Assembly: GCA_026391945.1 (NCBI GenBank)
Contig: JAPLDA010000004.1
Span: 1 to 50,136, forward strand
DNA from: Bacteroidota bacterium
Lineage (GTDB): Bacteria > Bacteroidota > Bacteroidia > AKYH767-A > 2013-40CM-41-45
Direction: 5' to 3'
Length of the DNA stretch: 50,136 nt
A program made the position numbers and the translations under genes. Shown here piece by piece: positions 1-50,136 of this stretch; position 1 is the first letter of the stretch, and each line of letters opens with the position of its first letter. The notes beneath the pieces were generated by a model. That model had not been told where the DNA came from and ran no database searches. It was given only the letters and a program-made list of their open reading frames with translations.

Positions 1-3
1 GAT

Positions 4-993
4 ATGCCAAAAGTAACCATCGACGGACACAGCATCGAAGTACCTGATGGAACAACCATCCTCCAGGCCGCACGAATGATCGGCGGTGATGTGGTTCCGC
101 CCACCATGTGCTATTATTCAAAACTGAAAAATACCGGAGGATACTGCCGTACCTGCATCGTGAAAGTCACCAAAGGTTCTGAAAAAGATCCGCGCCCGAT
201 GCCGAAACCGGTTCCGTCCTGCAAACAAGCGGTGATGGACGGAATGGAAGTGCAGAACATCACATCACCGGATCTGCTTGAAGCAAGAAAAGGTGTCGTG
301 GAATTTTTACTCATCAACCACCCGCTCGACTGCCCGATCTGCGACCAGGCCGGAGAATGTCATCTCCAGGATCTGGCTTACGAACACGGAGCATCCGGTT
401 CGAGGTATGAGTTTCCGAGAAGGACATTTGAAAAAATTGACATCGGCGACAAAATCAAACTGCACATGACACGGTGCATCCTCTGTTACCGTTGCGTGAA
501 AGTGGCGGATCAGCTCACCGACCATCGTTTTCATGGCGTGATGAACAGGGGAGATGCCGCTGAAATCAGCACGTACATTCAGCAGGCTGTTGATAATGAT
601 TTTTCAGGAAACATGATTGACGTTTGTCCGGTGGGTGCTCTCACGGATAAAACATTCCGTTTCAAAAGCCGCGTGTGGAATGTGAATCCCATGGACGCGC
701 ACCGCGGTTGCAAAAAATGCTCCGGCAACGTGATGCTGTGGTACAAAGGAGAAGAAGTCACCCGTGTAACGGCACGGAAAGATGAATTCGGGGAAGCCAT
801 CGAATGGATCTGCAACGAATGCCGTTTCGATAAAAAGAAAACAAGCGACTGGGTGATTGACGGCCCGAGCAAGATCGATCGTCATTCCGTTATTTCACAA
901 AATCATTATGTATTGAAAGAGCCTTCGCATAAACCGAATCTGAATGCCGTGAAAGTAGTTCCGGATAACCATCAAATCACTGAAGGAAAATAA
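4..993 (+). CDS. nuoG: NADH-quinone oxidoreductase subunit G, short form
   Basis: Iron-sulfur subunit of the peripheral arm of respiratory complex I, relaying electrons from NuoEF towards NuoI. Seen: a [2Fe-2S] ferredoxin domain with C36, C48, C51 and C73; a His-Cys3 cluster site (H106, C110, C113, C119); a [4Fe-4S] site (C158, C161, C164, C208); and a last pair of CxxC motifs (C236/C239 and C270/C273). At 329 residues it stops where classical NuoG (about 900 residues) begins its molybdopterin-oxidoreductase domain; short NuoG is, from memory, usual in Bacteroidota. The final Cys set is C-x2-C-x30-C-x2-C rather than the N7 pattern C-x2-C-x3-C-x27-C. ATG lies three bases from the window edge, so its promoter and nuoA-F are not visible. 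nuoH follows after one base. Confidence 0.96.
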   Translation: MPKVTIDGHSIEVPDGTTILQAARMIGGDVVPPTMCYYSKLKNTGGYCRTCIVKVTKGSEKDPRPMPKPVPSCKQAVMDGMEVQNITSPDLLEARKGVVEFLLINHPLDCPICDQAGECHLQDLAYEHGASGSRYEFPRRTFEKIDIGDKIKLHMTRCILCYRCVKVADQLTDHRFHGVMNRGDAAEISTYIQQAVDNDFSGNMIDVCPVGALTDKTFRFKSRVWNVNPMDAHRGCKKCSGNVMLWYKGEEVTRVTARKDEFGEAIEWICNECRFDKKKTSDWVIDGPSKIDRHSVISQNHYVLKEPSHKPNLNAVKVVPDNHQITEGK

Positions 994-994
994 C

Positions 995-2029
995 ATGTTC
1001 ACAACAGCCATCCTGGTAAAAGTCATCATCATCGTATCTGTGTTCGCCATCACACTGGTCGTGGCGATGTATTCCACCTATGCGGAAAGAAAAATTGCGG
1101 CCTTTTTCCAGGACCGCCTTGGCCCGAACCGCGCCGGGCCTTATGGAATCCTGCAACCGGTCGCCGATGGTGTGAAGATGTTCATGAAGGAAGAAATCAT
1201 TCCCGATGTATCCAATAAATTCCTGTTCATCTTTGGCCCCAGCCTCGCCATGCTCACTGCCTGCATGACAAGCGCTGTGATTCCATGGGGACGGGGAATT
1301 ACCATCGGTGGGAATTTTTACATCATGCAGGCCGCTGATGTAAACATCGGCATCCTCTATATTTTCGGTGTGGTTTCCATCGGTGTGTATGGAATCATGA
1401 TCGGCGGATGGGCGTCGAACAATAAATATTCTTTGCTTGGAGCCTTACGTGCTTCTTCGCAGATGATCAGTTATGAAATCGCCATGGGACTGGCCATCAT
1501 TTCCCTCATCATGATGAGCGGAACATTGAGCGTTCGCGATATCGCCGAACAGCAGCAGGGGTTTCACTGGAATGTTTTGTACCAGCCGCTGGGATTTCTC
1601 ATCTTCCTCATCTGTGCATTTGCTGAAACGAACCGCGCGCCGTTTGATTTGCCTGAATGTGAAACCGAACTGGTTGGCGGTTATCATACCGAATACAGTT
1701 CCATGAAACTTGGATTTTATTTGTTTGCAGAATACATCAACATGTTCATTTCATCAGCGGTAATCTCTACACTTTATTTCGGAGGATACAACATGCCGCT
1801 GATCGGAAGATTTGTTCACGACCCGAACTGGCTGAGCATGATCGGAACCTGTTTCCTGTTCGGAAAAATCTTCTTCTTCATCTTCTTCTTCATGTGGGTG
1901 CGCTGGACGTTGCCGCGCTTCCGTTATGACCAGCTGATGAACCTCGGATGGAAAGTACTGATACCATTGTCCATCCTGAATATATTCCTTACAGGAATCG
2001 TGATGTGGCTGAATGGAAAATTAGGATAA
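995..2029 (+). CDS. nuoH: NADH-quinone oxidoreductase subunit H
   Basis: Membrane subunit at the junction of the two arms of complex I, forming much of the quinone-binding chamber. The 344-residue protein has the family length and about eight hydrophobic helices. Diagnostic motifs are visible: DRLGPNRAGP shortly after TM1, and the acidic loop AETNRAPFDLPE followed by ELVGGYHTEYS, which is near-invariant in NuoH/ND1. ATG is one base after the nuoG stop, so the two are co-transcribed and probably translationally coupled. No unusual feature. Confidence 0.97.
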   Translation: MFTTAILVKVIIIVSVFAITLVVAMYSTYAERKIAAFFQDRLGPNRAGPYGILQPVADGVKMFMKEEIIPDVSNKFLFIFGPSLAMLTACMTSAVIPWGRGITIGGNFYIMQAADVNIGILYIFGVVSIGVYGIMIGGWASNNKYSLLGALRASSQMISYEIAMGLAIISLIMMSGTLSVRDIAEQQQGFHWNVLYQPLGFLIFLICAFAETNRAPFDLPECETELVGGYHTEYSSMKLGFYLFAEYINMFISSAVISTLYFGGYNMPLIGRFVHDPNWLSMIGTCFLFGKIFFFIFFFMWVRWTLPRFRYDQLMNLGWKVLIPLSILNIFLTGIVMWLNGKLG

Positions 2030-2063
2030 TTGTCTTTAACAAAACCGGATACCTTTTTATAAA

Positions 2064-2639
2064 ATGGAATCGTTAACCAACAGATCAAAAATAGTTTCAG
2101 ATAAAAAAATGACGTTCATGGAACGGCTTTACCTGCCGGCCATCCTGAGTGGAATGGCCATTACCATGAGTCATTTTTTTAAAAAGCAGGCCACCATATC
2201 GTACCCGGAAATGAAAAGGCCGTTCGCTCCTGTTTACCGCGGACAGCATGTTTTAAAACGGGATGAGAATGGTGCTGAACGTTGTACGGCCTGCGGATTG
2301 TGCGCCGTGTCGTGCCCGGCAGAAGCGATTACGATGGTGGCAGCAGAGAGAAAACCCGGTGAAGAAAAATTATACCGCGAAGAAAAATATGCAAGCTCCT
2401 ACGAGATCAACATGCTCCGCTGCATTTTCTGCGGGATGTGCGAAGAAGCTTGCCCGAAGGAAGCGATCTTCCTTACTGACAGGATGGTTCCGACGGATTT
2501 GAAACGCAGTGAATTCATTTATGGAAAAGATAAACTGGTGGAGAAAGCGGATCAACGCATCGACATTTCAAAAAGACAAACCAAAGAAGTGATTGCATTC
2601 AAGCAGAATAAAAATCTTCAACACAATATTTTAAAGTAA
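2064..2639 (+). CDS. nuoI: NADH-quinone oxidoreductase subunit I
   Basis: Carries clusters N6a and N6b, the last Fe-S relays before quinone reduction in complex I. Two classical 2[4Fe-4S] ferredoxin motifs are visible: C74-x2-C77-x2-C80-x3-C84-P and C120-x2-C123-x2-C126-x3-C130-P. The N-terminus has the amphipathic stretch that lies against NuoH. The 191-residue length is normal. A second possible start is Met17; the upstream ATG is retained because it is in frame and 34 bases after nuoH. nuoJ begins one base after the stop. Confidence 0.95.
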   Translation: MESLTNRSKIVSDKKMTFMERLYLPAILSGMAITMSHFFKKQATISYPEMKRPFAPVYRGQHVLKRDENGAERCTACGLCAVSCPAEAITMVAAERKPGEEKLYREEKYASSYEINMLRCIFCGMCEEACPKEAIFLTDRMVPTDLKRSEFIYGKDKLVEKADQRIDISKRQTKEVIAFKQNKNLQHNILK

Positions 2640-2640
2640 T

Positions 2641-3138
2641 ATGGTACAGTATACTTTTTACTTCCTCAGTTTCCTCGCCATCCTGAGCGCGTTGATGGTG
2701 GTGGTTTCCAAAAACCCCGTTCACAGTGTGCTCTACCTCATCATCACCTTCTTTGCGATCGCCGGGCATTATGTTTTGATGAATGCACAATTTCTTGCTG
2801 CCGTACACATCATCGTATATGCCGGGGCTATCATGGTCTTGTTTCTTTATGTGATCATGATGCTGAACCTGAATGCCGATGTGGAACCACATAAGAGTAA
2901 ATGGCTGAAGTTTGCCGCCACCATCACCGGCGGCTTGCTGATGATTGTGTTGATCGGTGCGCTCAGGAACGTTTCTGAAAATGCCGCTGCCGGTCTGCCT
3001 GGTAACGACATCGGGCTGGTAAAAAACCTCGGCCGTGTTTTGTTTAATGATTATGCATTGCCGTTTGAAGTTTCCTCCATCCTGTTTCTCTCTGCCATGG
3101 TGGGCGCTGTGATGCTCGGTAAAAAAGAAATTAAATAA
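2641..3138 (+). CDS. nuoJ: NADH-quinone oxidoreductase subunit J
   Basis: Small membrane subunit of the complex I proton-pumping arm (ND6 type). The 165-residue protein has about five transmembrane segments. The conserved third-helix region VHIIVYAGAIMVLFLYVIMM, which contains the pi-bulge helix of the family, is present, as is the N-terminal NPVHSVLYLI stretch. It sits between nuoI (one-base gap) and nuoK (16-base gap), the standard order, and is clearly part of the same transcript. Confidence 0.95.
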   Translation: MVQYTFYFLSFLAILSALMVVVSKNPVHSVLYLIITFFAIAGHYVLMNAQFLAAVHIIVYAGAIMVLFLYVIMMLNLNADVEPHKSKWLKFAATITGGLLMIVLIGALRNVSENAAAGLPGNDIGLVKNLGRVLFNDYALPFEVSSILFLSAMVGAVMLGKKEIK

Positions 3139-3154
3139 TTCGAATCCACATTCC

Positions 3155-3475
3155 ATGAATCATCTCATTCAACAGGTTCCTCTTCATTATTATGTGCTGT
3201 TAAGCACAATGCTTTTTTGCATTGGTGTTCTCGGTGTTCTGTTCCGGAGAAACGCCATCGTTATTTTCATGTGCATCGAACTCATGCTGAATGCTGTGAA
3301 CCTGCTGCTCGTGGCCTTCTCCGTTTACCATGGCGATGCAGCCGGTCAGATTTTCGTTTTCTTTATCATGGCTGTGGCTGCCGCCGAAGTAGCCGTTGGC
3401 CTCGCCATCCTGATGATGATTTACCGCAACACAAAATCCGTTGACATCAATTTCCTGGATAAGCTGAAATGGTAA
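3155..3475 (+). CDS. nuoK: NADH-quinone oxidoreductase subunit K
   Basis: ND4L-type subunit with three transmembrane helices; 106 residues, the family length. The buried glutamate in the second helix (within IELMLNAVNLLLVAF) and the second one in the third helix (AAEVAVGLAI) are both present, so the proton path residues are intact. This is the last nuo gene here. The antiporter-like subunits nuoL, nuoM and nuoN that normally follow are absent: a repeat-bearing gap and the convergent glmS come next. Confidence 0.95.
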   Translation: MNHLIQQVPLHYYVLLSTMLFCIGVLGVLFRRNAIVIFMCIELMLNAVNLLLVAFSVYHGDAAGQIFVFFIMAVAAAEVAVGLAILMMIYRNTKSVDINFLDKLKW

Positions 3476-3771
3476 TACCATTACTCAATAGTAAAATAAT
3501 CCAATCCGCCTTGACGGAGGTATTATGCCGATAGAGTAGCTGTTATAGGCCAAAAGCCGATAGGCGTATTGGACTATTACAGATACCGTATCGTATAAAA
3601 GCCAACATTCCGTATTCGTATTTTAGTACCAATTCGTATTCGTTGATAGCGAGGAAGAATACAAAAGAATTCAATCACTCGAATCCAAAATCTCCAAATC
3701 CAAAAATCCAAAATAAGAAATAAGGACGGTAATGGTAACAAAAAAATAATGGAGTAGTCTTAGGGGAATGG
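3476..3771. repeat. Intergenic region between nuoK and glmS with degenerate repeats
   Basis: No gene is seen in these 296 bases. Seen: an imperfect hairpin-like segment around 3496-3570 whose ends pair (TAATCCAAT against ATTGGACTA); a short TCCG/CGGA hairpin near 3510; and at about 3606-3654 copies of ATTCGTATTCG. The stretch from 3660 is AT-rich with repeated AATCCAAAA and ends in AAGAAATAAGG. The ATTCGTA units and a neighbouring AGATACCGT also occur in the gap before radA (10797-10935), and related ATTCGTA units close the RND transporter gene. The segment sits between converging genes, so a termination role is possible but no clean T-tailed stem was found. Confidence 0.5.
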
Positions 3772-5613
3772 TTATTCCACCGTCACCGACTTCGCCAGGT
3801 TTCTCGGCTGGTCAACGTTGCAGCCTCTGAGTACGGCAATGTGATACGAAAGAAGTTGTAAAGGAATTACGGCAACAAGCGGAACGAGTACGTCATCCAC
3901 TTCGGGAATTTCAATCACGTAATCAGCTAAACCTTTCACCACGTCGTCGCCTTCTGTTACGATGGCAATCACGACGCCTCTCCGGGCTTTCACTTCCTGA
4001 ATGTTGCTCACCACTTTTTCGTACGAACTGTTTTTGGTGGCAATCACCACCACGGGCATGTTGTCATCGATCAAAGCAATCGGTCCGTGTTTCATTTCCG
4101 CGGCGGGATACCCTTCGGCATGGATGTAAGAAATTTCTTTCAGCTTCAGTGCTCCTTCCAGCGCAACCGGGAATCCATAACCTCTGCCGAGGTACAGGAA
4201 GTTTCTTACGTCTTTGAATTTAGAAGCCAGTTTTTTGGTGATGGCATCAGTCTTCAACGCCCTTTCCACTTTTGCGGGAATGGCTTCCAGTTCATTCAGC
4301 AACTGGTGGAAACGTGAATCGGCGATGGTTCCGCGATGCCGTGCAATCTGCAAGGCAATCAATGTAAGAACGGCTACCTGCGCTGTAAATGCTTTGGTGG
4401 AAGCCACACCGATCTCAGGGCCGGCATGTGTATACGCGCCGGCATGCGTGGCTCTCGGAATGGAAGATCCCACCACGTTGCAAACACCAAAAATGGTGGC
4501 GCCTTTTGATTTGGCCAGTTCAATGGCAGCAAGCGTATCAGCCGTTTCACCGGATTGGGAAATCGGGATTACGATATCGTCTTCGTAAAGCACCGGGTTG
4601 CGGTAACGGAACTCGGAAGCATATTCCACTTCCACAGGAATGCGCGCAAGATCTTCAATTAAATATTCGGCAACAAGCCCGGCATGCCAGGATGTTCCGC
4701 AGCCAATGATGATGATGCGTTTGGCGTTGGCGAATTTGTTTTCAAATTCTGCAATGCCGCCTAAACGCAGGAATCCTTTTCGTGCATCCATGCGGCCGCG
4801 CATGCTGTCCCAAATTGATCGCGGCTGCTCATAAATTTCCTTGAGCATGAAATGGTCGTACCCGCCCTTCTCCAGCATCTCCAGTTTGAATTCCAGCTCC
4901 TGTATGTATGGATTCTGAATTTCGTTGGAAATCGTTTTGATCACCAGGTTTCCGTCTTTGATGATTCCGACTTCACCGTCGTTCAGGTAAATGACGTTGT
5001 TGGTGTATTCGATGATCGGTGTGGCATCGGAAGCGACAAAGTATTCGCCTTGTTCTTTTCCTACACCGATAACGATCGGACTTCCTTTTCGTGCGCAGAT
5101 CAGTTCTTCCGGATGTTCCTGCGCAAGGATGACGATGGCATAAGCCCCGATCACTTCTCCCAACGCAAGCCGTACAGATTCATCGAGGGAAACATTTCCG
5201 TTTTCGTAAATGTCTTCAATAAGATGAATGAGAACTTCTGTATCCGTATCGCTCGAAAACTCATGTCCGCGTTTTTTTAATTCCGCCTTGATGGAAGAAT
5301 AATTTTCGATGATGCCGTTGTGGATGATGGCAAAATGTTTCGACTGCGAAAAATGAGGGTGTGCGTTGCGGTCGTTTGGTTCACCGTGTGTAGCCCAGCG
5401 CGTGTGTCCCATGCCGACATGCCCGCTGACGTCTTTGCCTTTGGAATATTCAACCAGCTCGCTGACCTTCCCGGCTTTCTTGTAAACTTTCAGGCCGCCG
5501 TTGAGGATGGCGATTCCGGCGCTGTCGTAGCCGCGGTATTCAAGCCGCTGCAATCCTTTGATGAGGATCGGGTACACATCTTTTTTTCCGATGTAAGCAA
5601 CTATTCCGCACAT
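3772..5613 (-). CDS. glmS: Glutamine--fructose-6-phosphate aminotransferase (isomerizing)
   Basis: Makes glucosamine-6-phosphate from fructose-6-phosphate and glutamine, the first step to UDP-GlcNAc for peptidoglycan and LPS. Seen: catalytic Cys2 exposed after Met removal (MCGIVAYIG), a class II glutamine amidotransferase domain with GHTRWATHG and DTDTEVL, then two SIS sugar-isomerase domains (GCGTSWHAG, SQSGETADT) and the family C-terminus DQPRNLAKSVTVE. The 613-residue length is normal. Only 12 bases separate it from the DUF4270 gene upstream, so it is probably the last gene of the operon starting at 7891. Confidence 0.97.
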   Translation of the reverse strand: MCGIVAYIGKKDVYPILIKGLQRLEYRGYDSAGIAILNGGLKVYKKAGKVSELVEYSKGKDVSGHVGMGHTRWATHGEPNDRNAHPHFSQSKHFAIIHNGIIENYSSIKAELKKRGHEFSSDTDTEVLIHLIEDIYENGNVSLDESVRLALGEVIGAYAIVILAQEHPEELICARKGSPIVIGVGKEQGEYFVASDATPIIEYTNNVIYLNDGEVGIIKDGNLVIKTISNEIQNPYIQELEFKLEMLEKGGYDHFMLKEIYEQPRSIWDSMRGRMDARKGFLRLGGIAEFENKFANAKRIIIIGCGTSWHAGLVAEYLIEDLARIPVEVEYASEFRYRNPVLYEDDIVIPISQSGETADTLAAIELAKSKGATIFGVCNVVGSSIPRATHAGAYTHAGPEIGVASTKAFTAQVAVLTLIALQIARHRGTIADSRFHQLLNELEAIPAKVERALKTDAITKKLASKFKDVRNFLYLGRGYGFPVALEGALKLKEISYIHAEGYPAAEMKHGPIALIDDNMPVVVIATKNSSYEKVVSNIQEVKARRGVVIAIVTEGDDVVKGLADYVIEIPEVDDVLVPLVAVIPLQLLSYHIAVLRGCNVDQPRNLAKSVTVE

Positions 5614-5625
5614 GAGAAGGAATGG

Positions 5626-7050
5626 TTAGTGAAGTTTCGTATAGGATACCTTTAATTTCATCGGGTACTTCGTGTTGCGGGAACTTCCGACTACAACGCG
5701 GTTCGCCTGTACAACGGCTCCAGAAACAAGAAGATACAATCCGTGGTCAGTGATTTTGCCATCGAGGATTTTCTGAAGATGGCGGGCGATATTGAATGTG
5801 TATGTACTCTTAGAGGAGTTGTACAGGCCACCGAAATAGGAAGCTCCTTCGAAATAATCAATGAGAAAATTCGGGTTACCGGCTGAGTCAACGGATACGA
5901 GGAACAGTTTTGAAGGTGGAGAATAATCATCTCCCGATCCTGCCTGTACAGTGATATCCAGTTCGGCTTTGTTGATGAGCACCTTTCCCGAATCGATGAA
6001 ATGCGACAAGTAAGGAAATGTGATTTTCGTTTTCACTCCCGCCATCGACTGAATGTAGTTCAACGTATCGTTGTAAGTGGAATCCTGCAATTGATGGCCT
6101 ACATCCGTTGCCGCTCCAAAATAATTATGTTCCTGGTAATTGGATTTAATGGCTCCGGTTAAATAGTAATCATAATGAAGAGAATCCTCTCCCGTGGTAA
6201 CATTGTGATAATACAGCGAGAGTTTTGAATAGGGATTGTTGTAAAGATCAAAATATGAAATGGATCCTTTCCCGGGAATATTCTGAGGATCTGTTTTCAC
6301 ATACAGGCCTTTCAGGTACTGAACGAAATTCGAATTGCCGGTGTATTCAGATTGTCCGTTTAAAGAGAGAAGTTCCGATGCAAAGGAAAGTGAAAGAGGA
6401 ATTCTCAGCTGGGGCGACTGAACCGCTGATTCAACACTTACCACCGTCCTGGGTTTTGGAGAAAAAGTATATCCCGCAGCAAGATCCGTATCGTTCACAT
6501 TAAATTTTGTGCTGGTGTAATAGGCCGTATCAGCATGCATATCATCCAGGATTTTGTACACGTGAACCACTTGTGGTGTCATGGTATCGTTGCCGTAAAA
6601 ACCGGCATAGCCGAATGAAAGTATCAGCGAATCAGGAACGAGTACATCAGTGGATGCACCCAGCGTTGGAGTAAGTCCGAGAAGTACCTGTGAAAAAAAA
6701 CTGGCATCGCTTCTTCCGAAAACGGGATCGTAACAACTGCCCAGCAGTTGGTAGGATACGCCGTTGCTGCGGATGGAATCTTCTTTTATGGTCCGGGTGA
6801 TCAGCGATGTTGAATCGGTATGGATCACGCTCAGCTGGTCGGATAACGGCTGCACTTCCAGCCCGATTTCATCCGGATCTTTGCACGACGAAAGCGTGAC
6901 AAGACCATACATGACGGGCATCAGAGCCACAAAAAAATATTTCCTCCACAAAAAAGCGAAGGAAATATTTTCAACTATGTTAAAGCAACAGTTTTTAATA
7001 GTTCTGAAAAATCCTTTTCCGGAAATTTCAGAAGAATATGTTTTCCCCAT
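5626..7050 (-). CDS. DUF4270 family lipoprotein
   Basis: Predicted outer-membrane or periplasmic lipoprotein of the Bacteroidota DUF4270 family; function unknown. Seen: a basic-then-hydrophobic stretch ending in a lipobox (LSSC, Cys56), then KDPDEIGLEVQP, typical of the family, then a long beta-rich body without obvious catalytic residues. The start is uncertain: the ATG at 7050 lies one base after the upstream stop, but leaves about 40 residues before the signal, so translation may begin further in. A TTG at 7062 is also in frame. DUF4270 genes lying between a short glycogen synthase and glmS is a known arrangement in the phylum. Confidence 0.85.
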   Translation of the reverse strand: MGKTYSSEISGKGFFRTIKNCCFNIVENISFAFLWRKYFFVALMPVMYGLVTLSSCKDPDEIGLEVQPLSDQLSVIHTDSTSLITRTIKEDSIRSNGVSYQLLGSCYDPVFGRSDASFFSQVLLGLTPTLGASTDVLVPDSLILSFGYAGFYGNDTMTPQVVHVYKILDDMHADTAYYTSTKFNVNDTDLAAGYTFSPKPRTVVSVESAVQSPQLRIPLSLSFASELLSLNGQSEYTGNSNFVQYLKGLYVKTDPQNIPGKGSISYFDLYNNPYSKLSLYYHNVTTGEDSLHYDYYLTGAIKSNYQEHNYFGAATDVGHQLQDSTYNDTLNYIQSMAGVKTKITFPYLSHFIDSGKVLINKAELDITVQAGSGDDYSPPSKLFLVSVDSAGNPNFLIDYFEGASYFGGLYNSSKSTYTFNIARHLQKILDGKITDHGLYLLVSGAVVQANRVVVGSSRNTKYPMKLKVSYTKLH

Positions 7051-7051
7051 G

Positions 7052-7891
7052 TCAGTCAACAAGAACGGCCGATTCCTGTTCTAAAATTTCATCATAAAAC
7101 GCGGAATATGAATCCACAAACGTTCCTTCTTCATCAATAGGAGTGTGAGCAAGAACGGGCTTATTTACTTTCTTGAGATAATTGTCGATAGCCGTATGTT
7201 TTTCAGCTCCGCCTTTCACAATGGCATCGCTCATTTTTAATGCAGCAAGGCTGATGTTCACCATGGTCGGATCTTTATAATACTTCAGATCATCGGCAGT
7301 GATGCCATCCATTTTTAATTTTTTGGTGATCGCCGGACTGAATTCCTCTTCCATATCCTGGTGGTAATGCGAGTAAACGACCTTTGAATTTTTAAACATC
7401 GGGTCATCCTTGTAGCTTGTCTTCACAAAAAATGGAATCAGGCTGGTCATCCAGCCGTGGCAATGAATGATATCGGGAGCCCATCCGAGTTTTTTCACTG
7501 TTTCCAAAACACCGCGACAGAAAAAAATCATCCTGTCCTCGTTGTCCTTGAAGAATTTCTTCTTTGCATCATGGAAAATCATTTTGCGCTGGAAATATTC
7601 TTCGTTGTCGATAAAGTAAACCTGCATCCTTGCACTCTGGATCGACGCTACTTTAATAATGAGCGGATGATCCGAATCATCAATGATCAGGTTCATCCCT
7701 GAAAGGCGGATGACTTCATGCAATTGATTTCTTCTTTCATTAATCAGTCCGAATCGTGGCATAAAAGTTCGGATTTCTTTCCCGCTTTCCTGGATTCCTT
7801 GCGGAAGCTGTCGTGCTACTTTTGAGATTTCGGTTACTTCAAGAAAAGGCGTGATCTCCTGGGAAACAAACAAAACTTTTGATTTTTTCAT
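7052..7891 (-). CDS. Glycogen/starch synthase-like protein, GT5 catalytic domain only
   Basis: Matches the N-terminal domain of GT5 glycogen synthases (KVLFVSQEITPFLEVTEISK at the start; DIIHCHGWMTSLIPFFVK in the middle). At 279 residues it lacks the C-terminal GT1 half, and the KxGGL ADP-glucose motif expected near the start reads TEISKVARQLP, so a normal synthase reaction is doubtful. Similar one-domain proteins are, from memory, common in Bacteroidota and annotated glycogen synthase. The ATG at 7891 is chosen over a longer frame because a good promoter lies at 7918-7947, inside the longer frame, and MKKSKVLFVSQE is the natural N-terminus. First gene of an apparent operon with DUF4270 and glmS. 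Confidence 0.82.
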   Translation of the reverse strand: MKKSKVLFVSQEITPFLEVTEISKVARQLPQGIQESGKEIRTFMPRFGLINERRNQLHEVIRLSGMNLIIDDSDHPLIIKVASIQSARMQVYFIDNEEYFQRKMIFHDAKKKFFKDNEDRMIFFCRGVLETVKKLGWAPDIIHCHGWMTSLIPFFVKTSYKDDPMFKNSKVVYSHYHQDMEEEFSPAITKKLKMDGITADDLKYYKDPTMVNISLAALKMSDAIVKGGAEKHTAIDNYLKKVNKPVLAHTPIDEEGTFVDSYSAFYDEILEQESAVLVD

Positions 7892-7917
7892 TGAACAGGG
7901 ATTTGGAGTTAGGACTG

Positions 7918-7947
7918 CAAAGATAGCAAAATTCACCTCTTGCCCAA
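7918..7947 (-). promoter_or_regulatory. Bacteroidota-type promoter for the glgA-like/DUF4270/glmS operon
   Basis: On the minus strand TTG (7947-7945), 19 bases, then TATCTTTG (7925-7918) matches the TTG-N17-23-TAnnTTTG consensus exactly. Transcription would begin near 7911 and leave about 20 bases of leader before the ATG at 7891. The fit also decides the start codon, because the longer reading frame would begin upstream of the promoter. Confidence 0.65.
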
Positions 7948-8029
7948 AAAATAAGTGGCGCGACAACCGCGATTCATCAATAAAGATAGGGAAAATCGTT
8001 CAATAAATTCTATAAGTACCTGATATTAA

Positions 8030-8058
8030 AAGCCTCCTGTTTTTTTTGGAAGCCTCCT
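8030..8058 (+). repeat. Paired AAGCCTCCT direct repeats upstream of panC
   Basis: AAGCCTCCT occurs at 8030-8038 and again at 8050-8058, separated by a T-run, with a 20-base period (about two helical turns). It lies in the divergent gap between the glgA-like gene and panC. It could be an operator; no regulator is known for it. No full consensus promoter was found for panC; the nearest -7 match is CATATTTG at about 8093-8100. Confidence 0.35.
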
Positions 8059-8117
8059 TAAAATTGTTTACCGACTTTGATAATAAATGGTCATATTTGG
8101 CAGGTTGCTTTCAAAAA

Positions 8118-8969
8118 ATGGTGATTTTTAATTCAAAAACAGAAATTGCAGCTTCTCTTGAGGAGAAAAGAAGATCGGGAAAGAAGATCGGCTTTGTTCC
8201 AACGATGGGAGCGTTGCATGCCGGGCATTTGTCGCTGATTGAAAGAGCGAAAAAGGAAAACGACCTGGTGGTGGTGAGTATTTTCGTGAACCCGGCACAA
8301 TTCAATAACCCCGATGATCTGAAAAATTATCCCCGAACCATTGAAGCCGATGAAGCTGCATTAAAAAAAGCGAATACGGATGTTTTGTTTTTCCCTTCCG
8401 TAGAGGAGATGTACCCGCCCGGCGAAACCGGGGATGAACCCTTTGAATTCGGTGATCTTGAAACGGTGATGGAAGGAAAACATCGTCCCGGACATTTTAA
8501 AGGCGTGGCTCTTGTTGTTTCCAGGTTGTTCATTATCATACAACCTAATGCCGCCTATTTTGGAGAAAAAGATTTTCAGCAGCTTGCCATCATCCGTGAG
8601 CTCGCAAAGAAAATGAATACGGGAATTGCCATTACCGGTTGTCCTACCATTCGTGAAACCGACGGCTTAGCGATGAGTTCCCGCAATCTTTTGCTGAAGG
8701 ACAACGAAAGAAAAGAAGCGGACAAGATTTCGAAAGCGTTGTTTTTTATCCGGGATAACAGGGGTGGTTTTTCGATAAAAGAAATTCGGTATAAGGCTAT
8801 TGAAATGGTTGAGCAATCAGGAATGATGAAAGTGGAATACCTGGAAATTGCCGAAGAAAAAAACCTTCAGCCGGTGAATGAATGGCCGGCGGAAAAAAAC
8901 GTACGGGCTTTTGCTGCAGTAAAGCTTGGTAACATCAGGCTCATTGATAATGTTCCGGTTTCAAATTGA
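8118..8969 (+). CDS. panC: Pantothenate synthetase
   Basis: Condenses pantoate and beta-alanine with ATP to give pantothenate, the precursor of coenzyme A. Seen from the ATG at 8118: PTMGALHAGHLSLI with the HxGH nucleotide-binding motif, the pantoate-site segment VEEMYPPGE, MEGKHRPGHFKGV, YFGEKDFQQL and GLAMSSRN (the KMSKS-like loop). The 283-residue length is normal. An in-frame ATG at 8046 would add 24 residues that resemble nothing in the family, so the downstream start is used. panD (aspartate decarboxylase), which often follows panC in Bacteroidota, is not present; the flippase-like gene starts 64 bases later. Confidence 0.95.
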   Translation: MVIFNSKTEIAASLEEKRRSGKKIGFVPTMGALHAGHLSLIERAKKENDLVVVSIFVNPAQFNNPDDLKNYPRTIEADEAALKKANTDVLFFPSVEEMYPPGETGDEPFEFGDLETVMEGKHRPGHFKGVALVVSRLFIIIQPNAAYFGEKDFQQLAIIRELAKKMNTGIAITGCPTIRETDGLAMSSRNLLLKDNERKEADKISKALFFIRDNRGGFSIKEIRYKAIEMVEQSGMMKVEYLEIAEEKNLQPVNEWPAEKNVRAFAAVKLGNIRLIDNVPVSN

Positions 8970-9033
8970 ACTCCATGCCGGGGTTAAACTTTTGGGCAGG
9001 GAATAAGTAAAACAACCTTTAACCATCTTTCTT

Positions 9034-10035
9034 TTGAAGAAAAAACTTTTTTCTGCGCTTCAGTTCATCATCCTTCTTGCTGTTGGAATCACGTTGCTTT
9101 GGCTGGTTTTCAGGCATGAGGATCCGAAAAAAATCTGGGCTGAAATCATTTCAGCGGATTACCGATGGGTAGGTTTATCACTGGTCATTTCATTGGCGGC
9201 ATACCTGGTGAGAGCCATCCGCTGGAAAATGCTGATTGATCCTCTTGGTTACAATCCCAAACTGAGCAACACGTTTTATTCGATGATGGTGGGTTACCTC
9301 GCCAACCTCGCCTTGCCGCGGCTCGGTGAAATTTCACGCTGCGGCGCGTTAAGCCGTTCCGAAAAAATTCCGTTTGAAAAACTGATCGGTACCGTGATTG
9401 TTGAACGGGTGATTGATGTGATCTGTTTGCTGAGTTGTATTTTACTGGCAGCCATCGTGGAGTTCAGCAGGATTGCTTTTTTTCTTGAAAAGTATGTGCG
9501 TGATCCGTTGAAAAACAAACTCGATGCCTGGCTTCATTCCGCTCCGCTGCTCATCGTATTGATCATGCTCGTTGCCGTTGCTTTTATTTTCAGAAAAAAA
9601 ATTCTCCGGTTTGGATTTTTCACCAAACTGAACAATTTGCTGAAAGGATTACTCGAAGGATTGCGTTCGGTGAGAAAGATGAAAAATAATTTCCTCTACT
9701 TCGTTCTCACGGTGGTGATGTGGTCGTTGTATATGATCTCCGGTTATGTTTGTTTTTTATCGCTCAAAGCAACTGAGCACCTCGATTTAAAGGCTGGTTT
9801 ATTTACGCTTGTTGCCGGAGGTTTTGGAATGTCGGCGCCGGTACAGGGTGGCATTGGCGCCTTTCATTTCATGGTGAAAGAAGTATTGACCATGTTTGAC
9901 ATTCCCGAAAGCGACGGACTTGTGTACGCTACGGTGGTTCACAGTTCACAAACTATTTTTGCCATTGTTCTCGGATTTCTTTCGTTGCTGTTGTTATATT
10001 TTTCACGGAAAAAAGCCAATCATGAAAGCACTTGA
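9034..10035 (+). CDS. Lysylphosphatidylglycerol synthase TM-region / flippase-like membrane protein
   Basis: Integral membrane protein of the UPF0104/LPG-synthase transmembrane family, 333 residues with about eight hydrophobic segments. Family marks are RAIRWKMLIDP after TM2, LANLALPRLGEISRCGALSR, VERVIDVICL and GGFGMSAPVQGGIGAFH. The family includes lipid flippases; the substrate here is unknown, and there is no aminoacyl-transferase domain. The start is TTG, giving MKKKLFSALQF, a good inner-membrane N-terminus; no nearby ATG fits. The stop overlaps the start of the next gene by 14 bases, so the two are probably coupled. Confidence 0.85.
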   Translation: MKKKLFSALQFIILLAVGITLLWLVFRHEDPKKIWAEIISADYRWVGLSLVISLAAYLVRAIRWKMLIDPLGYNPKLSNTFYSMMVGYLANLALPRLGEISRCGALSRSEKIPFEKLIGTVIVERVIDVICLLSCILLAAIVEFSRIAFFLEKYVRDPLKNKLDAWLHSAPLLIVLIMLVAVAFIFRKKILRFGFFTKLNNLLKGLLEGLRSVRKMKNNFLYFVLTVVMWSLYMISGYVCFLSLKATEHLDLKAGLFTLVAGGFGMSAPVQGGIGAFHFMVKEVLTMFDIPESDGLVYATVVHSSQTIFAIVLGFLSLLLLYFSRKKANHEST

Positions 10036-10519
10036 ACTTATTCAATCAAAAATTTTCACGAAGGATGATCTTGAAAGACAACTTTCCATCTGGCGTTTTA
10101 AATCCAGGAAAATTGTTTTTACCAACGGCTGTTTCGACATCCTTCACCTCGGCCACATTGATTACCTCTCCAAAGCTTCCGATGAAGGAGATGTTCTGGT
10201 CATCGGTGTAAATACGGATGAATCCGTTTCGAAATTAAAAGGAAACCATCGCCCGATCAATAACGAGGAACAACGAACCATGATTCTTGCTTCGCTTCAT
10301 TTTGTGGATGGAGTAATTTTATTCGGTGAAGAAACTCCTTACGATTTAATTAAGCTGGTTCAGCCTGATGTTCTCATCAAAGGTTCCGATTACAAGCCGG
10401 AAAAAATTGTCGGGTATGATCTTGTAACTACCCGGGGCGGACAAGTAAAAACCATTGATTATCTCCCGGGATATTCCACATCGTTGATTGAGGAGAAGAT
10501 AAGGAAGGGTGGGAAGTGA
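10022..10519 (+). CDS. D-glycero-beta-D-manno-heptose 1-phosphate adenylyltransferase (HldE C-terminal type)
   Basis: Nucleotidyltransferase of the RfaE/HldE domain II family, which activates heptose-1-phosphate with ATP for LPS inner core. Seen: TNGCFDILHLGH at residues 34-45 with the HxGH motif, VIGVNTDESVSKLKG, then DVLIKGSDY and the C-terminal ST-SLIEEKI segment. At 165 residues it is the adenylyltransferase domain alone, without the ribokinase-like HldE domain I, which must be a separate gene if the pathway is complete. The start is the ATG at 10022 inside the end of the flippase gene; a longer frame gives non-homologous sequence. Other cytidylyltransferase-type substrates cannot be excluded. 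Confidence 0.88.
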   Translation: MKALELIQSKIFTKDDLERQLSIWRFKSRKIVFTNGCFDILHLGHIDYLSKASDEGDVLVIGVNTDESVSKLKGNHRPINNEEQRTMILASLHFVDGVILFGEETPYDLIKLVQPDVLIKGSDYKPEKIVGYDLVTTRGGQVKTIDYLPGYSTSLIEEKIRKGGK

Positions 10520-10574
10520 TTTGTTAATTAGCGGATGTGATGATTGACTGATGAGTTGAAGGAAAATCCCCCCA

Positions 10575-10779
10575 ATGGTCGAAGTTTCGCGGGAAGAAAG
10601 TGGGAGGACAACTTCGACCGCTGTATTGTACCGCCAGGTTTTCCAATCTGGCTATTGCTTCAGGCAAGTGGTGGCTGCAAGGTAAAAAAATCCGCAACTG
10701 GTTTCTCACAAAATTTTACTTCCAGTTTCCAAAGTCGAAGTTGGCTTGCCCTCAGGCTCACGCACGAAACTTCGACCAT
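10575..10779. repeat. Inverted repeat pair with nested GTCGAAGT units before radA
   Basis: ATGGTCGAAGTTTCG at 10575-10589 is perfectly inverted at 10765-10779 (15 of 15). Between them the core recurs in alternating orientation: AACTTCGACC at 10610-10619 and GTCGAAGTTGG at 10734-10744, giving four copies in about 205 bases. No gene is seen here; short open frames overlap the repeats and have no recognisable homology. The arrangement resembles a small non-coding mobile or REP-like unit. Its identity is inference. Confidence 0.55.
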
Positions 10780-10796
10780 CGTGTGGTACCGGCAAC

Positions 10797-10935
10797 ATTC
10801 GTAAATTCGTATGATTCGTATTCGTAGATATTGCCCATTACGGGGACTCAACATTCAAGTTTGGGTAAGGCATATTTTGAAATACCAGATACCGTCAATA
10901 TTCGTACATTCGTATAATTCGTATTCGTAAATATT
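10797..10935 (+). repeat. Two 36-bp direct repeats of ATTCGTA units before radA
   Basis: A 36-base unit at 10797-10832 recurs at 10900-10935 with three differences (33 of 36). Each is itself built from ATTCGTA steps ending in TATT. Related ATTCGTATTCG sequence occurs after nuoK (3606-3654) and, reversed, at the 3' end of the RND gene (27651-27700). Together with the neighbouring inverted repeat it fills the gap 10520-10967, which contains no gene. radA presumably has a promoter in or after the second copy, but no consensus -33/-7 pair was seen. Confidence 0.6.
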
Positions 10936-10967
10936 TCTTGTAACTTTTTACCTTGCATCCAATTCTT

Positions 10968-12344
10968 ATGGCCAAAACAAAGTCAGCATTTTTCTGCCAG
11001 AACTGCGGCGCACAATCGCCAAGGTGGATCGGCAAATGTCCTTCCTGCAGTGAGTGGAACACCTACGTGGAAGAAATCGTCAACACGAAACCCGAAAAAA
11101 AACTGTGGAGTAAAGCCGATGGCAAAAAAAACAAAGCCGCTGCTCCGCAGGTGTTGTCGAACGTTTCCATCACCGACGATCACCGCATGGCCATCCCCGA
11201 CAAAGAACTGAACCGTGTTTTAGGCGGAGGCCTCGTGTACGGTTCACTCGTACTCATGGGTGGCGAACCGGGAATCGGGAAATCCACGCTGCTGCTTCAG
11301 CTTGCGCTGAAACTGAAAAATCAAAAAGTTCTCTATGTATCAGGAGAGGAAAGCGAGCAACAGATCAAGATGCGCGCCGACCGGCTTCAACTGAAGAATG
11401 ATGAATTGTACGTGCTTACGGAGACATCCCTCGAAAATATTTTTGCGCAGTTAGCCCATCTTGAACCTTCGTTAGTCATCATCGATTCCATCCAAACAGT
11501 TTTCACCGAAAAAATTGAATCGTCACCGGGAAGTGTTTCGCAAATACGCGAATGTGCCGCCGAATTGCTTCGTTATGCAAAAGAAACCTCCACGCCTGTT
11601 TTTTTAGTCGGGCACATCACCAAGGACGGAACCATTGCCGGCCCGAAAGTGCTGGAACACATGGTCGACACGGTGCTTCAGTTCGAAGGCGACCGCCATC
11701 ATGTGTACCGGATTTTACGTGCGGCAAAAAACCGGTTTGGATCCACGGCGGAACTGGGCATTTATGAAATGCAGGGAGCCGGTTTACAGGAAGTAGCGAA
11801 TCCTTCCGCTGTTTTAATTGCGAACCGGGAAGAATCGTTGAGCGGAGTTGCCATCGCCGCCACCATGGAAGGAATCAGGCCGTTGCTCATCGAGACACAG
11901 GCGCTGGTGAGTTCGGCTGTTTACGGAACACCGCAACGGTCGTCCACAGGATTTGACCTGCGGCGGCTGAGCATGTTGCTGGCCGTTCTTGAAAAACGTT
12001 GCGGCTTCAGGCTGGGAACGAAAGATGTTTTTTTGAATATCGCCGGCGGAATCAAGGTAGAAGATCCAGCCATCGACCTCGCTGTTATCTGCGCCGTGCT
12101 TTCTTCGAGTGAAGACATGGCCATTCCGCCGAAATATTGTTTCGCTGCGGAAGTGGGACTCAGCGGTGAAATCAGGCCGGTGACAAGGGTTGAGCAACGC
12201 ATCAGCGAAGCGGAAAAAATGGGGTTTGAAAAAATGATTATCTCAAAATACAATAAAAAGGGGCTGGATATTTCGCGGTTCGGAAAAATTGAAATTAAAA
12301 CGGTTTCCAGGGTGGAGGAAGTTTTTCAATTGTTGTTCGGGTAA
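10968..12344 (+). CDS. radA: DNA repair protein RadA
   Basis: RecA-like branch-migration helicase that processes recombination intermediates. Seen: a four-Cys zinc finger (C10, C13, C24, C27), Walker A GEPGIGKST at 99-107, SGEES, Walker B-type SLVIIDS, the RadA-specific KNRFG at 254-258, and a C-terminal Lon-protease-like domain. The 458-residue length is normal. The ATG at 10968 is preferred to a TTG 15 bases upstream, because MAKTKSAFFCQ is the canonical N-terminus. RadA near the panC/flippase genes is a recurrent Bacteroidota arrangement. Confidence 0.96.
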   Translation: MAKTKSAFFCQNCGAQSPRWIGKCPSCSEWNTYVEEIVNTKPEKKLWSKADGKKNKAAAPQVLSNVSITDDHRMAIPDKELNRVLGGGLVYGSLVLMGGEPGIGKSTLLLQLALKLKNQKVLYVSGEESEQQIKMRADRLQLKNDELYVLTETSLENIFAQLAHLEPSLVIIDSIQTVFTEKIESSPGSVSQIRECAAELLRYAKETSTPVFLVGHITKDGTIAGPKVLEHMVDTVLQFEGDRHHVYRILRAAKNRFGSTAELGIYEMQGAGLQEVANPSAVLIANREESLSGVAIAATMEGIRPLLIETQALVSSAVYGTPQRSSTGFDLRRLSMLLAVLEKRCGFRLGTKDVFLNIAGGIKVEDPAIDLAVICAVLSSSEDMAIPPKYCFAAEVGLSGEIRPVTRVEQRISEAEKMGFEKMIISKYNKKGLDISRFGKIEIKTVSRVEEVFQLLFG

Positions 12345-12361
12345 ATGAATATTGCCGATAA

Positions 12362-12391
12362 TTTGCCAACATCAAAAAAATATTACCTTTG
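12362..12391 (+). promoter_or_regulatory. Bacteroidota-type promoter for DUF1844 and coiled-coil genes
   Basis: TTTG at 12362-12365, 18 bases, then TACCTTTG at 12384-12391 matches the TTTG-N17-23-TAnnTTTG consensus. It lies 18 bases after radA and would give a leader of about 115 bases before the ATG at 12517, long for this phylum, so some regulation in the leader is possible; no riboswitch structure was recognised. Confidence 0.6.
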
Positions 12392-12516
12392 TTTGATCAG
12401 AAATAAAATGTTCTGACGGCTTCTGGCGGGATGATGAAATGTGATGAAGGATTGATTCGGGCAGCTATCTTTGAATCCCTTTATCCATCAGGGTTTGACA
12501 ATAAAAATGATGTCGT

Positions 12517-12795
12517 ATGAATCCAAATGACCAGCTGTTTATACAGTTGCTTTATATCTTTCATTCATCAGCCATGCAATCCATGGGCAAGGTGAAAAGT
12601 CCTTTTACCGATAAAATAGAACGCGATCTCCAGCAGGCGAAACAGTCCATCGACATGATCGAAATGATCAAGGAAAAAACAAAGGGAAACCTCTCCCCGG
12701 AAGCGGCTCACATCCTCGACGGATTTCTTACAGAATTGCGACTTAACTTTGTGGATGAATCGAATAAAGACATCGTAACTCCTAATCAAACCTAA
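12517..12795 (+). CDS. DUF1844 domain-containing protein
   Basis: Small soluble alpha-helical protein, 92 residues, function unknown. The pattern ...F..LLYIFHSSAMQSMGK, then DLQQAKQSIDMIEMIKEKTKGNLS, then HILDGFLTELRLNFV matches the DUF1844 layout (hydrophobic N-terminal helix, IDM-x3-KTKGNL, LLxxLR-x-Y/F). No signal peptide or cysteine is present. The next gene begins 10 bases after its stop, so they share a transcript. Confidence 0.8.
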   Translation: MNPNDQLFIQLLYIFHSSAMQSMGKVKSPFTDKIERDLQQAKQSIDMIEMIKEKTKGNLSPEAAHILDGFLTELRLNFVDESNKDIVTPNQT

Positions 12796-12805
12796 GCTAC
12801 ATTCA

Positions 12806-13735
12806 ATGGAAACACAAGAAAAAAGCAAAACGGAAGTTCAGGATCAGGGACCAAAAAAGGGGATTGTAATCATCGTGATTACCATTCTTCTTGGCACAAA
12901 CGGTTTGCTTCTGTGGCAGTTCTTTGAAAAGAAAAACAGCCTCGATATTGCCAACCAGACGATCATTACCACCACCGCTGAAAAGGATGCGTTGCAAACA
13001 CAACTCAACCAGGTGAAATCGGATTACGAAAAAACCAAGGCGGAAAATACAAGTCTCGAAGGACAGTTATCAGAAAAGGATGATGAGATCAAAGCGAAGG
13101 TGGCTGAAATCCAGAAGCTGATTGCCATTGGCGGCCCTGCACAAATTGCAAAAGCAAAAGCGGAACTGGCCAAGCTGAAAGAGATGAATGCCGTTTACCT
13201 CACACAGATTGATTCGCTGAACAAAGTAAACACGCAACTACAGTCAGAAAATCAAAACCTTACTTCTAATTTAACTTCAGAGAAATCGAAGGTTGAAAAT
13301 CTTTCCTCCGAAAATTCAAAACTGGCATCCAAGGTTGCCGTGGGTTCCATCTTGCGTGCATTTAATATTGCGACGGAAGCCGTGAAATACAAATCCAACG
13401 GAAAAGAAGTAGTCACCAGCAAAGCAAAACAGGTTCAGAAAATCAGGACGAAATTTATCCTCGGCGAAAACAAGGTGCTTGAAAAGGGCCCGACAGATAT
13501 TTACGTACGTGTTCTTGGTCCCGACGGCGCTGCCATGTCAACCACGCAGGAAACCCTTACCAGCGGCGGGCAATCGCTTGTATACACCGTCAAACAATCC
13601 GTTGATTACGACAATGCTGATAAGCCGGTAGAAATATTCTGGGCGAAAGGCAGCCAGTTCACCAAAGGAAAATACAACGTTGAGTTGTATCATGCCGGAG
13701 CTTTAATCGGGAAATCATCGATTGAACTGAAATAA
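12806..13735 (+). CDS. Membrane-anchored coiled-coil protein of unknown function
   Basis: Not recognised to family level. Seen in 309 residues: a short lysine-rich cytoplasmic N-terminus, one transmembrane helix (about 17-36, IVIIVITILLGTNGLLLWQF), a long Glu/Lys/Gln-rich coiled coil (about 38-178) with repeated LSSENSKL-like heptads, and a compact C-terminal beta-rich domain (about 180-309) containing KQVQKIRTKFILGENKV and DIYVRVLGPDG. The single anchor and polarity suggest the coiled coil and globular domain lie in the periplasm. It is probably co-transcribed with DUF1844 and converges on the DUF922 gene. A spacer between membrane and wall or outer membrane is only a guess. Confidence 0.75.
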   Translation: METQEKSKTEVQDQGPKKGIVIIVITILLGTNGLLLWQFFEKKNSLDIANQTIITTTAEKDALQTQLNQVKSDYEKTKAENTSLEGQLSEKDDEIKAKVAEIQKLIAIGGPAQIAKAKAELAKLKEMNAVYLTQIDSLNKVNTQLQSENQNLTSNLTSEKSKVENLSSENSKLASKVAVGSILRAFNIATEAVKYKSNGKEVVTSKAKQVQKIRTKFILGENKVLEKGPTDIYVRVLGPDGAAMSTTQETLTSGGQSLVYTVKQSVDYDNADKPVEIFWAKGSQFTKGKYNVELYHAGALIGKSSIELK

Positions 13736-13752
13736 CTTCCCATCGGGTTTTA

Positions 13753-14733
13753 TTAATAGTCTTCCAGTTCTTTCAGCAAGCTGTCAATTTTTGCATTCCA
13801 TTTTTCCTGCATTTCTTTAACGCGGCTGTGGTCGCTTTCGCTGTCGTATTGTTGTTGGAGGCGGTGGTACTTTTCATCCACTTCACCGGTAATTCTTTTT
13901 ACTTCATCACGAAAATTCGCACTGGTAAACATGACCTCTTTTAATTTTTTCCGGAATTCCCTCGCACCAACTTCGGCCAAATCGAAATGCCGCTGCTCAT
14001 GATTAAGAAGATAATCCACCTGTTTGTCCTTCTCTTTCTTCACCCACGATTTGCTTTTGATGAAATAACATTGAACCCTGGATTCCACCGTGAACCGCTT
14101 CCCGACTGAAAACGCTTCGAACATGGTCTGGTTACAGGTGTATGTCAACGCATCTGCGGGATCATCATCCTTCGCGCTTCCCCTGAAATCGTCCCAGCAT
14201 AATTTTCTTTCCACGTTCCATGCGATGCTGTCGCTGTCAGAAATCACCGTGTCAGCAGGAACTGAAACAAGGGTATCGTGAAACGCGTAATGAAAAGTAT
14301 CGAGCGGTTGCATCGCCTTTTGAGTAGCACGGATATAACTTTCACGCGATTCCCTGAAAGTAAATTGCATGGCGGCCTGTGCTGAGAAACGGAGGATGGT
14401 GTCATTTTTACAATTGATAAATAAAACATCGACAACAGAAAAGTAATCGGCAGATGAAGAAGCGGTGTTGTTCACCAGGCAATGAATCAACGAACATGGG
14501 TTCTTCAATATCTCCATGGAAATATCGCGTTCATCAAGGAGCAACGGGAGTCCGCATGAGACAAATTGTTTCCTGGCCGTTTCACGAATGCCATAGATGT
14601 CTTTTTTTCCATTCTCATAATAAAGTTGCGGAAGAAGAACGGCACGGTACCGGTTTAATATTTCCGGCGACTGTGCTTCTGCAATAAAGGACAGGCAACT
14701 GATAAAGATGACAAACAGAATGTTGGATTTCAT
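13753..14733 (-). CDS. DUF922 family secreted Zn-protease-like protein
   Basis: Predicted periplasmic protein of 326 residues with signal peptide MKSNILFVIFISCLSFIAEA. The C-terminal half contains W-x-DFRG (LCWDDFRGSAKDDD) followed by NHEQRHFDLAEVGAREFR, an HExxH metal-binding motif typical of DUF922, predicted zinc-dependent proteases. The end is an acidic/basic helical tail. The N-terminal 150 residues have no family I recognise. It starts 22 bases after the broken TonB receptor gene and is read in the same direction, so it may depend on that promoter. Confidence 0.8.
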   Translation of the reverse strand: MKSNILFVIFISCLSFIAEAQSPEILNRYRAVLLPQLYYENGKKDIYGIRETARKQFVSCGLPLLLDERDISMEILKNPCSLIHCLVNNTASSSADYFSVVDVLFINCKNDTILRFSAQAAMQFTFRESRESYIRATQKAMQPLDTFHYAFHDTLVSVPADTVISDSDSIAWNVERKLCWDDFRGSAKDDDPADALTYTCNQTMFEAFSVGKRFTVESRVQCYFIKSKSWVKKEKDKQVDYLLNHEQRHFDLAEVGAREFRKKLKEVMFTSANFRDEVKRITGEVDEKYHRLQQQYDSESDHSRVKEMQEKWNAKIDSLLKELEDY

Positions 14734-14755
14734 TTTTTATCGCACGGATGAATCG

Positions 14756-16998
14756 TCAGAATACAAAGCCGAGTTGAACAACCCATGTGCGAGGAGGCTG
14801 CATGTCATCGGGTCGTTGCATGAAAATGGTATTGAAAACATTTTTACAGATGAGGGAACATTTGATGTTGGGATGTATCCTGAAAGAAGTTCTAGCATCC
14901 ACCACGGCGTCGCCGGTTTTGTGACTGTTGCGGTAATGCGTAACTCCCGGCGTGATGAGCGGACCCAGGTAACGGTCAACAAATAATTTGTCGATGTTTC
15001 TCATGAAGCTATTGTAACGGATTCCCAGCCCGATGGTGAATTTTTTATACCCGATTTCAACATCCGCCTTTACCAAATGGTTGAAACGGTATTTCAAAAA
15101 GTTACTCGAATCACTTCCGAGGTAAGACGTCGTATCCCATGATAACAAAGTCCGTTTGACATAGAGTGAATCGTAACGCGTCTGCACCGGATCCATGTAA
15201 GTGTAACCTGCCATCACAGTCACCTTCAGCGGGCCGATGTCGCCGGTTCCGGAAAAAGAAAAGTCGAGGCCTTTGATGCGCGTATCGCCCACGTTGAATG
15301 CTTTGAAGCCAAGGCCGATGAGCGGATCCGTTGGCAAACCCCATTGTCCGAATGCAAATTCAATCATGTTTTTATATTCAGTCCAGAAGGCGGCGACATC
15401 CACATATCCTTTCCATCCTCCGATTTTTATTCCCTGCATGATTCCGATTTCAGATGAAAATCCTTTTTCTGAATTCAACGAATCATTCGGGTAAATGGAA
15501 AGTCCGCCAACAGATGTCCGGATAAATTTTTCTGCAATGGCAGGATAACGATACCCTTGTCCGTAAGAAGTGCGCACATACGTTTCTTTGGCGACATGAA
15601 AATTCAAACCGCTCCGGAAAACAGGAGTAAATTTTTCTGCCACGCCATCGATTTTAAAATGCTCTGTTCTTGATCCGAAAGAAAAAGCAAGCCGTTTCCA
15701 TTTCAGGTCTGCCTGCACAAAAAAGGCAAGGTTATCACCGGAATGATTTCCGTACAATTCCGATTTCACTTTCGAAAAACTCTGTACAGCACCGGCAGCA
15801 ATCGTGATGTTGTCATTAAAATGTTTCTGGTACTGGTATTCCGAGTAATAAAAATCGGCGGTGGAATTTTGTGCCGTGTTGTTGGTGTTGGTCGTATTAA
15901 ACCAGCGTGTACGCAGTTTGTGAACGTTTCCTTTTTTATCGAGGTAAGAAATAAACGGATCGATGTTCGTCCGGTAAGTTTCGTAACTACTTAATGTATT
16001 CATCGCCGGACGGTAGGCTCCGGATGTATCATTCTGCCACAGGAAAAACAGGCAGCCATCGGTGTACATCGTATTCAGGTTGACTGTTCATATTCACCTC
16101 GGCGGTATCCCTGGTCCAGAAAAACATTCCCGGCGATAACCAGGTCGAGATTCTTTACCTGGCGGCTGTGAAAAAAATTCATTCCTGAATTCATCTGCGG
16201 GATACTGCCGCTGTTGTTCAGGTTGTAGGTCGTGTCGTTCAGTTTAATTTTCTGATCGGTATCATAGAAACCGGTAAAGAAATTAATTTTCGTTTCCGGA
16301 GTTGCTTTCGGGTAAGCCGTGCGTATGTTGATCACACCATTCAGGGCTGATGATCCGAAGAGGGCTGATGAAGCGCCTTTGATGACTTCGATCTGTTCCA
16401 GGTTTTCTACAGGCAAAAAACTCCACTTGGCATCGGCTGCATCGGCAGTAAGTTGCGGGAGGTCGTCCACGAGGATCATCACACGGCTGCCGGCTCCGTA
16501 ACTCCACCCGGCGCCGCCGCGGATGTTGGCTTGCCCGTCGATCACATTCACACCCGGAACCTGGTCGATGATGTCGTCCATGGTCGTCGTGTTTTTATTT
16601 TCCACGAGAGAAGGTTTGATCACTTCCATCGACACCGTTACATCTTCGATGCGTTGTTCGAATTTCCCGGCGCTCACCACGATTACGCCCAGCTCCTGCG
16701 CAGATTCGGTGAGTAACACATGTTCAATTTTTATTTCACCTGTTTTTATTTCTGTAAAAATTTTCTTTGATGAGAACCCGATCATTTTAAAAACGAGTGA
16801 GTGTTTTCCTGACTGTACATTCAGAAAATAATTCCCATCCATGTCGGCGGAAACGGCATTGGTATCATCGGCAACAACCGTTACGCCGGCAAGAGCTTCT
16901 TTGGTTCCGGCAGCAGAAACCTTTCCCCTGATCCCGGTTTGTGCCATTGCCTGTGAGGCCAGCAATAAAAAAATCAGCAGTTGAAAACTATTCTTCAT
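14756..16998 (-). pseudogene. TonB-dependent outer-membrane receptor, broken by a frameshift
   Basis: One receptor is split over two frames. 16998-16075 encodes a signal peptide (MKNSFQLLIFLLLASQAMA), a carboxypeptidase-regulatory-like domain, and a plug (LVENKNTTTMDDIIDQVPGV, VMILVDDLP, VIKGASSALFGSSALNGVI), then ends at a stop just after GEYEQST. 16069-14756 continues in another frame with MYTDGCLFFLWQND, beta-barrel strands and the C-terminal RTWVVQLGFVF ending in the aromatic residue required for barrel insertion. The second frame reads VNLNT before its ATG; receptors of this type usually have some 20 further residues between such segments, so a small deletion may accompany the shift (inference). 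No start signal supports independent translation of the barrel half. A sequencing error is the alternative. Confidence 0.8.
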
Positions 16999-17065
16999 AA
17001 AAAGATATTCCCTGAAATATTTTTATTCTAATTTAGTCCGACCAAGATACAAATGTTTTTATATC

Positions 17066-18178
17066 GTGAACACACCTGACCATGTTTTGAAATACCAGGT
17101 TGCGCTTACCCTCGTGCCCAAGGTAGGCAGCATCCTCGCAAAAAATTTAATCAGCTATTGCGGCAGCGTGGAAGAAGTCTTCAAAAGGAAGAAACACCAG
17201 CTCGAAAAAATTCCGGGCATCGGATCCGAACGCGCCGAAGCGATTTTAAGCCGGCAGCATTTTGAGCGCGCTGAAAAAGAAGTGCAGTTCATCCGCAAAC
17301 ACAACATCAAAACTTTTTTTTACCTCGACAAGGATTATCCCGGGCGGCTAAAAAACTGCGACGACGCGCCGGTTCTGCTATACTACAAAGGAACCTGCGA
17401 CCTGAACAAACAACGTATGATCGCCATTGTCGGAACACGCAATGCAACCGAGTACGGAAAACAAATCACCGAAAAGTTCGTCGAAGATTTTTCGCATTAC
17501 GATGCGGTGATTGTAAGCGGGCTTGCTTACGGCATTGATTTATGCGCACACAAGGCTGCGCTGAAGAACCATCTTCCCACCATTGGCGTGATCGCACACG
17601 GGCTTGACCGGATTTATCCTTCCGTTCACAAACCGGTGGCGGAGAAAATGATAAACCATGGCGGCCTCCTTACTGAATTTCCTTCGATGACCACTCCCGA
17701 CCGGGAAAATTTTCCTTCGCGCAACCGTGTTGTTGCCGGGATGACGGATGCAACCATTGTGATTGAATCGGCTACGAAAGGCGGAGCGCTCATCACCGCC
17801 GACATTGCTAATTCCTACAACCGCGATGTGTTTGCCGTTCCCGGGAAAGTCGGTGAGGAATATTCGGCAGGATGCCATGAACTGATTCGCCTGAACCGGG
17901 CGATGCTCGTGGAATCAGCTGCACAGGTTGCAGAAATACTGAACTGGAATGATGATGCTAAGAGTGCAAAAGAAAACAAGCAGCTGAAATTTTTTCACGA
18001 CCTGAAAACAGAAGAAAAGGTGCTGGTTGATTTGCTGAGACAAAACGGAAAACTCGACATCGACAACATCACCATTCAATCAAACATGACGATGAGTAAA
18101 GTTTCCTCCACGTTGTTGAATCTTGAATTCGCCGGTGTGCTGAGGGCGTTGCCGGGGAAGATGTTTGAGTTGGTGTGA
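17066..18178 (+). CDS. dprA: DNA-processing protein DprA
   Basis: Loads RecA on incoming single-stranded DNA during natural transformation. Seen in 370 residues: an N-terminal helix-hairpin-helix-like region (about 10-65, IPGIGSERAEAIL), the Rossmann-fold DprA core (GTRNATEYG, VSGLAYGIDLCAHKAAL, ENFPSRNRVVAGM, ATKGGALITA) and a C-terminal winged-helix region (about 310-370). The start is GTG at 17066; no in-frame ATG fits. It is divergent from the TonB receptor. comF, another competence-type gene, lies 15 kb away. Confidence 0.95.
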   Translation: MNTPDHVLKYQVALTLVPKVGSILAKNLISYCGSVEEVFKRKKHQLEKIPGIGSERAEAILSRQHFERAEKEVQFIRKHNIKTFFYLDKDYPGRLKNCDDAPVLLYYKGTCDLNKQRMIAIVGTRNATEYGKQITEKFVEDFSHYDAVIVSGLAYGIDLCAHKAALKNHLPTIGVIAHGLDRIYPSVHKPVAEKMINHGGLLTEFPSMTTPDRENFPSRNRVVAGMTDATIVIESATKGGALITADIANSYNRDVFAVPGKVGEEYSAGCHELIRLNRAMLVESAAQVAEILNWNDDAKSAKENKQLKFFHDLKTEEKVLVDLLRQNGKLDIDNITIQSNMTMSKVSSTLLNLEFAGVLRALPGKMFELV

Positions 18179-18218
18179 TGTGTTTTTGCAGAAAGAGGGT
18201 TGGGATTAATTCTCACTG

Positions 18219-18256
18219 CTGGTATCATGTAGGCAAAGGTCGAGAGTCTGTTAGCG
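18219..18256 (+). repeat. GTTAGC-type boundary sequence, left of DUF1016 gene
   Basis: This segment, which runs CTGGTA..AT..AGGC..AGG.CG and ends in GTTAGCG, resembles 19325-19358 on the other side of the DUF1016 gene in the same orientation. A perfect 7-base inverted pair, GGGTTGG (18197-18203) and CCAACCC (18262-18268), encloses it. A third GTTAGCA lies at 20262-20268. See the boundary-repeat finding. Confidence 0.45.
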
Positions 18257-18275
18257 CGTCACCAACCCGGAATAT

Positions 18276-19295
18276 TCATTCCAATAATTTTTTTCTTTCT
18301 ATGCGTTCCTTTGCTTCGACTAAAAGGGTGTGGATTTTCTGTTTTAATTCTTTCTTGGGCGGCAGTTCTGTCCAGTACTCAGCTACCACTATTCCGTCTT
18401 TGTGCATTTCCAGCAGTTCTATTTGCTCACGGCTGCTTTCAGTACAAAGTATTAATCCCACGGGCGGCATTTCGCCATTTTGTTTTTCATATCTGTTGAG
18501 CCATTTTAAATACAATTCCATTTGCCCTTTATGCTTTGCTTCAAATTTTCCCAATTTTAATTCAATGGCCACTAACCTTTTTAAGTTCCGGTGAAAAAAA
18601 AGCAGGTCTAAATGGTAGTCTTCTCCGTCTATTATCATTCTTTTTTGCCGCTCCACAAAAGCAAAGCCTTTGCCCAATTCCAAAATAAATGACTCCAACT
18701 CCCGTAATATCGCTTCCTCTAAATCCTTTTCCAGGTAAGTATTTTTCAGCCCTAAGAAATCTAAAAAATAAGGGTCTTTGAATGCATCAACCGGAATACC
18801 AGCAGATACCGTCGTTTGTGCATTTGCTATACTCGTTCTTTCAAATGCCTTGATGGAAATTTGTTTTCGTAATTCCCTTTTTCCTAACGCCTCTGTTATT
18901 GTTTTTTGTGCATAAAACATTTTTGCTTCCTGCTTTTTAAGCGGCAGGAGTATCAAAAAATGAGACCAACTTAAATGTCGTGCCAGTGGAACGACTTTTT
19001 CAAAATCTGAAAATTGCTCGGCAAATTGTAACATTCTTCTTAAATTCTTTTCTTCAAAATTTCTTCCATATTTCACAGTTAAATGTCGTGCCAGTGTAAC
19101 GACAATCTGCTTACCATAATCTGCCCGCTTGTTTTTCAGTATGTTTTCGTTTATGCGTTTACCGATCTGCCAGAAAAGCATGGTGAGTGTGCTGTTGGCT
19201 TGTGAAACCAATTGCACCTGGTTTTGCTCAATGAGTAGAGATAACTCATTCAATAACTTGTTTTCTAAAAGCATTGCGTTTTTCTTTTTTGCCAT
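18276..19295 (-). CDS. DUF1016 (YhcG-type) PDDEXK nuclease domain protein
   Basis: 339-residue soluble protein. The N-terminal DUF1016 helical domain is visible (FWQIGKRINE, LARHLTVKYGRNFEEKNLRR, LARHLSWSHFLILLPL) and a C-terminal PDDEXK nuclease domain carries D230 and E245-x-K247 (YHLDLLFFHR, VAIELKLGKF). The family is found as single accessory genes and in defence or restriction neighbourhoods; no restriction partner is present here. The gene contains a 25-base internal repeat and is bounded by similar GTTAGC-ending sequences, so recent acquisition is likely. The nuclease site looks intact. Confidence 0.88.
   Translation of the reverse strand: MAKKKNAMLLENKLLNELSLLIEQNQVQLVSQANSTLTMLFWQIGKRINENILKNKRADYGKQIVVTLARHLTVKYGRNFEEKNLRRMLQFAEQFSDFEKVVPLARHLSWSHFLILLPLKKQEAKMFYAQKTITEALGKRELRKQISIKAFERTSIANAQTTVSAGIPVDAFKDPYFLDFLGLKNTYLEKDLEEAILRELESFILELGKGFAFVERQKRMIIDGEDYHLDLLFFHRNLKRLVAIELKLGKFEAKHKGQMELYLKWLNRYEKQNGEMPPVGLILCTESSREQIELLEMHKDGIVVAEYWTELPPKKELKQKIHTLLVEAKERIERKKLLE
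18971..19103 (-). repeat. 25-bp direct repeat inside the DUF1016 gene
   Basis: TTAAATGTCGTGCCAGTG followed by G/T and AACGAC occurs at 18971-18995 and at 19079-19103, identical in 24 of 25 positions and in the same frame. The two copies encode the two VxLARHL segments of the DUF1016 domain. The family has two similar motifs here, but near-identity at the DNA level suggests local conversion. Confidence 0.7.
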
Positions 19296-19324
19296 GTGTA
19301 ATTCTAATTTATTCTTCCTCCCAG

Positions 19325-19358
19325 CTGGTACTATCCAGGCGGAGGCCGGGTGTTAGCA
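19325..19358 (+). repeat. GTTAGC-type boundary sequence, right of DUF1016 gene
   Basis: Counterpart of 18219-18256: CTGGTACTATCCAGGC, then GGAGGCCGG, ending in GTTAGCA. It lies in the 165-base gap between the DUF1016 and beta-barrel genes. Confidence 0.45.
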
Positions 19359-19388
19359 TGTTACGATCAACCAAGATGCATGACTATT

Positions 19389-19407
19389 TACACCATCACC
19401 TGGTGTA
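19389..19407. other. Short perfect hairpin in the DUF1016/beta-barrel gap
   Basis: TACACCA, five bases, TGGTGTA forms a 7-bp stem, with ATTTTTC shortly after on the plus strand. No plus-strand gene ends just upstream, and on the minus strand, where it would follow the beta-barrel gene, there is no T-run, so a terminator role is doubtful. Confidence 0.35.
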
Positions 19408-19460
19408 GTAATTTTTCAGACCGGTATGTGTAGTGTGCTGTGTTAAGCAGGGAAAATATT

Positions 19461-20240
19461 TTAAAACTTTTGAAAATAACCCAAACCAATACCATAGGAA
19501 TACAAATATAATGATTCGGTGTAAAAATAGTCGCCCACTTTTTCAACGGGGATCAATGATCTTTCGTAAAATGTCGAAATTGATAACGAGGCTTTCTTTA
19601 TTGGTATTCTTACTTCCAACTCCGATATTCCACTAAAACCGGAAACCCTCGGCATTAAATTGATATCTGTCCTGTAAAACAAATTGGGTTGCACAAAATT
19701 TCCGTTCTGATTAATTTCCGAAATGGTGCCGTCATTGTGGGCAGAAAGTAACTGGTTAAAAATTATTCCCAACCCTGCGTTGAAATTAATTTTGTTTTCA
19801 TTCCGGTTGATTTGATAATGAAACTTAAAAGGTAAATCCAGGTACCAGAAATTATAGTTGTCTTTAATTTTATAAATATGGCGGGTGTACCCGGAATATG
19901 TCGGAATGTCTTCGGTTAAAACATATTCCCTGGATTGGTATCCTTTGTTGCTGAGGACAACGCCTGTTTCAAATCGGATTTTTTTGCCAATTTTTTTCCT
20001 GAAAATAATTCCTGCATTCAAATTAAAACGAGGCTCCTGCGTAGTGTCCTGAAAATATTTTGGGTTAAAATATTGAGCGGAATTTGTATTGATCACAATG
20101 TTTCTATAGTTCATGGCGGGACCAACAACGACGCCCAAATGCCACATTTCACAGGTATCAACTTTAATTAATTCCGCCCTTGTCGAAAACGGATAAAATA
20201 AATATAGCGTTAAAACAATTACCGAAATTAATTTATTCAT
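19461..20240 (-). CDS. Outer-membrane beta-barrel (PorT/OmpW-like) protein
   Basis: 259 residues with a signal peptide ending near FSTRA, then alternating strands typical of the outer-membrane beta-barrel family used by Bacteroidota (GPAMNYRNI, FNLNAGIIFRKKIG-KIRFETGVVLSNKGY, YLDLPFKFHYQI, GLGIIFNQ) and a C-terminal aromatic end (GLGYFQKF). Function is unknown. No neighbour suggests a role; the gene sits between two GTTAGC sites (19352 and 20262), the second only about 20 bases before its start. Base composition is more AT-rich than in the flanking genes, consistent with transfer. Confidence 0.7.
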   Translation of the reverse strand: MNKLISVIVLTLYLFYPFSTRAELIKVDTCEMWHLGVVVGPAMNYRNIVINTNSAQYFNPKYFQDTTQEPRFNLNAGIIFRKKIGKKIRFETGVVLSNKGYQSREYVLTEDIPTYSGYTRHIYKIKDNYNFWYLDLPFKFHYQINRNENKINFNAGLGIIFNQLLSAHNDGTISEINQNGNFVQPNLFYRTDINLMPRVSGFSGISELEVRIPIKKASLSISTFYERSLIPVEKVGDYFYTESLYLYSYGIGLGYFQKF

Positions 20241-20299
20241 TCGGCTATCTTAGATAAAACTGTTAGCAATGATTCATCCATTCATTTCGCCTCATGACT

Positions 20300-23200
20300 T
20301 CACCTCACCGGCAGCCCAATGATAAACTCCGTAAACTCACCGGGCGTTGATTCTACCTTTAGTTCTCCCTGGTGTCCTTTGGTGATGATGTCGTAACTGA
20401 TGGAAAGTCCGAGGCCGGTGCCCTGCCCGGTTGGTTTGGTCGTGAAGAACGGGTTGAATATTTTATCTTTTATTTCCGGTGGTATTCCAAGACCATTGTC
20501 GCGGATGCCGATGATGATGTGATTGTTTTCCTTTCTCGTGGTGAGTGTCACGACAGGCTGGTAATTATTTTTATCTTTTTTCTTCCGCTCATCAACGGCA
20601 TAAAATGCATTGTTGAAAATGTTCAGCAGCACACGGCTGATTTCCTGCGGGATAATCTGAACGGACGGCAGCCCTTCGGCGAGCGATTTTTCTATTTCGC
20701 AGTTAAAGGAATTGTCTTTCGCCCGGATGCCATGAAATGCAAGCGTGATGAATTCATCCACCAGTTTATTTACGTCGGTGAGTTGTTTTTCGGGAACGCC
20801 CGTGCGGCTGTGCATCAACATTCCTTTCACAATACTGTCGGCGCGTTTTCCATGGTGGTTAATTTTTGTGAGATTCTGTTTGATGTCTTCGATGATGAAT
20901 TTTTTTTCTTCCTCGTCGGGAATCGTTTCCATTTCATTGATCAGGTCGACGGATAATTCTGAAAAATTATTCACGAAGTTCAGCGGGTTCTGGATTTCAT
21001 GGGCGATGCCCGCGGTGAGTTGCCCGAGTGAAGCCATCTTCTCAGACTGCACAAGTTGATCCTGCGTCGACCGGAGATGATCCATCGTGTGGGTGAGTTC
21101 TTCATTTTTTTCTTTCAGCTCGCTGGTACGCTGATTCACTTTCTCTTCCAGCACCACATTCTGCCGCACCAGTGTACGGGTGCGGAGGCGGATGTACATG
21201 AAAATCACAAAAACCACGGTGATGACGCTTAAGATCATGAACCACCATGTTTTCCAGAACGGCGGCTTGATGGTAATCACGATGGCGATGCCTTCGTTGT
21301 TCCAGAAACCATCGTTGTTGCAGGCTCTCACGCGGAACGTATAAACTCCCGGATCAATGTTGGTGAATGATTTTGTTCTGCTGGTACCAATATAGGTCCA
21401 GTGGTCAATCCCGGGAAGGCCTTCCATTTTATAAGCATACCTGTTCTTGTCGGGAAAAATAAAGTTCAGCGCGGAGAATTCAAACGAGAAAAAATTCTGA
21501 TCATATTTCAGGTCGATGGTTTTCTTATTCGTGATGAGCGTATCCATGCGCGACGGTTTTTCAAACAGGAAAAACCTGGTAATCGCCACCGGCGGAATGA
21601 TGGTGTTGTCATGAATGCTGTCGGGATGAAAGGCATTGAGTCCGTTGCTTCCGCCGAAATACATCCATCCGTTTTTACCGATGAAGCATGCATTCTCATT
21701 GAATTTATTTTGCAACCCGTCCACCACGCTATAGGAACGGCTGAAATTCAATTGCGTGGATTGATCTTCGGATGCCGGCTTCAGCTTACACACTCCGTTG
21801 TTCGTGCTGATCCAGAGGTATCCGTGAAAGTCGGCCAGTATTCCGTTGACAATATTATTCGGCAAGCCGTCGCGTTCGGTATAATGCGTGAAGACGGAAG
21901 TTGTTTTATCGAGGACATTCAACCCTCCTCCGTACGTTCCGATCCACAGGTTGCCTGAAGCATCATGATAAAGACATTGTACAAAATTGCTGCTGATGGA
22001 TTTCAGGTTGTTCACGTCCGTTTTGTAGGCAGTAAATTTTTTGCTCTTCCTGTCGAAAGCATTCAGTCCGCCGCCGTACGTTCCGATCCATAAAATTCCG
22101 TCTTTGTCTTCTTCATAAATATCCGTCACCACGTTGTTGCTGATGGAAGACGGATCGGATGGATTGTTTTTGAAAGAACTGAACTTCCCGTTTTTCTTAT
22201 CGAAGAGATTCAGTCCACCGCCCAGCGTACCGATCCAGATGGAAGCTGAACGATCCTGGAAAATGGAACGCACATAATTATTGCTGAGTGATGAAGGATC
22301 GTTCGCCTTGTTTTTATAAACCGTAATTTTTCCTGAAGATGGTTCCAAAGCAATCAAACCATCCGTGGTTCCGAGCAGCAGCGTTCCGTCAAGATCTTCA
22401 TAGATAGCGAAGATGTTGCTGAAACGAAGAAGCGGGTTGGTAAGAAAAGAATATTTTTCATTGACAAATTTTCCTTCACTCCTGCTGAAAACATTCAATC
22501 CGCCGCCGAGGATTCCTGTCCACACACGGCCCTCCTGGTCTTCGTAAATGCTGTACACGTTGTTGTTCACTTCCCCATCGGCGCCGGGGTTGGCCTGGTA
22601 CGTAACAAACTTTGAAATGGTGCGGTTGTAATAACTCACTCCTCCGGAGGTGCTGATCCAGATGGTGCCGGCATTGTCCTCAAAAATATTCCAGGTTTTG
22701 TTGGAAGAAAGCGATTCGATATTCTGCCTGTCGTATTTATACACCATGAATTTTCCGGAAGCAGGATCAAAGGCATCCAGTCCGCCGCCCATGGTAGCAA
22801 TCCAGACCATGCCTGTTTTGTCTTCGCAAACGGAGAAGACGCTGTTCTGGCTTAAGCCTCCCGGCTCACTGGTATAACGCGTGAATTTTCCGGTTGAAGT
22901 ATTCAACGCATTCAATCCTCCGTTCAATGTACCAATCCACAGTGCACCGGAATGATCGGCTTTCAGGCAGGTGATTTCATTTTCACTCAGCGATTGCTTG
23001 TCGTTTGTTACTGACTGGAATCTCCGGCATTTTTTTGTGGCCGGATCAAATGCATTCAAACCGTTTGCTGCTGTTCCGATCCATAATATTCCAGCTGCAT
23101 CCACGGCAAGCGAAGAAATGACATTGCTGCTGATGGAAGAAAAATCAGACGGATTGTTTTTGTACACCGTAAATTTTTTGGTGGCGTGGTCGAAAGCATT

Positions 23201-23665
23201 CAACCCACCGCTGGTGCCGATCCAGAGCGTTCCGTTTTTGTCTTCTGCCAGCGAAGAAACAATGTTGTTACTGAGCGAAGCGGCATCGGAAGCAACATTC
23301 TGGTAATGAGAAAAACTTCCGTTCGAACGGTTGTATACATTCAGGCCGTTATCCGTTCCAACCCATAAATTTTGTTTGCTGTCTTCAAAAATGCACCGTA
23401 TGATGTTGTTCGAAATCGTACGCCGATCAGCCGGATCCGATTTGTACACTTCAAAAGAGTAACCGTCGTATTTGTTCAGTCCGTCTTCTGTACCAAACCA
23501 CATGAATCCCTGGCTGTCCTGGAAACTGCAATACACGGTGGCATGAGAAAGTCCTTTGTCAACGGAAATTCTCCCGAACCGGATGTTCGCAGGCAATTTG
23601 TTTTCCGCAAAAAGATTCCGTGCGAAACAGGTTACTAAAAGAAAAGAGAAAACTATTTTTCTCAC
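20300..23665 (-). CDS. Sensor histidine kinase with two-propeller (Reg_prop) and Y_Y_Y sensor
   Basis: 1121-residue membrane kinase. Seen in order: signal peptide; about 14 Reg_prop motifs of the LWIGT-GGLN type (about 40-660), enough for two seven-bladed propellers; a Y_Y_Y domain ([15 protein letters not shown] to [17 protein letters not shown]); one transmembrane helix ([20 protein letters not shown]); a coiled coil; a HisKA-type segment with H889 ([13 protein letters not shown]); and an ATPase domain with N-box, DNGLGIP and [11 protein letters not shown]. Unlike the HTCS regulators that share this sensor, it has no receiver or AraC domain, so its response regulator must be separate. Start is GTG at 23665. 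The ligand is unknown; the HTCS precedent suggests a polysaccharide. Confidence 0.93.
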
Positions 23666-23740
23666 CGGGTTAGTTTATGGTATGACGAGATTGAATAAAG
23701 GTACAATGTATTTAAGAAATCACGATTCCGATCAAAACAT

Positions 23741-25078
23741 TCAGTCGTTCACTTTCCCGGTTCCTCCGCATCGTCCGCAGATAATGGTTCCTGCCGGGCG
23801 AACAATTTCATTTACTGTATAGGTCACAAAATTTCTCGGGCCGAGTCCGTTGCTGATGTCCTTCGTAATCATTTTATTTTTCCTGATTTCAGTCTGGACA
23901 ATTTTCCCTTTGCCTTTGCATGCCGGGCAACTGTTTTCTGTTGATGAGTTTACCGGTAGCACATCTTCTTCCTTTGCCAGTGGCTTCACGGCTGCTGTAA
24001 CATAAGTCATAGAGGAATTTTTATCGCCAATTTTATCACCGGCCGGTTTTTCATCTGCTTTGGAAATTGACGTGTTGCCCGGAGAAACTGTTTGCTGAAC
24101 AGGTTTCTCTTCTTTTTTTTCAGTGACAGAAACCGCCGGAGCTGTTTTCACGGAAGGACGTGCTATCACCTGCATTCCTTCGCTTACAATGTTGCCATGA
24201 TCGTAATGATATTGCGTGGCATCGCCTTCCGCCGTGGTAAAAATTCCGGTGCCGTGGTATTGGTTGTTTTCATAATCGCCCGAATACGTTTCTCCTCCTG
24301 AATAATAATAGGTTCCGCAACCGCTGTAGGTTCCGTTCAGAAGAGTGCCGCTGTAAATATCTCCGTTGATGTAATACCATGTTCCTTCACCGTTGGGTTT
24401 GTCTTCATGGAAATCTCCTTCATAATAGCTTCCGTCATGGAGATAGAATGCACCTTTGCCGGTGAAGATTCCATCCAGGAATGTTCCGTCGTAGTGGTTT
24501 CCATCATGATAAAAATAAATTCCTTGCCCGGTTTGTTTCCCTTTCAGAAAAGATCCTTCATACCGGTCGCCGTTTGCATAAAAAATGGTTCCGTTGCCAT
24601 CGATCATATCATTTGCAAAAGTTCCTTCATACCGGCTGCTGTCGGTGTACCAGAAAATTCCTGCACCCGACTTCATGTTATTCAGGAAAGAACCTTCATA
24701 ACGATTTCCGCTGGAGTACGTGAGCGATCCCTTTCCTTCCATCTTGCCGTCACGAAACGAACCTTCATATTTTTTTCCGTCTTTGTAAACATACACGCCC
24801 GTTCCTTGCATTTTCCCGTTTACAAAATCACCTTCAAAAGAACTTCCGTCTTTAAAATTTAATTTTCCTTTTCCCTGGTATTTGCTTCCTGAAAAAGTTC
24901 CGGTATAAAGATTTCCATTACCCGAACGGTATACACCACTTCCATTCACACAATCGCCGGAAAGGCAACCCACTTTATTGCTGTTGATCTGAACGCTGTC
25001 GTTTTGGGCAAAAAGATTCTCATGAAATACCGAAAGCGTGAGTACGGCAGAAAAGAAATATAAAAGTCTTGTTTTCAA
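23741..25078 (-). CDS. Secreted MORN-repeat protein with CxxCxGxG motifs
   Basis: 445 residues with signal peptide MKTRLLYFFSAVLTLSVFHENLFA. Ten MORN repeats follow (about 50-290; YTGTF, FEGDF, YEGSF twice, YEGTF, YEGSF, YDGTF, YEGDF, YSGTL, YSGDY), then a low-complexity linker rich in Lys/Pro/Val, and at the C-terminus two DnaJ-like zinc half-sites, CPACKGKGK and CGRCGGTGK. MORN repeats are usually membrane-associated; the combination with a DnaJ-like pair is seen in some Bacteroidota proteins. Function is unknown. It is divergent from the RND transporter. Confidence 0.82.
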   Translation of the reverse strand: MKTRLLYFFSAVLTLSVFHENLFAQNDSVQINSNKVGCLSGDCVNGSGVYRSGNGNLYTGTFSGSKYQGKGKLNFKDGSSFEGDFVNGKMQGTGVYVYKDGKKYEGSFRDGKMEGKGSLTYSSGNRYEGSFLNNMKSGAGIFWYTDSSRYEGTFANDMIDGNGTIFYANGDRYEGSFLKGKQTGQGIYFYHDGNHYDGTFLDGIFTGKGAFYLHDGSYYEGDFHEDKPNGEGTWYYINGDIYSGTLLNGTYSGCGTYYYSGGETYSGDYENNQYHGTGIFTTAEGDATQYHYDHGNIVSEGMQVIARPSVKTAPAVSVTEKKEEKPVQQTVSPGNTSISKADEKPAGDKIGDKNSSMTYVTAAVKPLAKEEDVLPVNSSTENSCPACKGKGKIVQTEIRKNKMITKDISNGLGPRNFVTYTVNEIVRPAGTIICGRCGGTGKVND

Positions 25079-25108
25079 AGGATGATCCGGTGTACGGTGA
25101 ATCGTTTA

Positions 25109-25116
25109 CAAAAGTA
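25109..25116 (-). promoter_or_regulatory. -7 element (TACTTTTG) for the MORN gene
   Basis: On the minus strand TACTTTTG fits TAnnTTTG, about 30 bases before the start, but no TTG is present at the -33 distance. It is part of the 176-base divergent gap 25079-25254, which contains no gene. Confidence 0.35.
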
Positions 25117-25126
25117 ATTCTTTCGG

Positions 25127-25190
25127 GCGTATTGCACGGATTTGTGTTGATTCACAATAGTATTACAATAAAACCGGATTGACAATACGC
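25127..25190. promoter_or_regulatory. 8-bp inverted repeat in the divergent MORN/RND gap
   Basis: GCGTATTG (25127-25134) and CAATACGC (25183-25190) form a perfect 8-base inverted pair with a 48-base interval, near the centre of the divergent intergenic region. Either an operator shared by the two genes or chance. Confidence 0.3.
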
Positions 25191-25254
25191 ATGGCCTGTA
25201 TTCTGACTTTTCAGCCGTCATCTTTTTATTAACTTTATCCGCTTTCCCGGTTCT

Positions 25255-27696
25255 ATGATTGAAACCATTGCAAGAATAATTTTACGACAACGGATTCCTC
25301 TGCTCATCGCATTGGTGGTGATGACGGCATTCATGGCTTACCGGGCGTCTTTTGTGAAACTCAGCTATGAGTCCGCCAAAATTCTTCCCGCCTCCGATTC
25401 CTCTTACAGCGAATACCTGGCGTTTAAAGAAAAATTCGGCGAAGACGGAACGGTGATGGTGATTGGCTTTCAAAGCCCGGATATTTTCCGCCTCCATCTT
25501 TTCAACGACTGGTACACGCTTACCAACGATGTAAAGTCAACGGAAGGCATCCAGGAAGTGGTGTCGGTGGCGCGTTGTTTTCACCTCGTCCGAAACGACA
25601 GCCTCGAGCAACTGGAATTCAAACCGCTGCTGAACCATCAGCCGGAGAGGCAGGGAGAAGTGGATGCGTTGAAAAACCAGGTGAGCCGTCTTCCTTTTTA
25701 CGAAGGCATCCTCTTCAATAAAAAAACGAATGTGACGCTGATGGCGATCACACTCGACCAGGACAAACTCAACACAAAGAGCAGGATTGAAACCGTCAGG
25801 CAGGTAAAAGAGAAAGCGGATCATTTTGCTTCCGATCATCACCTCACCTTGCATTATTCCGGTTTGCCTTACATCCGGACGGCGGTGTCGCAGAAAATTT
25901 TAAGTGAGATGAAGTTGTTCGTATTGCTTGCTTTGCTGGTGACCACGGTTATTCTTTTTCTTTTCTTCCGGTCGCACTTCGCCGTCTTGTTTTCGATGCT
26001 GGTGGTGGTGTTCGGAGTGATCTGGTCGTTCGGAACGCTGGATTTATTCGGGTATAAAATTACCATCCTCACCAGCCTGATCGCCCCGCTCATCATCGTG
26101 ATCGGAATTCCGAATTGCATTTTACTGCTCAACAAATACCAACAGGAATACAACAGGCACGGGAATAAAATAAAAGCACTGTCGCGAACCATACGGCGCA
26201 TCGGCGTCACCACTTTTTTTGCAAACGTTACGACAGCGATCGGCTTCCTGGTTTTTTATTTCACACGCAGCGAAGTGTTGCAGGAGTTCGGAATCATCGC
26301 AGCATTGAACGTGATGCTCACCTATTTGATTTCGCTGGTGTTCATCCCGATCGTTTTCAGTTTTCTTCCGCCGCCGACGAACAGGCATGTGAAACACCTC
26401 GGCAGCAAGCGTCTTCTTTTTATCCTCGCGCAAGTGGATTACTGGGTGCATCATTACCGCTGGAGAATTTACGGATTCGTTTTCGTTGTCATGGCTGTGA
26501 GTTTTTATGGGATGAGCAAAATCACCACGGTGGGTTATGTCGTGGACGATTTGCCGAAAAAAGATATCATCTATACGGATTTAAAATTCTTCGAAGAAAA
26601 TTTCCGCGGCGTACTTCCATTCGAAGTAGCGATTGACACCAAAAAAGCGGGAGGATCGCTGACACTTCCTGTTCTGTATAAAATCAACAGGCTGCAAAAG
26701 ATGCTGGCGGGTTATCCTGAATTTTCAAAACCGGTATCCGTTGCGGAAGGAATCAAATTTTCGTACCAGGGACTGAATGACAACGATCCAAAATATTACG
26801 TGATCCCGAACGTGGAGGAAATGGCACGGCTCTCGGGCTATGCCACGGGGGCCAGGGAAAACCAGCACATGTTCCGTTCGATCATCGACAGCACGAAACA
26901 GTTTACAAGAGTGAGTGTGCAGGTCGCCGACATCGGTTCCATCCGGATGAAAAAGCTGCTGGATGAAATCAGGCCGCGGGTGGATTCCATTTTCGATTCC
27001 AGGCTCTATGATGTAAAGATTACCGGGAACTCCATCATCTTTCTGAAGAACAACGACTACCTCCTCATCAACCTGAAAGAAAGTGTGTTGCTCGCCATTG
27101 TTTTAATTGGTGCCGTGATGTTTTTGTTGTTCATGTCGTTCCGGATGGTCGTCATCTCATTAATTCCGAGTCTTGTTCCGCTATTGATTACGGCTGCCAT
27201 GATGGGTTTCTTCGGCATCCCGTTGAAGCCCTCCACCATCCTGATCTTCAGCATTGCATTCGGCATTGCCAGTGACGGCACAATGTATTTCCTCACCAAG
27301 TACAGGCAGGAGTTAAAACAACATGGAGGAAGTATTTCCAAAACCGTTTCCAAAACCATCAACGAAACCGGCGTGAGTATGATCTATACGGCGGTGATTT
27401 TATTCAGCGGATTTTTCATCTTTACAGTTTCAAGTTTCGGCGGAACTTCAGCCCTCGGAGTATTGATTTCGATCACGCTGCTGATTGCCATGTGTTCGAA
27501 CCTGGTTTTTCTGCCGACCTTGCTGCTGTCGCTTGAAAAATTTGTGATCACCCGTGCATTCCTGAAAGAGCCGTTGATCCAATTATATGATGAAGACGAG
27601 GATGTGGAGTTGAGTGAACTTAAAATAAAATACGATGATCCTGCGTCAGCGAATACGAATGAATACGAATATACGAACGATAAGAATGAGGAATAA
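25255..27696 (+). CDS. RND/MMPL-family transporter
   Basis: Inner-membrane exporter of 813 residues with the two-fold RND layout: TM1 (about 15-33), a large periplasmic loop, TM2-6 (about 218-375), TM7 (about 405-425), a second loop, then TM8-12 (about 615-770). The sterol-sensing-like cores (LIAPLIIVIGIPNCILLLNK and FSIAFGIASDGTMYFLTKYR) support the MMPL/HpnN side of the family; substrates there are lipids or hopanoids. No membrane-fusion or outer-membrane partner is adjacent, so tripartite efflux is unlikely. The last 15 or so residues (ANTNEYEYTNDK) are encoded by ATTCGTA-type repeat sequence read in reverse and look like a repeat-derived tail. Confidence 0.9.
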   Translation: MIETIARIILRQRIPLLIALVVMTAFMAYRASFVKLSYESAKILPASDSSYSEYLAFKEKFGEDGTVMVIGFQSPDIFRLHLFNDWYTLTNDVKSTEGIQEVVSVARCFHLVRNDSLEQLEFKPLLNHQPERQGEVDALKNQVSRLPFYEGILFNKKTNVTLMAITLDQDKLNTKSRIETVRQVKEKADHFASDHHLTLHYSGLPYIRTAVSQKILSEMKLFVLLALLVTTVILFLFFRSHFAVLFSMLVVVFGVIWSFGTLDLFGYKITILTSLIAPLIIVIGIPNCILLLNKYQQEYNRHGNKIKALSRTIRRIGVTTFFANVTTAIGFLVFYFTRSEVLQEFGIIAALNVMLTYLISLVFIPIVFSFLPPPTNRHVKHLGSKRLLFILAQVDYWVHHYRWRIYGFVFVVMAVSFYGMSKITTVGYVVDDLPKKDIIYTDLKFFEENFRGVLPFEVAIDTKKAGGSLTLPVLYKINRLQKMLAGYPEFSKPVSVAEGIKFSYQGLNDNDPKYYVIPNVEEMARLSGYATGARENQHMFRSIIDSTKQFTRVSVQVADIGSIRMKKLLDEIRPRVDSIFDSRLYDVKITGNSIIFLKNNDYLLINLKESVLLAIVLIGAVMFLLFMSFRMVVISLIPSLVPLLITAAMMGFFGIPLKPSTILIFSIAFGIASDGTMYFLTKYRQELKQHGGSISKTVSKTINETGVSMIYTAVILFSGFFIFTVSSFGGTSALGVLISITLLIAMCSNLVFLPTLLLSLEKFVITRAFLKEPLIQLYDEDEDVELSELKIKYDDPASANTNEYEYTNDKNEE

Positions 27697-27700
27697 GGAA
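27651..27700 (-). repeat. ATTCGTA-type repeat overlapping the end of the RND gene
   Basis: The sequence repeats GAATACGAAT, then GAATAAGGAATAAGG; its reverse complement has ATTCGTATTCATTCGTATTC, matching the units before radA and after nuoK. It contains the stop codon of the RND gene. Confidence 0.5.
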
Positions 27701-27759
27701 TAAGGAACTGCAAACTGATCTTACCATTCAAACCCATTTACAAACAACAATTCAAACTG

Positions 27760-28620
27760 ATGAAAGGAATTATTCTCGCCGGCGGTTCCGGCACACGACT
27801 TCACCCGCTTACGCTTGCCATGAGCAAGCAACTGATGCCTGTTTACGACAAGCCGATGATCTATTACCCGCTTTCCGTTTTGATGATGGCGGGCATCAAC
27901 GACATCCTCATCATCTCAACACCGCACGATTTGCCGAGTTTCAAAAAACTGTTTGGCGATGGCAGCAGCCTTGGCTGTACATTCAGTTATGCTGAACAGG
28001 CTGTTCCGAACGGACTTGCGCAGGCTTTCGTGATCGGTGAAAAATTTATCGGGAAAGAAAAAGTGGCACTCATCCTCGGTGACAATATTTTTTACGGAGG
28101 AGGATTGGGAAGATTGCTGCAGGAAAATAAAAATCCTGATGGCGGTGTCGTATTCGCCTACCATGTTTCAGACCCCGAACGGTACGGAGTGGTGGAGTTT
28201 GACGAATCCAACAAAGCCATTTCCATCGAAGAGAAACCATTGAAACCGAAATCCAATTATGCCGTTCCCGGTTTATATTTTTATGATAACGACGTGGTGG
28301 GGATCGCAAAAAACCTCGCGCCGAGTGCACGCGGGGAATATGAAATCACCGACGTAAACAGGATTTATCTTGAAAGAGGGAAACTGAAAGTGGGCATCCT
28401 CGACCGTGGAACGGCCTGGCTCGACACCGGCACGTTTACATCGCTCATGCAGGCAGCCCAGTTCGTGCAGGTGATCGAAGAAAGACAGGGTTTGAAGATC
28501 GGATGCATCGAAGAAGTGGCTTATCGCATGCGTTACATCGACAAATCAAAGCTGGCAGAAATCGCTAAGCCTTTGATAAAGAGTGGCTATGGAAAATATC
28601 TGTTATCCCTCATTGATTGA
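27760..28620 (+). CDS. rfbA: Glucose-1-phosphate thymidylyltransferase
   Basis: Makes dTDP-glucose from dTTP and glucose-1-phosphate, entry to dTDP-rhamnose and other dTDP-sugars. The nucleotidyltransferase signature [11 protein letters not shown] with [11 protein letters not shown] is at residues 8-32; [29 protein letters not shown] and [10 protein letters not shown] follow in order. 286 residues, normal. rfbB, rfbC and rfbD are not adjacent; the next gene is a different extended SDR. It is 63 bases after the RND gene and may be on the same transcript. Confidence 0.96.
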
Positions 28621-28753
28621 TTTGCCAATATTTTTTATGTTTGAAAAGTGTTAATTCACCTACTGTTGCCGGACGTTGGTGTAATTTTGAATCTGTGAAC
28701 CAAATATAATTCGACATTTGATTCACGAGTTATCCGGAAAACTACCAAACTCT

Positions 28754-29695
28754 ATGACGAGAAAAATACTTATTACAGGCGGAGCCGGGTTTATTGGCAG
28801 CAGTTTAGCGGAGAGGCTTTCCAAAGATTCCGAAAATTTTATCGTGATTGCCGACAACCTGCTCACCGGTTCTCATTCCAAGATTCCCAAGTCCATTCAT
28901 CACAACGTCAAATTCATCAAAGCCGATGTGAACGATTACCAGGACATCTCCGGAATTTTTCATTCGTATGGTTTTGATTATGTGTTTCACTATGCAGCGC
29001 TCGTGGGCGTGAAACGCACGCTGGCTCACCCGGTGATGGTACTCAACGACATCAAAGGCATCAACAACATCCTGAATCTTTCCAAGAACAGCGGTGTGAA
29101 ACGCGTGTTCTATACTTCTTCTTCCGAAGTGTACGGCGAACCTGTCGAATACCCGCAGAATGAACATACCACGCCGCTGAATTCCCGTTTGCCGTATGCC
29201 ATTGTGAAAAATGTCGGGGAAGCGTGCCTGCGATCGTTCAAAAAAGAGTACGACCTTGACTTTACGATTTTCAGGTTGTTCAACACCTTCGGGCCGAAAC
29301 AAAGTACCGATTTCGTGATATCAAAATTTCTTGCAGCCGCACTGAAGGATAAGGAAATCAGTATTTATGGCGACGGCAGCCAGACGCGCACTTTTTGTTA
29401 CATCGAAGATCACCTCGATGCAACGGTGAATGCGTTTTACAACAACCTCATCGTAAATGATGTGGCGAACATCGGAACCGACCAGGAAATTTCCGTGCTG
29501 AATCTTGCCAAACTCATCATCAAACTCACGAACTCACATTCGAAAATCATTCATCTTCCTCAACTGAAAGAAGGAGACATGACGCGCAGGAAACCGGATG
29601 TCACCAAAATGCGGATGTTGCTGCAACGCGAACCCACTTCACTTGAAGACGGTATCAAAGCGATCATCAGCAACAGCCATTATGTGCTTTCGTAA
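28754..29695 (+). CDS. NAD-dependent epimerase/dehydratase (extended SDR, sugar nucleotide)
   Basis: Acts on a nucleotide-linked sugar, probably for surface polysaccharide. Seen: Rossmann GGAGFIG at 9-15, the active-site tyrosine and lysine in YAIVK (Y148, K152), TSSSEVYGE, and GDGSQTRTFCYIED. The 313-residue protein is shorter than RfbB and closest in layout to UDP-glucose 4-epimerase or UDP-glucuronate decarboxylase; the substrate cannot be decided by eye. ATG at 28754 is preferred to an upstream TTG because it places the Rossmann motif normally. A TAATTTTG -7-like element lies at 28682-28689, without a good -33. Confidence 0.85.
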   Translation: MTRKILITGGAGFIGSSLAERLSKDSENFIVIADNLLTGSHSKIPKSIHHNVKFIKADVNDYQDISGIFHSYGFDYVFHYAALVGVKRTLAHPVMVLNDIKGINNILNLSKNSGVKRVFYTSSSEVYGEPVEYPQNEHTTPLNSRLPYAIVKNVGEACLRSFKKEYDLDFTIFRLFNTFGPKQSTDFVISKFLAAALKDKEISIYGDGSQTRTFCYIEDHLDATVNAFYNNLIVNDVANIGTDQEISVLNLAKLIIKLTNSHSKIIHLPQLKEGDMTRRKPDVTKMRMLLQREPTSLEDGIKAIISNSHYVLS

Positions 29696-29790
29696 CCAAA
29701 CTTCCGGCTGGTAAAATTTCAGAATTTTTTATTGAATGAATGACACACAGCAAAACTGTGGGGCATTGACCCATTCGACTTTATCATTGA

Positions 29791-31173
29791 CTAAAACTCC
29801 GCATTCTTCGGCGTGCGCGGAAATGGGATCACATCGCGGATGTTCGTCATCCCGGTCACAAAAAGCATCAGCCTTTCAAAGCCAAGTCCGAAGCCGGCAT
29901 GCGGGCATGTTCCGTATTTTCTTGTTTCAAGGTACCACCACAAATCCTTTTCAGGAATTTTCATTTCATTAATCCGTGTCAAAAGTTTTTCATAATTCTC
30001 TTCACGCTGAGACCCGCCGATGATTTCTCCGATCCACGGAAACAAAACATCCATGGCACGAACGGTTTTTCCGTCATCATTCTGCTTCATGTAAAACGCT
30101 TTGATGTCCTTCGGGTAATTGGTGAGGATCACCGGCCCTTTGAAATGTTCGACGAGGTAATTTTCATGTTCCTTCTGAAGATCCGTTCCCCACTCCACTT
30201 TGAATTCAAACGTTGCATTGTGTTGTTTGAGAATTTCCACGGCATCCGTATAGGTCAAACGCGTGAATGGTTTTTCGATCACCGACTTCAGGCGATTGAT
30301 CAATTCCTTATCATAAAGATTGTTGAGAAATTCAAGATCATCCGCACAATGATCCAGTGCATACTGAATGAGATACTTCAGCATTTCCTCCGCGAGATTC
30401 ATGTTGTCGGTGATGTCATAGAATGCCATCTCCGGTTCAATCATCCAGAATTCGGCAAGATGCCGCGGCGTATTGCTGTTCTCCGCCCTGAACGTCGGAC
30501 CGAACGTATAAACCAAGCCAAGCGCCATCGCAGCCAGTTCACCTTCCAGCTGTCCGCTTACGGTGAGGTTGGTTTCTTTCCCGAAAAAATCTTCTTTGTA
30601 ATTAATGGTCCCATCCGGATTTTTCGGAGGGTTGCTGACGTCCATCGTAGTCACATGAAACATTTCTCCAGCACCTTCCGCATCACTTCCTGTGATGATC
30701 GGGGAATGGAGATTGAAAAAACCTTTGTCGTTGAAAAATTTATGAATGGCAAACGACATGTGATGCCGCATTCTCATCACCGCGCCGAACGTGTTGGTAC
30801 GCGGACGAAGGTGAGCGATTTCGCGAAGGAACTCCAGTGTGTGTCCTTTCTTCTGCAATGGAAACGTTTCATCGGCAACTCCCAGCACGTCAATTTCTTT
30901 CGCCTGTATTTCCACCGACTGGCCTTGTCCCTGCGACTGAACCAATGTTCCGCTGATTCTCACACAGGCACCTGTCGTAATTTTTTTCATCAGCTCTTCG
31001 TCGAACTTAGAGAGATCGGCAACGGCCTGGATGGAATGGATGATGCTGCCATCGTTCACGGCAATAAATCCAACCTGTTTGTTCCCGCGCTTGGTGCGAA
31101 CCCAGCCCTGGACGGCAACTTCCCGGTTTACATCTTTAGAGGCAAGGAGTTCTTTAACTTTTGTGTGTATCAT
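29791..31173 (-). CDS. asnS: Asparagine--tRNA ligase
   Basis: Class IIb aminoacyl-tRNA synthetase, 460 residues. An N-terminal OB fold binds the anticodon ([19 protein letters not shown]), and the catalytic domain has motif 2 ([21 protein letters not shown]) and motif 3 ([15 protein letters not shown]). The ending [14 protein letters not shown] is characteristic of AsnRS rather than AspRS. A long plus-strand open frame opposite it is a shadow. The 202-base gap to dxs (31174-31375) has a small CCTGAA/TTCAGG stem at 31214-31231. Confidence 0.97.
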
Positions 31174-31334
31174 GATTCACTGTTTATTCAATGGTAGTTA
31201 GGAAAATGCATTGCCTGAATGAATTTTCAGGTCTATTTTCCCGGATCCTCAATAATCAAAAGGAAAAATCGTTCGCAAAAAAACGAATATAGAACGGTAT
31301 CACAAAACAATCCTGTTCCTTTATTCCTCAATTG

Positions 31335-31366
31335 TTGTCATGATTCGCCTAATCTTCTTATTTTTG
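31335..31366 (+). promoter_or_regulatory. Bacteroidota-type promoter for dxs
   Basis: TTG at 31335-31337, 21 bases, then TATTTTTG at 31359-31366 fits the consensus. The -7 element ends nine bases before the ATG at 31376, so the leader would be only a few bases, near leaderless. Confidence 0.55.
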
Positions 31367-31375
31367 TAATTCTGT

Positions 31376-33295
31376 ATGGATATTCAGCCCGGCGAACTTT
31401 TAAGAAAAATCGACTCTCCTTCCGACCTGCGTAAGTTGGAGGAAAAAGACCTGCAGCAGGTGGTGAATGAGTTGCGCCAGTTTATCATCGACATCGTTTC
31501 GGAAAACGGAGGCCATTTTGGAGCTTCACTTGGCGTAGTTGAAATGACTGTTGCACTTCATTATATTTTCAATACTCCTTACGATCAGCTGGTCTGGGAT
31601 GTCGGACACCAGGCCTACGGACATAAAATCCTGACCGGGCGAAGGGATATTTTTCATACGAACAGAATATACAAAGGCATCAGCGGTTTTCCTAAGCGGA
31701 GCGAAAGTGAGTATGACACGTTCGGTGTCGGACATTCATCTACTTCCATCTCCGCAGCTCTCGGGATGGCTGTGGCTTCACGGTTAAAAGGAGAAAAGGA
31801 ACGGCAACACATTGCAGTCATCGGCGATGGCGCCATGACGGCCGGTTTGGCCTTCGAAGCATTGAACCACGCCGGCGTTGAGAATTCAAATCTTCTCGTG
31901 GTGCTCAACGACAACTGCATGAGCATCGATCCGAATGTGGGAGCTTTGAAAGAATATTTGACAGACATGACCACTTCTCATACGTACAACAAAGTAAAAG
32001 ATGAGATGTGGAAACTGCTTGGCATCATTTCCAAGTTCGGGCCGAATGCGCAGGAGATTGCTTCGAAAATTGAAAACGGAATCAAAGCCACGTTGCTGAA
32101 ACAGAGTAATCTTTTTGAATCGCTGCGCTTCCGTTATTTCGGTCCTGTTGACGGACATGATGTTCATCGTCTTGTGAAAGTGCTGAACGACCTGAAAGAA
32201 ATTCCCGGTCCAAAAATACTTCATTGCCTCACCGTGAAAGGAAAGGGTTTTGCGAATGCTGAAAAAGATCAGACCAAGTGGCACGCACCCGGACTTTTTG
32301 ATAAGATCACAGGAGAGATTCATAAGCCGGCCAACGCAGCACCATCACCGCCGAAATACCAGGATGTGTTTGGACATACCATCGTTGAGCTGGCGGAAAA
32401 GAATCCGAAGATTGTCGGCATCACACCAGCCATGCCTTCCGGCTGTTCTTTGAACATCATGATGAAGGCCATGCCTGAAAGAGCCATTGATGTTGGCATT
32501 GCAGAACAGCATGCCGTTACGTTTTCCGCAGGCCTTGCCACGCAGGGAATGATTCCGTTCTGCAACATCTATTCATCGTTCATGCAGCGCGGCTACGACC
32601 AGGTGATCCATGATGTGGCGCTTCAAAAGCTTCATGTTATTTTTTGCCTCGACCGCGGAGGCCTTGCCGGCGCCGACGGGCCGACGCATCACGGGGCCTT
32701 CGACCTCGCTTACCTTCGCTGCATTCCGAATATGATTGTGAGTGCGCCGATGAATGAAGAAGAGTTGCGCAACCTGATGTACACGGCGCAGTTGGATGAA
32801 ATAAAATCTCCATTCTCCATCCGTTATCCGAGAGGCAGCGGAGTGATGACTGACTGGAGAACACCGTTCAAAAAAATCGAAACGGGTAGAGGAAGGATGA
32901 TCTGTGACGGTGAAGAGGTGGCGATTCTCACCATCGGCCACCCGGGAAATTTCGCCGTGAAGGCTTGCGAAGAATTAAAGAGAGAAGGATTTTCTCCTGC
33001 ACATTACGATCTGCGTTTTGTAAAACCACTCGATGCCGAATTGCTTCATTCCGTTTTCTCACGGTTTAAAAAAATTATCACGGTGGAGGACGGTTGCATC
33101 ATGGGCGGCTTCGGCAGCGCTGTTGCGGAGTTTATGATTGACCACAATCATTCTTCTTCCATCACACGACTTGGCATCCCCGACCAGTTTATTGAACACG
33201 GTGAGCCGAAAGAACTTTACCATGAATGTCATTTTGATGTGGAAGCGATTAAAAATGCCGTGAGGCAACAGGTGGGAGAAAGCATTCTCGCCTGA
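31376..33295 (+). CDS. dxs: 1-deoxy-D-xylulose-5-phosphate synthase
   Basis: Thiamine diphosphate enzyme joining pyruvate and glyceraldehyde-3-phosphate, the first step of the MEP isoprenoid pathway. Seen: GDGAM at 150-154 with downstream LNDN for the TPP/Mg site, the catalytic glutamate E377 in IAEQHAV, DRGGLAGADGPTHHGAFD, and a transketolase C-terminal domain. 639 residues is normal. Other MEP genes are not in the window. comF begins 39 bases after it across a T-rich stretch. Confidence 0.97.
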   Translation: MDIQPGELLRKIDSPSDLRKLEEKDLQQVVNELRQFIIDIVSENGGHFGASLGVVEMTVALHYIFNTPYDQLVWDVGHQAYGHKILTGRRDIFHTNRIYKGISGFPKRSESEYDTFGVGHSSTSISAALGMAVASRLKGEKERQHIAVIGDGAMTAGLAFEALNHAGVENSNLLVVLNDNCMSIDPNVGALKEYLTDMTTSHTYNKVKDEMWKLLGIISKFGPNAQEIASKIENGIKATLLKQSNLFESLRFRYFGPVDGHDVHRLVKVLNDLKEIPGPKILHCLTVKGKGFANAEKDQTKWHAPGLFDKITGEIHKPANAAPSPPKYQDVFGHTIVELAEKNPKIVGITPAMPSGCSLNIMMKAMPERAIDVGIAEQHAVTFSAGLATQGMIPFCNIYSSFMQRGYDQVIHDVALQKLHVIFCLDRGGLAGADGPTHHGAFDLAYLRCIPNMIVSAPMNEEELRNLMYTAQLDEIKSPFSIRYPRGSGVMTDWRTPFKKIETGRGRMICDGEEVAILTIGHPGNFAVKACEELKREGFSPAHYDLRFVKPLDAELLHSVFSRFKKIITVEDGCIMGGFGSAVAEFMIDHNHSSSITRLGIPDQFIEHGEPKELYHECHFDVEAIKNAVRQQVGESILA

Positions 33296-33334
33296 GTTTT
33301 TATTTTTTGATTTTTTGTTTTTACTTTTTTATTC

Positions 33335-34018
33335 ATGAACCTCTTTTCAGATTTACTGTGGATTTTATTTCCTGAACTTTGCGCATCGTGCGGCAAAGCG
33401 CTTTATTCCGGCGAAGACGTCGTCTGTTCCTATTGCCGTCTTCATCTCCCGAAAACAAATTTTCATCTCGAAAAAGAAAATCCCGTCGCCAAACAATTCT
33501 GGGGAAAGGTGAACGTTCACGCTGCCGCCGCCTATTATTATTTCAGCAAAGGAGAAAAAGTGCAGCACCTCGTTCATCAGCTCAAGTACAAAGGGAATAG
33601 AGAGGTGGGAAACTTTGTCGGGGAATTGTATGGAACAGAATTAAAGCAATCCGAACTTTTTGCACATGCTGAGATTGTGATCCCCGTTCCGCTGCATGCA
33701 AGCAAGCTTCGCAAACGCGGATTCAACCAAAGCGATTTTTTTGCTGAAGGACTTGCCAAAGCCATGGAGATTCCATTTTCTGCTGATGCTTTGAAAAAAA
33801 ATCTTGCCACGGAAACACAAACACGCAAACACCGCTACGAGCGTTTTGAAAACGTGGATCGTGTTTTTGAAGTGAACAAACCGGAACTGGTTTCAGGAAA
33901 ACATGTGTTGCTGGCTGACGATGTCGTTACCACCGGCTCCACGCTCACTTCCTGTGCGGAAGCGCTGCTGGAAATCCCCGGAACCACCGTGAGCATTGTC
34001 ACCATGGCCTATGCGTAA
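33335..34018 (+). CDS. comF: ComF family phosphoribosyltransferase-like protein
   Basis: 227-residue protein linked to DNA uptake in competent bacteria. An N-terminal zinc-finger-like set C16-x2-C19 and C31-x2-C34 is followed by a type I phosphoribosyltransferase fold with VLLADDVVTTGST (191-203, PRPP loop), IPVPLHASKLRKRGFNQS and the TQTRKHRYER segment typical of ComF. The GntX-type Gly-rich region is not different. Upstream is dxs and downstream is the fRMsr gene, all on the plus strand with short spacing. Confidence 0.92.
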   Translation: MNLFSDLLWILFPELCASCGKALYSGEDVVCSYCRLHLPKTNFHLEKENPVAKQFWGKVNVHAAAAYYYFSKGEKVQHLVHQLKYKGNREVGNFVGELYGTELKQSELFAHAEIVIPVPLHASKLRKRGFNQSDFFAEGLAKAMEIPFSADALKKNLATETQTRKHRYERFENVDRVFEVNKPELVSGKHVLLADDVVTTGSTLTSCAEALLEIPGTTVSIVTMAYA

Positions 34019-34057
34019 CCGATCCGTATTTTTTTCATCTTTGTAAAAAGTTTTTTG

Positions 34058-34543
34058 ATGTCGGAACCGATCAGCATTCCTTCTTTGGTAACAGAAAAAA
34101 AAGAAAAGTACGAATCCCTTCTTCCGCAGATTCATGCATTGGTGGAAGGAGAACGGGATCTCATTGCCAACCTCGCCAACATCATGTCGGCATTAAAGTA
34201 TGGCTTGAATTTTTTCTGGGTGGGAATTTACTTCGTGAAAAATGAAGAACTGGTTCTTGGGCCTTTCCAGGGACCGGTGGCATGTGTGCGCATCGGCTAT
34301 GGAAAAGGCGTTTGCGGAACCTGCTGGAAAAAAGCGGAAACGATTGTCGTTCCTGATGTAGATGCATTTCCCGGCCACATTGCCTGCAGCTCCGAATCAA
34401 AATCAGAAATCACCGTTCCTGTTTTTAAAAATGAAAAAGTGGTGGCTGTCATCGATGTTGACAGTCATATTCTAAATGATTTTGATTCAACGGACGCACA
34501 CTATCTTGAAAATATTTCCAAACTGATCGAAACACTTTTGTAA
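34058..34543 (+). CDS. msrC: Free methionine-R-sulfoxide reductase (GAF domain)
   Basis: Cytoplasmic GAF-fold enzyme that reduces free methionine-R-sulfoxide, part of oxidative repair. Three cysteines stand at C76, C86 and C110, with spacings of 10 and 24 that match the catalytic and resolving cysteines of the characterised fRMsr family; the motifs GKGVCGTCW and HIACSSESKSEI are the family signatures. 161 residues. The ATG at 34058 is chosen over a TTG one codon upstream. The stop overlaps the start of the next gene as TAATG. Confidence 0.93.
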   Translation: MSEPISIPSLVTEKKEKYESLLPQIHALVEGERDLIANLANIMSALKYGLNFFWVGIYFVKNEELVLGPFQGPVACVRIGYGKGVCGTCWKKAETIVVPDVDAFPGHIACSSESKSEITVPVFKNEKVVAVIDVDSHILNDFDSTDAHYLENISKLIETLL

Positions 34544-36162
34544 TGCAACCATTCCGGTACTTTTTAATTTTCTGCATTTCTGCCTTCATGGCTTCCTGCG
34601 CGCTACAGGTGGCTCCGCAGGGAGGAGAAAAAGATGTGAAGCCACCGAAGGTGACGAAATCCAAACCGGAAAATTTCTCCACGCAATTCGATTCGAAGAA
34701 AATTCAAATCACGTTTGATGAATACATTCAACTGAAAGACCTCAACAACCAATTGATCGTTTCTCCGCCGCTTTCGAAAAATCCCGATGCGAAAATAAAA
34801 CAGAAAACGTTGACGGTTCAACTGGACGATACCTTGCTGCCGAATACAACCTACACACTGAATTTTGGAAACTCCATTGTGGATAACAATGAAGGCAACA
34901 TACTGGAGGGCTATCAATATGTTTTTTCGACAGGAGAAATCGTCGACTCACTGAAGATTTCCGGCATAGTGGAAAATGCTTTGGATAAAAAAACGGAGAA
35001 GGGAATCCTGGTGATGCTTTACAAAAGCGAGGATGATTCCTGTCCGCTGAAAAAACGTCCAGACTATTTTGCCAAGACCAACGACAAGGGAGAATTCCGC
35101 ATCACCAACATTGCTCCCGGAAAATATAAAATCTTCGCGCTGAAAGAATCCGATGGTGATTACATTTACTCGGGCCCGGAAGAAAAGGTGGCCTTCCTTG
35201 ATAAGCCCGTTGCCGCTGATTCTTCGAATGTAATGCTCCGTTTGTTCAGTGAAAAACCAAAGCAGCGGATTTTAAGATGTTATTCCGAAGAGCCCGGGAA
35301 AGCGGTGGTTGCATTTGCGCAGCCGGCTCCAGGCATTTCATATCGCTTCATGAGTGATTCCATAAAATGCAATCTTGCTTTCACTGAATCATCGCGAAAA
35401 AAAGATACGCTGATTTTTTGGTACAGGAATACAAATTTAGATTCATTGATTCTTTTTTTTAAGGATAACAAAACCATTCACGATACCGTTACCATTCGCC
35501 TCTTCAAAACAGATGGTAAAACATTTTCGAAAAAGAAAAATTTGTTAAGCCTGGCTCCGAATTGTCAAAGCGGTGGATTTCTTGATCTCAACAAAAATCT
35601 GGAAATCCGTTTCAGTCACCCGGTTTCGGAATCTGATTTTTCAAAAGTAACTCTGAAAGAAGACTCCGTAACACTTGCTGATCTTCCTATTTCTTTTTCT
35701 GATTCGCTGAAAAAAAATCTTGTGATCAGGCATGCATGGAAAGAAAAAACGCCGTACCACCTTTTTATTCCGCCGGGAACATTCGGCGATATTTTAAATT
35801 TGAAAAACGATACGCTGCTTCGTGATTTCCAGACACGGCAGGCAACGGATTACGGAACGCTTACTGCCAAAATAAAAATCACTTCGCCTGGAACGCAATA
35901 CATCGTGATGCTGATCGATGACAAGGAAACCGTTTACCGGAGTTCGGTCATCCATGGCGATACGATACTGAGTTACGATTTTCTCGATCCGAAAGCATAT
36001 CGCCTGAAGGTGGTGGAAGACCTCAACGGGAACGGCGAATGGGACACGGGGAATTACCTTCAGAAAATTCAGCCGGAGCCTGTTGCCTATTACCCGGAAA
36101 CGCTCACCATCCGTTCCAACTGGGATGTGGATGTGAGTTGGAATGTGGAGATGAGTAGATGA
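34543..36162 (+). CDS. Ig-like (SbsA-type) domain lipoprotein
   Basis: 539-residue predicted lipoprotein; function unknown. Seen: signal and lipobox MASC (Cys19 or so), then PQGGEKDVKPPKV, an SbsA Ig-like domain (about 30-125, ITFDEYIQLKD...TYTLNFGNSIVDN), a carboxypeptidase-regulatory-like beta domain (about 140-225, NDKGEFRITNIAPGKYKIFAL) and a long C-terminal region with the calcium-like DLNGNGEWDTG. The family is common in Bacteroidota and often found near surface or T9SS genes. It starts on the stop codon of the fRMsr gene, so translation is coupled. Confidence 0.85.
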   Translation: MQPFRYFLIFCISAFMASCALQVAPQGGEKDVKPPKVTKSKPENFSTQFDSKKIQITFDEYIQLKDLNNQLIVSPPLSKNPDAKIKQKTLTVQLDDTLLPNTTYTLNFGNSIVDNNEGNILEGYQYVFSTGEIVDSLKISGIVENALDKKTEKGILVMLYKSEDDSCPLKKRPDYFAKTNDKGEFRITNIAPGKYKIFALKESDGDYIYSGPEEKVAFLDKPVAADSSNVMLRLFSEKPKQRILRCYSEEPGKAVVAFAQPAPGISYRFMSDSIKCNLAFTESSRKKDTLIFWYRNTNLDSLILFFKDNKTIHDTVTIRLFKTDGKTFSKKKNLLSLAPNCQSGGFLDLNKNLEIRFSHPVSESDFSKVTLKEDSVTLADLPISFSDSLKKNLVIRHAWKEKTPYHLFIPPGTFGDILNLKNDTLLRDFQTRQATDYGTLTAKIKITSPGTQYIVMLIDDKETVYRSSVIHGDTILSYDFLDPKAYRLKVVEDLNGNGEWDTGNYLQKIQPEPVAYYPETLTIRSNWDVDVSWNVEMSR

Positions 36163-36297
36163 GTGGATGTGCCAATTGATATGGCCGGATTATCCATCTT
36201 TCAATATTCAATCATTCTGACCACGGGCGATGAGACGATTTCGGATTCATGCCCGGAGATACGAAAACGCAATTCGTGATGGCGTGAACAGGTTGTG

Positions 36298-36349
36298 AAT
36301 AGGCGGTTTCCGGCGCCTATTGACTTCTTAGAATTTTTTCTTATCTTTC
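36298..36349 (+). promoter_or_regulatory. Hairpin and near-consensus promoter for the hemerythrin gene
   Basis: AATAGGCG (36298-36305), eight bases, CGCCTATT (36314-36321) is a perfect 8-bp stem that overlaps the TTG (36320-36322) of a promoter; TATCTTTC (36342-36349) follows after 19 bases, one base off TAnnTTTG. The palindrome covering -33 could be an operator. The 205-base gap 36163-36367 holds nothing else. Confidence 0.45.
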
Positions 36350-36367
36350 GTTTCAAATCCGAAAAGT

Positions 36368-36805
36368 GTGAACCGTCACCAGTCACTCATTTCTTTTTCC
36401 AGGGAGCATCACACCGCTTTACTTCTTGCCATGGTGTTAAAAAAGGACGGCCCGGTTTACAAAGGAATGCCGGTGAAGATCCCTGACAAGGTGGAGTACC
36501 TCAAGGCGAAATACCATACCGAGTTAAAGAAACATTTTTCAGAAGAAGAAAATATTTTATTCCCTTTTCTCACGGGCAAGAACAACATCATCGACGAGCT
36601 GATTGACGACCTCATCAAAGACCACAACAAACTGGAAGAGAACGTAGCCATGCTTGATTCTCACACCGACTCCGAAAAACTTTTAGACGACATCGCACGG
36701 CTGCTCGAATGCCACATCCGCAAAGAAGAGCGTGTGCTTTTCCAGAAAATCCAGGAAGTGCTGAGCGAAGAAGAGTTGAATGAATTAGAGAAGTTGTTGA
36801 GGTGA
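36368..36805 (+). CDS. Hemerythrin HHE domain protein
   Basis: Predicted di-iron four-helix protein, 145 residues, cytoplasmic, binding O2 or NO. Candidate ligands stand in the expected pattern: H14 or H15, H56-x3-E60 (HFSEEE), H86, and H116-x3-E120 (HIRKEER). The start is GTG. In other organisms HHE proteins relate to oxygen sensing, NO or iron-sulfur repair. The neighbouring cytochrome pair is 362 bases downstream, so a shared operon is not shown. The gap 36806-37167 contains a repeat copy (36882-36960), an AGGGAA/TTCCCT palindrome at 36851-36863, and the operator-like direct repeat at 37004-37023. Confidence 0.9.
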   Translation: MNRHQSLISFSREHHTALLLAMVLKKDGPVYKGMPVKIPDKVEYLKAKYHTELKKHFSEEENILFPFLTGKNNIIDELIDDLIKDHNKLEENVAMLDSHTDSEKLLDDIARLLECHIRKEERVLFQKIQEVLSEEELNELEKLLR

Positions 36806-36881
36806 AGAAAATTGAAAAACACTCATTAGTTACTTACAAAAACAAACAATAGGGAATTTCCCTGCCGTTCAAATATTTCAA

Positions 36882-36960
36882 GCAGGGTTGCGATTCGTTT
36901 CAAGATACCGCTCCGAGACCTCTGCTCCCCTGCGGCCTCTGCGTGAAATTTAATTACGCC
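36882..36960 (+). repeat. GC-rich intergenic repeat, copy A
   Basis: 79 bases beginning GCAGGG and ending with the block CCTCTGCGTGAAATT then AAT and CGCC. Copy B at 38794-38867 matches it over the last 51 bases in 42 positions. The two copies flank the cytochrome pair in the same orientation. Confidence 0.65.
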
Positions 36961-37003
36961 TCGCTGATCTTACTCTCTATTCATCCCATGAGACCATTGA
37001 ATA

Positions 37004-37023
37004 ATTCGTTAACCATTCGTTAA
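37004..37023 (+). promoter_or_regulatory. Tandem ATTCGTTAA boxes upstream of the cytochrome b gene
   Basis: ATTCGTTAA occurs at 37004-37012 and 37015-37023, an 11-base period, one helical turn. It lies about 145 bases before the ATG at 37168. The spacing suits a dimeric regulator on one DNA face. No full -33/-7 pair was found nearby; TATTTTTA near 37129 is the best -7 candidate. Confidence 0.35.
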
Positions 37024-37167
37024 ATCTTTTCGATCGCTACGAATGCTGATTTTGATCATATTAATTGAAAATGGGTTTCTACACTTTTGAATCTATAATC
37101 GTTTCCGGATATCGTTTTCTTTCTCAAATATTTTTATTTCCGGAATGGTCAGCATTTACAACCATCC

Positions 37168-37740
37168 ATGAAACAACCGTTATTCACGAAATATGTTTTG
37201 CCATTTATCCAGTGGTATGTGCTGATGATTTTTCTCGCCATTGCCATTGATTATTTTCTTCACCGGCTACATCTCGTTGCTGTGGGCCGTTATCTTGGCT
37301 TCACCGGGACGTTGGTCATCGTGGTTTCATTTGTTTACTCGCTCCGGAAATATAAAGTGATCGAATCCGGTTCTCCGAAAAAACTTTTGTTGCTTCACGA
37401 ATACCTTGCCTGGGCGGGCTCCGTCATGATTCTTGTTCATGCCGGCATCCATTTCAACGCCATCTTACCCTGGCTTGGCATCCTGATGTTGCTGATTGCT
37501 GTTGCCAGCGGACTGATCGGAAAATTTCTTTTGAAGGATGCCAGCGAAGCATTGAAAAACCGAAAACAGGAATTAATCAATTCAGGGATTGACAAAGAAG
37601 AAGCAGACAAAAAACTTTTCTTTGATACGATCACCGTTGACCTGATGAAAAAGTGGCGGGTCGTTCATTTGCCGATTACATTATTGTTGGGACTGCTGAC
37701 ATTGATTCACATCATCACCATCGTTATGTTCACGAAATGA
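37168..37740 (+). CDS. Predicted diheme b-type membrane cytochrome
   Basis: 190-residue inner-membrane protein with about five hydrophobic helices (roughly 10-30, 43-60, 76-97, 99-122, 163-187). Histidines fall in two transmembrane pairs with identical spacing: H77-x13-H91 and H167-x13-H181, the pattern of stacked bis-His heme b in cytochrome b and ferric-reductase-like proteins. H95 is also near. A charged loop of about 40 residues (ALKNRKQELINSGIDKEEADK) separates the last two helices. I know no named family with certainty. The stop overlaps the ATG of the decaheme gene (ATGA), so the pair is probably made together. Confidence 0.8.
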   Translation: MKQPLFTKYVLPFIQWYVLMIFLAIAIDYFLHRLHLVAVGRYLGFTGTLVIVVSFVYSLRKYKVIESGSPKKLLLLHEYLAWAGSVMILVHAGIHFNAILPWLGILMLLIAVASGLIGKFLLKDASEALKNRKQELINSGIDKEEADKKLFFDTITVDLMKKWRVVHLPITLLLGLLTLIHIITIVMFTK

Positions 37741-38618
37741 AAAAAACCATTGCCTGGGGAATTGCTGCGGTTTGTATCTGGATGATGATTCAGTTTCCTC
37801 ATGCTATGCTTAACCCCGGAGAACTGGTAAAAGGGCATCAGGACCTGAATCAAAAATGCCTTGCCTGTCACAATCCTTTTTGGGGAATCGCAACAGACAA
37901 ATGCATTGCCTGCCATACGCTTTCTGAAATCGGCAAAGACACGATTGATTTTAAAGACTCCCTTTCAAAAAGGAATAAAATTTTATTTCATCAGAATCTA
38001 AGCAATACCGAATGCACACTGTGTCATACCGATCACAAGGGAATAAAACCGGATGTCTCGCTGAGTAATTTCTCACACGACCTGTTGTCCGGCGGCGATG
38101 CATCCAAATGCAACAGTTGCCACCCGTCGCCTTCCGATAATCTTCATAAGCAGGTATCCGCTTCCTGCAACAATTGTCACAATACCAAAGGATGGAAATC
38201 TTCTGTGATTTTTAATCATGACATGATACAAGGTACAGATACAAACAATTGTTCGGCCTGTCATCAAAAGCCAAATGACTCCTATCATAATGCTTTAAAA
38301 GACAACTGTAATAAATGCCACGGCACTGACAAATGGATTCCGTCGACCTTCGATCACTCATCTTGTTTTCAACTCGATCAAAACCACAATGCCACATGTG
38401 TTACCTGCCATACCAATAATAATTTCAGCGCTTACACATGTTACGGTTGCCATGAACATTCAGAAAATAATACAGCTGGCAAACACATTGAGCATGGCAT
38501 TGGAAATTTCAGCAACTGTGTTTCCTGTCACAAGAGCGGTAATGAACACGACATGGAAGGACGTGAAAATTCAAAGGGCGAACATGGTGATAAAAAAGAG
38601 CATGAAGGAGATGATTAA
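37737..38618 (+). CDS. Decaheme c-type cytochrome
   Basis: 293-residue exported or membrane-anchored protein. An N-terminal hydrophobic segment (about 4-24) acts as signal or anchor. Ten CxxCH heme-binding motifs are counted: residues 41-45, 56-60, 93-97, 125-129, 144-148, 172-176, 191-195, 221-225, 235-239 and 261-265, with further histidines available as distal ligands. The C-terminus (about 266-293) is strongly charged and His-rich. The layout recalls cytochrome c3/c7 and doubled-CxxCH proteins. The ATG at 37737 gives a normal signal; a longer frame gives none. With the diheme b protein it could carry electrons across the membrane into the periplasm. Confidence 0.9.
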   Translation: MKKTIAWGIAAVCIWMMIQFPHAMLNPGELVKGHQDLNQKCLACHNPFWGIATDKCIACHTLSEIGKDTIDFKDSLSKRNKILFHQNLSNTECTLCHTDHKGIKPDVSLSNFSHDLLSGGDASKCNSCHPSPSDNLHKQVSASCNNCHNTKGWKSSVIFNHDMIQGTDTNNCSACHQKPNDSYHNALKDNCNKCHGTDKWIPSTFDHSSCFQLDQNHNATCVTCHTNNNFSAYTCYGCHEHSENNTAGKHIEHGIGNFSNCVSCHKSGNEHDMEGRENSKGEHGDKKEHEGDD

Positions 38619-38642
38619 TTCCATTTTTTCGGCGGGCATTTG

Positions 38643-38680
38643 TTTCACGCAGGGAACGCTGAGAAACAGAGAGCGCAGAG
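38643..38680 (-). repeat. GC-rich intergenic repeat, half copy C
   Basis: TTTCACGCA, G, GGAA, then GCTGA matches the left arm of copy B (TTTCACGCA at 38762), and GCGCAGAG resembles the reversed right arm. It lies just after the decaheme stop. Confidence 0.5.
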
Positions 38681-38760
38681 AAGAGTTGAGTGATATTTTT
38701 GTGGGCTCTGCTTAAAATTTAATCGTGTCAGGTTAATTCTACACAAGTCCCCATGCTAAT

Positions 38761-38867
38761 ATTTCACGCATGGAATGCTGAATACCGGAGGTCGCAGGGA
38801 TTCGATTCATGATATTGCTCTGCGTCCTCCGCTCCTCTGCGCCCTCTGCGTGAAATTGAATATCGCC
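38761..38867 (+). repeat. GC-rich intergenic repeat, copy B with terminal inverted ends
   Basis: The unit starts ATTTCACGCA (38761-38770) and TGCGTGAAAT (38847-38856) is its exact reverse complement. The part from 38794 to 38867 is the counterpart of copy A. CTCTGCGCCCTCTGCGT is typical of a class of imperfect intergenic repeats found in many genomes. The gap 38619-38895 has no gene. Confidence 0.65.
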
Positions 38868-38895
38868 AGGAAAAATAATTCCGATTATAAAAAAG

Positions 38896-39678
38896 TTACA
38901 CCAGCCTGAACTCATCCGCATCATCGGCAAACGCAAATGTTTTTCGAAAATCAATCAAGGCTTGTTTGTTCAGAACAATGGTTTCCATGGATTCTTCACC
39001 GGGCTTTGTTTGGCTGAGCCGTTCTCCTTTGAAATCAATCACAGAAGAATAACCGGAATGATAAATATTATTACCATCGTTACCGATCCTGTTCACCCCG
39101 GCTACATAACTTTGGTTTTCAATCGCGCGCGCCACAAGCAATTGCTTCCATGCATGAACCCGGCGATCCGGCCAGTTGGCAACGTAGATGAGCAAGTCAT
39201 AATCTTCCTGCTTCGTTCGCCTGCTCCACACAGGAAAACGAAGATCGTAACAGATCAGCGGACAAATCTTCCACCCGTTTATTTCAGCAATCATTTTTTT
39301 ATTTCCGGGTGAATATGTTTCCTGTTCATCAGCGAGACGGAACAAATGCCGTTTGTCATAACAATCAAATGTTCCATCCGGTTTCATCCAGATGAGGCGG
39401 TTGAAAAACCTTCCATCTTCGGAAATAATTACACTCCCTGTCAGCACACATTTTTTTTCAATTGCTTTTTTGCGGAGCCACTCTACCGTTTTCCCGTTCA
39501 TCATTTCAGCACACCCTTTCGCATTCATCGTAAATCCCGTGCTGAACATTTCAGGAAGGATCACGAGATCGGTTCCTTCGGCTACGGATGCCAGCTTCTT
39601 TGAAAATATTTCCAGGTTTGCATCTGTGTCTTCCCAAAAAAGTTCTGATTGTATGATGGTGATGGTAAGGTCTGTCAT
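38896..39678 (-). CDS. Omega-amidase-type nitrilase family protein
   Basis: Carbon-nitrogen hydrolase, 260 residues, with the catalytic triad E43 (LPEMF), K109 (YDKRHLF) and C143 (ICYDLRFP). The motif arrangement and length fit the YafV/omega-amidase subgroup, which hydrolyses alpha-ketoglutaramate or alpha-ketosuccinamate. ATG at 39678 is chosen: it is two bases after the transaminase stop, whereas the longer frame adds unrelated residues overlapping that gene. Genomic pairing with the transaminase supports the glutamine transaminase/omega-amidase pathway (inference). Confidence 0.88.
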   Translation of the reverse strand: MTDLTITIIQSELFWEDTDANLEIFSKKLASVAEGTDLVILPEMFSTGFTMNAKGCAEMMNGKTVEWLRKKAIEKKCVLTGSVIISEDGRFFNRLIWMKPDGTFDCYDKRHLFRLADEQETYSPGNKKMIAEINGWKICPLICYDLRFPVWSRRTKQEDYDLLIYVANWPDRRVHAWKQLLVARAIENQSYVAGVNRIGNDGNNIYHSGYSSVIDFKGERLSQTKPGEESMETIVLNKQALIDFRKTFAFADDADEFRLV

Positions 39679-39680
39679 GA

Positions 39681-40841
39681 TTACGAAATTTTCATCAAAC
39701 GTTCCGCTGCCATCTCCAGCGTCTCTTCTGTTTTGGCAAAACAAAACCTCAGCAGTTTCTGATCAATGCCTTCATGGTAGAAAACAGAAATTGGTATGGA
39801 AGCCACTCCAAATTCTTTGGTCAACCGTTTTGCAAACTCCGTATCTTTTTCATTCGTGATGGCGCTGTAATCAAGCAACTGGAAATAAGAACCCGATGCA
39901 GGCTTCCATTTGAACTTCGAACCGCTGATCTGCCTGATAAAAAAATCGCGCTTCGCCTGGTAAAACTCCGAAAGGCCCTCATACATTTCTTTCTTCTTCA
40001 TGTAATCCGCCAGTGCATACTGAATCGGCGTGTTGGCACAGAACACCATGAACTGGTGAACCTTCCTGAACTCGGCTGAAAGATTCGTAGGAGCCAAACA
40101 ATATCCCATCTTCCACCCGGTGGTGTGGTACGTTTTACCGAATGAAAAAATGACAAAACTTCTTTCCGCTAGTTTCGGGTAACGGCAAACGCTTTCATGT
40201 TTCAACCCGTCGAAAATAATATGCTCATACACTTCATCGCTTAAAATAATAATTCCTGTTCCGGAAGTAATTTTCTCCAGTTGTTTCATGTCATTCTCGG
40301 TAAGTACCGAGCCGGTCGGGTTTTGCGGAGTGTTGATCATGATCATCTTCGTGCGGCCGGTGACTACTTTTTTCACCGCTTCCCAATCGATGTTGTAATC
40401 GGGAGCTTTGAGCTGAACGAATACAGGAATTCCTCCGCAGAGTTCAATGGCGGGAACATAACAGTCGTACGCCGGTTCCACCACAATCACTTCATCGCCT
40501 TCACGGATCACCGAAGCAATGGCCGTAAAAATGGCTTGTGTGCCTCCGCTGGTAATGGTGATTTCCGAATCGGGATGATACGAAGTTCCATAGAGGCTCT
40601 CCATTTTTTCAGCAATGATTTCTCTTAATGGAAGAATGCCCTGCATCGGTGCATACTGGTTCATTCCTTTTTTCATATAGAGATTTACCAGCGAAATTAA
40701 TTCGGGCGAAGTTTCAAAATTCGGAAAGCCCTGTGATAAATTAATTGCTTTGTGTTCGTTGGCAAGCGCCGACATGATTGTAAAAATCGTGGTACCGGCT
40801 TTGGGAAGTTTTGAAATGATGTTTTGGGGAAAGGTCGGCAT
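39681..40841 (-). CDS. Class I/II aminotransferase, methionine/glutamine type
   Basis: PLP enzyme of 386 residues in the kynurenine/glutamine transaminase (YbdL-like) group. Visible: LSQGFPNF, QYAPMQG, NTPQNPTG (substrate/PLP Asn174), SDEVYEH (D202) and the Schiff-base lysine K236 in SFGKTYHTTGWK. These enzymes transfer the amino group of glutamine to the keto acid of methionine or aromatic amino acids; the next gene product would remove the amide from the product. The terminator at 40879-40909 separates it from the phosphorelay genes upstream. Confidence 0.9.
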   Translation of the reverse strand: MPTFPQNIISKLPKAGTTIFTIMSALANEHKAINLSQGFPNFETSPELISLVNLYMKKGMNQYAPMQGILPLREIIAEKMESLYGTSYHPDSEITITSGGTQAIFTAIASVIREGDEVIVVEPAYDCYVPAIELCGGIPVFVQLKAPDYNIDWEAVKKVVTGRTKMIMINTPQNPTGSVLTENDMKQLEKITSGTGIIILSDEVYEHIIFDGLKHESVCRYPKLAERSFVIFSFGKTYHTTGWKMGYCLAPTNLSAEFRKVHQFMVFCANTPIQYALADYMKKKEMYEGLSEFYQAKRDFFIRQISGSKFKWKPASGSYFQLLDYSAITNEKDTEFAKRLTKEFGVASIPISVFYHEGIDQKLLRFCFAKTEETLEMAAERLMKIS

Positions 40842-40878
40842 GCAACAGGAAATAAAAACAGGTGAGTTGTAAAATTAA

Positions 40879-40909
40879 AAAATCCGCCCGGCGATGCAGA
40901 ACGGATTTT
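40879..40909 (-). terminator. Rho-independent terminator after the phosphorelay genes
   Basis: Perfect 8-bp stem AAAATCCG/CGGATTTT with a 15-base loop. On the minus strand it ends in a T-run (ATTTTTTAATTTT), placing it after the membrane-anchored receiver and before the aminotransferase start. Confidence 0.7.
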
Positions 40910-40961
40910 GTTTTTTATTATTTCATTGGCGTGATCCGCAAACGGATTTCTGTGATGCGTA

Positions 40962-41477
40962 CTATACCCATGCCGGATCTTTGATCATTCCAAGTTTATA
41001 AAGAATGATGATGGCAACAATCACAACCACGAATGCAATTGCGAAGGTGAAGGTCAGCTTCTTGTAAAGTCTTGCTTCGCCCTGTAATTTCATCCTCTTG
41101 ATGATGTTGAAGATGACATTTTCCGAACGGTGAAACGCGCTTTCGCTTTTCACGATGTAATCGAACGCACCGTATTTCATGGTGTTCACCGCCACTTCAA
41201 TCCGGTCCTGTCCGCTGAACATCACCACTTCGGTTTCGGGTTTCGCCGCTTTGATCTCCTTCAGGATTTCGGTTCCGTTCATGGCATTCTTCCCGATCTT
41301 GTCGAAATTGTAATCGAGAAAAACCACCTGCGGGTTGAGCGAAAGATTTTTCAGGCATTCTTCTCCTGAATTGAATATTTTAATGTCGAACGTCGAATAT
41401 TTGCTGAGGTAATCCTGCAACATCATCGCCTGCATCTGGTCGTCATCAACAATGAAAATCATTTTTACTTCTGCCAT
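40962..41477 (-). CDS. Response-regulator receiver with C-terminal transmembrane helix
   Basis: 171 residues. A receiver domain (1-125) keeps the acidic pocket D11-D13, phosphoacceptor D55 (VVFLDYN), the serine in MFSGQ and K110. After a short linker comes one hydrophobic helix (about 141-160, LTFTFAIAFVVVIVAIIILY) and a short tail. A receiver fixed to the membrane with no output domain is uncommon; it could recruit or sink phosphate at the membrane. It follows the Hpt gene by 61 bases, in which a TATTTTTG (-7-like) sits at 41507-41500 on the minus strand, without a clear -33. Confidence 0.88.
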   Translation of the reverse strand: MAEVKMIFIVDDDQMQAMMLQDYLSKYSTFDIKIFNSGEECLKNLSLNPQVVFLDYNFDKIGKNAMNGTEILKEIKAAKPETEVVMFSGQDRIEVAVNTMKYGAFDYIVKSESAFHRSENVIFNIIKRMKLQGEARLYKKLTFTFAIAFVVVIVAIIILYKLGMIKDPAWV

Positions 41478-41538
41478 GTTTGTCTTGGTTTAGGGTGATC
41501 AAAAATAAAAAAAGTTTTGATTGATCCGGCAGCGATGG

Positions 41539-41889
41539 TCATGCTTTATTCACTTCCGCCTGCAACTCGGCAATCGCCTTTTCACATATTTCTTTGAAAG
41601 AAGCAAACAAAGCGGGCAATTGGTCCAGGTTGATTTTCTCCCCGGCATATTGTTCAATGGTTTTTACCAGTCCTTCGCCCTGCCTGATTCCCATGTAGGT
41701 AATCTGCGGCTTCAGGCTGTGTGCCGTGGCCCTCAGCCCGTCGTAATTCCCGCTCTGCAAAAGGCTTTGCATGGCATCGAGCTGCCCGGGACACATCTGT
41801 AAAAAGATGTTGATGTACTTAACAATTTTATCACGGCTTCCGCCGGTAAACGATTGAAGAAAGGTAAGATCGGTGATGTGGTCGCTCAT
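41539..41889 (-). CDS. Histidine phosphotransfer (Hpt) domain protein
   Basis: 116-residue single-domain protein. The phosphorelay histidine is H57 in TAHSLKPQITYMG, the Hpt signature. The rest is helical and without other domains. It lies 22 bases after the hybrid kinase gene, in the same direction, so it probably receives phosphate from that kinase's C-terminal receiver and passes it to one of the nearby stand-alone receivers. Confidence 0.9.
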   Translation of the reverse strand: MSDHITDLTFLQSFTGGSRDKIVKYINIFLQMCPGQLDAMQSLLQSGNYDGLRATAHSLKPQITYMGIRQGEGLVKTIEQYAGEKINLDQLPALFASFKEICEKAIAELQAEVNKA

Positions 41890-41911
41890 AATTTTTATTT
41901 GTCTGTATAAA

Positions 41912-43552
41912 TTAATTAACGGATTTTTTCCTCGTATTCATTGCAAGTTTGTTGAGTAAATCCTGCGGGATAAAAGGTTTCGCAATATAGTCATCCATTC
42001 CGGCCTCGAAACACCTGTCCACTTCATCTTTCGTAACATTGGCCGTCATGGCGATGATGGCAATTTTATTTTCGGGAAACGGAAATGTTCCCCTGATCTG
42101 TTGTGTCGCTTCGAAGCCATCCATTTCAGGCATCTGGATATCCATGAGGATCACATCGTACCGGTTTGCACGGAGCATCTCAAGTGCTTCCTTTCCATTC
42201 TCTGCAATTTCGATGACGATTTCTTTCACCATTTCCTGCAACGTATCAACGGCCACCATCTGGTTGAACTGGTTGTCCTCCACGAGCAGGATTTTTATTC
42301 CTCTTATTGCATCCGGTGAAACATCGGATTCGTTCATCATTTTTTTACCGATGGCTTCCGCCGATCCGATTTCATACGGAATCTTAAAACCAAACGTAGT
42401 TCCTTTTCCGTAGTGGCTGTGCACATACATGGAGCCGTTCTGCAATTCGACCAGTTGTTTGGAAATGGTGAGTCCCAAACCTGTGCCGCCAAACTTCCGC
42501 GTGGTGTCGCTGCTTGCCTGCGAGAAGCTTTCGAAGATCGTATTCAGTTTTTCTTCCTTGATGCCGATGCCAGTGTCGGTTACTGAAAAATCAACGACCA
42601 CCTGGCTTCCGGACGTGCTGTGCTTCTTTACAGCAATGCTCACGGAACCCGAGTCGGTGAACTTGATGGCATTGCCTGTGAGGTTGATCAGCACCTGGTT
42701 CAGCCTTACCGGGTCTCCCTTCAAAGCAACAGGCAGTTGTTCGTCGACCTGGAAATTCAGTAAGAGTTGTTTCTCTTCCGCTTTATAATGCATGGTATGA
42801 AATACCGTTTCCACCGCATCGCTGACGAGGAAATCAATTTTTTCAAATTCCATTTTACCGGCCTCGATCTTGGAAAGATCAAGAATGTCGTTGATGATGA
42901 CGAGGAGGTTTTCGGATGACTTCCTGATGATGTGAAGATATTTTTTCTGTTGTTCCTGCAGTTCAGAATTGATGAGGAGGTTGGTCATGCCGATGATGGA
43001 ATTCATCGGTGTACGGATTTCATGGCTCATGTTGGCCAGAAACTGTTGCTTGAATTTTTCCGATTGCTCCGCTTTTATTTTTTCAAGTTCGGCGCGTTCT
43101 TTTGCAATGATGGTGATGCCAAGCCGCTCATGTGCTTCCATTCCCTGCCTGATGAGCCGCTGCTCTTCGATGGTTTTATAAATGGTGGTTTCCAGGTCCT
43201 GGAAATCGATCGGCTTGGTGATGAAATCAAATGCTCCGCGGTTCATGGCGGTGCGGATGTTCTCCAGGTCGCCATAAGCCGATACGACCACCGCTTTGGA
43301 ATGTTTTTTTTGTTCCTTGATTTTGATGAGAAGCGTAAGGCCATCCATTACCGGCATGTTGATGTCGGTGAGCACGAGGTCGAAATCATCACCGGCAGCA
43401 TTCAGTTTATCGAGCGCTTCCATTCCGTTGCCCGCAAAATCGAAAGAGATTTCGTTGCTCCTGATTTTATGACGAAAGCGTTGCCGGATGAGAAGCTCGA
43501 GATCCGGCTCATCATCGACCACTAATATTCTTGCAGGAGCATTTTCTGCCAT
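41912..43552 (-). CDS. Hybrid sensor kinase, receiver-HisKA-HATPase-receiver
   Basis: 546 residues, apparently cytoplasmic with no transmembrane segment. Order: receiver with D63 (LVLTDINMP) and K113; a helical linker (about 125-168); HisKA with H177 (MSHEIRTPMNS); ATPase with N-box (LNQVLINLTGNAIKFT), DTGIGI and GGTGLGLTIS; then a second receiver with D471 (LMDIQMPEMDG). The input is thus itself a phosphorylatable receiver, so the kinase is gated by another kinase rather than a ligand domain. A promoter-like pair lies at 43579-43608. Confidence 0.94.
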   Translation of the reverse strand: MAENAPARILVVDDEPDLELLIRQRFRHKIRSNEISFDFAGNGMEALDKLNAAGDDFDLVLTDINMPVMDGLTLLIKIKEQKKHSKAVVVSAYGDLENIRTAMNRGAFDFITKPIDFQDLETTIYKTIEEQRLIRQGMEAHERLGITIIAKERAELEKIKAEQSEKFKQQFLANMSHEIRTPMNSIIGMTNLLINSELQEQQKKYLHIIRKSSENLLVIINDILDLSKIEAGKMEFEKIDFLVSDAVETVFHTMHYKAEEKQLLLNFQVDEQLPVALKGDPVRLNQVLINLTGNAIKFTDSGSVSIAVKKHSTSGSQVVVDFSVTDTGIGIKEEKLNTIFESFSQASSDTTRKFGGTGLGLTISKQLVELQNGSMYVHSHYGKGTTFGFKIPYEIGSAEAIGKKMMNESDVSPDAIRGIKILLVEDNQFNQMVAVDTLQEMVKEIVIEIAENGKEALEMLRANRYDVILMDIQMPEMDGFEATQQIRGTFPFPENKIAIIAMTANVTKDEVDRCFEAGMDDYIAKPFIPQDLLNKLAMNTRKKSVN

Positions 43553-43578
43553 ATAAAAACGAGGCTAATACTGATTGC

Positions 43579-43608
43579 TAAAATTACATTATTTACCGGC
43601 ATCTGCAA
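43579..43608 (-). promoter_or_regulatory. Near-consensus promoter for the hybrid kinase operon
   Basis: On the minus strand TTG (43608-43606), 19 bases, TAATTTTA (43586-43579): one base from TAnnTTTG. It lies in the 80-base gap after the upstream receiver gene, so hybrid, Hpt and membrane receiver may have their own transcript. Confidence 0.45.
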
Positions 43609-43632
43609 AGTGCCGTCTATCCGTGTTTTCCG

Positions 43633-44025
43633 CTATTCCGCAACGTTCCTGTTGTTTAGGTCGTATATTTTTTCCTTCAGCATTTTGAAATCAACCGGTT
43701 TGGTAACAAAATCATTGGCGCCGATCTGCATGGCCTGTTTGAAGTTGTTATCATCGCCATAAGCGGTTACCATCATCACTTTAAGAGACGGAAATTCCGT
43801 CCGGATTATTTTCAAGAGTTCCAATCCCGTCATTCCCGGCATGTTGATGTCTGACAGCACAAGGACCATGTCGAACGGATTCAATGTTCGAAGGTACCGG
43901 AGCGCCTCTTCCCCGTTGAATGCAAAATGCATTTTGAATTCTCCTTCCTTCAGTTCTTTTCTGAAACGTTGGGTGAACAGCAGTTCCACGTCCTGTTCAT
44001 CGTCAACAATCATTATGTTGATCAT
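43633..44025 (-). CDS. Stand-alone response-regulator receiver
   Basis: 130 residues, receiver only: acidic pocket (IMIVDDEQD), phosphoacceptor D59 (LVLSDINMPGMTG), T in VTAYGDD and K in VTKPVDF. It closely resembles the N-terminal receiver of the adjacent hybrid kinase (same RQRFR/TQRFRKEL and TKPVDF-type motifs), suggesting duplication. No output domain. It is first in the minus-strand phosphorelay cluster and divergent from pdxA. Confidence 0.92.
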   Translation of the reverse strand: MINIMIVDDEQDVELLFTQRFRKELKEGEFKMHFAFNGEEALRYLRTLNPFDMVLVLSDINMPGMTGLELLKIIRTEFPSLKVMMVTAYGDDNNFKQAMQIGANDFVTKPVDFKMLKEKIYDLNNRNVAE

Positions 44026-44093
44026 GTTGCCTGGTTTAATGTGAGTAAAAATAAGGAATTATTCACGTCCTTTCCTTTGCTTTCACTTTCTTT

Positions 44094-44101
44094 TACCTTT
44101 G
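44094..44101 (+). promoter_or_regulatory. -7 element (TACCTTTG) upstream of pdxA
   Basis: TACCTTTG matches the TAnnTTTG consensus 17 bases before the ATG at 44119. The only TTG upstream gives a spacing of 14, shorter than usual, so the -33 is uncertain. Confidence 0.4.
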
Positions 44102-44118
44102 CCGTATATATTATTGAC

Positions 44119-45189
44119 ATGAGCAATCAGCAAGACCAGGAAGGAAAAATTAAAATAGGAATTACCTGTGGCGATGTGAATGGAATCGGCCTCGAGGTCA
44201 TCATGAAAACTTTTCTCGATAACCGGATGCACCAGGTTTGCACGCCAGTCATTTACGCCAGCGCCAAACTGGTTTCGTTCCAGCGAAAGCTTCTGAACAT
44301 GACGGAGTTTAATTACAACACGGTAAGAAGCAGCAACGAAATCATCCTGCGCAAAACGAATGTGATCAATTGCTGGGAAGAAGAGATCCCGGTGGAATGG
44401 GGAAAGCCAACGGAACTGTCGGGCAAGTATGCATTGCGTTCCATCCAGGCCGCTGTAACCGATCTCAAAGAAAATAAAATTGATGCATTGGTCACGGCTC
44501 CTATCAACAAGCACAACATCCAGGGACCGGAATTTAAATTTCCCGGTCACACCGAATATTTTTCTTCCCTTTTCAATACACCCGAATACCTGATGTTCCT
44601 GGTGAGCGACAACCTGCGCGTGGCAACTGTTTCCGGGCATGTGCCGATAAAAAATCTCGGTGGTGACGTGAGTCTTGATAAAATTCTTAGCAAACTCCGC
44701 CTCATGAACCGGTCGTTGAAAAGAGATTTCGGAATACGCAAACCAAAGATTGCCGTACTCGGACTCAACCCTCACGCCGGCGACAATGGTTTGCTCGGTT
44801 CGGAAGAAAAAGAAATGATTGCTCCTGCTGTTAAAAAAGCATTTGATGAAAATATTTTTGTGTACGGCCCGTATTCCGCCGATGGTTTTTTCGGTTCAGG
44901 CGCCTATGCAAAATTCGATGCCGTGCTGGGAATGTACCACGACCAGGGACTTGTTCCTTTTAAGGCACTGAGTTTTACATCGGGTGTAAACTTCACTGCC
45001 GGGCTTCCGATCATCCGCACCTCCCCCGATCATGGCACCGCTTACGACATTGCCGGGAAAGGGCTTGCTTCAGAGGATTCGATGCGCGAAGCCATCTACT
45101 ATGCCTGCGACATCCTGCAAAAAAGAAAAGAGTATGATGAAGTGAATGCGAACCCGCTGGCGTTTTCAAAACAGGGAAGGGATCAGTAA
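44119..45189 (+). CDS. pdxA: 4-hydroxythreonine-4-phosphate dehydrogenase
   Basis: NAD-dependent step of the DXP-dependent pyridoxal phosphate pathway. 356 residues from the ATG at 44119. Seen: GDVNGIGLEV at the start, TAPINKHNIQ, GHTEY and YHDQGLVPFK (metal-binding histidines), TSPDHGTAYDIAG. A longer frame from 43927 would cover a region antisense to the receiver gene and is rejected. dxs, in the same window, supplies the DXP for this route. It converges on the hydrolase gene with a 13-base gap. Confidence 0.96.
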   Translation: MSNQQDQEGKIKIGITCGDVNGIGLEVIMKTFLDNRMHQVCTPVIYASAKLVSFQRKLLNMTEFNYNTVRSSNEIILRKTNVINCWEEEIPVEWGKPTELSGKYALRSIQAAVTDLKENKIDALVTAPINKHNIQGPEFKFPGHTEYFSSLFNTPEYLMFLVSDNLRVATVSGHVPIKNLGGDVSLDKILSKLRLMNRSLKRDFGIRKPKIAVLGLNPHAGDNGLLGSEEKEMIAPAVKKAFDENIFVYGPYSADGFFGSGAYAKFDAVLGMYHDQGLVPFKALSFTSGVNFTAGLPIIRTSPDHGTAYDIAGKGLASEDSMREAIYYACDILQKRKEYDEVNANPLAFSKQGRDQ

Positions 45190-45202
45190 AATTTTTTTGT
45201 GA

Positions 45203-46468
45203 TTAACGGAAGCATATTTTTCTAATCACCCGTTGTCCGTTGAGATACACTTTCAGAAAATAAATTCCCGCCGGAATATTTTCTTTGCTGATGATCATGT
45301 CAGACGCTTGGTTATTCATGATGGAACAGATTGCCCGGCCGGTAACGTCAAACAATTCCAGTTTCTGAATACGATACCGGTCCGAACGTATGGTGATGTT
45401 TTGTTCGGCCGGGTTGGGATAAACAAGAAGATCATTTTCGGCAGCAGCATTTTCAGCAACGGCGACATTGATGAATGTATTCGGCAGCGGATTCGGATCG
45501 GCTGGTGTACATCCCATGTATTGATACAGAAAATTGCTTACAAAACGGACGGTGGTATCCATGTATGCCGTACTTCCTGCATAAGGAACATGATCAGCTC
45601 CGTACCAGGTGTACATTTCATTCCATACGCCTACGCTGTTTGCATGATCATTTATCGAATAACTTCCATCCACTACCATGATCGGAAAAATATTGATGAT
45701 GTACAGCATGGCTGTTGCATAAGGCACCGTGTTGTCAATCGTTCCGTGCATGCTGCACAAAGGAATGTCGCCGGGAACCAGCCAGTTTTTATTTCCAAGT
45801 GCGCCGCATAAATTCACGACTGCATTTACGGTAGAAGAATAGCCGGGATTGCCGCTGTTGCCCTCCATGCCACCCAACACAGTAGTATCAATTGCAGATG
45901 GAAGTTCGGATGGTTGGTTGAGATACGCAAGATGAAGAGCCGTAAAGGCACCGGCAGAACTTCCTGCTGCAATCACCAGGTTCGAATCAATCCGGTATGT
46001 GTTGGTTGAAGAAGCATCCTTCCTGAAAAATCGAATCGAGGCTTTCATGTCCTGCACGGCCCGGTACACGGCCTGTGTTGCAGAGGTTTGGTTGGCGCCG
46101 TTCATCCCTGTCCGGTAATTAATCGAAGCGCAAACATATCCGCGTTTTGCAAAATGATTACACAACGAAGTAACATCCGGGTCATTTTTTGATCCGCCCA
46201 GGAAACTTCCGCCATGCGCCCATACGATCAGAGGCCTCATGGAAGCTGTGTCGCCTGTAGGTTCGTAGATGTCCATGGTCAAGACAACATTGGCTCCTGA
46301 ATAATCCGTGTTGGAACCAAACGAAGTGTCACTGGTGATGGTGACGCCGGAAAAAATCTCCTGGTCATATCGTGCGGAGCCGCAATAGCCCGTAACGATC
46401 TGCGAATAGCCCTGAACATGGCTAAGCAAAAAGAAACATGCGAAGAGTTTTTGTATCGTTGTTTTCAT
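45203..46468 (-). CDS. Secreted alpha/beta hydrolase with T9SS sorting domain
   Basis: 421-residue exported esterase-like enzyme. Signal peptide MKTTIQKLFACFFLLSHVQG; HGG oxyanion-hole motif (VWAHGGSFLGG); nucleophile elbow GSSAG with S171; D245 (HGTIDNTVPY) and H293 (GADHVPY) complete a plausible triad. The C-terminal 75 or so residues are a type A T9SS sorting domain (VYPNPAEQNITI ... DVTGR ... PAGIYFLKVYLNGQ). ATG at 46468 is preferred to one eight codons upstream, as it starts the signal peptide directly. Closest relatives by motif are carboxylesterase or BD-FAE-type enzymes. Substrate unknown. Confidence 0.87.
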   Translation of the reverse strand: MKTTIQKLFACFFLLSHVQGYSQIVTGYCGSARYDQEIFSGVTITSDTSFGSNTDYSGANVVLTMDIYEPTGDTASMRPLIVWAHGGSFLGGSKNDPDVTSLCNHFAKRGYVCASINYRTGMNGANQTSATQAVYRAVQDMKASIRFFRKDASSTNTYRIDSNLVIAAGSSAGAFTALHLAYLNQPSELPSAIDTTVLGGMEGNSGNPGYSSTVNAVVNLCGALGNKNWLVPGDIPLCSMHGTIDNTVPYATAMLYIINIFPIMVVDGSYSINDHANSVGVWNEMYTWYGADHVPYAGSTAYMDTTVRFVSNFLYQYMGCTPADPNPLPNTFINVAVAENAAAENDLLVYPNPAEQNITIRSDRYRIQKLELFDVTGRAICSIMNNQASDMIISKENIPAGIYFLKVYLNGQRVIRKICFR

Positions 46469-46592
46469 CCGATCGGTTTTAAGTAGTTTCAATGACCTGC
46501 AAGTAATAAAAACTTTTGATACATCAAATGAATTACGCTGTAGCAGAGCGACGGAGTTAACCCCTCGTTGCCCGGGACAGGTTCGACGAAAT

Positions 46593-46629
46593 GATTTCAG
46601 TGTATCCGATAAGGCGGGTTTCTGAAATC
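46593..46629. other. Inverted repeat in the gap between the two hydrolases
   Basis: GATTTCAG (46593-46600) and CTGAAATC (46622-46629) pair perfectly across a 21-base loop, beside the terminator. The rest of the 221-base gap 46469-46689 shows no gene or clear promoter. Confidence 0.4.
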
Positions 46630-46641
46630 GGTCATTAATGA

Positions 46642-46668
46642 AAAAGCCGCCTTTGCGGGGCGGCTTTT
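46642..46668 (-). terminator. Rho-independent terminator after the upstream hydrolase
   Basis: AAAAGCCGCC/GGCGGCTTTT perfect 10-bp stem with a 7-base loop. On the minus strand the stem ends in TTTTT, as expected for termination after the gene that stops at 46690. It is the clearest terminator in the window. Confidence 0.85.
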
Positions 46669-46689
46669 CAAATCATATAGCAAGCGGTA

Positions 46690-48249
46690 TTAATTCACCG
46701 TAATTTTTCTGATGACTTCGCCTTTGTCGAAACCGATCTTTAACAGGTAAACACCTGCATCGAGTGATTTGGTATCTACGCGGTACGAAACACTTTTTAT
46801 GTTCTTCGCATCATAAATAGTTCTTCCTGTGATGTCATATACATTCACATACTGAATCGGGTTGGAATAATCCGACACGCCGATCTGGAAATAGTCGGAA
46901 GCGGGATTTGGAAACACATTCACCAGGCTATTCAACTGCGAAGTATTTTGAATTCCTGTCACCAGTTGCATCGCAGATGCAATTCTCGGGTTGAGATAGC
47001 CCATGATCGTATCAACGTATGCATGACCTTTTGCGCTGCTCATGTCGGGATTGGTTCCAAGAGAATTATACCAAACAGTATCGGCATGTCCCTGGGTAAA
47101 TCCAAGACCAAACATCATCGTTTGAAAACAGGTTGTTGAGTCATACCATTCCCAAGGACCGGCTTGGCCTGAAGCAAATGGTGGTGGTGGCAAAATAAAT
47201 GGGCACAATCCGTCATATCCGCCATTTACCTGGTTGGCTCTTGTTGTAAACGGATCTGTCCAGGCGTTGGTTTGAAACGGCATGTTGTTCTGAAGAGAAT
47301 CCGCCCTGCGAACGATCGTATAACTTCCGCTTACATCCACCACAAAATCACCGGTAACAGGAACGATAACGGGACCATCAGCGTAAGGCGCAAACGGATC
47401 ATTCACTACATGAAAACATACCATCGGAACATTGCCGCTTACCAGCCATGAACTATCGCCCAATGCACCGCCCATGTTAAATGCAAAATTGATTGCATTG
47501 CTTACGCCGGGAGTGTTCGTGGCAATGTTATATCCTGTGGTTCCGCCATAGCCGTCAAAATCACCCCAGATGGCCTGGTTGATATAAGATTGCCCGGCAG
47601 TAAATCCATAAGATGCATTTGACGTTGCCGCTAAAAACTTGGGAAGAGAAATCTGAGCCGGATTATTCAGCGTGGCATATGCGAGCGCTATGTATCCGCC
47701 TGTGCCTGCACCTCCGAGAATAAATTCATTCGGATTGATGTGATACGTGTTTGCATTGTTTGCATCGTTTCTGAAATAACGAACACAGGCTTTTGCATCC
47801 TGGATGGCGCGGTAAACCGCCTGCAATAAACTGCCTGTGCGGATATCCTGCCCTGCTGCTCCAAGTGCCGTCGGGTTCCATCCCAGACGGTAATCCATTG
47901 CGATGGCGGTGTAACCCCTTCTTGCAAATTGTCTGCACATTTCAGTAATGGTGCTGTCTGTTTTAATGCCGGTGGTCTGACCATTGTAAAAAATAGGAAT
48001 AAAACTTCCAGTGTGCAGCACAATGATAGCAGGCCGTGCACTCATGGTATCACCAACCGGTTCGTACACATCCGCTTTTAAATTTACGGTTACAGGAGAG
48101 CCGGTAAGAAACTGTACGTTCTGGCCAAAGATGACGTTAGAAGTTACGGTCGTTGAAGAAAACACTTCCGTGAGGAACCGCTGTGCAAATACATGGGAAG
48201 AAAAACTCAGGAGCGTAAAGAAACATAATACGTGTAATAGTTTTTTCAT
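46690..48249 (-). CDS. Alpha/beta hydrolase-like T9SS-sorted protein lacking the catalytic serine
   Basis: 519-residue paralogue of the preceding gene product, with signal peptide, the same fold motifs and the same T9SS C-terminal domain (VFPNPASDYFQI ... YDITGR ... AGVYLLKIGFDKG). At the nucleophile elbow GSSAG of the paralogue this protein reads GAGTG, so Ser171 is replaced by Gly182; the HGG motif reads HTG. An Asp remains (VNDPFAPY). A Pro-rich insert of about 60 residues is unique to it. It may be a non-catalytic, binding-only relative. Transcription starts at the promoter 48280-48310. Confidence 0.85.
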   Translation of the reverse strand: MKKLLHVLCFFTLLSFSSHVFAQRFLTEVFSSTTVTSNVIFGQNVQFLTGSPVTVNLKADVYEPVGDTMSARPAIIVLHTGSFIPIFYNGQTTGIKTDSTITEMCRQFARRGYTAIAMDYRLGWNPTALGAAGQDIRTGSLLQAVYRAIQDAKACVRYFRNDANNANTYHINPNEFILGGAGTGGYIALAYATLNNPAQISLPKFLAATSNASYGFTAGQSYINQAIWGDFDGYGGTTGYNIATNTPGVSNAINFAFNMGGALGDSSWLVSGNVPMVCFHVVNDPFAPYADGPVIVPVTGDFVVDVSGSYTIVRRADSLQNNMPFQTNAWTDPFTTRANQVNGGYDGLCPFILPPPPFASGQAGPWEWYDSTTCFQTMMFGLGFTQGHADTVWYNSLGTNPDMSSAKGHAYVDTIMGYLNPRIASAMQLVTGIQNTSQLNSLVNVFPNPASDYFQIGVSDYSNPIQYVNVYDITGRTIYDAKNIKSVSYRVDTKSLDAGVYLLKIGFDKGEVIRKITVN

Positions 48250-48279
48250 GATGATTGGATTTTGTGGTTAGACATTATG

Positions 48280-48310
48280 CAAACTTACCTTTATTCCCAA
48301 CAAGAACAAA
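48280..48310 (-). promoter_or_regulatory. Bacteroidota-type promoter for the GAGTG hydrolase gene
   Basis: On the minus strand TTTG (48310-48307), 19 bases, then TAAGTTTG (48287-48280), a full match to the consensus. Leader of about 25 bases to the ATG at 48249. Confidence 0.65.
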
Positions 48311-48351
48311 TGAAATAAAAAAGGCCGGAAAAAAGTTTTTAACCAATGGGA

Positions 48352-50136
48352 TTACTTGTCCAATTCAACCAAAACAGAAAAATAAGCAAGCCTGCCAACC
48401 GTTGGCCCGCCATAAACGGTAAATTTTTGGTTATCGAGAACATTGGATGCTCCCAACTTCAACGTCGTGAAAATTTTAGGAATGTGATAACTGACCTGTG
48501 CATCCAGAGTATTGTACGACGGAACATATCCTGTAAACTGCGGCGACCCTTCAAAATTAAATCCTTCCACCCATTTGAAGTTGATGCCAAATCCGAAATT
48601 ACGAATATGAATGGTATTGAATAAATAGGCATCAATATCCCTTCCGGTAATTCCGACATTAAATTTATTCTCCGGCGTGTTGTAAGCGGGAATCAATGGA
48701 TCAACGGAGCCGCCGCGGTCAAGTAAATTGTAGGAATAATTTCCGTTGATGGTAAAAAACTTTTTGAAAAAATAACTCAATCCAATAGAGAAACCCCTGG
48801 TCGTTACGATGTCTTCTGAATTGGTGGCCACACGATAAATTTTCTGGGGGAGTATAAAGTTCACCGCCGGTTCATAGGTATACGTTGCACCGATTTTATA
48901 CCCGATGAAATTCCTGTACCAGCTATAATAACCAACGAGGTCGAGATAGAGGTTATTAAACAGTGTTGCACGATATCCCAATTCAATCGTCTTCACTTCT
49001 TCCGGCTGAATGGGTTTCACGTTGAAGTAAACGAGGGAATCACGCGTACCGTAGTTCATCGCAGTCAGCAGGCTTGGAACAGTCACCAATGAATCAAATC
49101 CATGAAGGTTTCCCACGAGCATAATGAGCGGGCTTACCCGGTAAAACAAATACTGGTCGGCCAGCGTCGGATTCCTGATGGCCGATGAAAATGAAACGCG
49201 GACAATTTGTTTCGTGTTGAATGAATACACCGCACTTAATGCAGGAGAGAATAAATATTTAAAGTTTTCATTTTTATCCAGGCGTGCAGAAAGGTTCAGC
49301 TTCAGTTTTTCGTTCAGCACTTTTTTTTCCAGGCCGGTGTAAACACCAAATTCTTTGTTTCGAATCGTCACATTACCTGTGTCCTGGAAAATCGTTCCTC
49401 TTGAATCGGGAACATATTGCCGAAAGTTTCCCCCAAAAACAATGTCAGCCACCGGTGTATTAAACTTGTATTCTCCCTGTACATGATACAATGCTGACTT
49501 ATCATAAAACCGTGAGCCCCCTTCGGTAAAAAGTTTTGTCGTCACCGAATGAAAGGCTGAATCAAACGCCGATGTACCCGGTGTAAAAAATGCATACTGC
49601 CCTGCAGCGCCGATGTGGTTGTCGGCATAATTTTGCGCCACACTATGATACAAATACATCGAGTCGGGATAATGAGCCAGCAGCCAGGGGTTGATGGAAT
49701 TCAGATAATCCGTGTACGACGGGTATTGGCTGGCGACATACTGCGGGTAGCCTGGAAAATGATGGATGAGATTTGAATAATGAATGTTCCAGTAATTGTT
49801 ATAATCCTGCGACCATTTGTCATCCGGTTTTGCCGACTGCTGCAACTTGAGTGCGGTGAAATACCCGTCATACGATTTCCCTGCATCTTCATTGGTGGCA
49901 TAGGCACGAATGAAATATTTATTTTCTTTTTTTAATTCAATCCTGTTCTGAAAAAATAAAATGTCCTTCAGGCTGTACCGGTTGTCGCCCTGGTAAACGG
50001 TGGTTCCTGTACCGAAGTTAGAGGCGAGAATGACCTCCACGTCCTTTTTGATTTTGTAATGAAAGGCTGCGCCGAGTTTCAGGTTACGTGTATTGTAATC
50101 AACCAGATCTTTTTCCAGGTAGCCGGTCCGGTACCA
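48352..50136 (-). CDS. TonB-dependent receptor, C-terminal part (runs off the window)
   Basis: The frame remains open from the window edge at 50136, so the start, signal peptide and plug lie outside. About 594 residues of beta-barrel are visible, with strands such as NTRNLKLGAAFHYKI, RVSFSSAIRNPTLADQY (a segment strongly typical of these receptors), KTIELGYRATLFNNLYLDL and the ending VGRLAYFSVLVELDK. Internal GTG or ATG codons exist but no start signal supports them. It lies upstream of the hydrolase pair with its own end 103 bases before the next gene, which has a separate promoter. Confidence 0.85.
   Translation of the reverse strand, partial: WYRTGYLEKDLVDYNTRNLKLGAAFHYKIKKDVEVILASNFGTGTTVYQGDNRYSLKDILFFQNRIELKKENKYFIRAYATNEDAGKSYDGYFTALKLQQSAKPDDKWSQDYNNYWNIHYSNLIHHFPGYPQYVASQYPSYTDYLNSINPWLLAHYPDSMYLYHSVAQNYADNHIGAAGQYAFFTPGTSAFDSAFHSVTTKLFTEGGSRFYDKSALYHVQGEYKFNTPVADIVFGGNFRQYVPDSRGTIFQDTGNVTIRNKEFGVYTGLEKKVLNEKLKLNLSARLDKNENFKYLFSPALSAVYSFNTKQIVRVSFSSAIRNPTLADQYLFYRVSPLIMLVGNLHGFDSLVTVPSLLTAMNYGTRDSLVYFNVKPIQPEEVKTIELGYRATLFNNLYLDLVGYYSWYRNFIGYKIGATYTYEPAVNFILPQKIYRVATNSEDIVTTRGFSIGLSYFFKKFFTINGNYSYNLLDRGGSVDPLIPAYNTPENKFNVGITGRDIDAYLFNTIHIRNFGFGINFKWVEGFNFEGSPQFTGYVPSYNTLDAQVSYHIPKIFTTLKLGASNVLDNQKFTVYGGPTVGRLAYFSVLVELDK

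Follow-up and report, generated by a model that had tools for sequence, protein, structure and literature searches.

The window, by which we mean the whole analysed stretch of 50,136 nucleotides, contains two overlapping genes, here called A and B, whose products probably form a two-subunit transmembrane electron conduit leading from a diheme cytochrome b to an anchored multiheme cytochrome c. The direction that we moderately favour is outward, from the cytoplasmic side to the periplasm. The conduit is backed by sequence motifs and their invariance, by a near-obligate pairing of the two genes with start/stop coupling, by variation of the cytochrome in two-heme units and by the FNR gene that accompanies the pair in Proteobacteria. 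From the sequences we infer heme ligation, complex formation, direction, donor and acceptor. The redox pair A-B is widespread and conserved; many Chlorobiaceae have it, and it is also found in Bacteroidota and in Proteobacteria of the iron and sulfur cycles.

Gene pair and its conservation

ORF A (37168-37740, forward strand) encodes a five-TM inner-membrane protein of 190 amino acids, a predicted diheme cytochrome b. ORF B (37737-38618, forward strand) encodes a decaheme c-type cytochrome of the class III / c7-like kind, with 293 amino acids when counted from the ATGA start; a mechanical list of open reading frames begins it 28 codons earlier, at a GTG. Stop and start codons overlap in this ATGA (37737-37740, forward strand), an arrangement of translational coupling. 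The initial annotation had reported a 190-residue membrane protein with H77-x13-H91 and H167-x13-H181, overlapping by ATGA a protein with ten CxxCH motifs, and both histidine pairs, the overlap and the ten motifs were found again when the sequence was re-read. The annotation had also described the pair as a minimal path from membrane to periplasm, and this is supported, as are the diheme-b layout of A and its coupling to a multiheme c.

A scan covering 84,980 genomes of bacteria and archaea returned 247 relatives of A, 80 of which were fetched. This number of relatives rules out an isolated, unique pairing. The two-gene coupling also held in other genomes: a multiheme c gene follows A in 80/80 testable loci, a set that leaves out one contig ending inside A, and the exact four-nucleotide overlap is kept in 66 of the 80. 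A lies upstream of the cytochrome gene at every locus. The module was seen in Bacteroidota, Ignavibacteria, Chlorobiaceae, SAR324 and the alpha-, beta- and gammaproteobacteria. Within the phylum, 97 of 395 sampled genomes matched, 71 of them belonging to a single family; the FMO protein gene was present in all five genomes of this family that were tested, which identifies it as Chlorobiaceae.

A hemerythrin-domain protein is encoded just upstream (36368-36805, forward strand). It belongs to the conserved flanking synteny and is also encoded in relatives that lack A-B here, and we therefore place it outside the module. Apart from this hemerythrin, no extra redox gene adjoins the pair in the window.

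Membrane protein A

A sequence scan found exactly two HX13H pairs in A, H77/H91 and H167/H181. Hydropathy gave five TM segments, centred near residues 18, 45, 82, 108 and 179, and comparison with the motif positions puts the pairs on TM3 and TM5. The loop at 59-72 is positively charged, which fits an N-in, C-out topology. In this five-helix topology TM3 and TM5 would be parallel to each other, which makes H77-H167 and H91-H181 the likely heme pairs; as ligands of heme b, H77/H167 would lie near the cytoplasm and H91/H181 near the periplasm. TM4 carries S114-G-L-I-G118 and TM5 carries W163-x3-H167-x13-H181. All 81 relatives have H32, H77, H91, H95 and H167, and 80 of them also have H181, the remaining one having a gap there. 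Two of these residues, H32 and H95, are predicted to lie at the periplasmic face, and a plain two-heme model leaves their invariance in 81/81 relatives unexplained.

The A of the window matched none of the Pfam and NCBIfam models. Its relatives gave weak matches to the cytochrome b561 profile (32/76, best 3.6e-6) and to DUF4405 (PF14358; 34/76, best 3.4e-4, below the Pfam cut-off), for which the window protein had no match at E 1. Two of the 76 matched Ferric_reduct / FRD (PF01794; best E 0.0029), and here again the window protein gave no match. Heme b binding has been shown for a DUF4405 protein (PMC11334425). An AlphaFold2 model built from 76 aligned A proteins was mediocre (pLDDT 83, pTM 0.61), and its comparison with solved structures (Foldseek, VIA-align) returned generic helical-bundle matches and no significant cytochrome; b6f and b561 chains were listed at a non-significant E of 3.7-9.6. 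A search of PDB sequences with the A profile found nothing. The diheme-b layout proposed earlier for A is supported by the motif, by its invariance and by a weak profile likeness to the cytochrome b561, DUF4405 and FRD families.

Multiheme cytochrome B

The B of the window, with its ten CxxCH motifs, matches the Cytochrom_CIII, c3_2, C7, Paired_CXXCH and Mtr-type models. It has no match to the NapC-type cytochrome domain of the NapC/NrfH/CymA quinol dehydrogenases, and no named NCBIfam equivalog scored above its cut-off. DmsE, HmcA and OmcA/MtrC-type enzymes were considered and rejected, their scores falling far under the NCBIfam cut-offs.

The N-terminal hydrophobic stretch of B runs directly into a conserved (Y/F)PHxMxxPGxL, followed by the invariant H34; among aligned relatives P27-G28 is invariant and P21 and M24 are near-invariant. 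A hydrophobic stretch abutting such a conserved motif suggests a membrane anchor that stays in place and not a signal peptide, and the helix thus appears to be uncleaved. The heme number across the set is 8, 10, 12 or more (10 or 18 in the Chlorobiaceae copies that were read), and the length variants arise by insertion of two-heme repeat units. Proteins of the Cytochrom_C_asm family, which act in c-type maturation, are encoded in the genome of the window.

In the conduit that we propose, A would have five helices with its N terminus inside, and two b hemes, held between TM3 and TM5, would be stacked across the bilayer. B, anchored beside it through the uncleaved N-terminal helix, would receive electrons from the outer b heme of A, and its c hemes would relay them to a partner in the periplasm.

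Insertion site and flanking repeats

The pair lies between two copies of a 69-nucleotide repeat in the same orientation, the left one at 36892-36960 and the right one at 38799-38867 (both on the forward strand, 81% identical), and two weaker, inverted copies are found in the right flank (38643-38680 and 38761-38797, reverse strand). The repeat core CCTCTGCGTGAAAT, with up to one mismatch, was found 27 times, spread over 16 contigs and in either orientation, and its reversed control not once. Copies often cluster in twos or more over a few hundred bases, and some are inverted. With 27 sites across the genome, the repeats form a dispersed intergenic family that is no signature of A-B, and the two flanking copies are probably outside the module. 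The initial annotation had read them as consistent with a discrete insertion; their presence and orientation are confirmed and they are ruled out as proof of insertion, and it is the synteny of related genomes that speaks for a lineage-specific arrival.

Six relatives from the same family (L158-L163) were compared with window positions 34543-39744. In these, genes for a Big_5 lipoprotein and a nitrilase flank a deiminase-type gene where the window has A-B; in the two relatives that were scanned, the deiminase is a PAD_porph protein and bears a type IX sorting tail. Most of the six also have a hemerythrin gene and a beta-lactamase-like gene alongside the deiminase, which is then found between hemerythrin and nitrilase. 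Between lipoprotein and nitrilase the window has the hemerythrin, A and B, and the deiminase gene is absent there. The only family relative with the pair, G010, carries it at another location. These two observations suggest that the pair was gained here in the lineage of the window, or that it replaced the deiminase, and gene order thus supports a lineage-specific swap at this site.

Electron donor and direction of flow

A is immediately preceded by an FNR/2Fe-2S flavoprotein gene in 30/30 proteobacterial loci and in 0/50 others, a few of the 50 having short upstream flanks. The proteobacterial flavoprotein has a hydrophobic segment at its N terminus, an NAD-binding domain and, at the C terminus, a 2Fe-2S domain; an FAD-binding domain was found in one of the two that were scanned. 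Hence in Proteobacteria the donor would probably be NAD(P)H, acting through the FNR protein. In the genome of the window, estimated to be 100% complete, neither NAD_binding_1 (PF00175) nor FAD_binding_6 (PF00970) had a match, while control genomes and several relatives were positive. An FNR-type donor is thereby rejected for this organism, where other flavoproteins are possible. The NAD(P)H route via an FNR-type protein fits Proteobacteria and does not fit the window organism; given the missing protein, the donor there would more likely be menaquinol, another cytosolic flavoprotein or ferredoxin.

These results bear on a quinone-linked reading of the pair, which differs from the conduit model in the donor. 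A would exchange electrons with the menaquinone pool, and A-B would be a quinol:multiheme-c oxidoreductase or, if reversed, a periplasmic quinone reductase. We consider this quite possible, although somewhat short of an even chance. The lack of an FNR-type protein in the genome of the window and of an FNR gene beside A in the 50 non-proteobacterial loci is in its favour, as is the canonical cytochrome b561 gene that immediately precedes A in L013 and L019. He et al. 2017 (PMC5566968) liken the inner-membrane proteins (IMPs) of the PCC3 and PCC4 clusters to cytochrome b and FRD; their preferred reading is a cytochrome b that acts on quinone, and they propose a role as inward-feeding quinone reductase. 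However, the FNR gene of all 30 proteobacterial loci points to a cytosolic partner, and a second, independent pointer is that a homologous IMP of about 290 amino acids adjoins a different flavoprotein, of the 4Fe-4S/Pyr_redox type. The missing FNR gene in Bacteroidota counts against a settled donor, and a flow from periplasm to quinone is a possible alternative direction.

If a conduit fed from NAD(P)H is correct, A-B would be a multiheme counterpart of the ferric reductases and NOX and would give electrons a defined point of entry into the periplasm. The FNR-containing operon of Proteobacteria makes the donor question directly testable. A broader and more speculative version, to which we would give only about one chance in four, is a conduit with exchangeable donors: a single diheme-b/multiheme-c core would be placed on FNR/2Fe-2S, on 4Fe-4S/Pyr_redox in the longer relative, or on quinol or another donor in Bacteroidota; H32/H95 would form a third redox site, on the periplasmic side, and the c hemes would be extended in two-heme units.

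Neighbouring genes and the electron acceptor

Other genes preceding A in some loci encode DUF2231, rubrerythrin and VIT1-ferritin proteins, and elsewhere the gene of a cation-diffusion-facilitator transporter comes after A. Together with the b561 and cation-diffusion-facilitator neighbours, we take these as functional leads only. A cation-diffusion-facilitator gene adjoins the module in L111, L115, L056, L079 and L080, which come from Chlorobiaceae, another family of the Bacteroidota phylum and Proteobacteria, and a metal link of the module is a possible lead. In the Chlorobiaceae locus L112, where B has 18 hemes, A is immediately preceded by genes for a DUF4405 cytochrome and for a response regulator/histidine kinase pair.

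Such neighbours could indicate a metal or stress reductase, delivering electrons to periplasmic metals or to diiron/peroxide defence in the manner of a split ferric reductase. Cation-diffusion-facilitator genes (Chlorobiaceae L111, the L115 cluster and several Rhodocyclaceae) and the recurrent ferritin-like/VIT1 fusions, rubrerythrins and copper-type P-type ATPases nearby would agree with this, and HX13H on TM3 and TM5 is also the FRD layout. We nevertheless consider this role unlikely: the neighbours are mixed, each being found in a minority of loci, and those of the window itself are general synteny genes.

No outer-membrane porin was identified among the genes adjacent to the pair, which makes a periplasmic acceptor likelier than extracellular transfer, and we would expect B to deliver its electrons within the periplasm. 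The alternative, in which A-B would admit electrons at the inner membrane to a porin-cytochrome conduit for extracellular electron transfer, draws on the homology of A to the PCC3-type IMP and on L115 and L046, where the pair adjoins a large cluster that includes cytochromes of 20 and of 30-34 hemes. Within the flanks of the 80 fetched loci, however, such a cluster is found only in L046, and none is near the pair of the window; He et al. thought the porin-less version unlikely to act in extracellular electron transfer (PMC5566968). We regard this role as distinctly improbable for A-B.

Comparison with known systems

The initial annotation knew of no named module with this pairing. This is literally right, but the pairing itself was described in 2017 from Fe(II)-oxidiser genomes, including those of Chlorobium ferrooxidans and Leptothrix cholodnii, where an unassigned "Other multiheme cytochrome c" lies beside a shorter, conserved five-helix IMP with two HX13H, which resembles the PCC3 protein in type (PMC5566968). 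These clusters mostly hold another redox protein and are usually without a porin. In the literature on Chlorobium multiheme cytochromes, we found no description of the A-B pair. A-B fits the class of He et al. in the features tested, matched by description only: a five-TM IMP with HX13H on TM3 and TM5, an adjacent unassigned multiheme c of varying heme number, mostly no porin, and example organisms akin to lineages with A-B. It differs in two respects. The IMP of that class is stated to be downstream of the cytochrome gene, whereas A is always upstream, and the class often has another redox gene, which the pair in the window does not.

According to He et al., most short IMPs have no significant homology to the PCC3/PCC4 IMPs, which are five-helix proteins marked by WX3HX13H on TM3 and TM5 and by SGXXG on TM4 (PMC5566968). 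What is added here to the known pairing is profile evidence supporting homology of A to such a protein. The A profile finds proteins of about 290 amino acids with the PCC3 signature (hmmsearch, E to 1e-16), called PCC3-like from motif and neighbours and not by name, and a profile-profile comparison with A gave an hhalign probability of 98.5% (E 1.5e-15) over residues ~38-124. A shares with the PCC3 IMP the HX13H on TM3 and TM5, the SGXXG on TM4 and the W-x3-H on TM5. The PCC3 protein is longer (~290-300 against 190 amino acids) and has WX3HX13H on both helices, whereas A has it on TM5 only, with L73 on TM3; PCC3 clusters, unlike A-B, also include a porin and large cytochromes of the periplasm and the cell exterior. 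In L115 (G273), L046 and L122-L135, all in genomes of the Bacteroidota phylum, an approximately 290-residue protein of the five-TM type, with HX13H pairs and SGVIG/SGVVG, is encoded beside 20-heme and further multiheme cytochromes. The PCC3-like clusters of L115 and L046 adjoin a short A-B pair and contain the 4Fe-4S/Pyr_redox flavoprotein, these being the two clusters whose proteins were scanned.

The DUF4405 (PF14358) cytochromes resemble A as small multi-TM heme-b proteins of extracytosolic electron transfer, but have been described with flavinylated proteins and not with multiheme c (PMC11334425). FRD / NOX proteins (PF01794) share with A the two HX13H pairs on TM3 and TM5, and the proteobacterial A adjoins an FNR-type reductase gene; there is no significant sequence match between them and A, and the electrons of A would pass on to a multiheme c. 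Ferric reductases and NOX usually have their reductase domain fused to the membrane part. CbcL and similar diheme-b/multiheme-c cytochromes of Geobacter likewise bring b hemes and multiheme c together at the inner membrane. CbcL is one fused polypeptide with the c part first, whereas A-B consists of two polypeptides.
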